A stretch of 64,000 bases of DNA from Isoetes taiwanensis (taxonomy: Eukaryota; Streptophyta; Lycopodiopsida; Isoetales; Isoetaceae): contig JAJEKV010000020.1 of the NCBI GenBank assembly GCA_021234155.1, positions 8,354,563 to 8,418,562 on the forward strand, in the 5' to 3' direction. The notes under the pieces are model-generated. The model saw only the letters and a program-made list of their open reading frames with translations. It was not told the DNA's origin and did no database searches. The first letter of the stretch is position 1; each line of letters opens with the position of its first letter. Below are positions 1 to 64,000 of the stretch, one piece after another. A program made the translations under genes and the position numbers.

Positions 1-1298
1 ACCTTATGAGATTTACACAGATGCATGTGGTTATGTCATTGGTGTTGTTCTTATGCAGGATGGTAGGGTGGTGGCGTATGAAAGTCACCAACTCAATGAT
101 GCTGAGAAAAACTATTCCACCTATGAGCAGGAGTTACTGGCAATGGTTCATGCGCTCAAAGTCTAGAAATATTATTTCTGCAACAAGTGCGAGTTTGTGG
201 TCTATAACGATCATAAACCATTGAAGTTCCTGCAAAGCCAGGCTGAGACAAGTCTAAGGCAAGCAAGGTGGTTGGACTTTCTTTCTCAATTTCATTTTCA
301 TGTTGAACATCTTCCCAAGAAAAAGAATTCTGTTGCTGATGCTCTTTCTAGGGTTCGAGAAGTAAATGTGATGGTTCAATGTGAAATTGCTTTGGTGTAA
401 TAGATTAGACAAGCATATGAATTGGATGCCTATATTTTGAGTATGCAGCATCTATCCAACTTACCTGATGCTTGGGATATCTAGGATGGACTCTGGTAAG
501 GGACGTATTTATGTTCCTGCTGTGGACACTTTGCAAAAGCAATTATTGAGCGAATTTCATGATGCACCTTATGTTGGGCATGGAGGTGAATGGAAAACAT
601 ATGAATCGCTCAAAAGAATATTTTACTGGCCTGGTTTGAAAGAAGATGTGTAGGAATATGCGAAAGTTTGTGAGATTTGTCAGCAGGTTAAAGCAGGTCG
701 AGGCAAGACTCCAAGACTATTGCAACCTTTGCGTATGCCAGAGGAGAGGTGGAGTGAAATCTTTATTGATTTCATTGTGAAGTTGCCTCGTACTGTGCAT
801 CACTATACTCAGATACTTGTCATTGTAGATAGGTTGACGAAGTATGCATACTTTATACCTCTGACAAAGAACGATGATGGCTTGGCAGCGCCCCGATCGA
901 ACTGCATGAGGATCAGATGGTATAGCTTCGTTCTTTCCTGCAAATCTATAAAGAAAAGCAATATTGCCATTGCTCGCAGGGAAAAAACCAAAGCTCTCCC
1001 CAAGATACAGTGTTCCTTACAAGATTCTGAAGAAATTAGTGATGTTATCTTCAAGTTGTAGCTTCCACCGAATGTGGACATTCATCTAGTTTTCCATGTG
1101 AGCCAGTCGCGACTAGCTCTAGAAAAAGCTGCGAATGTTGTGCCTTCTCAGGAACACATGGTGGCGTTGGATAGAGACCAGATGGAATTTCTGGTAAAAT
1201 GGAAACATAGACCTGTCTCAGAGGCGACATGGGAGAGTCGTCATTTCATGACGCAATATCCGGATGTTATGGCTCAATGGTCTGGAGCCGATTCTTGA
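1..1298 (+). pseudogene. Ty3/gypsy (chromovirus-type) pol remnant: RT/RNase H, integrase, chromodomain
   Basis: This is the 3' part of a retrotransposon polyprotein, open at the left window edge. Read across stops, it shows the RNase H segment (YTDACGYVIG at the start, later DHKPLKFL and VADALSRV near 200-355), the integrase zinc region (H...H near 560-590, then CEICQQ near 670-690), the start of the integrase core (FIDFIVKLP, VIVDRLTKYAYFIPL near 760-860) and a C-terminal chromodomain (FLVKWKHRPVSEATWE near 1,187-1,235). Stops lie near 163, 397, 481, 649 and 1,059. Most of the integrase core is missing: the text jumps at about 885-900 from the first catalytic region to the C-terminal domain. 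The chromodomain identifies the chromovirus branch of plant Ty3/gypsy elements. It cannot encode a working polyprotein. Confidence 0.9.
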
Positions 1299-1324
1299 GG
1301 ACAAGAATCTCAGAGGGGGAGTAA

Positions 1325-2247
1325 TGTTATGCCCGAATATATATTGCAGACCATGGTTGTTTATATTGCATGCATGTTGATATGGGCTAACAATAATAAT
1401 TTTATGCGGGTGGCATAAAAATTATATGGTCACTTGTTTCCCTAGTTTATGGTAATGGTGCACCTGGTTGGTCTAGGCTAGGGGAAGCAACCGAAAGTTA
1501 ATAATGGATAAACGTAGTTGCGGGGTTGGCCTAGCATTGTGAAGACAATGTAGTTAATAGGCAAACCTTAATGGATTAGGAAACCATGAAATTAAAGTGA
1601 AATTGTTTGACATATGTTCAATGCTTTGAATAACTCTTATTTAAAAAGGGTGAGCACCTCTAAATTCGGGGGGCCACTTGAACGTGGTTGAGCCACGACC
1701 CTGAGGCAGCGAGAGCTGCCAATTTTCGTCTGGCAATAGGCCGGATGGGTTTCCGGCAGTTAAAGCTGATCAATAGAATGTCGCCACGTGTCCTTGCCAT
1801 ATTGGCAGGAGATTGCACCAACAGTCTAGCGGCCTAGGCTCTTATGATGCTTGCAGTTTCTTCCTCACACTGGATCCAACAGCGGGAGGGTTCTAGATGA
1901 CGTACTGCCTAGATATGGTGCGGAGCATCTGCTTGGCAGATGCTATGGTGCGTGTGGTGGATTCCATATGTAGTTCTTGTAGTCCGTCAGTCGTTGCTTC
2001 TGTTGACACCATTGGATAACTCTTATGCATGTTACTAACATGTGGAAGCTTGTGCAGGTTGTTTGATAGCTGGCAGAGCATACATGTGTATATAGTTATC
2101 TTGTGTTGTCATCGTGTTATCTCTATGGGATCTCTATACGTGGATTCCATGTATATAGCCTCATGGGAGGCAGTACTTGTTCTGTGTACTCTGATGGTTT
2201 GATGGGAATAAAAATCATTTTGGGTACTAAATGTTTGGTTCGTAACA
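1325..2247 (+). mobile_element. 3' LTR of the Ty3/gypsy element
   Basis: A polypurine tract (AGAGGGGGA, 1,312-1,320) follows the chromodomain stop, and the LTR begins at TGTTATGCCC. I place the end at the inverted match TAACA (2,243-2,247), giving 923 bp with TGTTA...TAACA ends. A possible TATA-like stretch (TATTTAAAAAG) lies near 1,638 and a poly(A)-like AATAAAAA near 2,206, both consistent with LTR organisation. The 5' LTR is outside the window, so the right end is an inference. Confidence 0.65.
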
Positions 2248-2619
2248 TTGGAGAAGGCACATCAGTATATTCTTCCATTCAACCAAGTAATTTTGATTAA
2301 ACTAATGGAGTATGATCGAGGGCATGAAGTGGATAAATATTCTGACATTCTATAATAATGGCCTCCAGATTCTTTGGAGCACACTGTTTCTTAGGTAGCC
2401 ACTGATAAATATGTCAGAAGTTGTGTTGATCATACTAAAAGACGTTAAACATGTTGAGGGCAGAACAGATATTTTTCTCTGCAACAGATGGAACTGGATG
2501 AAAGAAAAAAAAAGGGGGAGAAAAAAGGAGAGCAGAGAGTTGACTCACTACAATGCTATAAAATAAAATATAGTGTTGGGGTATTGCATAGAGTGAGAAG
2601 GCATGGGTAGTCCCAAGGA

Positions 2620-3226
2620 AAAGAAGAAGAAGCTAATATGGATTGTGAAGGTTATAGGAAAACTTTGCCTTCCCGGTTTTGCTCCACAACAACCAACCGT
2701 CCCAGAAGCCGGCACAAGCTTGTAGCTATTGCATCAATTCGCACGGGGTCCCACAGGCTACGGATTGAGACAGGTAGATGGGAGCGGCCGCAATTGCCGC
2801 GAGAAGCGAGACTATGTGCCTGTTGCCAGTTACAGGTTATTGAAGATGAAAGCCATACTCTTCTGAGTTGCCCTGCTTTTGAGATAGTCCGGAATCATTT
2901 TTCGACCCTAGCATTCCATTCCACGCTTCCACAACTTCTCAGCGCACCATCTGTGCATGACTTGGCATTATACATACTTGAGGTTCTAGATAAACGTCTG
3001 CAATTACTGAGCCCTCAGTAGTCATTATCTAAGCTTTTTCCCTTGAAAACCTTTCGAGGCAGGCGTTTTTTAATCCTAGTAGTAATGATTGTACTAGCTT
3101 ATTGTATGGGTCCCATGACCTATTGGTCTCCGTGGACGTTAAAAAAATTCTATTCTATTCTATTCTATTCTATTCTATTCTATTCTATTCTATTCTATTC
3201 TATTCTATTCTATTCTATTCTATTCT
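2620..3226 (+). mobile_element. 5'-truncated LINE, C-terminal end plus (TATTC)n tail
   Basis: An open stretch at 2,638-3,021 encodes the end of a LINE ORF2. It has the family block IASIRTGSHRLRIETGRW, seen again near 4,600 (-) and 63,150 (+), then a zinc-binding-like CACC...EDESHTLLSCPAF motif. The 3' UTR holds an inverted pair around GAAAACCTTTCGAGGCAGGCGTTTTTT (as segments), then the common LINE end CTCCGTGGACGTTAAAA (3,128-3,144), followed by a pure (TATTC)n tract at 3,148-3,226. The 5' breakpoint is not clear. Only the last ~0.6 kb is present, the usual product of aborted target-primed reverse transcription. Confidence 0.8.
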
Positions 3227-3436
3227 TCCGTTTCTCTTTTTCCCGTTTAGGGTACTCTTTGTTTTGGTTTGCCATTTTCATTTTTTGGTCATTTTGTTTT
3301 GCAGGTTCCTTATCGATCATGGACACTCCCCCCCTTAAAACCTTTTTTTTCTTCCGTTTCTCTTTTTCCCGTTTAAGGTACTCTTTGTTTTGGTTTGCCA
3401 TTTTCATTTTTTGGTCATTTTGTTTTGCAGGTTCCT
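3225..3436 (+). repeat. 86-bp direct duplication
   Basis: The 86-bp segment at 3,225-3,310 recurs at 3,351-3,436 with about one difference. Both copies end in a splice-acceptor-like TTTTGCAG followed by GTTCCT. They directly follow the LINE tail, so the duplication is of flanking DNA or of a nested insertion. Confidence 0.85.
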
Positions 3437-4212
3437 GTCTCTTCTCCATGTACATGGGATTTTATTCTGACTTCCTTTGGTCGTGTACAATACGTTTTGT
3501 TTTCTCTAGTGGACGTGTATAATGCGTTTTATTCTCTCTTTATTTTCTCTCGTGAACGATAAAACCCATTCTATTCTGTTCTTATAAATTCTTGTGTTTG
3601 TAGCATTTTTTTTTCTTGTGTTTATAGCATTTCAGAATAAGGGACTCTCCGTCCATTTACACATAGTTTGAGATAATGCCTGACAAGATTTTAGCTCTAA
3701 CCTTTCCAAATAAATGTATACACCAATTCTAATTCTTCTATAGGTGCAATTACGAAGAAGATGAAAATGTATAAGAGAAGGTAATTGAGACTCCCTTCTG
3801 CAACGGAGGGAGGCTATTGCAAAATGGAACATCAATTACCTTGCTCCCACAATATTGGTAATATAGACAAAAAAATAGATGAAGGCAGAATGTCTAGGCA
3901 ACTCCATTCTGTAAAGAATTGGTGCATCACACGTGGCAGCACTAAAAAGCAACCAATCTACCCAATTATCATATCGTAGTTGAATGAACAAACTAGACAA
4001 TGCCTTAGAAAAAACTTGAGAAACTTATACATATTTCCGACCCAATTATCTATGGTGTTTGAATGAATCAACTAGGAAATGCTTAGAAATAGCTTGCAAA
4101 TTATGCTTCATTCCAAAAAATATTTAAATGAATGTATGTGTGGTATTGAAGGGCTTATTGCATAATGTTTGCAAATGCTTTTCACAAAAAATTTAGTTGC
4201 AAAAAAAAGTTT
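3437..4212. other. Intergenic, no gene seen
   Basis: AT-rich sequence with short open frames only. No recognisable domain, RNA gene or terminal repeat was found. Confidence 0.6.
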
Positions 4213-5560
4213 TAATAAAAAGTAGAATAGAATAGAAGAGAATAGAGTTTCTATCTCCACGGAGACCAATTGGCCTATGGGACCAAAAAGGAGGCGAAGC
4301 AAGTGTATTACTGTCATGGTTTTAAAAACCCCGCCCCGAAGGGTTTTTTTTGGGGGGAAAACTGTGACAGGAATAGGATTGTTGTCAAGCTGTACAAACA
4401 TCTATCATGGGGTGAAAGAAATATGTACATATATAGTAGTCGAGTGCCCGAGGACCAAGCTGATTTCTGCGATCCATGACCTCTTGAAGATATGCCAAAC
4501 AGCTCTGAAGAGTGTGGCATTCGTCTTGCACAGCTCCCATTTAGCAGCGTTGACAAAGCCTCTTTTCGCACGGCTCCACACTCTATCTCCCTGTCTCAAT
4601 CCGGAGATGGTGTGCACCTATGCGGATAGAGGCAATGGATCTGCATTTTTTCATGGGTAGATGAGTGCACAAATAGCATTGCGGGCCCTGCTCCAACATA
4701 GGGTTTATGTGGCATTGGTAATGTGCCGTCTTGACCTGTTCAAGGGCGCTGACATGCCATAGCTTGCTGAGGAAGCATGTATGAAGGTACTGTCTGAGAC
4801 TATAGCGATCTGCCTCCATTTGCACTCAGATGCACCTGTGCTCCTGTATATTCCATCTGGCCAGCCATTGAGCTGTCCTTTCTCACCAATAGGCCTTTAG
4901 GCGTTGAGGCCCCATTGCCACAGTGTAAACAAGGTTAGGGAGACGAGTATCGTCCATACTGACCACCTTCTGGAAGTAGATGATGTGTCTGTCAAGGGCC
5001 CCCTTTGAAGAGGCAAGAAACCTGTCTTCTGCAACAGTATCTGGTATAGAACTGCGGACTTTGCCCCCAGGGCCCGTGCCAAGAAGGCTTTCTGCACCTT
5101 CTCCAATTTATTCCAAGTGGCGAGAGAGACCACCGGGCCCTAGACCTGGACCCCATATAAAAGCACAGGTTCTACTAGCACCTTGAATAGGTGCGATTGG
5201 TGGGACCAATCATACAGCTCCGCCTTATGGCTATTGTTCTGCATTACCTGCTGCGGCTCGCAACCGGATAGAATTGTCCCAGTTCATGGCAGACGAAAAC
5301 TCCACCCCCAAATATTTGTAAGTGGGCACCACTTCAACAATTTGACCATGATATGTGAGGGTTGGGGCCCTTGGCTAGCGTGCGGACAACATGAGGATCA
5401 CCTTGGTCTTGGCCAAGTTGACACGCATGTCAGTCACTTGGCAAAATGTGTCCAGGGCATCGAGATGGCATTGCATGTCCGTCTGTCAGGTGTTGTTATT
5501 GCATTCTCTAATAGGTTATTCTTTTTGCTGATCCTACATGCAGTTCTTAAGTGGGTTATT
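4213..5560 (-). mobile_element. LINE ORF2 pseudogene with 3' end, reverse orientation
   Basis: On the minus strand the segment runs from an RT thumb region (HLDALDTFCQ, then MRVNLAKTKV, about 5,490-5,390) through a tether region (WNKLEKVQKAFLARALG, about 5,115-5,065) to the C-terminal family block IASIRIGAHHLRIETGR (about 4,635-4,583). Its 3' UTR contains the A-rich/C-rich inverted segment near 4,322-4,365. It ends with the common signature GGTCTCCGTGG (minus strand, about 4,256-4,268) and a degenerate (TATTC)n tail near 4,221-4,245. Frames change several times, so it is dead. It is the same family as the copies at 2.6, 6.2, 38.7 and 62.3 kb. Confidence 0.8.
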
Positions 5561-6189
5561 TGAATCACTGCAAGAGGAAGCAGATATTGACTTCAGAAAC
5601 TCAGAGACATATCTTATGATGGGCTTCAGCTGATGTGTTTTTTTGCCCATGGCCTTTGCTGTGTCAATCCCCATTCAAAGTGCTTTTCTTAAGCTTGAGG
5701 TTTGTATTACTCCATTCATTGTCTTCTCTAAATTAAAGTTAAGTTTTCATTGTTCCTTGAGCTTAAATAAACATATGGTTATTTGCATACCAAATCAGTT
5801 TTGCTTGGGCATTGTAAGGTTTTTGTTATTCTCAGATATTAGGTCATGTGTTTGATGTTCAATGCTTATCATTCAAGAACAAGATGCAATCAAAACCATG
5901 TCATGTTCTGTACATATGTAGCCAGAGATAGAGCTGAGATTGCTGCCTCTTAAATCCATATACGTTTATTTAGGCTTCGCAAGTTTAATTATATCATTCT
6001 GTATAGCCTTCAGCAGTTTATGACCTATTGATATTGCACCATAGTATTGTTAATTTGCGGTCACTTCAGTAACTAATAATGCAATTGCCACTTAATCTTC
6101 CTACATATTCTATTGTTGGCGTGTGTTTCTTTCCCAATACCTTATCAAAAGTGCTTGTATACTTAATGTCCTAATAAGGTACTTAACAT
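5561..6189. other. Intergenic, no gene seen
   Basis: AT-rich; no convincing coding or repeat structure. It separates two divergently oriented LINE copies. Confidence 0.6.
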
Positions 6190-6195
6190 GTCTAA

Positions 6196-6699
6196 ATGGA
6201 GCATGCTGGGCACATGCTACCTGATTTGCCAGGTTACCAACATTTCTCGGTCTTCAATACCTGTACAGGACAGCGGGGTCATGGTGGAGTGGCTTGCTAC
6301 TACCGGACAACCTTGGCACATTCGGTTACCCTCCAGAAGACAGACAGACACAACCGGTACTTCTGGGTTCGTGTGCATAATACCAGTGGCAACCCTCTTT
6401 TTCTGGCCGCCTGTTATTTCCCTCACGCAGACAGCACCTTCTATCGCAGCCACCCCAATGCGGATAGGATGGACCCGTATGTCGATCTATATGATGACAT
6501 ACAGCAGCATCAGCAGTTGGGTAGGGTCGTCCTTCTTGGAGATTTCAATGCACGGACAGGAGTAGAGCAGCCCATGCGACTTGACCCCCTCGGCGATGTC
6601 CTGCGGCTTCGCCCGCCAAGTAGCCCGCCCGCGGGTCGGATGACGGCCGGTCACTTCGCTTTGGCGAACGTTGCTCTGCTATGTGGCATTTTGACTTGA
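6196..6699 (+). pseudogene. LINE endonuclease (EEP) domain fragment
   Basis: The 167-residue open stretch is the middle of an exonuclease-endonuclease-phosphatase domain of a LINE ORF2. Visible motifs are GHGGVACYYR, FLAACYFPH and LLGDFNARTG; the D and N of GDFN are catalytic in the family. The N-terminal catalytic N and E residues are not seen, so the domain is 5'-truncated. The first ATG is just the first in frame, not an evidenced start. In active LINEs this domain nicks the target DNA to prime reverse transcription. Confidence 0.85.
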
Positions 6700-7493
6700 T
6701 AATTTGCAATGGCCTTTCCGCGGTGGCCCGATTCTCGCAAGTGCACATGCAGACAGGACAATCAGGGGGGAGGGTCTAGTGTGGTGGACTATGTGCTTGT
6801 AGTTGCGCAAGATATGCATCTCATCGATCGTTTCGGGTGGGCCGCAGACGGTCGGGATGAGGATGTCGACTCGAGATCACCTCCCACTTTATTTGGACCT
6901 GGTTTGGCGAGCCGCCAGACCCCCACTATGCCAGCCCCTCGCCGTCCTCGGTTGAGACTTCGATTATGGCAGGCCGAGGACTCTGCCGAGATGCTCATGG
7001 ATGCCCTCCCGGTAATTCTGCAGACCTCCACACTAGAGCGGCCGACCGGACCGGTGACTTCGCTATTACGGGATCGCGGCCGGCCAGTGCTTTGCTGGGA
7101 CCCCCCGTCGCCGCTTCGGGGTCGACAACATTCCCGCGTAACCGATGGTTTGATCGCGGTGAAAGAAGCATAGCGGCGGCTCCCGAACATCACGATCCGG
7201 ATCCATTGCCGGCTTGCGGGGCCACCACCGTGATGCAGCGCCCATCCGGAAGGACACAAAGGCGCGGTACCTTGCTTAGCATCGGGGGAGATGTTCGACT
7301 GTTTTGACACTCATCCTCCTCGAACCTTTTGGCGCGAGTGCTTGAAGGCCAGCCCAGCCCTGGGGACATCACACCCGGGCGGTGGGAATAGTGCTTTGCA
7401 GCAGCTCTATGACCCGCCCGAGGGGACGCCATGCGCCCATACCCCCCCAGGATGGCCCCCATTGGTTCGTGGGCGAGGATGTTGAGGAGGGCT

Positions 7494-8514
7494 TGCAATG
7501 GCTAGCTAATGGGAAGGCAAAACACCTCGATGGTATCTTTTGGGGCGAGTTACTCAAGTGGGCGTGGCAGCCGCTTGTGCGGTCCTCACTACCTGTTCAA
7601 CGAGCATTGCGGGAGGGTTTCCCCGACAATGGACCCTAAGCGGGTTGTTCCCATTCACAAAGGCGGGCAACCCCACACCTTTCCCGACCAATTACCCGGA
7701 CGATCATGGTCGATTCGGTATTTGCCAAAGCTGTTGGTGGCATTCTCGAAAGCAGCGCTTTGACCAACCCAGGCGGCGGCGGATGTCGCGAGCCCTCACA
7801 CAAGCGGGCTTCGACCCGCCACTCAACGATTGACCATATCTTTACGCTGCGGGCGATTGATTGAAGACAGCCTAATCATCGGCCGGACTTGTATTGCCGC
7901 TTTGTGGACTTCGCAAAGGCTTTTGATACGGTCCCCCGAAAAAGCCGTAGGCTAGATCTAGCGTCAATCGGGGCTCCCAGTGCCTGTGCGTAAATGCCAT
8001 ATCTGAGTTGTATGAGAGTTGTTTTGGCAGGATGCATCGGGCGGGCCAAGCATTCACCAGTAGTATCGGGGTCCCAGGTTGCCCCCTCTCGCCAACACTT
8101 TTTGGCCTCTACATTGATCGGTTAGAGCCCCGCTTTATCGGAAAGCATGGGGATGGCATACGGCTTTTGCACCGGGTCATCCGCCCACCATCTATGCGAC
8201 GATGTTGGCCTGCTGGCCCACACCCCGAAGCTATGCGATCTCACCTGGATGCCCTAGACACATTTTGTCGCTACTCTGACATCATGCGCGTCAATCGGCC
8301 AAGACGGGGTGGTTCTCATATCCTCTTCCGTCACCCCATGCCTCCCGCACTCACATATCGGGGGCGGCTTGTGGGCGTCACGCCCACCTACAAGTACCTA
8401 GGGGTGGAGTTCCCTCGCCTCCTCTGGCGGGAGGCGTCTATCCGCTTCTTGGTGACAAAGGTTGGAAGCGCTTTATGCCATGCGAGAACAACAATCACCG
8501 TGCGAGCTATATGA
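7494..8514 (+). pseudogene. LINE reverse transcriptase domain, frameshifted
   Basis: RT motifs lie in at least three frames: LANGKAKHLDG with ELLKWAW (fingers), PKRVVPIHKGG, FVDFAKAFDTVPRK (motif A, catalytic D present), GVPGCPLSPTLFGLYIDRLE (motif B) and a thumb with YRGRLVGVTPTYKYLGVEF. The motif C (YADD) position, expected near 8,160-8,200, reads as unrelated residues because of a local frame disruption. The order matches non-LTR retrotransposon RTs. No function is expected. Confidence 0.85.
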
Positions 8515-9613
8515 TTGGGGCCATCGGTCACATCTGTTCGGGCCGTCGAGCACGTCTCTCATAGACGGGTCGAGGTTTGGGGCCCTATCGTCTCTTTGGC
8601 GACTGGAATGACTTGGAGCAGTGTGAGAAGGCATTTTGGCACGGGCACTTGGGGTGAAACCTTCAGTCCCCTATCGGTTCTCGGGCAGAAACTGGATTCT
8701 TGCCGCCGGCTTGGCGACCCTTGATAGACACATCGTCTATTTTGAGAAAGTGGTTACTATGGGTGATGCTCGGCTCCACGCACTGCTTACACTGTGGCCA
8801 TGAGTCCGCGCGGCGGCTTAGGGCCTGTTGGAGGGGTAAGAGAGATCGAGTGGTTAAGCCAGGATGGAACGTCTTGAGAGCACCTGAATCGCATCTGGTT
8901 GCAGCGGCCCGCGATCGTGGCGACTGCCGGGGAGTACCTAGATGCTTGTTTCCTTGGCAAGCTCTAGGACCCCATTGCTCTAGAGCAGGTCAAAATGGCC
9001 CATTACAAGGAGCACATCAACCCGTGTTAGCCCGGGCCCACAAATCTACCTGCGTTCCCACCGCCCCAAAAAGCGCGGACTCATTGCCTCCATTCGCACG
9101 GTGCCCACCATCTTCGCGATCGAGGCGGGCGGTGGATTGGGGAGCCCCGCCGGGGCGAGGCTCGCCGGTCTTTATCAAGCGGGTGCCATTGAGGATGAGT
9201 CTCACACTTTCCAGAGTTGCCCGGCGTTGGTCGATCCGGGCGGATCGGCCCCTTAATGCGGCCGACGTGCCCTTGCATTTGCCGATGAACACACCGTCGA
9301 TGCGTGCCACGGGGTCATACATCCGGGGAGGTACTTTTCCTGCGAGGTCACCTTTGCCCCCGCTGGGCCGTTGTCACGACTAGGCACTACGGGGGGTGGT
9401 GCATGATTTGTATATATTGGGATGTTTACGCATTTTATATGATTAGCACGGTTTGTCGGTGATTGTTTCGCCACGGTTTTCCCTCGAAAACCCTTCGGGG
9501 CGGGGGTTTTTTAATCCGGGCAGTAATCCACTTGCTGCGTTTTTGTATTGGGTCCCATAGACCGATTGGTCTCCGTGGACGATAAAAGTACCTTCCTTCC
9601 TTCCTTCCTTCCT

Positions 9614-10479
9614 AGGTCTATTGCTATAAGAAATACATCATGTACCAAGTACATATAGCATTTGCCAAGTTACTACAAAGTTATGAATACGTTGCTTATT
9701 AAGGCTAATTTCTACCAATTTCACAGTTCTACCATCATATTATTTGAGATAATTATATTTGGTCTCATAATAATAATTTCTACTATGCTTGGAAGTATTG
9801 ATGGCAACATGTCCATACTTGTTTAACACTAAAGCAACCCCAGAAAATCATCTTTTACAAACTACCACATTACTTCTAGAAAATGCATGGGCTATCCAAA
9901 ATGCAATGTAACAAATGGATTGTCTTTTATAACGCTATGTCTAATGCTCGAGTCATGATTTTGCTTTCATGTGTCTCTTGTGATAGTTTCAAGGTCCAAA
10001 TGATGTTAATGTAGACAACCATATAGTTATACATCCAACAGAGAGTTTTTCTTGATTCAACAAAAGGCCAACAACAAATCAAATGGCTTTGTCCTTGCAA
10101 AGGGTTTTTATTGAACAAGAGGCCAACTTACAAACTTTTGTAAAAATAACAAAAAATATAGCATTCTAGGTCACAACCACATTAGCAATAACACTTAGAG
10201 TCTCTTTGCCGCAGACAAAAAAATCTTCAAGTTCTTTAGGGCTTTATTGATTTTCTGCTAGCGTCTACTTGCACTCGAACTTCTGTCCTTTTTCTGTCAT
10301 GATTTCATACTTCTACTAATAGCATCTACTTGAAAGCCAGTATTCAAACTTCAAATAAGGGTAAGCACGAAAGAAAACCAGATAGATTTACATCATATCA
10401 TATTCTTGTTTTGATCTGATATATCTCATTTGCAAGTTTTGCAATGACTTTAATTGATAAAAATGCCTCTGGAAGAAAG
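9614..10479. other. Intergenic, no gene seen
   Basis: AT-rich sequence directly after the LINE tail. Short open frames only, no recognised motif. Confidence 0.55.
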
Positions 10480-10483
10480 TAAA

Positions 10484-11273
10484 TTATACGAAAAGTGTTA
10501 TGTGAATCTCATCAAGCAAGCAAATGGAGATAGAAGATGGAATTTTAAGTTTTGTGGTATATATGCTACTAGGAGAAAGACATAGTTGACTGCTCATCTC
10601 GTAGCAAGGCTGGAAAAGGAATAAAAAAATTCCTCTTGTTTCTTTTGCAGGTGCATCCATTTCTAGTTCATCTTCCATATGTAAAGATACTATCTCATTT
10701 GTTTCTACCAATTCCTCTCCTCTACTCCCATCTGCAGCTCCAGAAAAACAACAAACATTACGTAGGGGTAATGCACTATCAATGCAATGAAAGTACGATG
10801 CCAATATCATGGAGGTAAGGTGTATTGTTGAGGCTAATTTATCCTTTAATTTGCTGAAAACTCTATGTTGGAGGAACATGGTAGAGGGTTTTTCTATCAT
10901 AGAAGAGAAGCATAGTGAAATAACATGCAGTCACATAAGAAATAAGGTCTTGAAGGGAAAAGTGACATCTTTATAGGAGAAAACCTGGAAGATCGAGGCA
11001 TTGTGGCCTAAATATGGTTGTTTCATACTAACCGATGAATGGGTTGATATTTGTCATAAGCAACTGGTAAATGTTTTGGCTGCATATTGCTATGGCATGA
11101 TGTTTCTTGAATCTATAGATTGTAGCCATGTTGGCACCTGGTTGGCCGAGAAAATTACAGAAGCAATCAAAGAGTTTGATAAGGAAAATGTGGTGCAAGT
11201 TATTTCAGATAATGCTGCAAATTTGCGTGCATATGGGTTGTTTACTAAATTTTATTATTATTCTTGTCATTAG
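10484..11273 (+). pseudogene. hAT-type transposase remnant (BED zinc finger plus DUF659-like region)
   Basis: Read across stops, the 5' part resembles a BED zinc finger (W.FKFCG...Y, then TAHLVARLEK, about 10,540-10,620). It is followed by a region typical of hAT transposases (IVEANLSFNLL...WRNMVEGF, about 10,825-10,890) and a well-preserved DUF659-like block in one frame (11,001-11,273: WPKYGCFILTDEWVDI, then NVVQVISDNAANLRAYG). The end of the catalytic core and the hAT dimerisation domain are not found. In-frame stops near 10,575 and 10,973 and loss of the C-terminus make it a pseudogene. I found no matching 8-bp TSD or terminal repeats. Confidence 0.8.
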
Positions 11274-12285
11274 CGCTGTTTACCACTCTTTCACAATACC
11301 TGCTTGCAACAGAGCGTGCTTTTCTCAACACAGGTGTCCAAGCAGCCTATTTTATCTTAAAATTGCAAAAGTTGCAACTCGTCTATGCATTTAAAAGATG
11401 CTCGACCAAACATTTTCACATCATTGTCTTGGATATGAATCTTCTTCTTCTGTTCAGAAATTTAGGGCAAGCATCACTAGAAACCATTTTGTCATCTTTC
11501 AGAATCTAAATCTTGCCTGTTTATAGTGTCTTCAGCTTCTCCAGCTCTACAATCTTTCATGCCATTCCAACTTAAAACATAGCACTTCATCAGTTCAGCA
11601 TCTAGCCCATTTTCCTTCTTAAAGTCTACCATATTTCTGCTACAACTTATGCTTCCCAATCCCTGTAAAAGCCTGTCTGTCCCGCCTTTATAATTTCTTG
11701 CTTATTTGCTTCACGCAAGGAAGAAACATCACTTTCAAGCATATTTTCTTTTGCTACAGAAGGTCAGACAATTACCTAATCTAGTTCCCCTCTTCTGGTT
11801 ACTGGTTGATCTTTTAGCGCTTATTGGTTCTTTTCAACACTTTTTTGATCCTTGTGGGTTCTGTTTGCAGGACTGAATTAAACTTGAACCCCGGCAAGTC
11901 GACAAAGCTTCCCCTGTGACAAAAAACAGTTACAGTAACCACATAAGATCTGCAAAACGTTTCAACTGCATTTGCTGGCATAGAAAAGAGTGCAAATATG
12001 CTGTTCTTGTGAGGGATTATCAAAATCGTCAAGGCAGGAAGCAAAATGGTTAAGAATATCAAGAATCACCTGATCTTTCAGCAGTGCAGGGCCAGATCCA
12101 AAGCCTAGAGGAACTGCTGCTCCATGGAGGGCTACAACCTAGAATCTGCGAAATGGGGGCCAAAATTTTTTCAGGCGATGACAAGGCAAAGACGTGGACA
12201 AGGGGGTCCAACGTTTGGGATCTGAAGGAACGAAGGGGTCTAAAAGAGGGGGAAAAAAAAGGGAGAAAAAAAAAGAGGGAGAGAG
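11274..12285. other. Upstream region of H2B, no other gene seen
   Basis: No convincing coding sequence. The last 50 bases before the histone start are a purine-rich leader (runs of G and A, 12,236-12,285). I could not identify a histone octamer element or a clear TATA box. Confidence 0.5.
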
Positions 12286-12603
12286 ATGGGGAAGAAAGCA
12301 TCGATGAAGAAGCAGGCAAAGAATGCAGCAGATTCATACAAGCTATACCTGTACAAGGTGCTGAAGCAGGTGCATCCGGACATCAGCATTTCCGTGAAAG
12401 CCATGAATACGATGAACAGCTTCATCCACGACATCTTCGACCGCCTGGCCCTGGAAGCCGGCCGCCTCGCCCGCTACTCCCACAAGCCCACCATCCAGAG
12501 CCGCGAGATCCAGACCGCTGTCCGCCTCATTTTCCCTGGCGAACTCGCCAAACATGCCGTCTCTGAAGGTACCAAAGCTGTCACCAAATACACTAGCTCT
12601 TAA
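12286..12603 (+). CDS. Histone H2B, short N-terminal tail variant
   Basis: A single intronless frame encodes 105 residues containing the full H2B histone fold: [16 protein letters not shown] (alpha 1), [22 protein letters not shown] (alpha 2, split here as [11 protein letters not shown] and [11 protein letters not shown]), [20 protein letters not shown] (alpha 3/C helix) and the C-terminal [12 protein letters not shown], whose lysine is the family's monoubiquitination site. H2B dimerises with H2A and packs DNA in the nucleosome. The start is fixed by a TAA in the same frame at 12,241. The tail before the fold is only about 16 residues ([17 protein letters not shown]), whereas plant H2B is usually about 140-150 residues with a long lysine-rich tail. 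It is either a tail-less variant or a gene whose tail exon is lost. The leader is purine-rich; regulation is unknown. Confidence 0.93.
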
Positions 12604-13319
12604 ATGTCCCAATTTTGTTGAATACCAATTTTTTTCCCAATACTACTAAACGTGTTCCCGGCTATCTATCTATTTATATCTTTTTTACCAATTTTATTTC
12701 ATCACTGCTGCAATGTATCATCCTTCTATGAGTTTATCACTGCTGCAATGTATCATCCTTCTATGAGTTTATCATTCGAGCTCATTTGTTCAAACTACTA
12801 ATAAATATAACTCTCTCTGTATATTCATCTACAACTCTGTTCATCTATTTTTATGAATATATCAATTCTCTAGTATTATATTGTTTCCATTATGGTTGTG
12901 CCATTGTAATACCCTGATGCATGGGATTGGAAAATTTATGTCATTTTTTTTCTATTTATTATCTCGTAGCTTTATTGGTATTCTCGCATTTGATTGCTAT
13001 GAGGTGATAATAAGGCTCTGTAAAACTTGTTGAAGATGGTTCCGAATTTTGTTGAATGGACAAGCTACAAGCTGGACTCATTTTCCAGATAAACAATAAT
13101 GTTTGTATTATCCATGGAGACCAAATGACCAATAGGAGACTCTATATGGAATGAACAAATAGGGCATAATGCAAAATTGCTTGAGATAGTAAGATGTTAT
13201 ATCAACATTATTTCAATATTCCAAAAATATTCAATCAATTACTCATGCGAATTTAGCAATGTACTTGGATTGGTACCACAGAAACAAGTAGTTCATCAAA
13301 CTACTACAACAAAACAATT
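12604..13319 (+). other. H2B 3' region with 35-bp tandem duplication, otherwise empty
   Basis: A 35-bp unit (ATCACTGCTGCAATGTATCA...) occurs twice in tandem at 12,701-12,735 and 12,736-12,770. The rest is AT-rich with no gene seen. Confidence 0.7.
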
Positions 13320-13530
13320 ACCCCTTACTCTTATAATTAAATCCCCTAAAACCTCATTTTGTTTGGATACATATTCACACGACTTGTGCTTTTCGGTATC
13401 AAGAGCTGTTGGATGGGCATATTCAGGAGTTGTGTCTCATATCGTCGGGCCTCGTTTGTGGGGTATGATCCCACAAGTTGAGGTATACCATATAGCAAGA
13501 TTAGTTGAATACTATGAGGTTTTATGTGAC
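13320..13530 (+). mobile_element. Degenerate MITE end, same family as the 18.3 kb and 27-35 kb elements
   Basis: The segment can be aligned with the terminal repeat of the 27-35 kb element: CCCCTAAAACCTCATTTTG, TGTTTGGATACATATTCACA, AAGAGCTGTTGGATGGGCAT and GTTTGTGGGGTATG match its ordered blocks with many changes. This looks like an old copy, far more diverged than the other copies in the window. Confidence 0.55.
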
Positions 13531-13617
13531 GGTCCTTCGCTCGACACTGGTTAGTGCTTATATACATAACACAAATACCTCAAGATCCACGGGTGCAGAA
13601 CCTGCGTATCGACGCAA

Positions 13618-13982
13618 AACCCAAAATAGCATGTTGCGGCATCCCCGAGCTACTGGTCTCTAGGTCATGAGACAACCTTCATCTAGGTGCAACTTGACAT
13701 GACCAATGCCAAGACCTGACTAGCGAGCTTCATCAGTGCCCACTCACTACTGTCGAGTGACTTGCACTCGTGTCCTCAGTTTTTGCTTAGTCTCTCCGGA
13801 GAGCTGTGGGCAGAACAAGGTGCAACTAGGCTAGAAACATGATGGAATTTCAATTCCATTTAACTGTCAAGTTTGAACATTTTTACTTGTTCTATATATT
13901 GCCCTTCTAACATTCCTGTTAAGTGTATCTATAAGCAACTCAAGGACACTCTAACTCAAAAGGATTGACATAATTATAACCG
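13618..13982 (+). repeat. 365-bp dispersed direct repeat, copy 1
   Basis: This segment (starting near ACCCAAAATAGCATGTTG) recurs at 14,487-14,850 with roughly 90 percent identity by eye. It includes GTCTCTCCGGAGAGCT, a short inverted pair. The copies are about 869 bp apart. No primer binding site or coding domain lies between them, so I do not call them LTRs. Confidence 0.8.
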
Positions 13983-14065
13983 ATATTTACTATAAGTAAA
14001 TATAAAAAACTTTGAAAAAAAGTAAGATACCACGAACCATAGACAATCTTAAAAAATTCTTGATT

Positions 14066-14136
14066 TTGCTCGGGCTTGAACCCTCGCCATTAAGCCAAAA
14101 GACAAAGCCCTTAACCACTAAACTACAACAACCTTT
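14066..14136 (-). mobile_element. SINE-like tRNA-derived head
   Basis: On the minus strand the sequence has an A-box-like TAGTTTAGTGGTTAAGGGC and a B-box-like GGGTTCAAGCCC at tRNA-like spacing (about 33 bases). The acceptor ends do not pair, so it is not a tRNA gene. It lies between the two 365-bp repeats. Tail and target duplication were not identified. Confidence 0.5.
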
Positions 14137-14486
14137 ATTTTATTGGAAACTCATTTATTCTTTAAACTTTATATTAGAATGGAATAACAAAAGAGATATC
14201 TCGCTTCTTTTTTCTAATTTTGGCGAGCCCTTAAGGCGGATACAGAAGCGGCCGAACACTAGAAGCAACCGGACACTTCACACTATGGAAACAGATCCAT
14301 AAGGCTTTGTTCATAAATTTTTATTTATTTTTATTGTTTTTTTTTTGTCTGCCATTATTACAGATAAAAGCATCGTGCCATAGGTCCCTATATCCGACCA
14401 GGCAGATATCAACGACAAAGAATTGGAAGAGCGGATCTGAGATAAGGCTGTCAAAATCAGGGACAAGCGAATTAGATAGCAAGAGT

Positions 14487-14850
14487 ACCCAAAATAGCAT
14501 GTTGCAGCATCCCTGAGCTATTGGTCTCTAGCTCATGAGACAACCTTTATCTAGGTGCAACTTGACATGACCAATGCCAAGTCCTCACTAGCGAGCTTCA
14601 TCAGCGCCCACTCGCTAGTGTCGAGTGACTCGCACTCGTGGCCTCGGTTTCTGCTTAGTCTCTCCGGAGAGCTTTGGGCAGACCCAGGTGCAACTAGGCT
14701 AGCAACATGATGGAAGTTCAATTCCATTTAACTGTCAAGTTTGAACATTTTTACTTGTTCTACATATTGCCCTTCTAACATTCCTGTAAAGTGTATCTAA
14801 AAGCAACTCAAGGACACTCTAACTCATAAGGATTGACATAATTATAACCT
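14487..14850 (+). repeat. 365-bp dispersed direct repeat, copy 2
   Basis: Second copy of the repeat at 13,618-13,982, in the same orientation. It ends exactly where a palindromic CACTA-terminus-like sequence begins. Confidence 0.8.
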
Positions 14851-14902
14851 ATACAAGAAATTTATCGCGGCGGCCAAGGCCGCCGCGAACATTTCTCTAG
14901 TT
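14851..14902. repeat. Palindrome resembling two fused CACTA-type termini
   Basis: TCGCGGCGGCC (14,865-14,875) and GGCCGCCGCGA (14,878-14,888) form a perfect 11-bp inverted pair separated by two bases. Outside it lie TACAAGAAATTTA on the left and AACATTTCTCTAG on the right, also partly inverted. TACAAGAAA followed by TCGCGGCGG resembles plant CACTA termini (established knowledge), but the CACTA start itself is not intact. Confidence 0.5.
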
Positions 14903-15132
14903 CCAACCCTATAAGTTGAACTTACCATATGTTCCAAACCGGATTCGAGATCGTGTTGTTACCTCGAGTTCTCATGCCCCTAAAGTAGATGTATCCCATG
15001 CATATTACTGGCCTAGATTGGTAGTGTTCTATTTGCTTGGCTTGGACATGTGGATTGCATATATTTTAGCATATTTTTTTTTTGGTGTCCATATAGATGC
15101 TTCCTGTTGCAAAAAAGCTCCAATATTTTCAA

Positions 15133-15588
15133 GGGAAAAACTCTGAAATACCCTTATGTTTTGCTAAAATTAACAAAACGCCCCTAGTTTTAGGGGTATT
15201 TTAATGGAAATGATCATAACTTTTTTGTGATGATCCAAATGAGAATGAGCCTTTCGGACCTATTGTAAAGGAGGATGAGATCTTTCTGTCAAAGGTAAGA
15301 TCATATAAATCGGAGTCTTAAATCACAAGTTATGCTATTTTTAATACACAAGAAAATTGTAGAAATTTCAGAGGGATTTACGAGACCATAACTTGAGATT
15401 TCGGAATCCGATTCAGGAGATGTTAACTTTCATGGAGAGATCTCAATCTCTTCTACAATATATCTAAAAGGCTCATTCTCATTTGGATCATCACAAAAAA
15501 GTTATGATCATTTCCATAAAAATACCCTCAAAACTAGGGGCGTTTTGTTAATTTTAGCAAAACATAAGGGTAATTCAGAGTTTTTCCC
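15133..15588. mobile_element. Mutator-like MITE, 456 bp, long TIRs, 9-bp TSD
   Basis: Both ends read GGGAAAAACTCTGAA inwards and stay inverted-complementary for about 120 bp (15,133-15,254 against 15,467-15,588) with few mismatches. The flanks are an exact 9-bp direct duplication TATTTTCAA (15,124-15,132 and 15,589-15,597). Long TIRs with a 9-bp TSD are the hallmark of Mutator-superfamily elements. The 210-bp centre has no coding capacity. The well-preserved TIRs suggest a fairly recent insertion. Confidence 0.9.
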
Positions 15589-15597
15589 TATTTTCAA

Positions 15598-16089
15598 ATG
15601 TTATTATTTTGCCTTAATATGCAAGAACTACTCCCTTTTTTTGAAAGCTAACGAGGAAAGATTTTTTGCAGCAATTTCACCATTTTGGCACCAGTTTTTA
15701 CAATTTTGGCATCAATTTGTGTGCATCGCCAATGCTTCTTACAATATCAACCAGCTCTTCATTGATGATGAGGTAGTATTAAATGGAGTTGCTTGATTTA
15801 CTTTTTCTTGAAGGTGCTTGCCCAGGATCGGCGGTAGGATGAAGTCATAAATAGAATGCAAAAAATAAACAATGCATAAAATGCAGACTTGCAGCTTCAA
15901 ATTAGGCATCCGCCCAATTTATGCTCTTGACGTAACATAAATGATAACAATTTATAAACAGTGGGTTACTTATCCAATATGTCTCTTTGGTAGCTTGACC
16001 GCATTTCCCTTTGTTTGGCTTCCCATATAATGCCCATTATTTATGTAGTTACCAAATGTGTTCAAAAAAAACATCATCATGAATATCTA
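15598..16089. other. Intergenic, no gene seen
   Basis: AT-rich, only short open frames; nothing recognised. Confidence 0.5.
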
Positions 16090-17400
16090 GCATTATAACA
16101 GGGGTTTTTTTTGTGGTTTTATACGGCTTTTCACATGGTTTTCCTATGATTTTTGCGTTGTATTCGTGAAGGCATACTAAATAGTATTTCTAGAGTGCGC
16201 CCTTTTTAGTTCGTTGATTTGGGTTGGCTTTAACAATCCGACGGTGGTCGTTTACCCTTGTATCTAAATTTTTGTTAAAGAAAGAGGAAAAAAAAATGCT
16301 AATCCACTTTAGGGGTCGACCATTTTAGGGGTTTTAGGGTTCTGAGAATGGCAGATAGCGGGAGGGCTCTATGGATTTGCTATGTTCATAGTGTTGTGGG
16401 AGACAGATTGCAAGGGCGTTTCAGAGGCTTTGAGGGAAATGTTACCTCTGAAGCCGGATCAGGTTATGTCCATGGATTCTCCCATTTGGGTTGTCTCTAC
16501 CTCCCGTCGTCCCCTGCCGCTAGCGTTTCTCCCTGGCCTGCTTCAAAATGGTAGTTTTTGGCTATGGCTAATCCGGAATGATTTGGATTTTTTGTTTTCT
16601 GTTTTTCCTGCCGTCCTCCCATGATCTGCTGCATATACTTCAAATGGGTATGTTCCTTTGTCTCGGTTTCGGCATTTTTTGGAGTTGGGTTGTTTCCTGT
16701 TCACAAATGATCCGGTGTCTTGATTCTGCGTGTTTACTCTGTTCTGCCTTCGTTTTTTTCTTCCATTGCAGCACGGCATGTTCTTTATAGCAAAGGATTG
16801 CTATGGCTATCAGTGTGGTGTCACATCTTCTTAAATTCTTGAACGAGTCTTGGACTCCCTTCCATGCCACTGGTATGAGGATTTGCTACCCCATAGTTTA
16901 TAATGTTTAGATAGATTGAGATTTGTTATTAATAACGCGGCAGCACTATCAGCAATTGAGGTGTGCAGAGCTGTATGTAATTTCTATGTGAAGGCTATGT
17001 ATACCATTCGCTTCAAGGCCTAGTTGTGCTACGAAGCTATACTAGCTGTGCATGCCACACTTGCGGCAATTGTTTTCGAATCGAGGAGAATCAGCTGATA
17101 ATGGCCACGAATTTGGCATTCTGGTAAGTTGATCCCTTTTTTGCAGCTGCAGAAGAGGTCCAGAACTCTGCCGACAGGTGCAATAACTGGACCTAAGTGC
17201 TGATTTGTGCCTTGTTAAGATATCTGATCGTGTGAAGAGTGATTTGTGGTGCAGGATAGAATCAGCTTTCAGGACATGGCAACATAGCAGTGCCTTTGCA
17301 AAAGAAGGGACTCAGGATGTTTCAGTTAGCAATTTTTTAGATGCTCGCAAACGAGATCTTATTACATCTTTAGATACAGCTAGGTGGCAGGTGAGTACGC
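16090..17400 (+). pseudogene. Promoter and exon fragments, including an aspartyl-aminopeptidase-like exon
   Basis: The upstream part (about 16,090-16,360, ending in ATGGCAGAT at 16,348) is similar to minus-strand sequence at 37,300-37,600. An acceptor-like TTTATAG precedes an exon-like piece at 16,791-16,873 encoding QRIAMAISVVSHLL and KFLNESWTPFHAT, then a donor-like GTATGAG. This resembles the N-terminus of M18 aspartyl aminopeptidases (SDLLDFLN.SPTAFHA type). A further open piece at 17,205-17,391 (DARKRDLITSLDTARWQ, then GTGAGT) is exon-like but unrecognised. The downstream catalytic exons of an aminopeptidase are absent. I infer a 5' gene fragment or captured exons; that the pieces belong together is unproven. 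Confidence 0.35.
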
Positions 17401-18266
17401 CCCTTCTTATGTCCGCAGTAGGGTTTCTGTTAATTAGGCACTCAACCTGTATCAGGCAGTTGATGTGGATTGCATCTTGCAGCCACATATGCTTGTAAGG
17501 TGAGGAAGAACAAGGCAGGCAGAAGACGCCATACCCAAAGATTTGCAGATTTGCAATTTTGCTTTCTCACATCAAGGTTGCATGGATGGATTTTTTTTTT
17601 TAATGATGGTGGGAATTATTATGAATATATACGGCAGCATGTTTCTCCAAAATTTACTGTTCATAATCAACACCTTTGATGTGAATTTCTAACAATTGAT
17701 GAAAAATGAGGAAAACAGGATGCATATATCAATTTTAGAGCTTGATAACTTGCATTCTAATTTTATGCAAACTTTTCACATAGAGATAGTTTGACTTTGT
17801 AAAGTTTTCTTTTATCCATTATCTAATCTCTATTTGTTTTCCGAAATAGAGCAGTTTGCCGACCTACTGGTCAAATTAACAGTGCCATATCGAACCTGGA
17901 AAGAGGGTTGATCAGTTTCAAACTGCAACTTAGCACTGATCAATATAGGTGTCAATGAATTTAGCCAATGGCTTGATTGATCGGCAATTTGGCATCAGAG
18001 AAATAGAATGTCTCATGTGTAAGACCTGGAGACACATGGTAAAGATCTTCACACAGCATGGCTCTTATGTAAGACAAGTTCTTTCTAGTTGCCAATATAG
18101 GTGTCTTTATTTGGCATTAAGCTCCCCAATGTTTGATATCACTATTAGTCGAAAAGTCTTCCTGGTTGCTTGCCGAGCTACTTTTTCATCCGGTAGCATT
18201 TGCATAATATCGAACGTTGTAATTAATATTTAGGCCCATAAAGTTTACTTATGTTTGCTTTCGTTA
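17401..18266. other. Intergenic, no gene seen
   Basis: AT-rich with short frames only. No motif recognised. Confidence 0.5.
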
Positions 18267-18692
18267 GGGCCCGAAGGGCCCAAATTTTTTTTTAATATAA
18301 CAATCAACACACAACTACCATTAATATTATTAACACAAACCATTGCATTATTAACACAAACCATTGCATTTGACACATTTAAATTAAAATCCCCCTTAAA
18401 CCCCCTTTGGTTTGGGTGCATATTCACACGGGAGGTTATGTAGGGCAGCGAGAGCCTCAAAAAATTTACAATACATGTACAAAATTAACACCATTAAGTA
18501 CATTCTCTCAAACCTTATAGTATTTTGCAAACCTTAATATACAGTATACAAAAACTTGTATATGCATACCCCACAAACAAAGGATCGCTATGTACGGTCC
18601 AGATCTCGGAATAAACGGCAAATATGCCCATCCGACAGCTCTCGTTGCCCAAAGTAACCCCCCGTGTGAATATGCACCCAAACCAAGTTCTT
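18267..18692. mobile_element. Deletion-derivative MITE of the 27-35 kb transposon family
   Basis: It starts with the palindromic terminus GGGCCCGAAGGGCCC directly after TTA (18,264-18,266), followed by a T-run and the same subterminal text as the 8-kb element (AACACAAACCATTGCATT, AAATCCCCCTTAAACCCCC, GGTTTGGGTGCATATTCACA). The last block reappears inverted at 18,665-18,692 (TGTGAATATGCACCCAAACC), preceded by GCTCTCGTTGCCC, so a right TIR is joined directly to a left subterminal region. The right terminus stops short of GGGCCC, so this copy is truncated. A 21-bp unit (ATTATTAACACAAACCATTGC) is duplicated near 18,328-18,369. Confidence 0.75.
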
Positions 18693-19675
18693 CACGAGGC
18701 ACAAGATAGATTGGTGAAGTCATGCTTATGTTCTCAGCTTGCTCTTGAAAAGAGATGCTTGATTGTTGAGGAATATTTGGGTATACTATCCTCTGCATAG
18801 GCAGGTTGCTACACTCAGTGGACTATCTTTGTCTGCTAAGATTTTATTCCTGCCTTTACAATTATACATGTGCTTCTTTGGAATGTGGAATAATTTTAGA
18901 AAATAAAAAATAAAATCAAAACGTGTGCATATTTGTTTTTTGCAAAATCCAATAGCATAACCACGTCTAGTTGATATTCCTAAACAAAGTGTCAATGTGG
19001 TGTTAGGCCACAAGAACCAAGGTATTTTACTCCAAATAGCAATTATGCTACAATCGCGTAATTTGGCCATCCCCAACCCATTTGAACTCATTTTATGTTC
19101 TAATTGACTACCTCAACAAGCTTTTCATCACATGCAAAATTTCATAACAAGACTTAGTAAATATAGAATTGGCTCCTAAACATGTAAATATTATTAGTTT
19201 GCTGACCATTACCCTTCAGTGATGGCATGAATGTATCCTACCCTGGGTAGCCAACTATACTTGGAAAATTTGAATGTGTAGCCACTAAAAAGGAACCTGC
19301 ATAACATCTCTAACCATGCCATAAAAATCATAGAAAACAAATGTGGTTGGCATCTATGCATTTTTCAATTCTCTCATTTTAGATATGGCAAAATTCAACG
19401 TTGTGACATCATATCTAATTGTTAAATCGGGTCCTATAAGCAACACCTATCTATGCTAAGCACACAATATGTTGTCAACAATGTCGCTTTCTCGGAAAGG
19501 ATATCATTATTAGAAGTGCCATATGGTCTTAGATACAGAAAGAGAAGTAAGACAGAGATAGAGATACGTGGACCTAAAGATACCTAAGGATAAAATGCGA
19601 ATTAGGATTAGAGAGCATATAAACGTTCAACAAATTAGGTATATTCTCAAATAGGGATTATACAGATAGAAAGAC
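18693..19675. other. Intergenic, no gene seen
   Basis: AT-rich, no recognised gene or repeat. Confidence 0.5.
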
Positions 19676-19815
19676 ATTAGTATAATAGCTTGATACTATG
19701 ATACTTCATGTGACGAAGACGCAAGTTATGTAAGTTGTGAGAAAAATTAGAGATACAAAGGCAATAATATAATAGTTTGATACTATGATGATCAATGTGA
19801 CGGAGAAGCAAGTTA
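19676..19815 (+). repeat. 80-bp-period imperfect direct repeat
   Basis: The pattern ATAATAG-TTGATACTATGAT...GTGACG-AG-(A/C)GCAAGTTA occurs near 19,682-19,731 and again near 19,764-19,815. The second copy is interrupted by the SINE-like insertion at 19,816, and the first shows the uninterrupted site GCAAGTTATG. Confidence 0.7.
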
Positions 19816-19930
19816 ATAGATAGATAGATAGTATTTTTACGTCATGCCACGTTGGCAGCATCCATGAGGACATATGAAAGACCTTAGAGACTTGAATACA
19901 AGATCTCTTAATTGCTGACTAACCACTAAT
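19816..19930 (-). mobile_element. 115-bp SINE-like element with LINE-type 3' end and 8-bp TSD
   Basis: On the minus strand it starts ATTAGTGGTTAG (A-box-like), has a B-box-like TATTCAAGTCTC, then GGATGCTGCCAACGTGGC, ATGACGTAAAAA and a (CTAT)n tail. It is flanked by GCAAGTTA at 19,808-19,815 and 19,931-19,938. The end CGTGG..(ATG)ACGTAAAA resembles the 3' end of the local LINEs (CCGTGGACGTAAAA), as expected for a SINE that uses LINE machinery. A related fragment lies at 63,612-63,684. Confidence 0.7.
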
Positions 19931-19938
19931 GCAAGTTA

Positions 19939-20271
19939 TGAGGAAACAAGTTCGTGTTAAGACTTTGAATATTGGCTAAGCACATGCTAATCAGCATTGA
20001 CTATTGATGTCTATGTTAGTCGTGCTGAGTAAGACAAAATTCATGATGTGTAGAGTGGTGGGTTCGATATTTTGTCGAATATGGCGAGGAATCGAGGACA
20101 GAATTAATCTACAAGAGCAAGCGAGTTACCTAGTGGATGAGATTTTGTACGTTATCGTAAAGTAATTAAAGTTTATTTTTTATTTCAAAAAAAAAAAGGG
20201 CCCGACGGATGAGATTTTGGAGGAACCACCTAAGGCATAATATTATTAGGGAAAAAAAAAGGGGAGCCGCG
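19939..20271. other. Intergenic, no gene seen
   Basis: AT-rich with two A-runs (about 20,188 and 20,253). No gene seen. Confidence 0.5.
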
Positions 20272-20443
20272 TAAGAGACGCCTCACATGTAAATTTGTAA
20301 GTATTCACATGAGCTCAAACTGAGACGGCCGGTTTGACGTCCGAGCCGCTCGTCCCGAACTGCTGGAGCAGTTTGCACCTCAGCGGCTCAACGGCTTGAC
20401 GTCCGGCAAGTTTTAGCCGGTGACATGTGAAGCGTCCCTAAGC
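20272..20443. mobile_element. Small GC-rich MITE-like inverted repeat upstream of AMT1
   Basis: The ends are inverted: GACGCCTCACATGT (20,277-20,290) pairs with ACATGTGAAGCGTC (20,424-20,437) with one mismatch, and the match extends imperfectly outward. Inside, GCCG..TTGACGTCCG and AGCGGCTC/GAGCCGCT segments are also inverted, so the whole can fold. No clear TSD. It lies about 460 bp before the ammonium transporter start. Confidence 0.5.
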
Positions 20444-20748
20444 AAAAAAAAGACAGGGACAGCTGGAATTTGGACAATTTTTTAAATAGTGACCTCGCAC
20501 GTTGGCCACGTCACGCGCCGGCGCCGGCGCTTACGGTATTCCGTCCAGACAAAGGATTCCGGAATCAAAAAATTCAACGATACCGGCCGGCAAGGTTCCT
20601 GGTACCGGATTCGTACGCCGGAAAAGCCCTTCGTTTTCCCACAGAGTCCGTCGGCCTATCCGCCATAGCCAGAGCTGTGCCGCCGAATTGGAGATTCCAG
20701 CCCCGCTGGCCCGATTCTCCGGCTATTCCCCGCAGATTCTGAAAAGGG

Positions 20749-20757
20749 TATATATAT
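20749..20757 (+). promoter_or_regulatory. TATA box of the ammonium transporter gene
   Basis: TATATATAT lies 141 bp before the ATG, after a GC-rich region (20,500-20,730) containing a GGCGCCGGCGC-type palindrome. A transcription start about 30 bp downstream would give a leader of about 110 nt. Position and sequence only; no start-site data. Confidence 0.55.
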
Positions 20758-20898
20758 CTCCATTTTGATAAAAAGGCAGCATCTCGGCTACGCCGTAGAT
20801 TTTCATAATCTATCTATGCATTAGCCATAGCCAATTTCCCACCATTTAGCTTTTGGGTTTCTGTAATTTTGCTTTAGATCTCCGCCCAGGCTCTAAGA

Positions 20899-22407
20899 AT
20901 GTCGACGGACATATTTTGCAGCTCTTCGGAGCTTAGTGCCGTAAATGTGACCACAGCGGGAGCTCTGTTGTGCACGAAACTGAGTCTGATTTCAGACAAA
21001 TTAGGCGCAACAACTCTGGCTGTGGATAACACATACTTACTCTTTTCAGCCTATTTGGTTTTTGCCATGCAGCTTGGGTTCGCCATGCTCTGCGCCGGAT
21101 CTGTCAGAGCCAAGAACACCATGAATATTATGCTCACAAATGTGATTGACGCAGCTTGCGGGGGTCTTTCGTACTATCTTTTTGGGTTCGCCTTTGCTTT
21201 TGGTACTGGAAGCAGCACGAATGGATTCATAGGCAGGTATTTTTTTGCCCTATCAAAGATACCTGACGCCACAGCCGGGTTCGACTACAGTTTCTTTATG
21301 TACCAATGGGCATTCGCCATAGCCACGGCTGGGATAACGAGCGGATCCATAGCGGAAAGGACCCAATTCACGGCGTATTTGATCTATTCATCGGTTCTGA
21401 CAGGGTTTGTGTATCCGATAGTATCACATTGGATGTGGTCGTCAGATGGGTGGGCATCTGCAGGGAATGTGAAAAATTTACTGTTTGGATCTGGGGCGAT
21501 AGATTTTGCAGGAAGTGGAGTGGTGCATCTGGTGGGAGGGGTTGCAGGATTTTGGGCAGCGTTTATAGAAGGGCCAAGGATTGGAAGGTTCGACAAAGGA
21601 GGGACGTCTTTTATTATGAGAGGACACAGTGCATCTCTGGTCGTTCTCGGATCTTTTCTGCTGTGGTTTGGCTGGTATGGTTTCAACCCTGGTTCTTTTC
21701 TCAAAATTAACGTCCCATATGGGGATGGATTTACTGGAAACTGGACTGGAGTGGGCAGAACTGCTGTGACCACAACCCTGGCAGGCTGTGCAGCTGCCAT
21801 GACCACTTTGTTTGGCAAAAGGGCCCTCAGTGGCCACTGGTCTGTCATGGATGTCTGCAATGGCCTCCTTGGTGGCTTTGCAGCCATCACCTCTGGCTGC
21901 TCTGTTGTAGACCCTTGGGCCTCCATCATCTGTGGCTTTGTCTCTGCCTGGGTTCTCATGGGCCTCAACATCCTTGCTGAAAAATTCCACTATGATGACC
22001 CCCTTGAAGCTGCCCAGTTGCATGGTGGCTGTGGTGCCTGGGGCCTCATCTTTACTGGCCTCTTTGCTAAAAGGCAATATGTCCAAGAAGCCTATGGCCA
22101 TAGTTCCCAATATGGCTTGTTCTTGGGTGGTGGTGGTAAGCTCCTTGCTGCCCAAATTGTTGAAATCCTTGCCATCACTGGTTGGGTTTCTGTCACCATG
22201 GGTACCCTCTTCTTCATCTTGCATAAGTTCAACCTTCTCAGAATCAAACCCGAAGACGAAATCGCTGGCATGGATCTCACTCGCCATGGCGGTCTCGCTT
22301 ACTATCATGAAGATGGCTCTCATGGTGCTGGTTCTTATCACTCTGGTAGGCCTCTCAAGTCCAATCCTGAGCATATTGAACCTTCCAGGATTGCTGTTGC
22401 AAACTAG
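20899..22407 (+). CDS. AMT1-type high-affinity ammonium transporter
   Basis: An intact intronless gene of 502 residues, typical AMT1 length. AMT/Mep/Rh proteins are trimeric plasma-membrane channels-transporters that take up ammonium. The full 11-helix core is readable from about residue 45 ([20 protein letters not shown]) to about 445. The pore twin histidines are at about H210 ([10 protein letters not shown]) and H375 (LHGGCGAWG), and the family signature DFAGSGVVH is intact. The cytosolic tail holds GMDLTRHGG with T461, equivalent to the threonine whose phosphorylation shuts plant AMT1 trimers, and a histidine/glycine-rich stretch after it. The start is the first ATG in frame and agrees with the family's extracellular N-terminus. 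A TATA box and poly(A) signal flank it. Codon use is GC-richer than the surrounding DNA. Assignment to AMT1 rather than AMT2 is firm; the paralogue number is not inferable. Confidence 0.97.
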
Positions 22408-22536
22408 TTTGATTTGATTCTTTTTAAGTGACCTTTCTGGAACAGGAACTTATGCTTGTTATTTGTATAGTGTGTTTCTATTCAAAGTTATGTGATTTTA
22501 GCTGGGAGTCATCTCTCATTGGCTCCCAAATTGATT

Positions 22537-22542
22537 AATAAA
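22537..22542 (+). terminator. Poly(A) signal of the ammonium transporter gene
   Basis: AATAAA lies 130 bp after the stop codon, followed by a T-rich stretch. It is the nearest canonical signal. Confidence 0.6.
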
Positions 22543-22559
22543 GCTTTTTGTCTTGGACT

Positions 22560-25548
22560 GCTGGAGATTTATGTAAATCCATGCAGTTTGAAGCTTCAAA
22601 AAATATACTGTTTGTATCATGATAGTAATATATACTCTTGAAAACTTTTGGTTACTTGGTTCAGACTTCTTTTGTTGGATTTGAGCTGCAGAAACATATG
22701 CTACATGATTGAATGTTTACTTGTCTTCAGAATCAAGAACATGTATATTGTAAATAAAGCTGGCTTTTAATGCATGGAATGTTACTGAAAAGTAGATCTT
22801 AAGCAAGGTCTCATGCAGGGCACATTATTTAGTGCCGCCAGGATCAGCCATTGACATAGGCAAGTGATCAAAATTCAACGGATTCTGTCTTATTAGTATA
22901 AAGGTTCTTTGACTTACAAGTTGCTGCATCACTCTTTTGAATTGTGAATATTCTTTAATGTCGTGAATCGTGCAATAGACATTTGGTTCCGTGGAATCTT
23001 AAATTTCAACTCTTAGAACCTCAGCAAAATCTTCCCTCATCCCATAATTTTGACTTAACTATTTTTGAACAACCAGAGCTCGAAATGGGGTTTCCTGCCA
23101 AGAATTTCCTGTAAGAAAAACGGTTCTTAGAGTAGATGCCGGCAGGGGTCAAAAGTCTTGCAAAGCTTGTTAAATCGGGCAGATTAGAGGCTTTTTTCTA
23201 GATCCTGTGTGTAAGTATCAATAAAGCAAGTGCTTTGATGTTTAAGCAAAATCTAAATTCAAGGCCTATAAGAATCCGACACACAAGGCATACACATCTA
23301 TACCAAAATTAGTTGACTAAGTGGTCAACTTAAAGGTGATTTTGCTCGCACGTACTACGACATGTACATTGTACAAAGATACATTTGGAGGGACTATCTG
23401 CAACTTGAGATTGAATTGAATTGGATTTTGAGAGAGGGACATTGTTATTAAGTGAGAGAGAGACCTTGTTATTAGATAATTCTTGGGGTAGTGCAAACAA
23501 ACACCCAATTGATCGATCAATCACGACATTTTGTTCTCAATACACACACTTTGTCGAGCTACTTCTATCACAATTTAAATAGTCTACAACTAGCCGTTAT
23601 GTCTTTATGCTTGTACGCTGAGTGTATGAAAACTAATTACATTCTTCATAATAAATACAGGGGACTGAATGTTATTTTATTGACAACTTGTTCTTTTTGT
23701 ATTGATTGGAGAATTGATAAGCAACTATAATCTTTGTTGTAACTAGCATTTCATAGGTCAAAGGATTGTAATAATTGAGGCTCATTAAAAGATAAACAAA
23801 ATAATAGATGCTCCATTCAATTCAATTACAAAATAAATACTAGATAATCCAATAGGAATATAATAATTTTGTAGGTAGGCATATAATAGCATCATTTTGA
23901 GACAATATCAAATTCCCATAATTCAATTTGTAGTTATGTTTTCATACTTGATGCAATAACAATAGTTTTGTGCTAGTAGTTAGCAATTAAACCAGCAATC
24001 ATACATCTCAAAAATAGTTAGCATGTCATTGTTTGAAGCTCAAGTCGAAGCTTTCTTGCTAAGGTTATGTTAGCCTTGCAAAATTACCATCCCAGTGAAA
24101 TTCACTACGCAATTGATGTTCATTTTTGCATAGCCTAGAGTAAATGCAATAGCTAACAGTCTAATATTACACTAGCATGGAGATCAGGAAAGTTTTGAAG
24201 GTTAAAAAGTAACATCTATATGCCATTTACTGCAAAAAAAAACTTTCCATGTCATCACATCATTGTATAAAAGAAATTTTTGACGTTGATTTAATGATCT
24301 CACGATGACTCAATTACCTTATGGGGGTTCTACTTATTTCAATCGATATTCGCTATAGATTCCCATTTTGTCGTGTTCTCTAACATGCTTGTCAACATTG
24401 CATCATGAATATTTGTCTTGTTGATGGCTGGTCAAAATAAATATGAATCTAGCTATGGGAGTTTCTCATCCTTATTTTCACATTATCTTTTTAAGTATCC
24501 TTTAATATTCTCATGGCTTTTGAATAATGCTATTTTTATTTAAAGTTATAGGTAGTTGTGCTTGGTAGTGTATGCCATAATTAATTATGTGTGATTATTG
24601 TTATATCCATTGTTTTAATATTTCAAGCCTAGCATACCTAAATATCACAGTATTAGTGTCAATGCCATGTCGTCATTAGTTAAAAAGGGTCGACTGCAAT
24701 GCACGTTTATACATAGTTTCCACGGCAGCTTCATATACTATTATAACATGGAAACAGATGTCTCGTCATATTCATATCATAACAACCATGTATATAATAA
24801 AGTAGTGATTTACAAACAGATGACATGTTTTTCATTCAATATTTTTCCATCGATGCAGTGCTGCTTGAGCCAATGAGCATGCTCATAATCTCAACATGTA
24901 GACACAATTGTGGACTAGAATGAGTTTAAATTCCTTTCGTTGAAATAGAACAGGTTGTGTCTCTATTTTTTTTCTCCAGCTTCACGAGTGGAATACCTGG
25001 AATACCCTTAACTTGGTGTAGTGCATGAAGACATAGCATTTGGTGACCTCTCTATATAATACTATTCTTATGTTGGAGACGTGAAGTGATGTACTATTTC
25101 CCATGACTTGGCAGGTACTCTTTCCTATAGTCTATAGATTGTCTTGTGGAATTTCAAGTGCATGCAATTTTCACAAAAGCACACATATTTTTTTTTTAGT
25201 TTCACATATACTCATAAGTTGACGTAATATGAAGATATAGTCCATCATTGAGTGATAAGGGTGAACATCTGCTTGCTCTATAGCATGTGCACCAACATCT
25301 TCTAATCAAGTTGTGAATTACTACTTAATGATACTGATAATTCTCTTGCACATGGCATCCATTAAAAGTGCAAATAATGTGTAAAGTGAGGAAGCCTTTA
25401 TCAAAATTCTTTTAAATTTCCATGATACAAATAATATCCATGTCTTTTACTCATGGATTCATGCCCACATCTTTACGTCAGTGGATTATAGCAGCAATTA
25501 AAAGCACATATCCTGGAAAGATCTATTTATATCAGGAGCAATATGATT
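22560..25548. other. Long AT-rich intergenic region, no gene seen
   Basis: About 3 kb of AT-rich sequence with only short frames. No transposon domain, RNA gene or inverted termini were recognised. Confidence 0.5.
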
Positions 25549-25638
25549 CTAGGAAGGTATGAGCAATAATTTGTAATAGAAAACATAGTGTCTCTAGGAA
25601 GGTATGAGCAATAATTTGTAATAGAAAACATAGTGTCT
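25549..25638 (+). repeat. Perfect 45-bp tandem duplication
   Basis: CTAGGAAGGTATGAGCAATA... (45 bp) occurs at 25,549-25,593 and again at 25,594-25,638 with no difference seen, so the duplication is very recent. Confidence 0.9.
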
Positions 25639-25869
25639 ATGATGGGTCACCCATCTCGATTCTAATTTTGCCATGTGAATCGTCTTTTGTTGCCTTGGGT
25701 TGCGAGGCTTGCCCATTAATCCTCATGGAAGAGTAAATCCAGTCAATGTGGTTACCTCTTTCAAGGGTATGCAGGATTTTGAGAGGGAGGGAGGGGAGAG
25801 GGAGAAAGGGAGGGAGGGAGGAATTTGAAATGAAATGTTTATTAGACACATCTGTAGACCACCAGGCCT

Positions 25870-26060
25870 TATAGACATTCAATGAGTAGATTCAACATTA
25901 TAGAAAATATCATCTAATGCATTTGAATTTCCATATATATAGGGCATCTCAAAAGCACATGATGTTCATTCTCCACTTCTTGCGTATTACAAGCTTTACA
26001 ATACCTCATTTTTACTGTGTGCCAGGAAGTTAGCAAGCCCTTTAAAATGGAAGAAGCATT
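25870..26060 (-). pseudogene. LINE RT zinc-binding (zf-RVT-like) fragment
   Basis: The minus strand around 26,030-25,920 reads WHTVKMRYCKACNTQEVENE then HHVLLRCPIYMEI, a C-x2-C...H-x4-5-C pattern typical of the zinc-binding domain after plant LINE reverse transcriptases. It is a fragment only. A purine-rich tract (GGGAG repeats, 25,785-25,825) lies 3' of it. Confidence 0.65.
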
Positions 26061-27252
26061 AGGATAAGGCAACTATTTCAAATATGACTTCCATGCATCT
26101 AAGAATATAGAAATTGTGTAGTATATGCCCCTCCAAAGCAGCATATACATTTACAGCTTGAGAATGCAAAAATTAAGCTTGATATGGAGATTGAAATAGT
26201 AGTAAATGCTGGCTGAGCTAATTTGGCAAATGGTGGTTCAACTCAAAGATAGGTTCTAGATGTTTTTCCCAAAAATTTTGTATGTATTTCTCCAAAAAGA
26301 TGTATTTTATAAGTATAATACGTTTTTTTTTTTGCAGTTTCGTACCTCAATAAAAAAAAAATCCGCTTTGCCTGCATCATCCGCATCATGCGAAAGCGTA
26401 AAATGTAAAATGGACGCGTCTTTTGCAGGATGCAGCCGCAACTCGACGCAGTCGCATGCTAGAATGTTGTGGACGCTACTGTCACATTGCAATCGCGCGT
26501 AACACTTTGTGGCCGGGGTCGTAAAACCTATGGCAGCCGTGTTTTGGTAGTTTGCATCCGCGAAAGAGTTCTTGCCGATGCAAATTGACATGTCAAGGCT
26601 ACATTTGTGCGATAACCTTGCCGATATCCTTCTCTGTCATTCCATAGGACTTGCCGAACTCATGCATCTCATCCAGCCAAGATTCGGCATCCACACCCAA
26701 CCTGGTCTTACCCGTAGCAGAGTCTGGCATTTGTTTTTAGTCAAGCAAGAGCGTGGGAAAGTCCCCTTGAATGCAATTTCATATACACTATAATTTTTTG
26801 GCATAATTCCTAGAATAAAACGCCAATTTCTGCTTCAGCCCGACCATATTTTGCATGTGGGTAGCGTGCGATCTATTTCGAGCTCAAATAGAATTTTAAA
26901 TTTCTCAAATTAATTAATGTTTGCTTTTTTGGCACAGTTCCTAGGGAGAAACTACGGGAGAGATTGACTTAGTTGACTTGAGCATCATTAAAAACGACGA
27001 GGATGGAAGGCGACAACCTGTGCGGCTAGGGAGGCAAGAAGAGAGAGGGCCGCCCATCTTTCTCTTCTATTCTAACACTGCTGCATCATCCATAATCGAA
27101 TCTCTTCTATCCGGTGCTAGTCAAGGTCTGCTTTCTTAGATACAAAACCTGTTTCTTCATCAGGCTGCTGATTTCTTGGTTCTTGGCTGCTTCAAAGCAG
27201 ACTCCCTGGTTCTCACAAGATAAAACCACTAACGTGGTTTTTTGTTCTAACG
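26061..27252. other. Intergenic, no gene seen
   Basis: A GC-richer patch at 26,370-26,570 with repeated GCATCCGC-like words may be an old MITE, but no paired ends could be defined. The rest is featureless. AAACCAC/GTGGTTTT (27,225-27,243) is a short palindrome next to the left end of the 8-kb transposon. Confidence 0.45.
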
Positions 27253-27883
27253 TGGTTTTTTTTTTTTTTTTTTAGTTAACACAAACCATTAACACACAAC
27301 TAACATTATTAACACAAACCATTGCATTTGACACATTTAAATTAAAATCCCCCTTAAACCCCCTTTGGTTTGGGTGCATATTCACACGGGGGGTTACTTC
27401 GGGCAACGAGAGCTGGGTATAAGCGCGCTTTTGGGGGACAATTTTGCGAAATGAAAGCACCCCCCAAGCACCCTGCTTTGGTTTTTTATGGTGGGGGGGC
27501 TTTCATTGACGTTTTGCCGGGCTGGAGGAAAGATTCCCCGTCACTTCCCCGTCACAAAATAGGGTTCCCGGCAATAGCTTTTCACTGTACTCCGACCTCC
27601 AGGTATGAATCAGAGCGCCAGAGGAGGATCATTGCATGTCATTTTTTCGTGAAATTATTTGGAAATGGCGGTAGCAAAGAATGATTCGCCAAATACTTCT
27701 ACGGAGAAAAAAAAAAAGGTTAGTTTTAGGTTTCTTGATATCCTTTCTCTTTCTTTCAAAAACTTAGTTCTTTCTTAATTTTCCTCTTGCATTTCCGATG
27801 AAAGTCGCTACTACAAATCGAGGAGTTCGCTAAGTTTCGAGGGCTATGTAATGAGGGAAGGGATCCCGAGACAATAACTTGGG

Positions 27884-28114
27884 ATGAATGCCCTCCGTAA
27901 GATTTCCTGCAGTATGGTCGAGCTAATGAAGGAGGGAAAAATCAAACTACACAAAGCCCTACCCGAGTTTGCAAAAGATCGGTTAGGGATTTGGCGTGTC
28001 GAAAGTGTACCCGCTTTGGGATCAAGAACAAGGAAGCAAGGGTTTATTTTGCAAGAGCTTTTGCATGGCGTATCACAAGAAAAGCAAGACACATACCGCA
28101 AAATATTTGGTTAA
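27884..28114 (+). CDS. Transposon accessory gene piece, unknown function
   Basis: A 76-residue frame (MNALRKISCSMVELMKEGKI...) followed after a stop by more in-frame text to about 28,188. It lies in the left, plus-strand half of the 8-kb transposon. I do not recognise the family. Content is charged and helical-looking, with lysine/glutamate-rich stretches (KEGKIKLHKALPEF, QEKQDTYRKIFG). It may be one exon of a split or decayed accessory protein together with the pieces at 28,266 and 29,065. No start signal is evidenced. Confidence 0.3.
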   Translation: MNALRKISCSMVELMKEGKIKLHKALPEFAKDRLGIWRVESVPALGSRTRKQGFILQELLHGVSQEKQDTYRKIFG

Positions 28115-28265
28115 TCGGGCAAAGTTTGCATTTACCGTATGAACCAGCCCTTAAAATGTTTAAGTACAGGGGATGTAGTGGCCGGTGACATGCTTAAAGA
28201 ATATAAATGTGGGACTTGAAGCATTGCAAGATAGGGCGTGTACATCGAAAACCTAATTAAAAAGC

Positions 28266-28610
28266 ATGTCTTCTAGAGCTGTTGAGCTGCACAATGAGGT
28301 ATGTAGGCTTGATGGCATGATTTCTGCTTATGAAGATGCTTGCATGGCACTTGCAGGGGATATTCAAGAGCAAAAAAGTTGCATTATAGATTTCGGTTCT
28401 GAATTTCCAGAAGAAGATGGAGCCCTGAATGAACTTGCAAAGCAGGGTGATGGTATGGGTTTATCTCTTAAGTATGGTAAGGAAAAAAAAAAGCATGATA
28501 GAGAAGAGGAGTGCCTTTCGATGATGCAGGCACAAGACCTTGAGTTGCGCTTGTCTTCTTGCCGGCAACTCAACAAAGATTTTCGTAACGCCATTTCTAA
28601 CTTGAAATGA
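28266..28610 (+). CDS. Coiled-coil-like protein piece in the 8-kb transposon
   Basis: A 114-residue frame, acidic and lysine-rich, with heptad-like spacing (AVELHNEVCRLDGMISAYED, later LSSCRQLNKDFRNAISNLK), so probably a coiled coil. No enzyme motif. It lies downstream of the 27,884 frame, on the same strand. A helix-rich accessory protein of the transposon is an inference from position only. Confidence 0.35.
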   Translation: MSSRAVELHNEVCRLDGMISAYEDACMALAGDIQEQKSCIIDFGSEFPEEDGALNELAKQGDGMGLSLKYGKEKKKHDREEECLSMMQAQDLELRLSSCRQLNKDFRNAISNLK

Positions 28611-29064
28611 CTTGATCTAATTACCTTCACAAGTCTTTGATCAAACCATGTGCGTGAATGGACAGCTTGTAGATGGGGAGGATGGATGCAAGGCTGCGTG
28701 CTTTCTTTTGACACACGCTTCATTCAGGTGTGACATTAGATTGTGGACACTCATACCATCTACTATGCTTCCAATTGTGCTTGAGAATTTGTGCCAGATA
28801 GTATGCAAGGCAACTATACCTACAGGATTGTCGACACTGTGTGGGATATGCGATCATATCCCCGATCCGTAAGAAGTTTCAGGGGACAATGACAGGGATC
28901 GTATTACGCTTCAAGTGATTATGAAACTCCAAACAATGATGATAACAACATGAAAAGAAGGCCTATAACCAGAGCCATGACCAAATCAAATTGAAAAGGT
29001 AATTGCATTTCTAATTGAATTAGAATGTAGAAGAATGTAAATTCTTTTAATTAACATTTGTGCA

Positions 29065-29319
29065 TTGCGTGGGAGCAAAAAGAAGAGGAAGGTCCGCAGA
29101 GAACAAGTCGAGATTACAGTAAAACATGTTTGCTTGTTGTGTATGGATTCATGTGTAGAAGATGTTAATTGCTTTATTGATTTTGCGGATCCAAAGATCC
29201 CCAAAAACACCAAGAGTCCAAAGAAGGCCACTAACACCAAGAGTCCAAAGAAGGCCACCGCACGAAATGTGAATACAATACCCTGGCATGGTCTTGCAGA
29301 TGATCGAGCAACACATTAG
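29065..29319 (+). CDS. Lysine-rich repeat-containing piece in the 8-kb transposon
   Basis: A frame of 84 residues beginning with a basic cluster (RGSKKKRKVRREQ, nuclear-localisation-like), a C-x2-C pair (CLLCMDSC) and a tandem repeat NTKSPKKA encoded by a duplicated 27-bp unit (near 29,204-29,257). The family is unknown. The basic N-terminus and cysteines suggest a DNA-binding role, which is only a guess. Confidence 0.3.
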   Translation: MRGSKKKRKVRREQVEITVKHVCLLCMDSCVEDVNCFIDFADPKIPKNTKSPKKATNTKSPKKATARNVNTIPWHGLADDRATH

Positions 29320-29531
29320 CTCAATCCCAAAAGCAGAGTACCACAAACGCCGCGAGAAGATGGGGTTGCTAAAGTATTAGATTTTGATGATGCCATGCCC
29401 ACGCACAAGTGTAAGAAAGGCGGGGAAAAGCATGCCTAGGAAGTGGAAGACTCCAAATAAGGGAACTGATGGTATGAACCAATTACCATTACCATTACTA
29501 ATGATATTGGTAAATTCTTGAATGCTTACTA

Positions 29532-29558
29532 TTTTTTTTTTTTTTTTTTTTTTTTTTC
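29532..29558 (+). repeat. T homopolymer, about 27 bp
   Basis: A run of T within the 8-kb transposon, splitting its plus-strand coding pieces. The open frame 3' of it (29,565-29,970) contains FEQEQ repeats (EQEQRGLQAW, EQEQQGLLSN) and may be another remnant of the same accessory gene. Confidence 0.6.
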
Positions 29559-30070
29559 CTTTTACTACACCCCCGCTACTAAACGCGTGTGGAAAAGAAG
29601 ACCAAAAAAAGGAAAGAGAAAGTTGGAGCCGAGGGGAAAATTTGGATCATCAAAACGAGCTTTTGACGCATTTTTTTGAACAAGAGCAAAGGGGTTTGCA
29701 AGCGTGGCCTCAGAGTCGAAAAGCAGGGTTTTGCAAACTGAGTTTGAACAAGAGCAGCAGGGTTTATTGAGCAATGAAGTTATGGACACGCATAAACAAT
29801 CAGGTCTTGGTATAGAGCATTCAAATTTTGGTGCTAGTTGTGACTCTGGGTTTGTCAACCATGTCCGTATCCCGGGTCTAGTTCAATACCGCTTGCTCCG
29901 TGTTGTTAACCCGCATGACAAGAGTCCCTTTGTGCTGCCGCAGGGTTTGTTCAGATGCTTTTTTTGTGCATAGAGTTAATCCTATATGTAATCCACAAAT
30001 AGATCGCATAAGCACAAAGGATACCTCTGCAGTTGATGAGGCTATTCAGGGGTTTGCAATGAAATACTAG

Positions 30071-30316
30071 GTGGTAAAGAAGTTGCTAAAGAAGGTGAGT
30101 CAGACACATGTACAAACTGCTACAAATGTAGAAGACGATCATGTTACAAAAAAAGTGGTTCTTGCCGAGAAAGAAGCTGATGTTGGAGATGAAGAGGCAA
30201 TGAAAGAAGATACAGATGTTGGAGAAAGTGAAGAAGCTGATGAAAATGAAGATGGTGATGAGAGTGAAGATGATGTGGACGAAACACTTGGCCAATACTA
30301 TGTCAGCAAAGAGTGA
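30071..30316 (+). CDS. Acidic C-terminal piece of the plus-strand transposon gene
   Basis: An 81-residue frame, strongly acidic (DVGDEEAMKEDTDVGESEEA then DENEDGDESEDDVDETLG), preceded by a basic VKKLLKKVS stretch. It is the last plus-strand coding piece before the repeat-rich centre of the element. No domain is recognised. It is low-complexity, so coding status is uncertain. Confidence 0.3.
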   Translation: MVKKLLKKVSQTHVQTATNVEDDHVTKKVVLAEKEADVGDEEAMKEDTDVGESEEADENEDGDESEDDVDETLGQYYVSKE

Positions 30317-30684
30317 AGAAGAAGATTCTGTTAAAATAGACTGGCAGGTTTGTTAATATTCGGTGTTAATATTTGGTGTTAATATTCGGTGACAGGGATG
30401 TCGGTATGTATCATTTTTGGAAACTTAAGTTATTCCTACAAAGAAACAGGTTATGTAATGACAGATTTTGCAAGTTAACAAACCGTGTTAACTTCATGTA
30501 TATTTTAACTTATATACCAGGTGGAAGAGATGTTGAATGTTCTTACACTCTTCATCGATATTGTAATCGCGGCTTTTGCACATGCATTTTTGATATGAAA
30601 TACAAACAGATTTTTGATATTTGTGCACAGCTGGAACTTGATTGATTTTCCTGTGTTTTTCTTGAATTCGGTCTGCCCCTGTTT

Positions 30685-30896
30685 CAAATTCATGTAAATT
30701 CAAATTCATATAAGCTCAAATTCATCTAAGTTTCAAATTCATCTGTAGTTCAAATTCATCTAAGTTCAAAATTCATCTAAGTTTAAAATTCATCTAAGTT
30801 CAAAAATTCATCTAAGTTTAAAATTCATCTAAGTTCAAATACATCTAAGTTCAAATACATCTCATCTAAGTTCAAATTCATCTAAGTTCAAAACGT
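30685..30896 (+). repeat. 17-bp tandem repeat, about 12 copies
   Basis: TTCATCTAAGTTCAAA, with one-base length changes and occasional TACATC variants, repeats about every 16-18 bp. Upstream, GTTAATATTCGGT occurs three times at 30,352-30,391. It lies in the convergent centre of the 8-kb transposon. Confidence 0.85.
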
Positions 30897-30898
30897 GC

Positions 30899-31120
30899 AA
30901 GGGAATATTCGCAGCGAATATTCCCAAGGTAAGACCCTTATGGAATCTAGAACTCAGAAACTTGCAAGGGAATATTCCATGGGTACCTTTGTCAAGGAAA
31001 TATTCCCACCGAATATTCCCTGGGTAATACCCCAAGCACCCCCAAGCATCTCGAAAGCACCCCAAGCACCTCGAAAGCACCCCCAAGCACCTCGAAAGCA
31101 CCCCCAAGCATCCCAGATAT
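30899..31120. repeat. GGGAATATTC palindromes and AAGCACCCC tandem repeat at the transposon centre
   Basis: GGGAATATTCGCAGCGAATATTCCC (as two halves, 30,901-30,926) is a perfect hairpin; GGGAATATTC or its complement recurs at about 30,969, 31,002 and 31,013. Next comes a ~22-bp tandem unit AAGCACC(C)CCAAGCA(C/T)CTCGA (about 31,032-31,120). The same AAGCACCC word lies just inside both terminal repeats (27,456-27,476 and 34,830-34,856). Confidence 0.75.
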
Positions 31121-31263
31121 CTTAGTACAGCAAATGATCATCTTCGTACAACAAATTTAATTTGAGATACAAGGAGGATATGGAGAGTCGGTAAATTTTT
31201 GTATTACAGATCAATTCTTTACAAGTTACATTCACTTCATTTACAAGTTACAAGTTAAGAAAT

Positions 31264-34261
31264 CATCTAAGATTTCTTGGAAGTCCTTTTAGCCGCAGAT
31301 TTTTTGGAAACTTCAGACATCACATTTGTTGCTGAGTCTGCTTTTTTGGACTTACTTTTAGCACCAGATTTCTTGGCAACTGCAGACATCACATCAGCTT
31401 CTGAATCTGCATTCTTGGATGTACTTTTAGCACCAGATTTCTTGAAACCGGCAGACATCACATTTGCTTCGAAGTCCGGCTTGAGGTAAGCAATTAATTA
31501 TTTGCTCGTATGCTTCTTCGCATAACTTATACATGTTTTCCTCGTCAACAACATGTCGCAATTCAACTTTGACAAAGAATAACAAGATGAGAATAGTTGC
31601 ACGGTCCGGCTTGTTTACCGTAAGTTCATATTTTTGTCGACCTCAACTCATAGTACTTCCCTCAGAATGATGTGCTCTCTTCGCTGAATTTTGCACCCCA
31701 CCATCTACAAAAGCCGCTTCTACTACATGCATGGCCTCGGGCAGAACTTTACTAGCCAAAAATCATACTTGTTTTTTTGTACCGGTTCGCTAACAATGGC
31801 AAAGTTGTCACCGGCTCTATGAGGCTAGCTTTCCACTGATTGTCACCCTCAAACTGCACATGCTCAATTATATCTTCTCGATCCACCTCCTTTGGTTTGA
31901 GTTCAGAATAGACAAAGGCACCTGTTCTTATCAAATTCACACAACTCTTACATAGACCCTTCCAAAGATGCATCACAAAAACATGAAAGTGTTTTGTGTG
32001 CCATCATAACAGCCTTTCTTTACAAAAGGTCTGATCATGTGAACTTTTTTCGTCCCTTTTAAAGTATCACAAATCATACCGATAGACCTGTCTACTTCTC
32101 CAAGTCCGATAAGCCAAAAGTTCCTACAAAAGCATGCAAAATGAGAACACCTTTTGAATAGTAAAAATGTGGTGAGAAGAAATGTGTACCGATAGAATTA
32201 TAGTCTTTCTCGCTTCCCTTTTCACTAAAGTACCTCAGAGAAAAAGTACAAAGATCTTCTGCATTTCTTAGTGGTGTGGAATTTCTTTTCAAAGATCTCA
32301 CTTGTAAGAACTCTTTTGATCATCGCACCGCACCATCGTGCTTTCGCCTTTTCCATGAGCCGAGGCAAAGAAGTGCCAAGTTATCTTGATGCCTCTCATC
32401 TGAAAATACCTGCCTAAATAATAAAATGCTCTTGCTGATTTGAACCGAAAGCAAATCCATCCATCCCACCGAAAACATGGTTATCAACTTCTATATTTCC
32501 AAATTTTAAGAGCATCACTATGCCTTTGCAAACAATGCTGCACAAATAAGCAATCATGGTCCCTATCATCGAGATGTAGAAATTTGTTTCCTTCACAATC
32601 TTCCCCGTCACCAACAACCGTGTTTGCCTTCTCACCATCTTTTGCATGTCTATATGTTATGTGCACTAGAAGCGTGCATCGGTCATTTCTCCAATGGAGG
32701 GTTTGTATTTCCCGGCCAGATCTTAAAGGTATAGTTTTCTCGCAAAATCAATGACATGTACCATTGTACCTGGAGGGAATGTTTGCAAGCAGTCTTTGAA
32801 CTTTTCAGCCTGCCATCTAGCAGTGTAGTTGTGAGGAATAAACTGCTTAATAACACTCTTGGCATGCACAAAAAACTCTTGCAGAGAAGTGGATTTGTAA
32901 ACTAGCTTCATAACATCCTTGGTTTTTGGCTGTCCACCTTTTTTAATGAAGGTCTCCTGTACCTAAACAATGTACAAGCAAGGAAGAGCACATGTCAACC
33001 ACAATCAATGGCATATATGTTGCTAATAAAAAGTGAGTCACCTTTTCAAAGTTCTTCCATTCCACCTTTGCCATGTGGCTGGCCTCTAAAGGACAAAGTT
33101 GGAACTTTTTAATTCCACAATCTGCACATGACATCCTAAGGCATGCATCTTTGTGCAACTCCACATTCTCATTCTTTTCACATAAGAAACTTTTCCACAA
33201 AACGCTTGTGTTTGCAAAGACATGGTTCCTTGCTTGACAAGTAGGACCAACACCACATACCTTACATTGACAGTCACATTGTTCACCATGCACATTGTCG
33301 TCCCTTCTAATGCTATTCGTGAGCCCGCCTTTACATACTCCATTCTCATGTGATAGATGCAACAACAAGTCTCTCTTTTCGCTTAACCTCCTCACAAACT
33401 TTGGCTTCAAAGCTTCAAAGTCTCAATCCAATGCAAATCTCTGGATGTGCTTTTTGAACCTTTCAAAGAATGTGACCGCAAGTACCACAATATTTAGCAA
33501 GATGAATATGAATATACTAGGATTACTTACTCATTTTTTCTGAATTGAATATGAATCCTAAGATTACTTACTTGTGGTTCTTCCGAAAATGAATTACATG
33601 CATCGAGTAAGGCTTCGTTCCTTTCTTCCATTGGGTGTTCTTCTCAACTTGATAACTTGTCTCTTGTTAGAGACACCCGAGTGTTATTTGTCCAAAAACT
33701 CAACTATGTTTTCTCTATCTTCATCACTCAACCTGTCCGATCTTTCCTTACGTTTGAACATACTCCAAGGGCCTCCGGTTTACGCTAGATTTCTCTTATC
33801 AATAGTCGCATAAACCTGTTTTTCTTCTCAAGTTTAAGACCTCACAAACCTTGCTTCTCGCCGCACCCTTCTTTCAAAGCCATCATGATAGTGGATGATC
33901 TTGCATTGCAAATGTCCCCTGTTTTTTTTTTTTTGTTGGTGGCCGAGTGTCTTTAACACTCTCAACAACATGTTTCATTGCAAGAACCTCTTTCTTTCCT
34001 AGCATCTTGAATTCCTCGGTAGTGCTTCAAAGAAAGTGTGCAATGACCTCCTCTCTCGTCCTTAGGAATCATGTTTTTGCATCTTTTTTTTCTATGAATT
34101 CGACTATGATCCGGGCTTCTAACCTGTTTCACCCTCAAAGAAAGCCCTTCTTTTTTTTTTTTGCTCGCTAAAGAATTCAATCCTAATCTTTCAGCTCTCC
34201 TTCTCCTTTGGTCTCTTCTCTTTGCAGCCATAATTTTTCTTGTTGTACTTTGTTGGGACAT
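31264..34261 (-). pseudogene. Transposase-like protein of an unnamed family, broken
   Basis: The minus-strand pieces in order: a basic N-terminus (MAAKRRDQRRRRAERLGLN, about 34,230), KPKFVRRLSEKRDLLL (33,405), a cysteine-rich segment (CQCKVCGVGPTC and MSCADCGIKKFQLCPLEA, 33,280-33,090) with VEWKNFEKV (33,066-33,040), MVHVIDFARKLY (32,765-32,725), HLDDRDHDCLFVQHCLQ (32,585-32,535), and a C-terminus with VFGGMDGFAFGS (32,470-32,440) and PKEVDREDIIEHVQFEGDN (31,890-31,835). It closes with two to three copies of KKSGAK-SKN/KADSE repeats to 31,264. The blocks match a widespread, poorly described eukaryotic family with FAENY-type and SDG...QFK-type motifs that I take to be a DDE-type transposase. 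Frameshifts and stops disable it. The lost acidic residue in FARKLY is notable. Confidence 0.6.
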
Positions 34262-35339
34262 GCAACAACACGGTTTCTTGTGCTTTGGAGAACATGGGGA
34301 ATTTTGTGTAGAAGCATGCCTCCCTTGCTTAATTGGCGTCTCAGCAGGGGTGAAGTCTCATATACCTTGTTTTCCCCTTGCAACCGTGGATGGACTCTCA
34401 ATTTCCCCGGCCTTCCCCATCAATGGAATCATCATATTCAAACTTCTAAGAGATTTGTTTGGCGGTAGTAATTCAAATCCACTCCCAAAGATTCTCACGC
34501 CAAATCCAAATCCTGCCCCCAAAATTTAGCTTCATACTCTGCAACAAGAGAATCAAAGTCCATGCCATGCAACAAAATGCACTCTCTCGAAAAGAAGGAG
34601 TCAAGAAAAAATTCCGTGCAAGAACCAAGCAAAAGACATGGTTACCCCGCCCATTTTTTGCCAAGAATGACTCCCCTCATTGCTTTTCAAAATCAAAATG
34701 GAGCTCCCTCCCTTCCCGAAAGGCAGGAGATCCGGGCGCCACTAATTTAGGGCTTAATTATGATTAAGAAAAAATTAAAGAAAATGTTAACTACCCGTCA
34801 AAACAGGCGATGCCAAATTTTTAAAAAACACCCTAAGCACCCACAAAGCACCCCGATGTCGCGACATGAATTTCTGTCCCCCAATAGCGCGCTTATACCC
34901 AGCTGTCGGATGGGCATATTTGCCCTTTATTCCAAGATTTAGACCGTACATAGCGATCCTCGTTTGTGGGGTATGCATGTACAAGTTTTTGTATACTGTA
35001 TATTAAGCTTTGCAAAATACTATAAGATTTGAGACAATGTACTTAATGGTCTTAATTTTATACATGTATTGTTAATTTTTTGAGGCTCTCGCTGCCCTAC
35101 GTAACCCCCCCTGTGAATATGCACCCAAACCAAAGGGGGTTTAAGGGGGATTTTAATTTAAATGTGTCAAATGCAATGGTTTGTGTTAATAATGTTAGTT
35201 GTGTGTTAATGGTTTGTGTTAACTAAAAAAAATTTCGGCCCCTTCGGGGCCTTAAGGATGGTGTAGGGGTGTAGATATAGACATTACCTAATACTCTAAC
35301 GATGGATGGAAGGGCACTAAGAAATCCATAAATGCATGT

Positions 35340-35490
35340 AACAATTTTATAAACACTTCTGCATGTAATATTGTGCATGTAATATCTTCTGCATGTAATA
35401 TTGTGCATGTAATATCTGTGCATGGAGATTCCTTAGTGCATGTAATAATGTGCATATAATATCTGTGCATGGAGATTCCTTAGTGCATAT
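35340..35490 (+). repeat. Short tandem repeats of GCATGTAATAT units
   Basis: A 30-bp unit (CTGCATGTAATATTGTGCAT...) is repeated twice near 35,358-35,415, followed by a ~50-bp unit with TGTGCATGGAGATTCCTTAG twice (about 35,417-35,487). It lies just outside the right end of the 8-kb transposon. Confidence 0.75.
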
Positions 35491-35749
35491 GAATCATAAT
35501 AGTAGAGCTAAAAACAAGCCATTACATTCGAAGTTCTAATATTAAGTGTGACATAATACCATGATAGATAATAGACAAATGGTAACCCATGTTACAATTT
35601 TATACAATTTTTTATTATCAAATGCTTCGCTCTTGTCAGTAACATAATAAATATGCAATGAAAAGCAACATACATGGCTTTACCTTGTTGAAGATCTTGA
35701 AAAAACTCAATTCTATCAGAATTGCACACAATCAATCTCATAACTCTAG
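35491..35749. other. Intergenic, no gene seen
   Basis: AT-rich, nothing recognised. Confidence 0.5.
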
Positions 35750-35854
35750 ATGCAACTTCAGCTTTTCACAGTACTTCAGCTTTTGACAGTTTTGAACTAC
35801 CAAAACTCTGTGACACTCATCTGCCTGCACCACCACCGTGGTGATTGCAATGAC

Positions 35855-36035
35855 GAAAAAAAATCAAGTCATAGAAGAACAGAACGTATATTAGTAGGCA
35901 CAATTGCAGGAATATTGGGAATGATGCTTCTCATTTATGCCATCTGGTGTTTAAATCAGAAAATGAAGAACAAATCCAAAAAGAGGCCTCTTCCTGACCG
36001 TCACCAATTTACCTACAAAGAGCTCAAGCTTGCGT
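35855..36035 (+). pseudogene. Receptor-like kinase fragment: transmembrane and juxtamembrane exon
   Basis: The frame encodes RRTERILVGTIAGILGMMLL then IYAIWCLNQK, a single transmembrane helix with a basic stop-transfer, followed by RHQFTYKELKLA, the juxtamembrane motif before the kinase domain in plant receptor-like kinases (F-Y-EL--AT type). It ends at a donor-like GTGAGT (36,035). No kinase exon follows; the next text is from other genes on the opposite strand. The upstream residues (from 35,750) are not recognisable. It is a single-exon fragment. Confidence 0.6.
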
Positions 36036-36078
36036 GAGTATCTGTCATCATAATTAGATTTGTAACTATCTTCCTTAC

Positions 36079-36485
36079 CACGTTTGGGGCCATGTCCTGA
36101 TGTGAAAATAAAACAGTCTAGACGTTCATCTAAATACATGGCATAGGTTCTTACAAATGCTGAAAAATCCCAAGCATTTGAATGTGATTCATCTCTAAAT
36201 CCAGAAAGATCTAACACCCGCCTGCTTACCATAAGGAATTAATCCTCAAAGGTGGAATCCCCTTCCCTCAGTAGCCTATGTATCACTGTAAGGGTCTTTA
36301 AAGCTATAATCCAGTTGTGGGTCTTAGGCAGACGTTTTGCCAAAAGATTGACACAAGCATTGACATATCCTCTTGAATATGAAGTAAGATGAATAATCTC
36401 TTGAACATACTCATCATCTGTGGGGACATCGTCATGGCTTGTAGCCTTCACTACTGCTACGTCCAGATCTGGCAGTGCCAAGAAT
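36079..36485 (-). pseudogene. ANTH-domain clathrin-assembly protein (AP180/CALM-like) exon with a nonsense codon
   Basis: The minus-strand frame encodes a long ANTH block: PDLDVAVVKATSHDDVP, LTSYSRGYVNACVNLLAKRL, TVIHRLLREGDSTFED, a stop (TAA at 36,239-36,241), then in the same frame RRVLDLSGFRDESHSNAW, FSAFVRTYAMYLDERLD. ANTH proteins bind phosphoinositides and recruit clathrin to membranes. The exon is bounded by an acceptor-like TTTATTTACAG and a donor-like GTAAGG, so it keeps genomic splice structure. The stop and a two-residue deletion before VLDLS make it a pseudogene. It lacks the rest of the ANTH fold and the clathrin-binding tail. Confidence 0.8.
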
Positions 36486-36731
36486 CTGTAAATAAAGGAA
36501 GCATATCCATATGTCATCAATTAATCCAGAAACCTCACATAGCAGCCAAAGCGTTGACACAGCTTGTGGATACTCATCTCGGCAAACCTGAAATCCCAAA
36601 ATCATATGTTTTATACTTTGCTCCAATTCTGCCCGTGTAATTTCTACATTTGCGTCCTTATCTGTTATTAATGACTTAAAAACCAGGACCTCGATAGCAA
36701 ATTCCAGGCTCAGAGTTAGAGAAAACAATAC

Positions 36732-36840
36732 CTTCACAACATCAAGCGGGTTTACCATGATGGCGGAAAGAAAAGCTGCCCCAGCTGCTGACATAGCTCG
36801 GGCCTTGAAGTCCAACTTCTCGGGCAATCCTGGTGGCCGA
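36732..36840 (-). pseudogene. Mitochondrial carrier (MTM1/SLC25A39-like) exon fragment
   Basis: The minus strand reads PEKLDFKARAMSAAGAAFLS then AIMVNPLDVVK, followed by a donor-like GTATTG. This is the first transmembrane helix and the P-x-D signature of a mitochondrial carrier; the SAAGAAFLSAI text is closest to the plant MTM1-like group. Only one exon is present, and the remaining five helices are not nearby. It lies 250 bp from the ANTH exon on the same strand, although the two proteins are unrelated. Confidence 0.6.
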
Positions 36841-37000
36841 TTCCATGGGCCTTCTAGAACCAGCCAATTGCAGCCTTTGGATAATCCAGTCCCAGCTGCC
36901 TGAAAGCCTTTTCAACCGCATTCTATGCAGATTTCTATGTCGCTTGTCTTTTAGAGCAATAACCCCACAAATGATAATCTACCCATAGGGCTAGATCAAT

Positions 37001-37257
37001 ATGTCGATAAGCATGGTAGCCTTGGGTTTAAGCCCGAATGCCCCCTTCCACCACCGGAAAAACACATGGATTGGTACCTCTAGAAGGACGAAGCAGTGTA
37101 CAACGAGGGAAATGAAACACAAAATTGTCTGCAGACAAGATATCGACAAAGATAGCGAGTATAAGACACCAGGAAGATTCGGCAGAAGAACAGTTGCATT
37201 GTTAGGGCTCATTGCCCTCGGTTCTATGTCGACTATTGAATACGGTAAGATTACGGC
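37001..37257 (+). pseudogene. Possible chloroplast-targeted protein exon (transit peptide plus twin-arginine segment)
   Basis: The frame starts with MSISMVALGLSPNAPFHHRK, rich in hydroxylated and basic residues, and ends with GRFGRRTVALLGLIALGSMS before a donor-like GTAAGA (37,243). RR followed by a hydrophobic stretch resembles a thylakoid twin-arginine signal after a chloroplast transit peptide. The mature part is missing. I cannot name the protein. Confidence 0.35.
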
Positions 37258-37620
37258 CCTGCACTTCTTTGAATCTGAGCATCATTTCCATTCTTATCTG
37301 CCATTCTGAATCAGAACCCTATCTTCACACTCCCTGTTCTTCCTGGAGAAGAAGATCGGAAAGCCATCGCCCAACTAGATTCTCTGGACAAAACCCTAAA
37401 GAAAAACCTAAAAATAATGGGAGAAGCTTGCACCACACGATTTACCCCCTTTCCTAAAATCAACGGCTAACAAAAGGGGGCACTCTAGAAATACTACTTA
37501 GTACACCTGGATGAATACAGCCACCAAATCATATGAAAACCTTAGAGAGAACAGTACAAAAACACAAAAAAAACCCCCTGTTATAATGCTACATATTGCT
37601 TCAGATAAGCATGATGATCT
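37258..37620 (-). promoter_or_regulatory. Promoter/5' gene fragment homologous to 16.09-16.36 kb
   Basis: Minus-strand text from about 37,600 to 37,300 follows the same order as 16,080-16,360: TAGCATTATAACAGGGG with a T-run, CATATGATTT/CCTATGATTT, TAGTATTTCTAGAGTGC, CCTTTT, CGTTGATTT, TAGGGTTCTGA and AATGGCAGATA. Both contain an ATGGCAGAT start (minus-strand ATG at 37,302-37,304). The reading frame here (MADKNGNDAQIQR) stops soon after. It is a 5' gene fragment rather than a working promoter. Confidence 0.55.
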
Positions 37621-38679
37621 TCTACAAGCATATTGGAAATTTACAAGTAAGGTTTCTGCAGTTTTTTAGCAGTATTAGCTTCTTTGTACTTCACAAATGG
37701 AATAGGCATCTGGGCCTTTCTCAGAAGATACATGTTAGTTAGCACTGAGCTGGCCTAAGAAGCTGCAGGACAGCTTGTTGTTCCTTCTTTGTTTGTGGAT
37801 GAGCACACCGAAAAAGCACAGACGCTTATAAGGTGGAACAAAAGTTGTAGAACCTGCTGAGAGAAGGGGTTTCAAGTTCTTGAGAGTTTTAGCAGTTTTA
37901 CTATTATTTCAAGGTTTTGTTTTCGGATGGTTATTCCCTTCCTTTTGCACTCCTGTTTCCTTGCTAGCGGGAAGAGATAACTCATCTGGTAGAGTATGGT
38001 TAAGAGACAGGTACAATGAATTTTTGTGTTGATGGCGAGTTCATTTGGAGGCTTCTTGTAGTGCATGAGAATGACGTATCAGAACACATGAGCAGATAAT
38101 CCCCACAATGCAGCATTTCTGTTACTAGGGTCCACTTCTCTGTTGGAGGGGCAGCCAGTCGTGTAACCCCACAATGTGACATTATGCACAGCTAGGGATT
38201 TAAAATGTTCTAACTAGAGCATTTTTAGGCACTGAAAGGCCCATTGATGTTCAAGTACTAATAAGCTTGAGCATATTAAATACTTAAGTGCTGATGCTTA
38301 AGTAAAACTCAAGTACTAATATGCTTGAGTGGCTGTTGCTTTGGACAACATGCCTTCTGTCATCATTAAGGATTGCATACAGGTTACTTCAAAAGCAGGT
38401 TCTCAAGACAAAGATCACATACTTGTTTATTTTTCCTACTTCATCATGTGTTGTTACATGTTACAGGAGTAATCTGGTATGTAAAATTTCTATTTGTCTC
38501 ATTAGGAGACTGAATAAGCACGCCGGGGGAGATGAAGAAGTTGAGGTGTGAGCTCCTGTAGTAATCTCCTTCTGTGTTGTTGCATGTACTTTTATTACAA
38601 AAATTAAAAAGTGTCACTTCCTTTTCTTCAAAAAAAAAAAAAACATTGACTTAGTTAAGAGTCAATTTGTAAACAGTAG
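37621..38679. other. Intergenic, no gene seen
   Basis: AT-rich; short inverted words around 38,250-38,330 (AAGTACTAAT...AAGCTTGAG) and an A-run at 38,629-38,643. No gene recognised. Confidence 0.5.
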
Positions 38680-38689
38680 TGTTGGGGTC

Positions 38690-39035
38690 CATCAAGGATG
38701 CCCACTCTCTCTAACATTATTTGGTCTCTATATTGATAGAAGAATGGCTTGTTTAGCAAGGGGGTGGAGGGGCTCAACTCATGCACCATATTGTCTGGTA
38801 ACTCATCTATGCCAACAATGTGGATATCTTAGCTTACATTCCGGCTGATATGCAACAACATTTGGATGCCCTGGACACTTTCTGTCAGGCCAATGGGGGT
38901 GCGTATGAATTTGGCTAAGACTAAGGTGCTCCTTAGTTCATCTTCACGTCAATCAAGCCCCCCCACCCCCACCCCCCCCCAAAACCCCATTTACCAAGGT
39001 CAGAATGTGGAGGTTGTGCACACCTACAAGTGGTA
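38690..39035 (+). pseudogene. LINE reverse transcriptase fragment
   Basis: Across frames it reads VHQGCPLSLTLFGLYIDRRM (RT motif B, 38,686-38,745), LDALDTFC, RMNLAKTKVLLSSSSRQSS and VEVVHTYK (thumb). This matches the ordered text of the 6.2-kb and 62.3-kb LINE copies. Both ends are missing, and it is bounded on the right near 39,035. A C-run (38,960-38,981) disrupts the frame. Confidence 0.8.
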
Positions 39036-39109
39036 CATGCGAGATTTGTGATTGCCTATGTTGTTTACACACATATGATATCTATTACCTTTTGTTTTGG
39101 TAGATTGAC

Positions 39110-39876
39110 GATAAAACAAAATGCATGAGGGAAGCATTGAATTTTTGCACTGGATTAATGAGCTGCCTTCTGTTACCACGATAGAATTATAGAATTCTAG
39201 GAGACAGAAGAATTTAGAGCATGCAAAGAAGCTATATGCAAGTATTTGCAACAAAATTAGTTACGGTGATGGAAACATCAAGAACCAGATAGTGCCCATG
39301 TTTGTGGAATCTGGAAGCATATATGATGTGCTACAGCCTTTCAACAATTTGTTCTACATGAATGAATATTCATGGACTTCTATTATGTTTGTGTTTATTC
39401 ATCTTGGTCAACCACATAATACATTTAGTCCTTACCAGAAGATGAAAGAAGATAATGTGAATCCTCGCGTCTACACTTTTGCAAGATTGCTCAAGGCATG
39501 TGTTAGAGAGAAAGATGCGCAATGAGGAAGGGAGATCCATGTTGAGATTGCCAGAAAAGAAATTGAAATTGACCTTGTGCTTGGTAGCATATTGGTTGAC
39601 ATGCATGCAAAATGTGGATTGTTCGGAATGGGCACCAGAAATATTTGACAATCTGCCACAACAAGATGTTATCTCTTGGACTATGATAATGTAGGATTTT
39701 TTTATTAGAGATTTTATATGAAAATGTTGAAATGCTTTGAGGACTTGCAATTAAAGAGCATGAAACCAAATACTATGATATTTGTCTGTATCTTGAAAGC
39801 ATGTGGTACACTAAAAGCATTATAAAAAGGGCAATCAATGCATAAGAAGGTTGTAGAAGCTGAGTTGGAGGGAAAT
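39110..39876 (+). pseudogene. PLS-type PPR protein pseudogene
   Basis: Across stops the text shows PPR repeats of the plant PLS type: FNNLFYMNEYSWTSIMFVFI, YQKMKEDNVNPRVYTFARLL, KACVREKDAQ, GREIHVEIARKEIEIDLVLG, SILVDMHAKCG and LKSMKPNTMIF. Such proteins normally act in organelle RNA processing or editing. Frame changes near 39,523, 39,640 and 39,700 and loss of the C-terminal domains show it is dead. A TRIM-type LTR at 39,877 interrupts the downstream part. It is unrelated in sequence to the intact P-class gene at 59.7 kb. Confidence 0.75.
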
Positions 39877-40020
39877 TGATACGACCTTTTCTAGATCTCG
39901 AATAAATCACCTGTAAAAACCAAAGAGCTAAAAAGATAATCCAGTTAGTAGGAAAATCTCGATCCACCCAACCGGATTCACCAGGAAATCTTTATCCTGG
40001 ATCTAGAAAAAGTCGTATCA
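39877..40020 (+). mobile_element. TRIM-like 144-bp LTR with inverted ends
   Basis: The segment begins TGATACGACC and ends AGTCGTATCA; the outer 21 bp of both ends are inverted copies with one difference (TGATACGAC-TTTTCTAGAT). It is followed after two bases by a primer binding site. Size, TG...CA ends and adjacent PBS fit the left LTR of a terminal-repeat retrotransposon in miniature. No second LTR was found within the window, so the element is truncated. Confidence 0.75.
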
Positions 40021-40022
40021 AT

Positions 40023-40034
40023 TGGTATCAGAGC
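40023..40034 (+). other. Primer binding site for initiator tRNA-Met
   Basis: TGGTATCAGAGC is the standard plant LTR-retrotransposon PBS, complementary to the initiator methionine tRNA 3' end. It sits two bases after the LTR. The following GAGCATTCGTAACAAAA is repeated at about 40,105. Confidence 0.85.
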
Positions 40035-41614
40035 ATTCGTAACAAAATCGAGTACCCTGTGATGTTTTACTTTCTAATAAGTTGATGAATTTGCAGGAAG
40101 AACAGAGCATTCGTAACAAAAATATCTTTGGAAGAATTGATTTTTGGAGGGAGATTGTATATATTTTGGCCTAGTGTTTATTAGAATGTTTTGTTTTTGT
40201 CTAAAAATAGCTTTCTATTTCATCTTGAATATTTCTGCTGTCAGGTTTATAAAAGATTTTAAATCTTCATTTGCAGGTCACATAATCACAGTGAAACAAT
40301 TAAAAAAAGAGCAGGACATGAGTACTTAAGGTAGGAATATCATCCATTATATATCTTGTATTGCTTTTCTGTATTTACTTTGTCATATAAGCCTCTAATT
40401 CTATACTTATCAGTCAGGCAGAGCATTGAGGCACTCATGATTCACATGATTTTACACTGTGATAGGAAAGAATGATATTCTTTTAGAAATCATGGTAAGC
40501 TTGATGCTACGTGAACCTAATATCTCTGCCATGTATTGTTGTCACTATGGCCAAAAAGTTCAACAACATCTATTGCTAATGGAATGAAGATAAGATTAGA
40601 AATTTGCTTTTTGGAGTCTTTTTGCATTCTATCCCAGGTATTCATTAGTGTTTTGGGTCTGGGAATAGTATCATTATCTTAGGTCTTAAATTGTCTGGAA
40701 AGATACTTAGCATATTAGAAATGCAGTGTAGATTAATGCAATGGATAAGTTTATAGTATTTGGCATCCACATTACAGACAGTTTATACCCTCACTTTAGT
40801 CTTTCAATGTTTGGCATTGTTTAGTGCCAAATGGGTTTATACTGATAAGGAAATGTGTTGCAACTAGATTTATGGGCCTGATGGAAAGAACTCTTCACAT
40901 GGATATAATAATGAATAGACGTGCCAACTCTAGATGTGTAAAAGGGTAGTTGATTTTGGCAAATGGCTAGATAAGGTCGCTTTGATTTGTATATAGTGGG
41001 CTGTGGGAAGGTTTGATACAATGCATTGCTTTGGAAAATGACCTGCAGGTTGCCCTAGTATTATATTTGGAATGGATTACATTACTTTGTTGACTCCCAT
41101 GTCTCATTAGGAAAGTAAGTTACTAATGCTTGTATTATCTAGTATATGCATTGTTTCTTCCTGTAATTATTTCATGTCCAAGTGTCAGCACTAGAACTAT
41201 ATCTCGAGCCTAGATGAGGGTAACGTCTCTCTTTCCTCTCCATTACACTCCAACCCCCAACACCAAGTGTTAAACTCCTAACCATCTCAATTAGCTTTGA
41301 TTATTTCAACTGTAAATGATTTAAAATGGACACCCCACAAAAGAAACAATAATGACAATAACTTTCCACAACCCTTGCCTCCTTAAACGGAAGTTTTGGA
41401 TGTTCTTATTGTTAAGCACACCATCCCAAGCAATATCTTCACTTTCATGTTTAATTAAACTTCTTATGATCGCTAAAATGAACATTTTGCTAAAGCCATA
41501 ATGACAAGTGATAGAAAACCAATACACAAGCTCTTCTATGGTCAAACTAAATCGCAGCATTATAGGTCCAGATGTTGGTATAAATATAGCTTTCTTGACT
41601 TAGCTGGCATATAG
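40035..41614. other. Intergenic, no gene seen
   Basis: AT-rich. The first ~100 bp belongs to the internal region of the TRIM-like element. No gene seen in the rest. Confidence 0.5.
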
Positions 41615-41629
41615 TGCATGGCAAACAAT

Positions 41630-42887
<1,258 letters not shown>

Positions 42888-42902
42888 TGCATGGCAAACA
42901 AT

Positions 42903-43525
42903 AAAATTTAATCCCAATGTATGGTTATGATTCGTTAGTTTGAAACTTTAACAACATTGGGTCAAACACGATTAGACTAGTTCGCATGCAAAACATATGC
43001 TACGTCTTCATGCAAGAACCACCAAACTTCTTAACATCTCTAGCTATTTTTCAACTAGGCATCAACTTCACACGTTTTCAAGGATTCAACAATGTCAATG
43101 TACATGATTTGCTTCTCATCACATGTAATGCAATAGATATAGATAGACCTCATTGTCATGGAACTGTGATCTACAAATGCGATACATGTCTAGTTGATCT
43201 TTTTATGGGTTTCCTTTATGAAGCTAGAGTGATGCTAGAAACTAATATTCAATACGACGAAAATGAATAGTTTAATTTGCTCTGTTTACGCAAAGTGCAT
43301 AGCAATTTGGACTACAAGAGCAGAACTTATCTATTTATCCCACAAGAATTGTCTGTATACCACGCAAATCTTTAGGTGTTGACATCTAGAGTTATGGCCA
43401 CAAATATAGATAGAGGGCCAAAACATAGTAATGGTCATTTCTCTTCATCTACCTATAGTTCCCCTCCCTTTGCCAACTCTACAACCAAACCCAACCCATT
43501 CCTCAAGCCTTCCTTACCGCTAGTT
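42903..43525. other. Intergenic, no gene seen
   Basis: AT-rich. A 94-residue open frame at 42,986-43,270 has no recognisable motif, and I do not call it a gene. Confidence 0.5.
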
Positions 43526-43958
43526 TTATTTTTTTTGGAAGGATGAAAAGCAAGTTTATTTAGCACAGGTAAATATTACAGGATGTATAAATCTCATCTA
43601 GCTGTGCAAGCATAAGACAACGCTCCCGAAGCATGAGCCTGAAGCATTAATAATGCTTCACTTCCGCATAGGAGACTAATGATAAGAATTAATTTGGAAA
43701 TACTGAATCCAAATACAGTCTCTCACTTCTTCCCTGAGGGAGGAAGAGTAGTAAGCCATCAGTAGCTTAGCTTGGGCTACAACGATGACTCTACAAACAG
43801 GTGAATAAATGCCTTAGAAAATGTGCAGCCTACGACGCTCCCAGATTGACCACAGTAACCAATCAGACCCAAGATGAAATGTATTCTGTTTATCTGGGGC
43901 CCATACACCTGGGTGGGATGCTAGGAGAACAAATTGGCAATCCAATGTACTGTTAAAT
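43526..43958 (-). pseudogene. LINE zf-RVT relic, 3' half, split by the CACTA-like insertion
   Basis: The minus strand reads SHPGVWAPDKQNTFHLGSDW then LLWSIWERRRLHIF (43,925-43,820) and RVIVVAQAKLLMAYYSSSLR, a typical region after the RT zinc-binding domain of plant LINEs. It ends in an A-rich stretch near 43,526 (minus strand AATAAA, then an A-run). Its upstream half lies at 55,287-55,870, on the other side of the 11.3-kb insertion. Confidence 0.65.
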
Positions 43959-44430
43959 CACAACAAGCGAATGGTCATTTAGCGACGTGGGCTTGCGACG
44001 TTCCTGCGACGTGACGTCGCAATTGACGTGACCATGCGACGTCAATGCGGCGTCCACGTCGCAGAACGCCGCTATCTGGCGGTACTGCGACGTCGACACT
44101 CGTGACTGGCGGTCCGCCACGCCAGGTGGATGTCGGTGCCAAGTGGATGACAGTTGCCACATTTGCGACGTCACGTCACATGCGACGTCGCGGCACTTGG
44201 TCTATCTGTCACGCCAGGTGGACTAGGGCGCCGGGTGGACGACAGGTGTCACGCCAGGTGGATGTCTGCGACGTGACGTCGCATGCGACTTGACGTGACA
44301 TTGCAGAACGGATGACACGTCAGTACGTATTTGACACGTGTACTGCCAAGTCGTAGGTGACCTGGAAGGTGACCGTTGATAATCGCCGCGTCGCGGCGAT
44401 ATCTGACGACGTCAAAACTCATTTCTTAGT
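43959..44430. repeat. Left subterminal GCGACGT repeats of the CACTA-like element
   Basis: GCGACGT or ACGTCGC occurs more than ten times, in both orientations. CACGCCAGGTGGA recurs three times (about 44,118, 44,211 and 44,252). A one-mismatch copy of the right-end palindrome lies at 44,276-44,291. Such sites are the transposase-binding type in CACTA elements. Confidence 0.85.
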
Positions 44431-44436
44431 TGGGTG

Positions 44437-47400
44437 AACATGTGCGGTCTTCTGGCCACGGAACTTGCTCCCCAGGGCAATGTCGACGTCTTGAGTCCAT
44501 TGGCAGAGACGAATCGCGGTTCCGGGGACGGGAGATCGCCCGTCCGTCCCCAGGGCCTTGAAGAGAGGAAATTCGGGCAAGCGGCTTAAAGGATTTTAGG
44601 GTCTCCGGCTCGCCAACACCCCCACTCCACGTCAAGACACGACGCAAGGTCCCGGCCGAATCTGATAAGGAGAGGGCCTCCGAAACGTAAACCCTGTGGG
44701 TTGCCAGGTTCTAGAAGGGTTTGCATTTTGGGGGTTGAGACTTGGTCTGTTGCGCTTGGGACCGGCCGAAGCCGCAAAATGAGAATATGGAGCAAGGGGA
44801 ACCGACGGAGCGGAGTTTGGGCCTGGCCCTCCTCCGATGTGGCAAGTAGAAGTCGGGGGCGCTTTAAAGGGCAAGACATTCATAAATTCGTAATTAATGC
44901 ATTGTACAAAAATAAATTCTGATTTTTTTGCCATTTGGATTTCTAATTCATCTCCAAAGACACGGCCCAATTTTTCGAATTTTTCGGAGAAGGTCTAGGT
45001 CAAAGGGTTAGCTAAAGTCAAAGGAATGGAGTTTGTGGGATCGTTGTACTTGGGGTTGACCTTGACCTGGTGGACGTTGTACTTGGTCTAAGATTGCATT
45101 GAGAATATAAGCAACATAACTATTAGAATGAAGATCATCATAACTACTAGAATGAAGATAAATGATTACGTAAAAAAAAAAAGACTACTACTTGGCGGGG
45201 GTTAGATTTGGTTGCTTGTGATGATGGTTGTGTTTCAAAGATCAAGGCATATGGATAGAGAGAATGCCCATGTTCAAATCTGATTGCTCCCTAAAGCTAT
45301 TTGACATGGATGGCATAATTAACTTGTAATGAATCAAATTCGGGGCAAATGGGGATTTTAGGGTCCCCGCTCAAGGCCAACACCCCCACTCCACTCAAGA
45401 TACGGCAAAGGTCCCGCCAAATCGACAAGAAGAGGGGCTCCTCCAACGTAAACCCCCCTGAGTTGCCGTGTTCTAGAAGGGTTTTCGTTTTGGGGGCCGA
45501 AGTTTTGGTCTTCGGCCACGTAACTTGGTCCCTAGGGCAATATCGACGTTTTGAGTCCATTGGCGAGCCAAATCGCGATTCCGGAGAGGGAGGTCGCATG
45601 TCCGTCCCCAGGGCCTTAGGGAGAGGAAATTCGGGGCAGGCAGCTTCCGGGGGGATTTTAGGGTCCGTGCTCAAGGTCAATACCCCCACTCCACATCAAG
45701 TCACGGCACAAGGTCCCGCCAACCGACAAGGAGAGGGCCTCCAAACGTAAACCCCCGGGGTTGCCGTGTTCTAGAAGGGTTTGCGCTTTGGGGGCCGAGA
45801 CTTGGTCTGTTGCAACTTGGGACTGGCCGAAAGATGCGACCAAGAACCGGAGCAAGGAACCGACAGAGGCGGAGTTTGGGCCTGTCCTCCTCCCGTCGCG
45901 GCAATTAGAAGTCGGGGGCTTTTTTTGCAATGGCAAGACATTCATAAATTCGTAATTAATGCATTGTGCGAAAATAAATTCTGATTTTTTGCCGGTTTGG
46001 ATTCCTAATTCATCTCCGAAGATCTGACCCAATTTTCGAAATTTTCGGAAGGTCTAGGTCAAAGGGTTAGCATTAGAACGGTCGGGGCAGCCCGTTGCAG
46101 GGCAACCGAGCTAGCACCTTTCCCCAAGTCAAACAAGGCCCGGGACCTTGCGGGGATCCCTCACAAGAGGGAGAGTCCCACCCCAAGAGGCGGGATCCAA
46201 AAAAGTTCCCGAGGCAGCCCTTCCTGGCAGCGCTCCCCCGGGGGGCTGCATGCTAATGACCACCCTCCCGGAGCCCGGTTCCCCTATCCGACCATTGGAT
46301 CCTCCGTTCAGGGGCCCCTCTTCGGGAAGGCCCAAAAGATTCCAGATCGGTCCGGGAGAACTTGTCAAACCGCAGGGCGTCCTGAGGTCGGCCTTGTATA
46401 AACCGCAGTGTTTTGTCGTTCGGGCACCGGGGAGGCTCCGGAATAGCAAATCGACCCTACCAAATCGTCCGAAATGGCGAAATTACCCTAAGGAGCAAGT
46501 TACAAGGTCGGTTTTGCAAAAGAAAGAAACACTCACGCCCTCCACGACAGTATCCCGCATCCACATCCTGGGCCAATTGACTACGAGTGTGATGGAAGTG
46601 AGCTACTTTGGCGCTTCTTGGAGGTCGGGTGGTCTTCTGGCCACGGAACTTGGTTCCCAGGGCAATGTCGACGTTCTGAGTCCATTGGCAGAGCCAAATC
46701 GCGATTCCGGAGAGGGGAGGTCGCCCGTCCGTCCCCAGGGCCTTGGGGAGAGGAAATTCGGGGCAAGCAGCTTCCTGGGGGATTTTAGGGTCCGTGCTCT
46801 GGCGTCAACACCCCCACTCCACGTCAAGTCACGGCGCAAGGTCCCTACTAATCGACAAGGAGAGGGCCTCCGAAACGTAAACCCTGTGGGTTGCCAGGTT
46901 CTAGAAGGGTTTGCGTTTTGGGGGCCGAGACTTGGTCTATTGCACTTGGGACCTGGCCGAGAAGCTGCAGCCGAGAATACGGAGCAAGGGGAACAGAGGG
47001 AGCGCGGTTTGGGCTTGTCCTCCTCCCGATGTGGCAAGTAGAAGTCGGGGGGCGCTTTTGCAGTGGCAAGACATTCATAAATTCGCAATTAATGCATTGT
47101 ACGAAAATAAATTCTAATTTTTTGCCAGCTGGATTCCTAATTCATCTCCAGCACACAGCCCAATTTTCGAAATTTTTGGAGAAGGTCTAGGTCAAAGGGT
47201 TAGCATTAGAATGGTCGGGGCAGCCCGTTGCAGGGCAACCGAGCTGGCACCCTTCCCCAAGTCAAACAAGGCCAGGACCTTGCAGGGATCCCTCACAAGA
47301 GGGGAGAGTCCGGACCCCAAGAGGCGGGATCCAAAAAAGTTCCCGAGGCAGCACCCTTCCCCGGCGGGGCCGGGGCCGCTAATGACCACCCTCCCGAGCC

Positions 47401-50400
47401 GGTTCCCCTATCCGGCCGTTGGATCCTCCGCTCGGGGGCCCCTCTTCGGGAAGGCCCAAAAGATTCCAGATCGGTCCGGAGAACTTGTCAAACCGCAGGG
47501 CGCCCCGAGGTCGGCCTTGTATAAAACCGCAGATGTTTTGTCGTTCGAGCACCGGAGAGGCTCGGAATGGCAAATCGACCACCTTAAATCGTCCGGAATG
47601 GCGAAATTACCCTAGGGAGCAAGTTACAAGGTCGGTTTTGCAAAAGAAAGAAACACTCACGCCCTCCACGACAGTATCCCACATCTACATCCTAGGCCAA
47701 TTGACTACGAGTGTGATGGAAGTGAGCTACTTTGGCGCTTCTTGGAGGTCAGGTGGTCTTCTGGCCACGGAACTTGGTCCCCAAGGCAATGTCGATGTTC
47801 TGAGTCCATTGGCAGAGCCAAATCGCGATTCCGGAAAGGGGAGATCGCCCGTCCGTCCCCAGGGCCTTGGGGAGAGGAAATTGCAACAGCGGCTTCCGGG
47901 ATTTTAGGGTCCGTGCTCAAGGCCAACACCCCACTCCATGTCAAGTCACGGCGCAAGGTCCCGGCCGAATCTGAAGAGGAGAGGGCCCGTAAAACGTAAA
48001 CCCTGTGGGTTGCCAGGTTCTAGAAGGGTTTGTGTTTTGAGGGCCGAGACTTGGTCTGTTGCACTTGGGACCTGGCCGAGTGGTTGCAGCCGGGAATACG
48101 GAGCAAGGGGAACTGACGGAGCGGAGTTTGGGCCTGTCCTCCTCCCGATGTGGCAAGTAGAAGTCGGTGGGCGCTTTTGCAGCGGCAAGACATTCATAAA
48201 TTCGCAATTAATGCATTGTACGAAAATAAATTCTGATTTTTTGCCAGCTGGATTCCTAATTCATCTCTAGCACACAGCCCAATTTTCGAAATTTTCGGAG
48301 AAGGTCTAGGTCAAAGGGTTAGCATTAGAACGCTCGGGACAGCCCGTTGCAGGGCAACCGAGCTGGCACCCTCCCCCAAGTCAAACGAGGCCAGGACCTT
48401 GCAGGGATCCCTCACAAGAGGGGAGAGTCTGGACCCCAGGAGGCGGGATCCAAAAAAGTTCCCGAGGCAGCAGCCCTTCTGGCGGGCGCTCCCGGGGGCT
48501 GCACGCTAACGACCACCCTCCCAGATCCCGGTTCCCCGATCCGACCGTTGGATCCTCCGTTCAGGGCCCCTCTTCGGGGAAAGGCCCAAAAGATTCCAGA
48601 TCGGTCCGGAGAACTTGTCAAACCGCGAGGCGCCCCGAGGTCTTGACCTTGTATAAACCCTTGAGTGTTTTGTCGTTTGGGCACCGGGGAGGCTCCGGAA
48701 TGGCAAATCGACCCTGCCAAATCGTCCGGAATGGCGAAATTACCCTAGGGAGCAAGTTACAAGGTCGGTTTTGCAAAAGAAAGAAACACTCACGCCCTCC
48801 ACGACAGTATCCCGCATCCACATCCTGGGCCAATTGACTACGAGTGTGATGGAAGTGAGCTACTTTGGCGCTTCTTGGAGGTCGGGTGGTCTTCTGGCCA
48901 CGGAACTTGGTTCCCAGGGCAATGTCGACGTTCTGAGTCCATTGGCAGAGCCAAATCACGATTCCGGAGAGGGGAGGTCGCCTCCGGCCCCCTGTGGGGC
49001 CTTGGGGAGAGGAAATTCGAGGCAAAGCAGCTTCCTGGGGATTTTAGGGTCCGTGCTCAAGGCCAACACCCCCACTCCACGCCAAGTCACGGGCGCAAGG
49101 TCCCTACCGAATCGGACAAGGAGAGGGCCTCCAAACGTAAACCCCGTGGGTTGCCGTGTTCTAGAAGGGTTTTGGCGCTTTGGGGGCGAGACTTGGTCTA
49201 TTGCACTTGGGACCGGGCCGGTCGAAGCCGCAAATGAAATACGAGCAAGGGGAACAGAGGGAGCGGTTTGGGTTGTCCTCCTCCCGATGTGGCAAGTAGA
49301 AGTCGGGGCTTTGGCAAAGGGCAAGACATTCATAAATTCGCAATTAATGCATTGTACGAAAATAAATTCTAATTTTTTGCCAGCTGGATTCCTAATTCAT
49401 CTCCAGCACACAGCCCAATTTTTGAAATTTTTGGAGAAGGTCTAGGTCAAAGGGTTAGCATTAGAATGGTCGGGGCAGCCCGTTGCGGGGCAACCGAGCT
49501 GGCACCCTTCCCCAAGTCAAACGAGGCCAGGACCTTGCAGGGATCCCTCACAAGAGGGGAGAGTCCGGACCCCAAGAGGCGGGATCCAAAAAAGTTCCCG
49601 AGGCAGCCCTTCCTGGCAGCGCTCCCCCGGGGGGCCGCACGCTAATGACCACCCTCCCGGAGCCCGGTTCCCCTATCCGACCGTTGGATCCTCCGTTCAG
49701 GGGCCCCTCTTCGGGAAGGCCCAAAAGATTCCAGATCGGTCCGAGAGAACTTGTCAAACCGCGGGGCGTCCTGAGGTCGGCCTTGTATAAACCGCAGTGT
49801 TTTGTCGTTCGCACCGGGAGGCTCGGAATGGCAAATCGACCACGCCAAATCGTCCTAATGGCGAAATTACCCTAGGGGAGCAAGTTACAAGGTCGGTTTT
49901 GCAAAAGAAAAAAACTCCACCCTCCACGACAGTATCCCACATCTACATCCTAGGCCAATTGACTACGAGTGTGATGGAAGTGAGCTACTTTGGCGCTTCT
50001 TGGAGGTCAGGTGGTCTTCTGGCCACGGAACTTGGTCCCCAAGGCAATGTCGACGTTCTGAGTCCATTGAGCCAAATCGCGATTCCGGAAAGGGGAGATC
50101 GCCCGTCCGTCCCCAGGGCCTTGGGGAGAGGAAATTCGGGGCAAGCAGCTTCCGGGGGGATTTTAGGGTCCGTGCTCTGGCGTCAACACCCCCACTCCAT
50201 GTCAAGTCACGGCGCAAGGTCCCGGCCGAATCTGAAGAGGAGAGGGCCCGTAAAACGTAAACCCTGTGGGTTGCCAGGTTCTAGAAGGGTTTGTGTTTTG
50301 AGGGCCGAGACTTAGTCTGTTGCACTTGGGACTGGCCCGAGTGGTTCAGCCGAATACGGAGCAAGGGGGCCCGGCGGAGGCGGAGTTTGGGCCTGTCCTC

Positions 50401-51830
50401 CTCCCGATGTGGCAAGTAGAAGTCGGTGGGGCGCTTTTGCGGCCACAAGACATTCATAAATTAGCAATTAATGCATTGTACGAAAATAAATTCTGATTTT
50501 TTGCCACTGGATTCCTAATTCATCTCTAGCACACAGCCCAATTTTGAAATTTTAGGAGAAGGTCTAGGTCAAAGGGTTAGCATTAGAGCGCTTCGGGGCA
50601 GCCCGTTGCGGCAACAACCGGTGGCACCCTCCCCAAGTCAAGCGAGGCCGGGACCTTGCGGGGGATCCCTCACAAGAGGGAGAGTCCGGGACCCCGGAGG
50701 CGGGATCCAAAAAGTTCGAGGCAGCCCCTCTGGCAGCGGCCCCCCGGGGCTGCCTAATGACCACCCTCCCGGGCCGGTTCCCCTATCCGACCGTTGGATC
50801 CTCCGTTCGGGGGCCCCTCTTGGGAAGGCCCAAAAGATTCCAGTCGGTCCAGGAGAACTTGTCAAACCGCCGAGGAAATCCCGGTCGGCCTTGTATAAAC
50901 CCTTGCAGTGTTTTGTCGTTTGGGCACCGGGAGGCTCCGGAATGGCAAATCGACCACCGCCAAATCGTCCTAATGGCGAAAATTACCCTAGGGAGCAAGT
51001 TACAAGGTCGGTTTTGCAAAAGAAAGAAACACTCACGCCCTCCACGACAGTATCCCGCATCCACATCCTGGGCCAATTGACTACGAGTGTGATGGAAGTG
51101 AGCTACTTTGGCGCTTCTTGGAGGTCGGGTGGTCTTCTGGCCACGGAACTTGGTTCCCAGGGCAATGTCGATGTTCTGAGTCCATTCGCAGAGCCAAATT
51201 GCGATTCCGGAGAGGGGAGGTCGCCCGTCCATCCCCAGGGCCTTGGGGAGAGGAAATTCGGGGCAAGCAGCTTCCGGGGGGATTTTAGGGTCCGTGCTCT
51301 GGCGTCAACACCCCCACTCCACGTCAAGTCACGGCGCAAGGTCCCGGCCGAATCTGACAAGGAGAGGGCCTCCAAAACGTAAACCCTGTGGGTTGCCAGG
51401 TTCTAGAAGGGTTTGCGTTTTGAGGGCCGAGACTTGGTCTGTTGCACTTGGGACCTGGCCGAGTGGCTGCAGCCGAGAAAACGGAGTAAGGGGAACTGAC
51501 GGAGCGGAGTTTGGGCCTGTCCTCCTCCCGATGTGGCAAGTAGAAGTCGGGGGGCGCTTTTGCAGTGGCAAGACATTCATAAATTCGCAATTAATGCATT
51601 GTAGGAAAATAAATTCTGATTTTTTGCCAGCTGGATTCCTAAATCATCTCCAGCGCACAACCCAATTTTCGAAATTTTTGGAGAAGGTCTAGATCAAAGG
51701 GTTAGCATTAGAACGGTCGGGGCAGCCCGTTGCAGGGCAACCGAGCTGGCACCCTCCCCCAAGTCAAACGAGGCCATCCTCTGTTTAGGGGCCCCTCTTC
51801 GGGAAGGCCTCAGGACTGTCTTAAGCCTAG
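44437..51830 (+). repeat. Satellite-like tandem array, period about 1,125 bp
   Basis: The anchor GATGGAAGTGAGCTACTTTG lies at 46,591, 47,715, 48,848, 49,973 and 51,091, so successive periods are 1,124, 1,133, 1,125 and 1,118 bp. Partial and rearranged units extend from 44,437 to 46,080, and the last unit is cut near 51,830. Each unit is GC-rich with one AT-rich patch (ATTCATAAATTCGCAATTAA, ATGCATTGTACGAAAATAAA). Open frames occur in several phases but are shifted from unit to unit by small indels, so they are not coding. The unit family is unknown to me. Confidence 0.9.
45020..45345. other. Unique spacer inside the tandem array
   Basis: About 325 bp of AT-rich text unlike the array unit, containing a short repeat (AACTA-TAGAATGAAGAT, twice near 45,119 and 45,141). 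It separates the first partial unit from the rest. Confidence 0.6.
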
Positions 51831-52139
51831 GGACAAACTTTAATGAGCATCACATTTAAAAAAGACGTCAAAAAAAAAAAATATAAAGTCCATAATGTCG
51901 CTATAACAAAATACGTCGCGTGGACATCGCATGCGACGTCACGTGCGACGTTCTGTAATTTTTTGAAACTGCGCGCGGCCGGCTTTCCCGCACCTTTTCT
52001 TTTCGCTTCCTCTTCGAGCTTTTTTGGGCGTCTGGCGGCTACTACTACCTGATCGACACGCAAGCAACTATTCTAAAGGTTAGTACATCATATTTTTTAG
52101 ATTGAATAGGTTTTTTGGATTGAAAGGTGCATGCCTAAC

Positions 52140-53060
52140 CTAGGTTTTTTGTGTTCTTCATTTTTCTTCTTCTCTCATTCTTCTCTTCTATTCTTTCCCC
52201 TTCCTTTCTTCTTCCCTTCTCTTCTTTCCTTCTCTTCTTCTCTCTTCTTCTTCTCTTCTTCTCTTCTTCTCTCATTTCTCTTCATATTTCTCTTCTTTTC
52301 TTCTCTTCTTTCCTTCTCTTCTTTCTTCTTCTCTTCTTCTCTCATTTCTTCTCTTCTTCTCTCATTTCTCTTCATATTTCTCTTCTTTCCTTCTCTTCTT
52401 CTTCTCTCTTCTTCTTCTTCTTCTCTTCTTCTCTTCTTCTCTCATTTCTTCTCATTTCTTCTCTTCTTCTCTCATTTCTCTTCATATTTCGTTTTCTTCC
52501 CTTCTTCCCTTCTCTTATTTCTTCCCTTCTTCCTCCTTCTATTCTTTCTCTTCCCCTTCGATTCTATTCTTCTCTTCTCTTATTCTATTCTTCTCGATTC
52601 TATTCTTCTCTTCTCTTATTCTATTCTATTCTTCTCTTCTCTGTCTCTTATTCTCTTATTCTCTTCTCTTATTCGATTCTATTCTTCTCTTCTCTTCGAT
52701 TCTATTCTTCCTTTCTCTTCTTCCCTTCTTCGATTCTTTCTTCTTCTCTTATTTTTTTATCTCTTCTTTCCTTCTCTTATTTTTCTCTTCATATTTCTTT
52801 TCCTTCCCTTCTTCCCTTCTTTCTCCTTTTATTCTTTCTCTTCCCCTTCGATTCTATTCTTCTCTTCCCCCCCCCCCACATCATTTCTTCTTCTCTCTCC
52901 TTAGTGCTTTCCCTTCCCATCTTGACCCTTCCCTTATTTCTTCTCCCCCCCCCCCCCTCTCTTGTTTCTCCCACCCTTATCTTCTTCTTTGATTATTTTT
53001 TTTTCTTTTCTTGATTTTCCATTTTTTCCACTTTAATTTTTTTATTTTTTTCGATCTTCT
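52140..53060 (+). repeat. Pyrimidine-only tract (TTCTC-rich), about 0.9 kb
   Basis: Almost exclusively C and T on the plus strand for about 900 bp, built from TTCTCTTC, TTCTATTC and CATTTCTCTTCATATTTC units, with C-runs at 52,867-52,877 and 52,946-52,957. It lies between a donor-like GGTTAGTA (52,079) and an acceptor-like TTGTTGCAG (53,090-53,098), so it may be an expanded intron. Confidence 0.9.
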
Positions 53061-53225
53061 TCTTCTTCTGTTCTTATTCTTTTAACTTTTTGTTGCAGGT
53101 TTGGCAGCTGTCCTTTTTTATTTGGGCCCGGCAGGATCTTGTCTGCACACGTTCTTCATTTGGTAAGTTCATCACACTTGCATTTTTTTTATAGCTTTAA
53201 ATAGGTTAAAAAAAAATTGGCCGAA

Positions 53226-53733
53226 GTGGCTTGTTCAAGGGCACGGGTCGGCTCCACCTAGAGTGGAGAGGACCATGTGTACTCGGGTTCGAAGTCCACT
53301 TCCACTATGATCAAATTTTATTTTCCTAGGTTAAGGAGTGGCTTGTTCAAGGGCACGGTCGGCTCCACCTAGAGTGGAGAGGATCACTTACCCGGGTTCA
53401 AGTCGACTTCGACTTGTTATTTGTTAGGTCTAAAATAAAATTGTAGTGGCTTGTTCAAGGGCACGGTCGGCTCCACCTTGCGTGGAGAGGACCAGATGTC
53501 CGGGTCCAAGTCCACTTTTCTTCTCATTCTTAGGTAGAGGTGGCTATGGCAAGGACATGGTCGGCTCCACCGCGAGTGGAGAGGACCAGGTGTTCGGGCC
53601 TTAGTTCACGTTCATTATCAGTTTTAGCTAGAGGTAGCTAGGGCAAGGACATGGTCAGCTCCACCATGAGTGGAGGGGACCAGATGTTCGGGCCCTAGTC
53701 CCACATTTCTTATTATTTTTGTTAGGTAGAGGT
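53226..53733 (+). repeat. Five degenerating ~94-112-bp tandem units with tRNA-like features
   Basis: Units start near 53,226, 53,338, 53,446, 53,540 and 53,634. Each has GTGGCT..G.CAAGG.CA.GG, the hairpin CTCCAC-N5-GTGGAG and a GGGTTCGAAGTCCA-like B-box word, best kept in unit 1. In unit 1 the outer GAAGTGG and CCACTTC pair like an acceptor stem. A proper anticodon loop (T33) is lacking, so these are not tRNA genes; they could be tRNA-derived SINE monomers. Confidence 0.6.
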
Positions 53734-53882
53734 ATTATTATTTTCTTATTATTATTTTATTTAAAAAATAAAATGAATAGAGTTTCCCTTCGATGATGGG
53801 CGAGCTTCTACGAAAAAGGAGGTACATGACCTAATCATAGTCTTGTTTTTATTATTTTAATATTGCGTTGATCTATCGATTT

Positions 53883-54597
53883 ATGTCAAAGGCAAAGAGT
53901 GGTCAAGGAACCCAAGGCGACTTACTTGCGAAAAAAGTTGGAGGCGATTGGTCAAAAGTCCCTAAACCACTTAATCTCCACAAGGAAGATATCAAGGTAT
54001 TTCTTATTTTTTTTGCCATTCGTTCACTTTAACTTGTGATAATGTTGTGTGCCTTGCAATCAGATTGCATTCGAACGTGCAAAGGATCCAGAACAGAAAC
54101 ATAGAGCTCGGGACCGAAACAAAGCAACTAAAAGTGAACGAAAAGCCGCCTCATTTGGGCTCCAGTGATTCGGAAAGGGGTTTCACCATAGATTCGTAAG
54201 AGCTATATTAGTTCACATTAATTTTAATAAGAACTTTAAATGTCATTAGCTAATACTGCGTTATATTGTCATAGACCTATCTATATACGGGTTTCCCCTA
54301 ACAAGCAAAGACGTAAAAATAGCCACGGAACGTGGAGTTTGTTTATCTGTATCAAGCTATTATCTGAGAGGGGAACCGTCCCCACATCACGGAATGCGGG
54401 GGTGCGTTGTAGAAAATTATTATAATTCTATGAACTACATTAATGCCATATTCTTTTGGTTTTATAGGAAGCATGTATGAGATGAATCAAGCCCTAGACG
54501 AGGACATGGGGCGCGGGTGGCTCGAGGGATCTGCAAACTATGGTGGAGGGCCATCCAATCGCAACCCCGAATCGGATGACTACTCCACTGGAATCGG
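53883..54597 (+). pseudogene. Small spliced gene remnant inside the CACTA-like element
   Basis: An exon 53,883-53,996 (MSKAKSGQGTQGDLLAKKVG, GDWSKVPKPLNLHKEDIK) ends at a GTATTT donor. After a TTGCAATCAG acceptor the next exon (from 54,064) continues in phase: AFERAKDPEQKHRARDRNKA, TKSERKAASFGLQ, then a stop at 54,166. A third exon-like piece after TTTTATAG (54,471) reads YEMNQALDEDMGRGWLEG to a stop at 54,605. The basic RNKAT..ER segment is reminiscent of the second protein of plant En/Spm elements, but the match is weak. It could also be a captured gene. Confidence 0.4.
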
Positions 54598-54643
54598 CAG
54601 AGATTAGCTCTAGGCTAAAAGGGTGGATACTCCCCTTAACGAG

Positions 54644-54795
54644 TCTTTTGTGATTATTTAAAAATATAAATACAATTCACTTTTGTGATTATTTAAAAAT
54701 ATAAATATAAAAATACTTTTGTGATTATTTAAAAATATAAATATAAAAATACTTTTGTGATTATTTAAAAATATAAATATAAAAATATAAATGCC
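54644..54795 (+). repeat. 36-bp tandem repeat, four copies
   Basis: CTTTTGTGATTATTTAAAAA followed by TATAAATATAAAAATA repeats with period about 36 bp, nearly identical between copies. It lies between the gene remnant and the right subterminal region. Confidence 0.9.
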
Positions 54796-54874
54796 CTTTT
54801 ACTCCTTGTACATCATATTGTAATAATTATCTAAGCCAAACATTTTTTTATTTTTTTTTTTATTTTTTTCTTGC

Positions 54875-55286
54875 ACGTCGCATGCGACGTATCCACGTGG
54901 CTTTTTTATTGCCACGTGGCTTTTCTAATTACACGTGGATTTTCATAATTTTTCTGCGTGACGTCGCATGCGACGTAAACACGTGGCTTTTACGGCACAC
55001 GTGGATTTTTTTGATATTCCACGTGTATATTCCACGTGTCACGTCGCATGCGACGTATACACGTGGCTTTTACAACACACGTGGATTTTTTTGATATTCG
55101 CCGTATATATTCCACGTGTCACGTCGCATGCGACGTCTGTGTCACGTCTGTGTCACGTCTGCCGACGTCGCATGCGACGTGTCTCCAGCGACGTCTGTGT
55201 CACGTCTGTGTCACGTCGTCAGACGTCGCATAGACGTGACCTAGACGTCGCTATAGACGTCGCTAAATGGCCTTTCTCCTGTTGTG
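54875..55286. repeat. Right subterminal palindromes of the CACTA-like element
   Basis: The 16-bp perfect palindrome ACGTCGCATGCGACGT occurs at 54,875, 54,961, 55,041, 55,121 and 55,165, interleaved with CACGTGGCTTTT and TCTGTGTCACG words. Spacing of the first four is about 80 bp. The segment ends with the right terminal inverted repeat. Confidence 0.95.
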
Positions 55287-55870
55287 AATAATGCTTGAAA
55301 CTAGGACCATGCTGGCTGAACTTCTGGACAAGAAAAGAGACAATGCTCAAGTGTTTCGACATCTAAAAGGAAAAGCAGACATATTGCAACGTTGAGAGGA
55401 TCATAGTTGCGAGGATCATAGTGACACCTATGTAAGACTTGCCACCAAAGTACAGAAACTTTAGGATGGAGCAACTTATCCCAAAGTCAGCACCATGTGC
55501 GGGCCCGCATGGATTCTAGGATCTGTAATTGCCATCCATTTGGTAATGGGAGGGGACATGGAGCTAAGAGCAGATGGTATATAGAGCGGACAAAGTATTT
55601 TCCTTTGTGAATCTCCTCGTGACAACCCCATGGCACCCGTTCCGTGACACCGACTTCAACTATGAGGGGCAAGTTCTATTCTATTCTATTCTGCCACTTC
55701 TCTTATACATTTATTTATAGTCCATCAAGGGACAACTCTACAACTGTTTTCCTCATTGGCCCGAGTTTTTCCCTTAATACATGGTGGGACAATCCTGCCT
55801 CTGCAACGATCCAAACCCAACATTTTCAACATCTGAGTATCCCAGAAGCTTCCCGGCATCTAGAAGGATG
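55287..55870 (-). pseudogene. LINE RT C-terminal/zf-RVT relic, 5' half
   Basis: The minus strand reads EEIHKGKYFVRSIYHLL (about 55,600-55,550), WDKLLHPKVSVLWWQVLHRC (about 55,485-55,425) and NVAICLLFL, the typical order of the zinc-binding region following plant LINE RTs. The remaining part continues at 43,958 downwards after the 11.3-kb insertion is removed. A short (TATTC)4 lies at 55,674-55,693. Confidence 0.65.
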
Positions 55871-58824
55871 AACGGGTAGATCCTACTACTTTCAAAAATG
55901 TTGGCCTACTCTTCTCATCAGAAATGGTGCTCATGGATCTTTGCTGTCAGAGCTAGCGCTATGAATCAATCCTTCCATGTAGAGGTTCGCAACTGGAGAA
56001 GGGGCAAATCTTGCCTCTGCTGAAAACAATGTGCATTTGATTTGCCCCTCTGTTGTTTTTAGAGCTTGGAGCTTATCGGCGTCTAGAAATGTGATTATAG
56101 GAGGATATGACCTCGGGGATTCACTTATAGTAAAGGAGATATGCCATTTGTGTTCATAAGATGACCAAAAACACCCGTAGTTTGCTAGCTATTAAAAGCT
56201 AGTTTAACCCCTAAAGATACAGTTTACCCCAAATAGTGGTTAAAAAACCCTAATGGAACTATAGCCACGTCAAATGACCAAAATAAACCCCTATAGTTGA
56301 ACGCACATTTTATGTATACCAAAAAAACGTGAATCCTTGGAGGACATGACATTCGCTCTGGTTTTTATACCAGGATTCGTGTAGTTCTACAAAAATTCTG
56401 ATTGCCATAACGAATTCCAGCAGAGATACTTGAGATTTGCAAGCTTTGGATGATTTTTTTTGCTGGAATTGCAAATCGAAAGTGGTTCTCAAATCTATCA
56501 ATTGCTCAAATCTTTTTAATTGCTCCAACCTGGATTTTCATTTTGGTTATTGGCATCCAAAAGTGCGATTGTAGGAGGACATGACACTCCGTATGATATA
56601 TTTGAAGGCATTTATTTAACATAAATAGCTTTAAATGTAGAATTATTTAGATATCTAACCATGGATTTTGCGATCTTGATTGGACTGTGAAATTAATTAG
56701 AGTTAGTGCTGCATGCTTGCCTTCTAGTTATTTAGGTCCAGACTCCACTATAGCAGAAGTTTGGATGCTTATTGGCAACAATTGCCATGTTCTTGGCAAC
56801 AAATCTAAGTCAAATGCCTGAACTAACATTCCATCGTGCTTAGTTCGCAAATTAAATATATGGCAAGATTTTGACACATCTCTTGGACACTCTCCCCCAC
56901 CACAAAAAAGCCAAATTTTTGAGGCTATGTCAAGAAGTTTCGGCCTCGTGTGGAATCTCAAGCACGATATCATTTGCATGGATGTAGCTCCTTGATTTGT
57001 CCCAGCAAGGATTACTGGGATGGTCTAGCCTTAGTTTTTGTTCTTTTTTCTTTTCGATGGTCAAATGATATGGAATTTTGAATTAAACACATTGATTTAC
57101 TAACCTAAAAGATTATCAAATCCCATGATGATGAGAGTTGAAGGTGAGATAAGAATTTCAGCATAGAGTGTTGCCAAACATAGCATTAGACGAATTGGGC
57201 CTGAAGGTGCCAAATTGTAGCTTCTTTAGAACACTTATTAGAAGTTAGTGTTAGCATGCAAGTTTTTTGTCCATTCAAATATATTTTCAATGTGAGGACA
57301 CTCTTTCTTCTTGAATACGCTAGAACACCAAAAGTGCATATGCTAATAGGTAGATAGATGCATAACAAAAGTATACCATCTCAAATAATTACATCCCAAA
57401 AAACTATGACTGGTCCAAGTAACTCGACATTCACCTATTCACTACATCTCCAAGATAACTGTGTCTTTAGTACTAAACTTAACCTCCTTTCATGGCATTC
57501 CAAATTACGATACAACTTTTGAGTATTGGAGAGTAGAGTCGGTGAATGTTTTGACTTCACATCAATCTTCAAACTGGTAAGTCTATTGGTGATTGGTGAC
57601 GAGAAATATTTAAGCCGCCGCAATAAATTTCTTGTAGATGCAAGCATGTTTAATCTGCTATTGTATCTAAAAATATAAAATGGATATAAACCTGCAATAT
57701 TTGCATTTGGTATTTGTGGGCGGTATTTCTGGCACAGTGGGGCAAAGATTTGGCCCTGTATTGTATGCTAATTCATATTATTGAGATATAATGGAAATCC
57801 CGAGTTTAAAATGTAGTGATGCTGTCGATAAGCTGAAACCCTTTTGGCAGAGCCTGCTTTTCAATGGATTTAATGTGAACTAAAACGTCCTAAACTGGCA
57901 TCAATGAAATGAAACTTCTAAAGATGAAAAAGGGAATGCGTTCGAATCGACAGAGTTAGCGTGGAGTAAAGCCAATAGCCATGCATGAGTTTCAGACCTT
58001 GGTTTTGTAAGAATTATATGTTTATATTACGACAAAGCTCTTTTTATACCATATGTCCAATCGAGACCATAGGATATATCATGCCATTTTTCTGGCAAAA
58101 TGTTAATACCCGTGGATTTGGAACAATGCCACGAATATACTGCCCATCAACGGCTCACAGCCCAACATTAGAAAAAAAAACCCAAAGATAAAAGATCATA
58201 AAAACCCGTAGGTTAGGTTGAATCAATATCAAGGTCGAAGTGAAGATCCGTGTCAAGACCGGGCAATCATTGTGTCAAAATATTTCAAACATTAGTACTA
58301 CGAAGTATCTCCGTAGATTCAAACTCATGTCGATTTGAGAACTCTCTCAGATGATTCGAGCATGTTGCAATAATGCGTTACCTTTCCCTATCCTAATTAG
58401 TCTACATAGAAGTTTCAGTATCAAATTTATTTTGCATGGCACTCCTAGCTTGAAATTGAGAATTCATGGAGATGAGCCAAGATGATCAGAATTACGGATG
58501 GGATGGTGTTCAACAAAGTGCTTTGGGTGGAAGTATGTATTATGAGCTGGAAAAAATGACTCGTTTAAGACTGACGTTTTGCTTTAAGCATATCCATCCC
58601 ACATTCTGATGGAAGTCGTTGCCCTTAGTTGATCTTGGTTTCACTTATCAATTCCATGCCTGTTTTACATAAACAGAAGTAACGAATTAAAATGTACCTG
58701 ATATCTAAACTTTTTTGATGAAGTAAATAATTAGTGAACCCTTTGCTGTAATATGGAAAACATGTCGTCCTGTTGAAGTCTGCAAGAAAGTATGCGGTCA
58801 GATTAGTGTACTTTACGTCCAAAT
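55871..58824. other. Long AT-rich intergenic region, no gene seen
   Basis: Nothing recognisable. The word GAGGA(C/T)ATGAC recurs at about 56,101, 56,339 and 56,575 (loosely 240 bp apart), which may mark an old tandem or dispersed repeat. Confidence 0.45.
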
Positions 58825-58944
58825 AATTGTTAGATAACCTTGCATAAAATGTTCAGCTATGTTTAAAGCAAGGCTACTTTGCTAAGACTATCTAAACATT
58901 TTATCCACTTATCTGAACATTTTATGCAAGGTTATCTAACAATT
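58825..58944. repeat. Perfect 32-bp inverted repeat (foldback, 120 bp)
   Basis: AATTGTTAGATAACCTTGCA... (58,825-58,856) is exactly complementary to 58,913-58,944, with a 56-base loop. No TSD is evident. It could be a small MITE or an RNA foldback (see findings). Confidence 0.9.
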
Positions 58945-59657
58945 AGCCACCCACCCAAGTAGCTTGACCTGATCCAGCTTCCTCTTAGTAAGGACTAAAA
59001 GCTGTCGTCGTAGCCCATTTAAATATAAACCATAAGCCAAATTTGGTGGTAGGGAACTGGCTAGATCTTAAGAGAATAAGCAAAAAGAAGCCCCCATGCC
59101 TTTTACCACCATCTTAGCTTTGGCTGATAGCAGCACGAGCATGCTTGTATATCCAGCTTTTTATATACAGTTCTCTCATGTGCATTTTTTCTATAGTGGT
59201 ATATATTAATAGATACTTTTAAGAAGACACTAAACAATAATGATTCAGAGCAAGCAAAGCAACCATACCAACATAAGTACGCCATTAAACCAAATATTGG
59301 GATGGTAAAACCTGAACCACACAAAAATATATATTAAAAGAAAATTCATTCAACAAAGAAATGGAGAATTTTTTCAATATCTTAATCACCTGTAAGCTGC
59401 CTGGAAATAGAAGCATTACCATCAAATTTGCACTTGCAAGTAATGGCATTTGGTCGCCCCAGATCTTATATGAACATTTTCCAATTTTCAAATAGCCAAT
59501 ACTTGCTACAGGAAAATAGCAATTAGGCCCCCTTCCACATTAGGTTGCTGTCCCATGGAGCACAGTGTTGATTGGACTTCTAATGCTGCATTATGTCCTC
59601 TGTAAGAATCTCCCCAATATCATTTCTATGCTTGCTATGCAGTCAATACTACAGCCT
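58945..59657. other. Downstream region of the PPR gene, no gene seen
   Basis: AT-rich; presumably contains the PPR 3' UTR near its right end. No other gene recognised. Confidence 0.5.
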
Positions 59658-61634
59658 TTAGAAATTGGCATCGCTTTCTTTCATCTCCTGGAAGAGCTTG
59701 GATGCACTATTTAATCTATTTGATTTCTCATATATGTGTATCATAGTAATATAGAGATCCTTCAATGTGATCCCTTCTTGCGTCTTTAACTTGTCAAAAA
59801 GTTCCTCGGCAGCTTTTATTTGACCACCACTACCATAAACTTTGAGCATCTCCCAGTGAGCTGCTTCCTTTAAAATGCAACCATTATCCTGCATTTCATT
59901 ATAAAAATTTTCGGCTTCTCTAAATAAGTGAAGCTGACCATATGCTGTTAAGAGAGCTGTTGCAGTTTCTGTATCAGGAAAAAGTCCTCTCGACTTCATT
60001 TTCTCAAAAACATCAATAATGTTTTTATATTTTTTGTTCCTTCCAAAGAGCAAAATCATCTCTTTATACACAGAACCATCTTTTATTTCTTCTGCTTCTT
60101 CGGCCCTCCAGAACAACCTTGCAGCTTCCTCAAGCTTGCCAGCCTTGGCAAGAATATTAAGGGCAATATCTTTTGGGAGAGTGCCTGTGTTCTTTAACTC
60201 CTGAAGCAAACGTCTTGCATGCGCTATAAGTCCAGCTTTTTCATACACAATAATCATAGACTGGTACAATATCTCATCCATTGGGAATCCTTTAGCACGC
60301 AGTTCTGCAAACAAAAAGGCAGCCTTGTCATATTTTCCAACCTTACCATAAATGCTTATAAGTGTAGAATATGTCACAGCATTCGGTTGTATGCCCCTTT
60401 CCTGCATCTGATGCACAAGCCTTGTTGCTTTCTCATGTTGCCTAACTAAGCCATGAAGATTGATAACTGTGTTATATGTAATAACATTTGGCTCAATTCC
60501 TTTGTTCTGCATATAGTAAAACAGATTAAAAGCTTCCGAGAGCAATTCTGCCTCTCCATAGACTTTAATCATTGTGTTGAAAGTTACAACATTAGGTGGA
60601 AGGTACATATCTTTCATGCTCCAAAAGATGTTCTCTGCTTCCTTCGTCATCTGCAGCTTACCATAGATGTCTATCATCATATTACATGTTGTAAGATCCA
60701 GAGCCAGTCCTTTGGCCTTCATGTCAAAGAAAGCTTGTTTAGCTTCCTTGTATTTTTCTGACTCGGCATATGCATTTATTAGAATGCTGTAAGTTACAGT
60801 ATCAGGATCAATACCTGCAATGCCCATCTCTGATAAAAGAGCCTCAGCCTCTAGGTATAGTTTAGCCTTGCCGAAAATATTCATCATGGAATTATACACT
60901 ACTTTATCAGGGCACATACCTGTCTGTTTCAATTTGTAGAAAAGCATCATGGCTTTGGAATAGTCTTTCAATTTTCCAGCCAGCTCAATAAGTGTGCTGT
61001 AAACTACCAAATCAGGCTGAACACCCCGTTCTTCCATTTGATGGAACCATGACATAGCATTGTCAAATTTTCCAGCCCTGCCAAAGGCACTAATAAGTGT
61101 AGAATAAGTATACTTGTCTGGTGGCACTCCATTTTCCAGCATTTCATTCACAAGACCCTCTGCCAATTTCCACTGGCGCTCTCTTAAAACATTCCTGAGA
61201 ATAATATTATACCCAAAAATACATGGCCTATACCCTCCTTTATCAATCATCCAATCATGAAGGGCTAAGGACCTCTGCCAATCCTGTTCCTTATTCAATA
61301 TAGACATCATGAGTCTCAAAGAAATTTTACCCTTCCAACTGTTCATAACATTCTCAAGTTCGAATTCATCCATTGTATTCTTTAAAGAACTCAAAATATC
61401 ATCAATATTGATTGAATGATCGTATTGACTACTGCTAGTTTTGCCATTTGATCTGCTTTGAGAGGGTCGCCATATTGTGCTGAGTGATGATCCCGCGCTT
61501 TCCCATTTGGGGCTCTTGTTATCTGAGATGGGAAATTCTGTGCAGGATGCATTGCATCTTACAACTCGGCCGGATTGGCGAGTTGGGTGCTCCAAACATA
61601 AAATACCGGGGTTCGTGGCTGTAGAAGAGAACAT
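59658..61634 (-). CDS. P-class pentatricopeptide repeat protein, chloroplast-type (At5g39980/EMB3140-like)
   Basis: An intact intronless frame of 658 residues. The first ~90 residues lack repeats and are serine/arginine-rich with few acids, like a chloroplast transit peptide. From about residue 100 a region SLRLMMSILNKEQDWQRSLA leads into about 13-14 canonical 35-residue P-type repeats (for example PPDKYTYSTLISAFGRAGKF, PDKVVYNSMMNIFGKAKLYL, PNVVTFNTMIKVYGEAELLS) to the C-terminus. There is no E, DYW or SMR domain. The order and wording (DWQRSLAL, DLTTCNMMIDIYG, IYGKVGKYDKAA) agree best with the Arabidopsis At5g39980 family (PDM3/EMB3140) of similar length. P-class proteins bind organellar RNA for processing or stability. 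The start is the first ATG, placed before the transit-like region. Orthology is from memory of the family, not a search. Confidence 0.9.
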   Translation of the reverse strand: MFSSTATNPGILCLEHPTRQSGRVVRCNASCTEFPISDNKSPKWESAGSSLSTIWRPSQSRSNGKTSSSQYDHSINIDDILSSLKNTMDEFELENVMNSWKGKISLRLMMSILNKEQDWQRSLALHDWMIDKGGYRPCIFGYNIILRNVLRERQWKLAEGLVNEMLENGVPPDKYTYSTLISAFGRAGKFDNAMSWFHQMEERGVQPDLVVYSTLIELAGKLKDYSKAMMLFYKLKQTGMCPDKVVYNSMMNIFGKAKLYLEAEALLSEMGIAGIDPDTVTYSILINAYAESEKYKEAKQAFFDMKAKGLALDLTTCNMMIDIYGKLQMTKEAENIFWSMKDMYLPPNVVTFNTMIKVYGEAELLSEAFNLFYYMQNKGIEPNVITYNTVINLHGLVRQHEKATRLVHQMQERGIQPNAVTYSTLISIYGKVGKYDKAAFLFAELRAKGFPMDEILYQSMIIVYEKAGLIAHARRLLQELKNTGTLPKDIALNILAKAGKLEEAARLFWRAEEAEEIKDGSVYKEMILLFGRNKKYKNIIDVFEKMKSRGLFPDTETATALLTAYGQLHLFREAENFYNEMQDNGCILKEAAHWEMLKVYGSGGQIKAAEELFDKLKTQEGITLKDLYITMIHIYEKSNRLNSASKLFQEMKESDANF

Positions 61635-62289
61635 GGATAAGGAGGGAAGTATGTCTCGCAGCGGACTATGTGTGTAATTTTTTTAATTAAGCAAAATTTC
61701 CTCTAGCTTCCTCTCAAATCCTCAAGTAATGGCCTTCCAAATCCAATCAAATCTTCTTCTAAGCACAACAATGGTGTGGAATCTTGAAAACTTGTAAAGC
61801 GGTAATATTTTTAAAGGTAAAAGAAATGGGCTGCTCCTTCAAGATATAGCATTTTCAATACATTCCTAGGGAGGAAGTGGTAAGCCTTAGGCAGCATTGC
61901 AACAAATTCAAAGGAAGACAATCGAGAAGAGGTTTCTATATTTAACAATTGAATCTTAAAAAACATGTTTGGAAGGGCGGAGGTTTTGTCCTATGTCTTA
62001 TCCTACTATATGTAAGGTTTCACATAAGGTTTCACATAAGTTTTTCTAGCTGTAGAATAGTATTTTAAGAAGATATGAAGCTTGAGACTAGAGAGTTATC
62101 ATAACTAGAGAAAGTTAGAGGGTACAATTTTTTAAGAATATAAATGACTAGTAAACGGGTGTCTGGCAATGTTGGGCGTTCTAGCTATGACAACTGCTGA
62201 TGTTTGCCTTATGATTGTTTGTGTTGGATTTAACACATTTAGACGCTGTGAAATACAAATAAGGCAGCAATAAAGTTGTAATGCTGATG
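61635..62289. other. Upstream region of the PPR gene, no other gene seen
   Basis: AT-rich presumed promoter. A duplicated word AAGGTTTCACATAAG lies at 62,015-62,040. No clear TATA box assigned. Confidence 0.45.
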
Positions 62290-63521
62290 ATGTTTCGCTT
62301 ATGATACATATAGCTGCCAGTATGCAACAACATTTACATGCTCTGTACAGTTTTTCTGAGAACACGGGTCTGCGTGTTAATCTCCAAAAGACCAAGCTCT
62401 TGGTAGTTCAATCTTCTCGGCACATTCCAACTTTGCATTATAATAGCCATGAAGTTGAAGTTGTAGATAGCTAAAGTATTTTGGTAAAGAGTTCTATAAG
62501 AATGCACATTGAAAACAGTGTATTGCCAAGCGTGTGACTGTTAGCTGGAGAGCACTCTATGCAATGCAAAACAGTTGTTTTCATGCAGAGATTAACGATT
62601 GGTCACGGGAAGCCCATTTGTTTTGGGCTTTACCAGAGCCTGTTTTACTGTATAGTTATTAAGTACGGGGGCGTGCCATTAGTGCTAATGCTTGGGAGAG
62701 CTTGGAACGGGTGCAAAAGTCCTTTCTTACTTACAGCCTAGGAGTCAAAACTATAGTGCCCTATGCTATCCTTTTACAAGAGACAAGTTTTTGGCCTTTT
62801 CAACGTTCTGCCATGAAGCGCCATCTGGTAAGGTGCATCACATGGATGATGATCGGTATTCTCCTCTCGCACTTGCTATGGAAGAATCTCCCCAGCGTTT
62901 GAAACGATGTTGGAAAGAGAATTGTAATGCATGGTTTGCCCTCTAATCTGTGCAACTGGAACACTGCATGGTGCTTGCTAGTTCTAATCCTGAGCTTTTG
63001 CAACAATATCTCGATGGTCGTTTTTCTCAGAAGATGTGGAATGCAGTTATCTTGACCCAAGTTAAAACTGGTCATTATCATACATATATAAATCCCACTT
63101 TGGCACCAAGATAACAAGCTTATTTGCTTGCTTCCTTGCCCAGAAAAAAGCTTGTAACTATTGCATCAATTTGCACAGGGTCCCACAAGCTATGGATTGA
63201 GACAAGCGGCCATAATTGCCATGAGAAGCGAGATTATGTGTATATTGCCAATTACAAGTTATTGAAGATGAAAGCCATATTTTGCTAAGATATCCTGCTT
63301 TTGAGATGGTCAGGAATCATTATTTGACTTTAATATTCCATTCCACGCTCCCATAACTTCTCACCCATCTGTGCATGACTTGGCATTATACATACTTGAG
63401 GTTCTAGATGAGCGTCTTCAATTACTGGGCTCTCAGTAGTCATGGTCTACTTATAGTTTTAAATCTTATGTACATCAGCTTGGGGATTAGCTTGAAGAGC
63501 CAGGGATGCTGCTACAGTGAG

Positions 63522-63522
<1 letters not shown>
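62290..63522 (+). mobile_element. LINE ORF2 C-terminal remnant with (GATA)n tail
   Basis: Across frames: RVNLQKTKLLVVQSSRHIP (62,370-62,428), LERVQKSFLTYSLGVKTIVP (62,701-62,760), LASLPRKKLVTIASICTGSH (63,125-63,184), HKLWIET, and the equivalent of the zinc motif near 63,240-63,320. The order equals that of the 2.6-, 4.2- and 6.2-kb copies. The 3' UTR ends CCAGGGATGCTGCTACAGTG and then (GATA)n, different from the CCGTGGACG ends of the other copies. Many frameshifts. Confidence 0.75.
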
Positions 63523-63610
<88 letters not shown>

Positions 63611-63611
63611 T
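63523..63611 (+). repeat. (GATA)n microsatellite
   Basis: About 22 uninterrupted GATA units. It is shared as tail by the plus-strand LINE on its left and a minus-strand SINE-like fragment on its right. Confidence 0.95.
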
Positions 63612-63684
63612 TGTTTTAACGTCACTTCACTAGACAGCATCCAATTGGACATGTAACCACACACCATACTACATTGCTCGTTTG
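63612..63684 (-). mobile_element. SINE-like 3' end fragment, related to 19.8 kb
   Basis: On the minus strand: ACATGTCCAATTGGATGCTG, TCTAGTGAAGTGACGTTAAA, then (CTAT)n. This parallels ATATGTCCTCATGGATGCTG and GGCATGACGTAAAAA of the 19,816-19,930 element. The head region is not clearly tRNA-like here. Confidence 0.55.
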
Positions 63685-63850
63685 GTATACATACCTGAGG
63701 TTCTAGATGAGCGTCTTCAATTACTGGGCTCTCAGTAGTCATCATGGTCTACTTATAGTTTTAAATCTTATGTACATCAGCTTGGGGATTAGCTGAAGAG
63801 CCAGGGATGCTGCTGCAGACTGGTGGAGAGATAGATAGATAGATAGATAG
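63685..63850 (+). repeat. Second copy of the LINE 3' UTR with short GATA tail
   Basis: About 130 bp from TATACATAC through TTGAGGTTCTAGATGAGCGT-like text to GGGATGCTGCTGCAG repeats 63,387-63,518 in the same orientation with few differences, again ending in GATA units (63,833-63,850). Confidence 0.85.
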
Positions 63851-63909
63851 AGGGCATAAAATTGATACTGGGTAGCAGAAATCACCGTCCGGACGTCGCT
63901 TAAAGTGCT

Positions 63910-63973
63910 TAAACGCAGCGATTTTTCAGCACATAATAAGCTAAACGCAGCGATTTTTCAGCACATAATAAGC
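63910..63973 (+). repeat. Perfect 32-bp tandem duplication at the window edge
   Basis: TAAACGCAGCGATTTTTCAG followed by CACATAATAAGC occurs twice head to tail. Upstream lies GTCCGGAC, a palindrome. This may be the edge of another subterminal-repeat element that runs off the window. Confidence 0.85.
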
Positions 63974-64000
63974 ATTTAACGTGCGGTGCAAGCACCTGAT

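Follow-up and report, generated by a model that had tools for sequence, protein, structure and literature searches.

How satellites reach many unlinked places in a genome is an old question, and transposons have been considered as one answer. The maize element En/Spm has CAC termini with the pentamer CACTA, makes a 3-bp target duplication and combines dense subterminal motifs with the genes TnpA and TnpD; it is not known to have a long internal array. In Chenopodium quinoa, the CACTA-like element Jozin holds an array of a 171-bp satellite (5,550 bp, 32.5 monomers), which also lies inside elements on three further scaffolds, and its authors propose that CACTA elements spread the array and alter the satellite landscape (PMC8978399). 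The monomers of the satellite CficCl-61-40 derive from the tnp2 transposase coding sequence of Jozin (PMC7320549), while the CgHINE elements of Crassostrea gigas are described in a review as non-autonomous Helentrons with central satellite-like repeats (PMC9659126).

The stretch analysed here (the window) comprises 64,000 nt of Isoetes taiwanensis (assembly GCA_021234155.1, contig JAJEKV010000020.1, positions 8,354,563-8,418,562, forward strand) and contains an element of 11,328 bp at 43959-55286. We propose that this element is very probably a non-autonomous member of a high-copy CACTA-like family with a built-in array of ~1.12-kb units reaching from the left subterminal region to a gene-like region, that the array moves with the element and that the number of units changes in place. 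The ends, the duplications, the fixed borders and the variable length of the array are the observations from which this proposal starts.

Ends and insertion site of the element

An earlier note on this DNA had described terminal inverted repeats with 26/30 identity, an AAT duplication at both ends, palindromic subterminal repeats and a cleanly split LINE relic, and all four descriptions hold (Table 1). The inverted repeats are 30 bp long. When the 2 kb around one end were compared with the 2 kb around the other, no pair reached 26 except this one and its one-base shift. In 60 random pairs of 2-kb windows, the best inverted 30-mer reached 20-22/30 in 59 and 30/30 in one. The 844 bp of subterminal sequence hold 24 GCGACGT motifs where the Markov means sum to 0.91, an enrichment of the kind that marks CACTA subterminal regions, and 29 of the 30 occurrences of GCGACGT in the window (either strand) fall inside the element. 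Five exact ACGTCGCATGCGACGT palindromes are present in the window, all within the right subterminal region.

The element interrupts the LINE relic. When its flanks are joined, a 51-codon frame stays open through the junction whether one AAT or both are kept, as 3 bp leave the frame unshifted. The zf-RVT match of the relic (E 1e-5, 26.5 bits, slightly below the Pfam cut-off of 27.5) resides entirely in the right flank and stops short of the junction.

Table 1. Features of the element and its flanks, in window coordinates
Feature	Position	Strand	Remarks
LINE relic, portion beyond zf-RVT domain, split off by insertion	43679..43958	-	frame continuous with right flank
Target site duplication AAT, left copy	43956..43958	.	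read in sequence
Left terminal inverted repeat, CACAACAAGCGAATGG...	43959..43988	+	26/30 against right repeat
Left subterminal region with GCGACGT repeats	43989..44445	+	11 motifs, against 0.49 on average under the Markov model (max 6)
First half unit (A) of array	44446..45012	+	left border coincides with the junction fixed in the family, in 19/20 fetched copies
330-bp piece 'uniq1'	45013..45342	+	recurs within array of other copies, there closer to array's right end
Unit fragment	45343..45505	+	before regular array
Regular tandem array, ~5.6 units spaced 1118-1133 bp	45506..51776	+	unit spacing
Last-unit remnant after deletion; right array border	51777..51808	+	
Post-array segment with small subterminal-motif cluster (51913-51951)	51809..51951	+	in place in 12/20 fetched copies; one further copy has it inverted
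Putative 5' exon 1, splice donor at 52079	51952..52078	+	by eye; region 83-93% identical in other copies
Presumed intron, pyrimidine-rich	52151..53090	+	read in sequence
Putative exon 2	53099..53162	+	by eye, splice-like sites; region 97-99% identical in 6/9 copies, 86-90% in 3
Tandem repeats of 94-108 bp within gene-like region	53225..53701	+	
Putative 3' exons of gene, interrupted in window copy	53886..54607	+	no credible Pfam match, no relative found
Four AT-rich 36-bp tandem repeats	54645..54787	+	
Right subterminal region, containing five palindromes of 16 bp	54870..55256	+	13 motifs, against 0.42 on average under the Markov model (max 3)
Right terminal inverted repeat	55257..55286	-	26/30 against left repeat
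Target site duplication AAT, right copy	55287..55289	.	read in sequence
LINE relic, zf-RVT portion	55290..55676	-	E 1.8e-5 for right-flank piece alone

The family across the genome

As the earlier note had suggested, the first 200 bp of the element, which are free of array sequence, served as the query for one search of the Isoetes taiwanensis genome (1.66 Gb). Other copies were found: the left terminus occurs in at least 40 copies (40 places scored of 606 candidates, with 17 short opposite-strand matches inside these places left out of the count). The best 20 of the 40 scored places, the window excluded, were fetched for reading, and 19 lower-scoring copies lie outside this sample. The left ends of the fetched copies are 27-29/30 identical to the left terminal inverted repeat of the window. 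The earlier note had called the CACAA terminus atypical. The terminal pentamer is indeed CACAA rather than CACTA at both ends of the window element and in the family, but this is not peculiar to one copy, as CACAACA is exact in 17 of the 20 fetched left ends (all but L019, L025 and L028), giving the CAC start that is usual for CACTA elements.

Array sequence follows the left subterminal region in 20/20 fetched copies, as it does in the window (21/21), and the left array junction is identical in 19 of the 20. Since this is so, the array is a built-in part of the family, and the view of the earlier note that it is the cargo of one element is not borne out; captured cargo of a single element can be ruled out. 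L014 holds just 130 bp of the unit at this place, and in L009 the array sequence sits behind a 5.1-kb insert. The inserts of L009, L012 and L014 look like retroelement pieces, judged by reading frames alone. Matches of the pyrimidine-rich piece and of the first half unit were left out of some of the match lists for the fetched copies.

The length of the array varies. In 13 copies, the span between both borders runs from 819 bp (L024) to ~7.8 kb (L023, L027), with 7,364 bp in the window; in 8 of the 20 fetched copies the first-fetched stretch ended before the right array border, and only L015 was later completed. The L015 element (C1095:2508619-2574322) spans 65.7 kb between AGG and AGG, and its gene carries an insert of ~14.2 kb; the array span of ~47 kb, of which ~31 kb was read as array, is a statement of the assembly because it includes runs of N and ~13.5 kb unread. 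Long head-to-tail arrays of a single unit, as expected of a satellite, are present in these 13 copies and in L015. The left flank of L013 is itself unit sequence.

Nine of the ten copies followed to both ends have a perfect 3-bp duplication, as CACTA elements do: AAT (window), ATA, TTT, TCT, TTA, AGT, GTT, TTC and AGG (L015). The tenth, L019, has a GAT duplication if its terminus is placed 3 bp further out. These duplications support the earlier idea of one mobile unit with CACTA-like ends. Termini lacking a 3-bp duplication, which the earlier note held would count against it, were not seen among the copies read, and nor was the array without the termini, except in L018, where the array continues inverted and without the right terminus. 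That there is no transposon at all, but only a dispersed satellite that happens to be flanked by repeats, has a negligible probability: the missing transposase is all that favours it, and it is already refuted by the matched duplications, which differ from copy to copy, as well as being at odds with the terminal repeats and the split LINE relic.

It is possible, though very improbable, that the family belongs to the PIF/Harbinger type or to another type that duplicates 3 bp, given the length of the duplications and the lack of a transposase to decide. However, Harbinger target duplications are TWA, and among AAT, ATA, GTT, GAT, TTT, TCT, TTA, TTC, AGT and AGG only TTA fits. Moreover, the ends start with CAC and short repeats are densely packed next to them in the subterminal regions, features that have been reported for CACTA elements (PMC8978399). 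Helitrons and Helentrons make no target duplication, and the family has them.

The gene-like region

To the right of the array lies a gene-like region that is absent from the description in the earlier note. For the count over this region, gaps of at least 8 columns were masked and L025 was left out; in a separate column listing, columns with fewer than three letters were omitted. No transposase domain was detected in six frames of 43959-46672 and 51809-55286 or in five reading frames of the array, so that the statement of the earlier note that no transposase is visible holds for the parts scanned. The six-frame scan gave only two matches, both sub-threshold and unrelated (E 0.42 and 0.07), and no Transposase_21 (tnp2) gene was seen in these parts of the window element. 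Its lack is compatible with a CACTA element because a non-autonomous member need not carry the gene.

A 158-aa text from the exons of several copies matched only Gasdermin_C, at an E of 0.017 and far below the cut-off, and had no relative among 13 candidates; a 72-aa version found no candidate sharing enough words. With only this match and no relatives, a known transposase is set aside as the product of the element's gene. Such absences in protein searches are weak evidence, however, because the searches had no positive control from Isoetes.

The tandem array and its origin

The earlier note had put ~65% of the element in an array with a ~1.125-kb period, and this is what we find: the array (44446-51808) makes up 65% of the element, and its units are spaced 1118-1133 bp apart, with 85.9-91.6% identity among five full units. 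The array starts irregularly, with a half unit, 330 bp of other sequence and a unit fragment before the regular units.

The unit can be ruled out as a known RNA gene, as no tRNA was found in it and no Rfam family matched at gathering scores. When E up to 1 was allowed, Rfam listed eight hits below threshold within the element. Six were microRNA-type and fell in the subterminal regions, RMST_8 matched within the array (E 0.76) and CrcZ close to 53.7 kb (E 0.074); we take all eight as chance. A coding repeat is set aside, since five reading frames of the unit had no Pfam match and the 308-aa frame had no relative at E 1e-3 among 3,285 candidates, again in a search lacking a positive control from Isoetes. 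A weak primer-site-like string led us to consider reading the unit as a tandem LTR retrotransposon.

Comparison of units within and between elements bears on how arrays are propagated. At columns distant from CpG, units differ by a mean of 0.143 within an element versus 0.117 between elements, and 14/100 units have their nearest neighbour within their own element (shuffled mean 10.3, max 24). Last units are alike, the nearest being another element's last unit in 7/10 (0.073 versus 0.120); among first units this position-specific likeness is weak (9/21; 0.098 versus 0.116). The pattern at CpG-distant columns and the likeness of last units fit arrays that are inherited by transposition. When all columns are counted, this holds for 29/100 units, more than in any shuffle (max 21), and at near-CpG columns the figure is 28/100 (shuffle max 22). 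Given the same-element neighbours over all columns, homogenisation may act within elements. In the window array, distances between full units at CpG-distant columns are mixed, and grouping U2 with U4 or U3 with U5 fits 24 of 54 two-against-three columns, which is only a hint of a dimer structure; that some units pair at two-unit spacing fits a later local duplication.

Two origins of the array can be envisaged. It is possible that tandem duplication of an internal segment of ~1.12 kb gave rise to it and that the number of units varied afterwards, an origin to which we give slightly less than an even chance. The fixed borders accord with it, and L024, with one A half and part of B in its 819 bp, and L019, in which the same borders enclose 1.4 kb of partial units, possibly represent an ancestral short state. 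However, the closest unit to the A halves of both copies is the last one of L028, which fits contraction equally well, and the unit has no homology to a known transposon gene. Alternatively, and somewhat more doubtfully, a CACTA-like element captured an existing genomic satellite that its descendants inherited, with the satellite also existing independently elsewhere. The unit showed no similarity to the subterminal or gene-like regions in a self-comparison, which favours capture, and capture is what the Chenopodium authors prefer for their 171-bp array (PMC8978399). The 10-mer GACGTCAAAA also occurs in both flanks, by eye at distances from the array of ~30 bp (left) and ~55 bp (right), as template-switching gap repair might leave it; yet the subterminal regions often contain its GACGTC core, and the left border fixed in 19/20 copies demands a single capture that predates the spread of the family.

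Discussion

Whichever way the array arose, a built-in array that travels with a CACTA-like element is the reading we prefer. The transposase would come in trans, presumably from an autonomous relative of the CACTA type, recognise the CACAACA ends and the GCGACGT repeats and insert the element with a 3-bp duplication. The array would travel along, and unequal exchange or replication slippage could then alter the number of units in place, from less than one to tens. The dispersal of a satellite by the element, which the earlier note had proposed, gains support from the left junction that 19 of the 20 fetched copies share: the transposon brings ready-made satellite-like DNA to many places in the genome. 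It is appealing to go further, if only tentatively, and to see in the family a satellite-seeding machine: a permanent satellite with a kilobase unit, which arrives already formed at dozens of sites at the least, perhaps at hundreds, and can grow in place to tens of kilobases within an intact-ended transposon, with all stages from single unit to satellite block in one genome. The family provides bordered arrays of a single unit at many loci, from less than one unit to a span of ~47 kb, and complete arrays flanked by a duplication that records the insertion permit a direct test of delivery at length against growth after arrival.

The family shares CAC termini, a 3-bp duplication and dense subterminal motifs with En/Spm and differs in its pentamer, CACAA. 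The closest likeness is to Jozin, a CACTA-type element that encloses a satellite array as well, but with a 171-bp monomer, an array near the 3' end and a transposase domain (PMC8978399). In the Isoetes family, by contrast, the unit measures ~1.12 kb, the array adjoins the left end in all 21 copies examined, its span ranges from 0.8 kb to ~47 kb, and a transposase was not seen. CficCl-61-40 likewise links a CACTA transposon to a satellite family (PMC7320549), whereas the Isoetes unit matches no known domain. CgHINE resembles the present family as a DNA transposon family that propagates built-in tandem repeats; as the review presents it, it is of the rolling-circle type without target duplication (PMC9659126), whereas the Isoetes family has ends of the cut-and-paste type and 3-bp duplications. 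The general idea and a CACTA example with a satellite array are thus already in print for Chenopodium; new are the kilobase unit, the constant position of the array among the copies examined, the spread of its lengths and the giant copy.

Termini, flanks and coding content of the element

The earlier note had claimed, from the sequence alone, terminal inverted repeats, a flanking AAT duplication and the lack of a visible transposase, and all three held: the ends of the 11,328-bp element (43959 to 55286) match at 26 of 30 bp, AAT stands on either side, and six-frame scans of 43959-46672 and 51809-55286 returned no transposase, only two unrelated sub-threshold matches. The terminal sequence at both ends is CACAACA. 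In a scan of 2 kb around each end, the 26/30 inverted pair and its one-base shift were the sole pairs at that score; among 60 random pairs of 2-kb regions, the best inverted 30-mers reached 20-22 of 30 in 59 and 30 in one. The motif GCGACGT, on either strand, has 11 copies in the left subterminal region (Markov mean 0.49), 13 in the right (0.42) and 3 more just right of the array, and is absent from 45506-51808 and 52001-54869.

When the element is excised in silico and the flanks are joined, a 51-codon frame runs uninterrupted over the junction with either one AAT or both, and is thus no test of the duplication itself. The joined flanks match the zf-RVT domain of LINEs (E 1e-5, slightly under the Pfam cut-off); this match is confined to the right flank and stops short of the junction, and we read the left-flank part as resembling a LINE tail.

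Domain and protein searches with the gene-like region found no recognisable relative. In a copy from elsewhere in the genome (L024), an open exon of the gene is longer, at about 2937-3225 as oriented, and contains no known domain. Since the window's copy keeps only the end of this exon, its gene looks internally deleted. By the tests made, the element and its family appear to behave as CACTA elements; we call them CACTA-like rather than full members because their terminal five bases read CACAA and the scanned parts yielded no transposase.

Features of the window and internal parts of the element
Feature	Position	Strand	Remarks
Endonuclease/exonuclease domain	about 6196-6696	+	PF03372, E 1.9e-6; probably belongs to a decayed LINE
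Ammonium transporter, long open frame	20878-22407	+	Pfam PF00909, E 7.5e-127
(TTA)n microsatellite	41912-42047		45 units
Subterminal region			leftmost internal part of the element
Half unit A	44446-45012		opening half unit of the array
Other sequence, 330 bp			directly right of half unit A
Unit fragment			between 330-bp piece and regular array
Regular array	45506-51776		about 5.6 units, spacing 1118-1133 bp
Array remnant	to 51808		
Short segment with subterminal motif			right of array remnant
Gene-like region			right of motif segment; plausible splice sites, judged by eye
Presumed intron			long, pyrimidine-rich; inside gene-like region
Tandem repeats of 94-108 bp			inside gene-like region
Short 3' exons			end of gene-like region
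36-bp AT-rich repeat			between 3' exons and right subterminal region
Right subterminal region			last part before right terminus
Gene for PPR protein	59658-61682	-	12 PPR_2 stretches

The family in the genome

When the genome that the window comes from (1,658,258,908 bases, 1110 contigs) was searched with the element's leftmost 200 bp, a stretch free of array sequence, at least 40 places, the 40 scored among 606 candidates, matched most of the query with 81-100% identity. In the copies read, the best 20 of the 39 besides the window, array sequence always lies behind the left subterminal region, and 19 of the 20 share an identical left junction, which L028 has lost through a small deletion. L009 carries a 5.1-kb insert ahead of its array sequence, and L014 has about 130 bp of unit left. 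The right array border is readable in 12 fetched copies and the window.

Both ends could be read in 10 copies, those with an entry for the duplication below. As the triplets differ among copies, there is no fixed target motif. L019 shows no duplication as aligned, its terminus reading CACAACAACAAG, and has GAT on both sides if the element start is set 3 bp further out.

Target duplications and array lengths in family copies
Copy	Duplication	Array between borders
window	AAT	7,364 bp
L010	ATA	3,723 bp
L011		5,496 bp
L013		2,421 bp
L015	AGG	
L016	GTT	5,559 bp
L019	none as aligned	1,418 bp
L021	TTT	about 3.3 kb + 2.1-kb insert
L023		7,792 bp
L024	TCT	819 bp
L025		4,428 bp
L026	TTA	4,712 bp
L027	TTC	about 7.8 kb + about 0.8 kb insert
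L028	AGT	about 4.4 kb

L015 is far larger than the other copies (65.7 kb, C1095:2508619-2574322). Starting at the left end, 19 kb of array gives way to N stretches (2,874 of 3,000 sampled bases), after which array resumes for about 11.6 kb and closes with the right border and gene-like region familiar from other copies; the latter is interrupted by a ~14.2-kb insert ahead of the right terminus at C1095:2508619. The array span of ~47 kb comprises about 31 kb in which array sequence was read, about 2.9 kb of N and about 13.5 kb unread. The AGG on both flanks, a match expected by chance 1 in 64 times, argues for one element rather than two joined by assembly.

Other copies are irregular. In L018 with C920:3041705-3044015, the left end and about 3 kb of forward array are followed by about 13.5 kb of array in inverted orientation (5 kb unread), which ends in sequence unmatched to the element and shows no right terminus. 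L011 repeats its array and gene-like region within the copy, and L013 probably sits inside another array, since its left flank is unit sequence. Together, these three copies suggest recombination of arrays, as well as insertion of the family into arrays of its own. L014 has two left ends 6.2 kb apart (oriented 301 and 6460), with CATA ahead of each, which suggests that this locus is duplicated.

Divergence near CpG and the origin of the arrays

Copy differences in the gene and tail region amount to 7.0% near CpG (161/2,304) versus 3.3% elsewhere (184/5,498), and in 47 full units to 13.6% versus 6.4%; only 619 of 4,179 near-CpG differences in the units are C-to-T or G-to-A at CpG. The best stretch of the CpG-free tail is 98-100% identical in 7/7 copies, other stretches of the tail repeat 78-96%, and the CpG-rich left end 81-91%. 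The units of L015 deteriorate toward the N stretch. Consensus errors at methylated sites probably account for some of the apparent divergence and some of the breakage of the reading frame; the family may therefore be younger than it appears. Across L010-L028 and the window, the CpG-clustered differences include many transversions and deletions.

Had each array grown from one unit after insertion, the units within one element should be most alike. They are not when the comparison is limited to columns lying over 4 bases away from any CpG: the mean difference was 0.143 within elements versus 0.117 between them, and 14 of 100 half units had their nearest neighbour in their own element (shuffled mean 10.3, maximum 24). 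Across elements, last units are alike (7/10; 0.073 vs 0.120) and first units less so (9/21; 0.098 vs 0.116). The count over all columns points the other way: 29 of 100 had their nearest neighbour within their own element (shuffled maximum 21), an excess compatible with local homogenisation or duplication; near-CpG columns gave 28 of 100 (shuffled maximum 22). Half units 3/5 and 4/6 of the window's array form pairs. The best reading of these comparisons is that a pre-formed array would arrive by transposition and, after arrival, undergo local gains and losses.

Relation to known systems

Transposons with a built-in tandem array are a kind already known, because CACTA-like elements of Chenopodium quinoa carry an internal 171-bp satellite array (PMC8978399) and tandem repeats at the centre of Helentrons are spread by these elements (review PMC9659126), as the consulted sections of these papers report. 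In the same sections, the authors of the former suggest that CACTA elements alter the satellite landscape, and a Chenopodium satellite is described, in the part consulted of PMC7320549, as derived from CACTA transposase sequence. The kilobase unit, the fixed array position in the 21 copies examined, the spread of array lengths and the giant copy set the Isoetes family apart from what those sections of PMC8978399, PMC7320549 and PMC9659126 describe.
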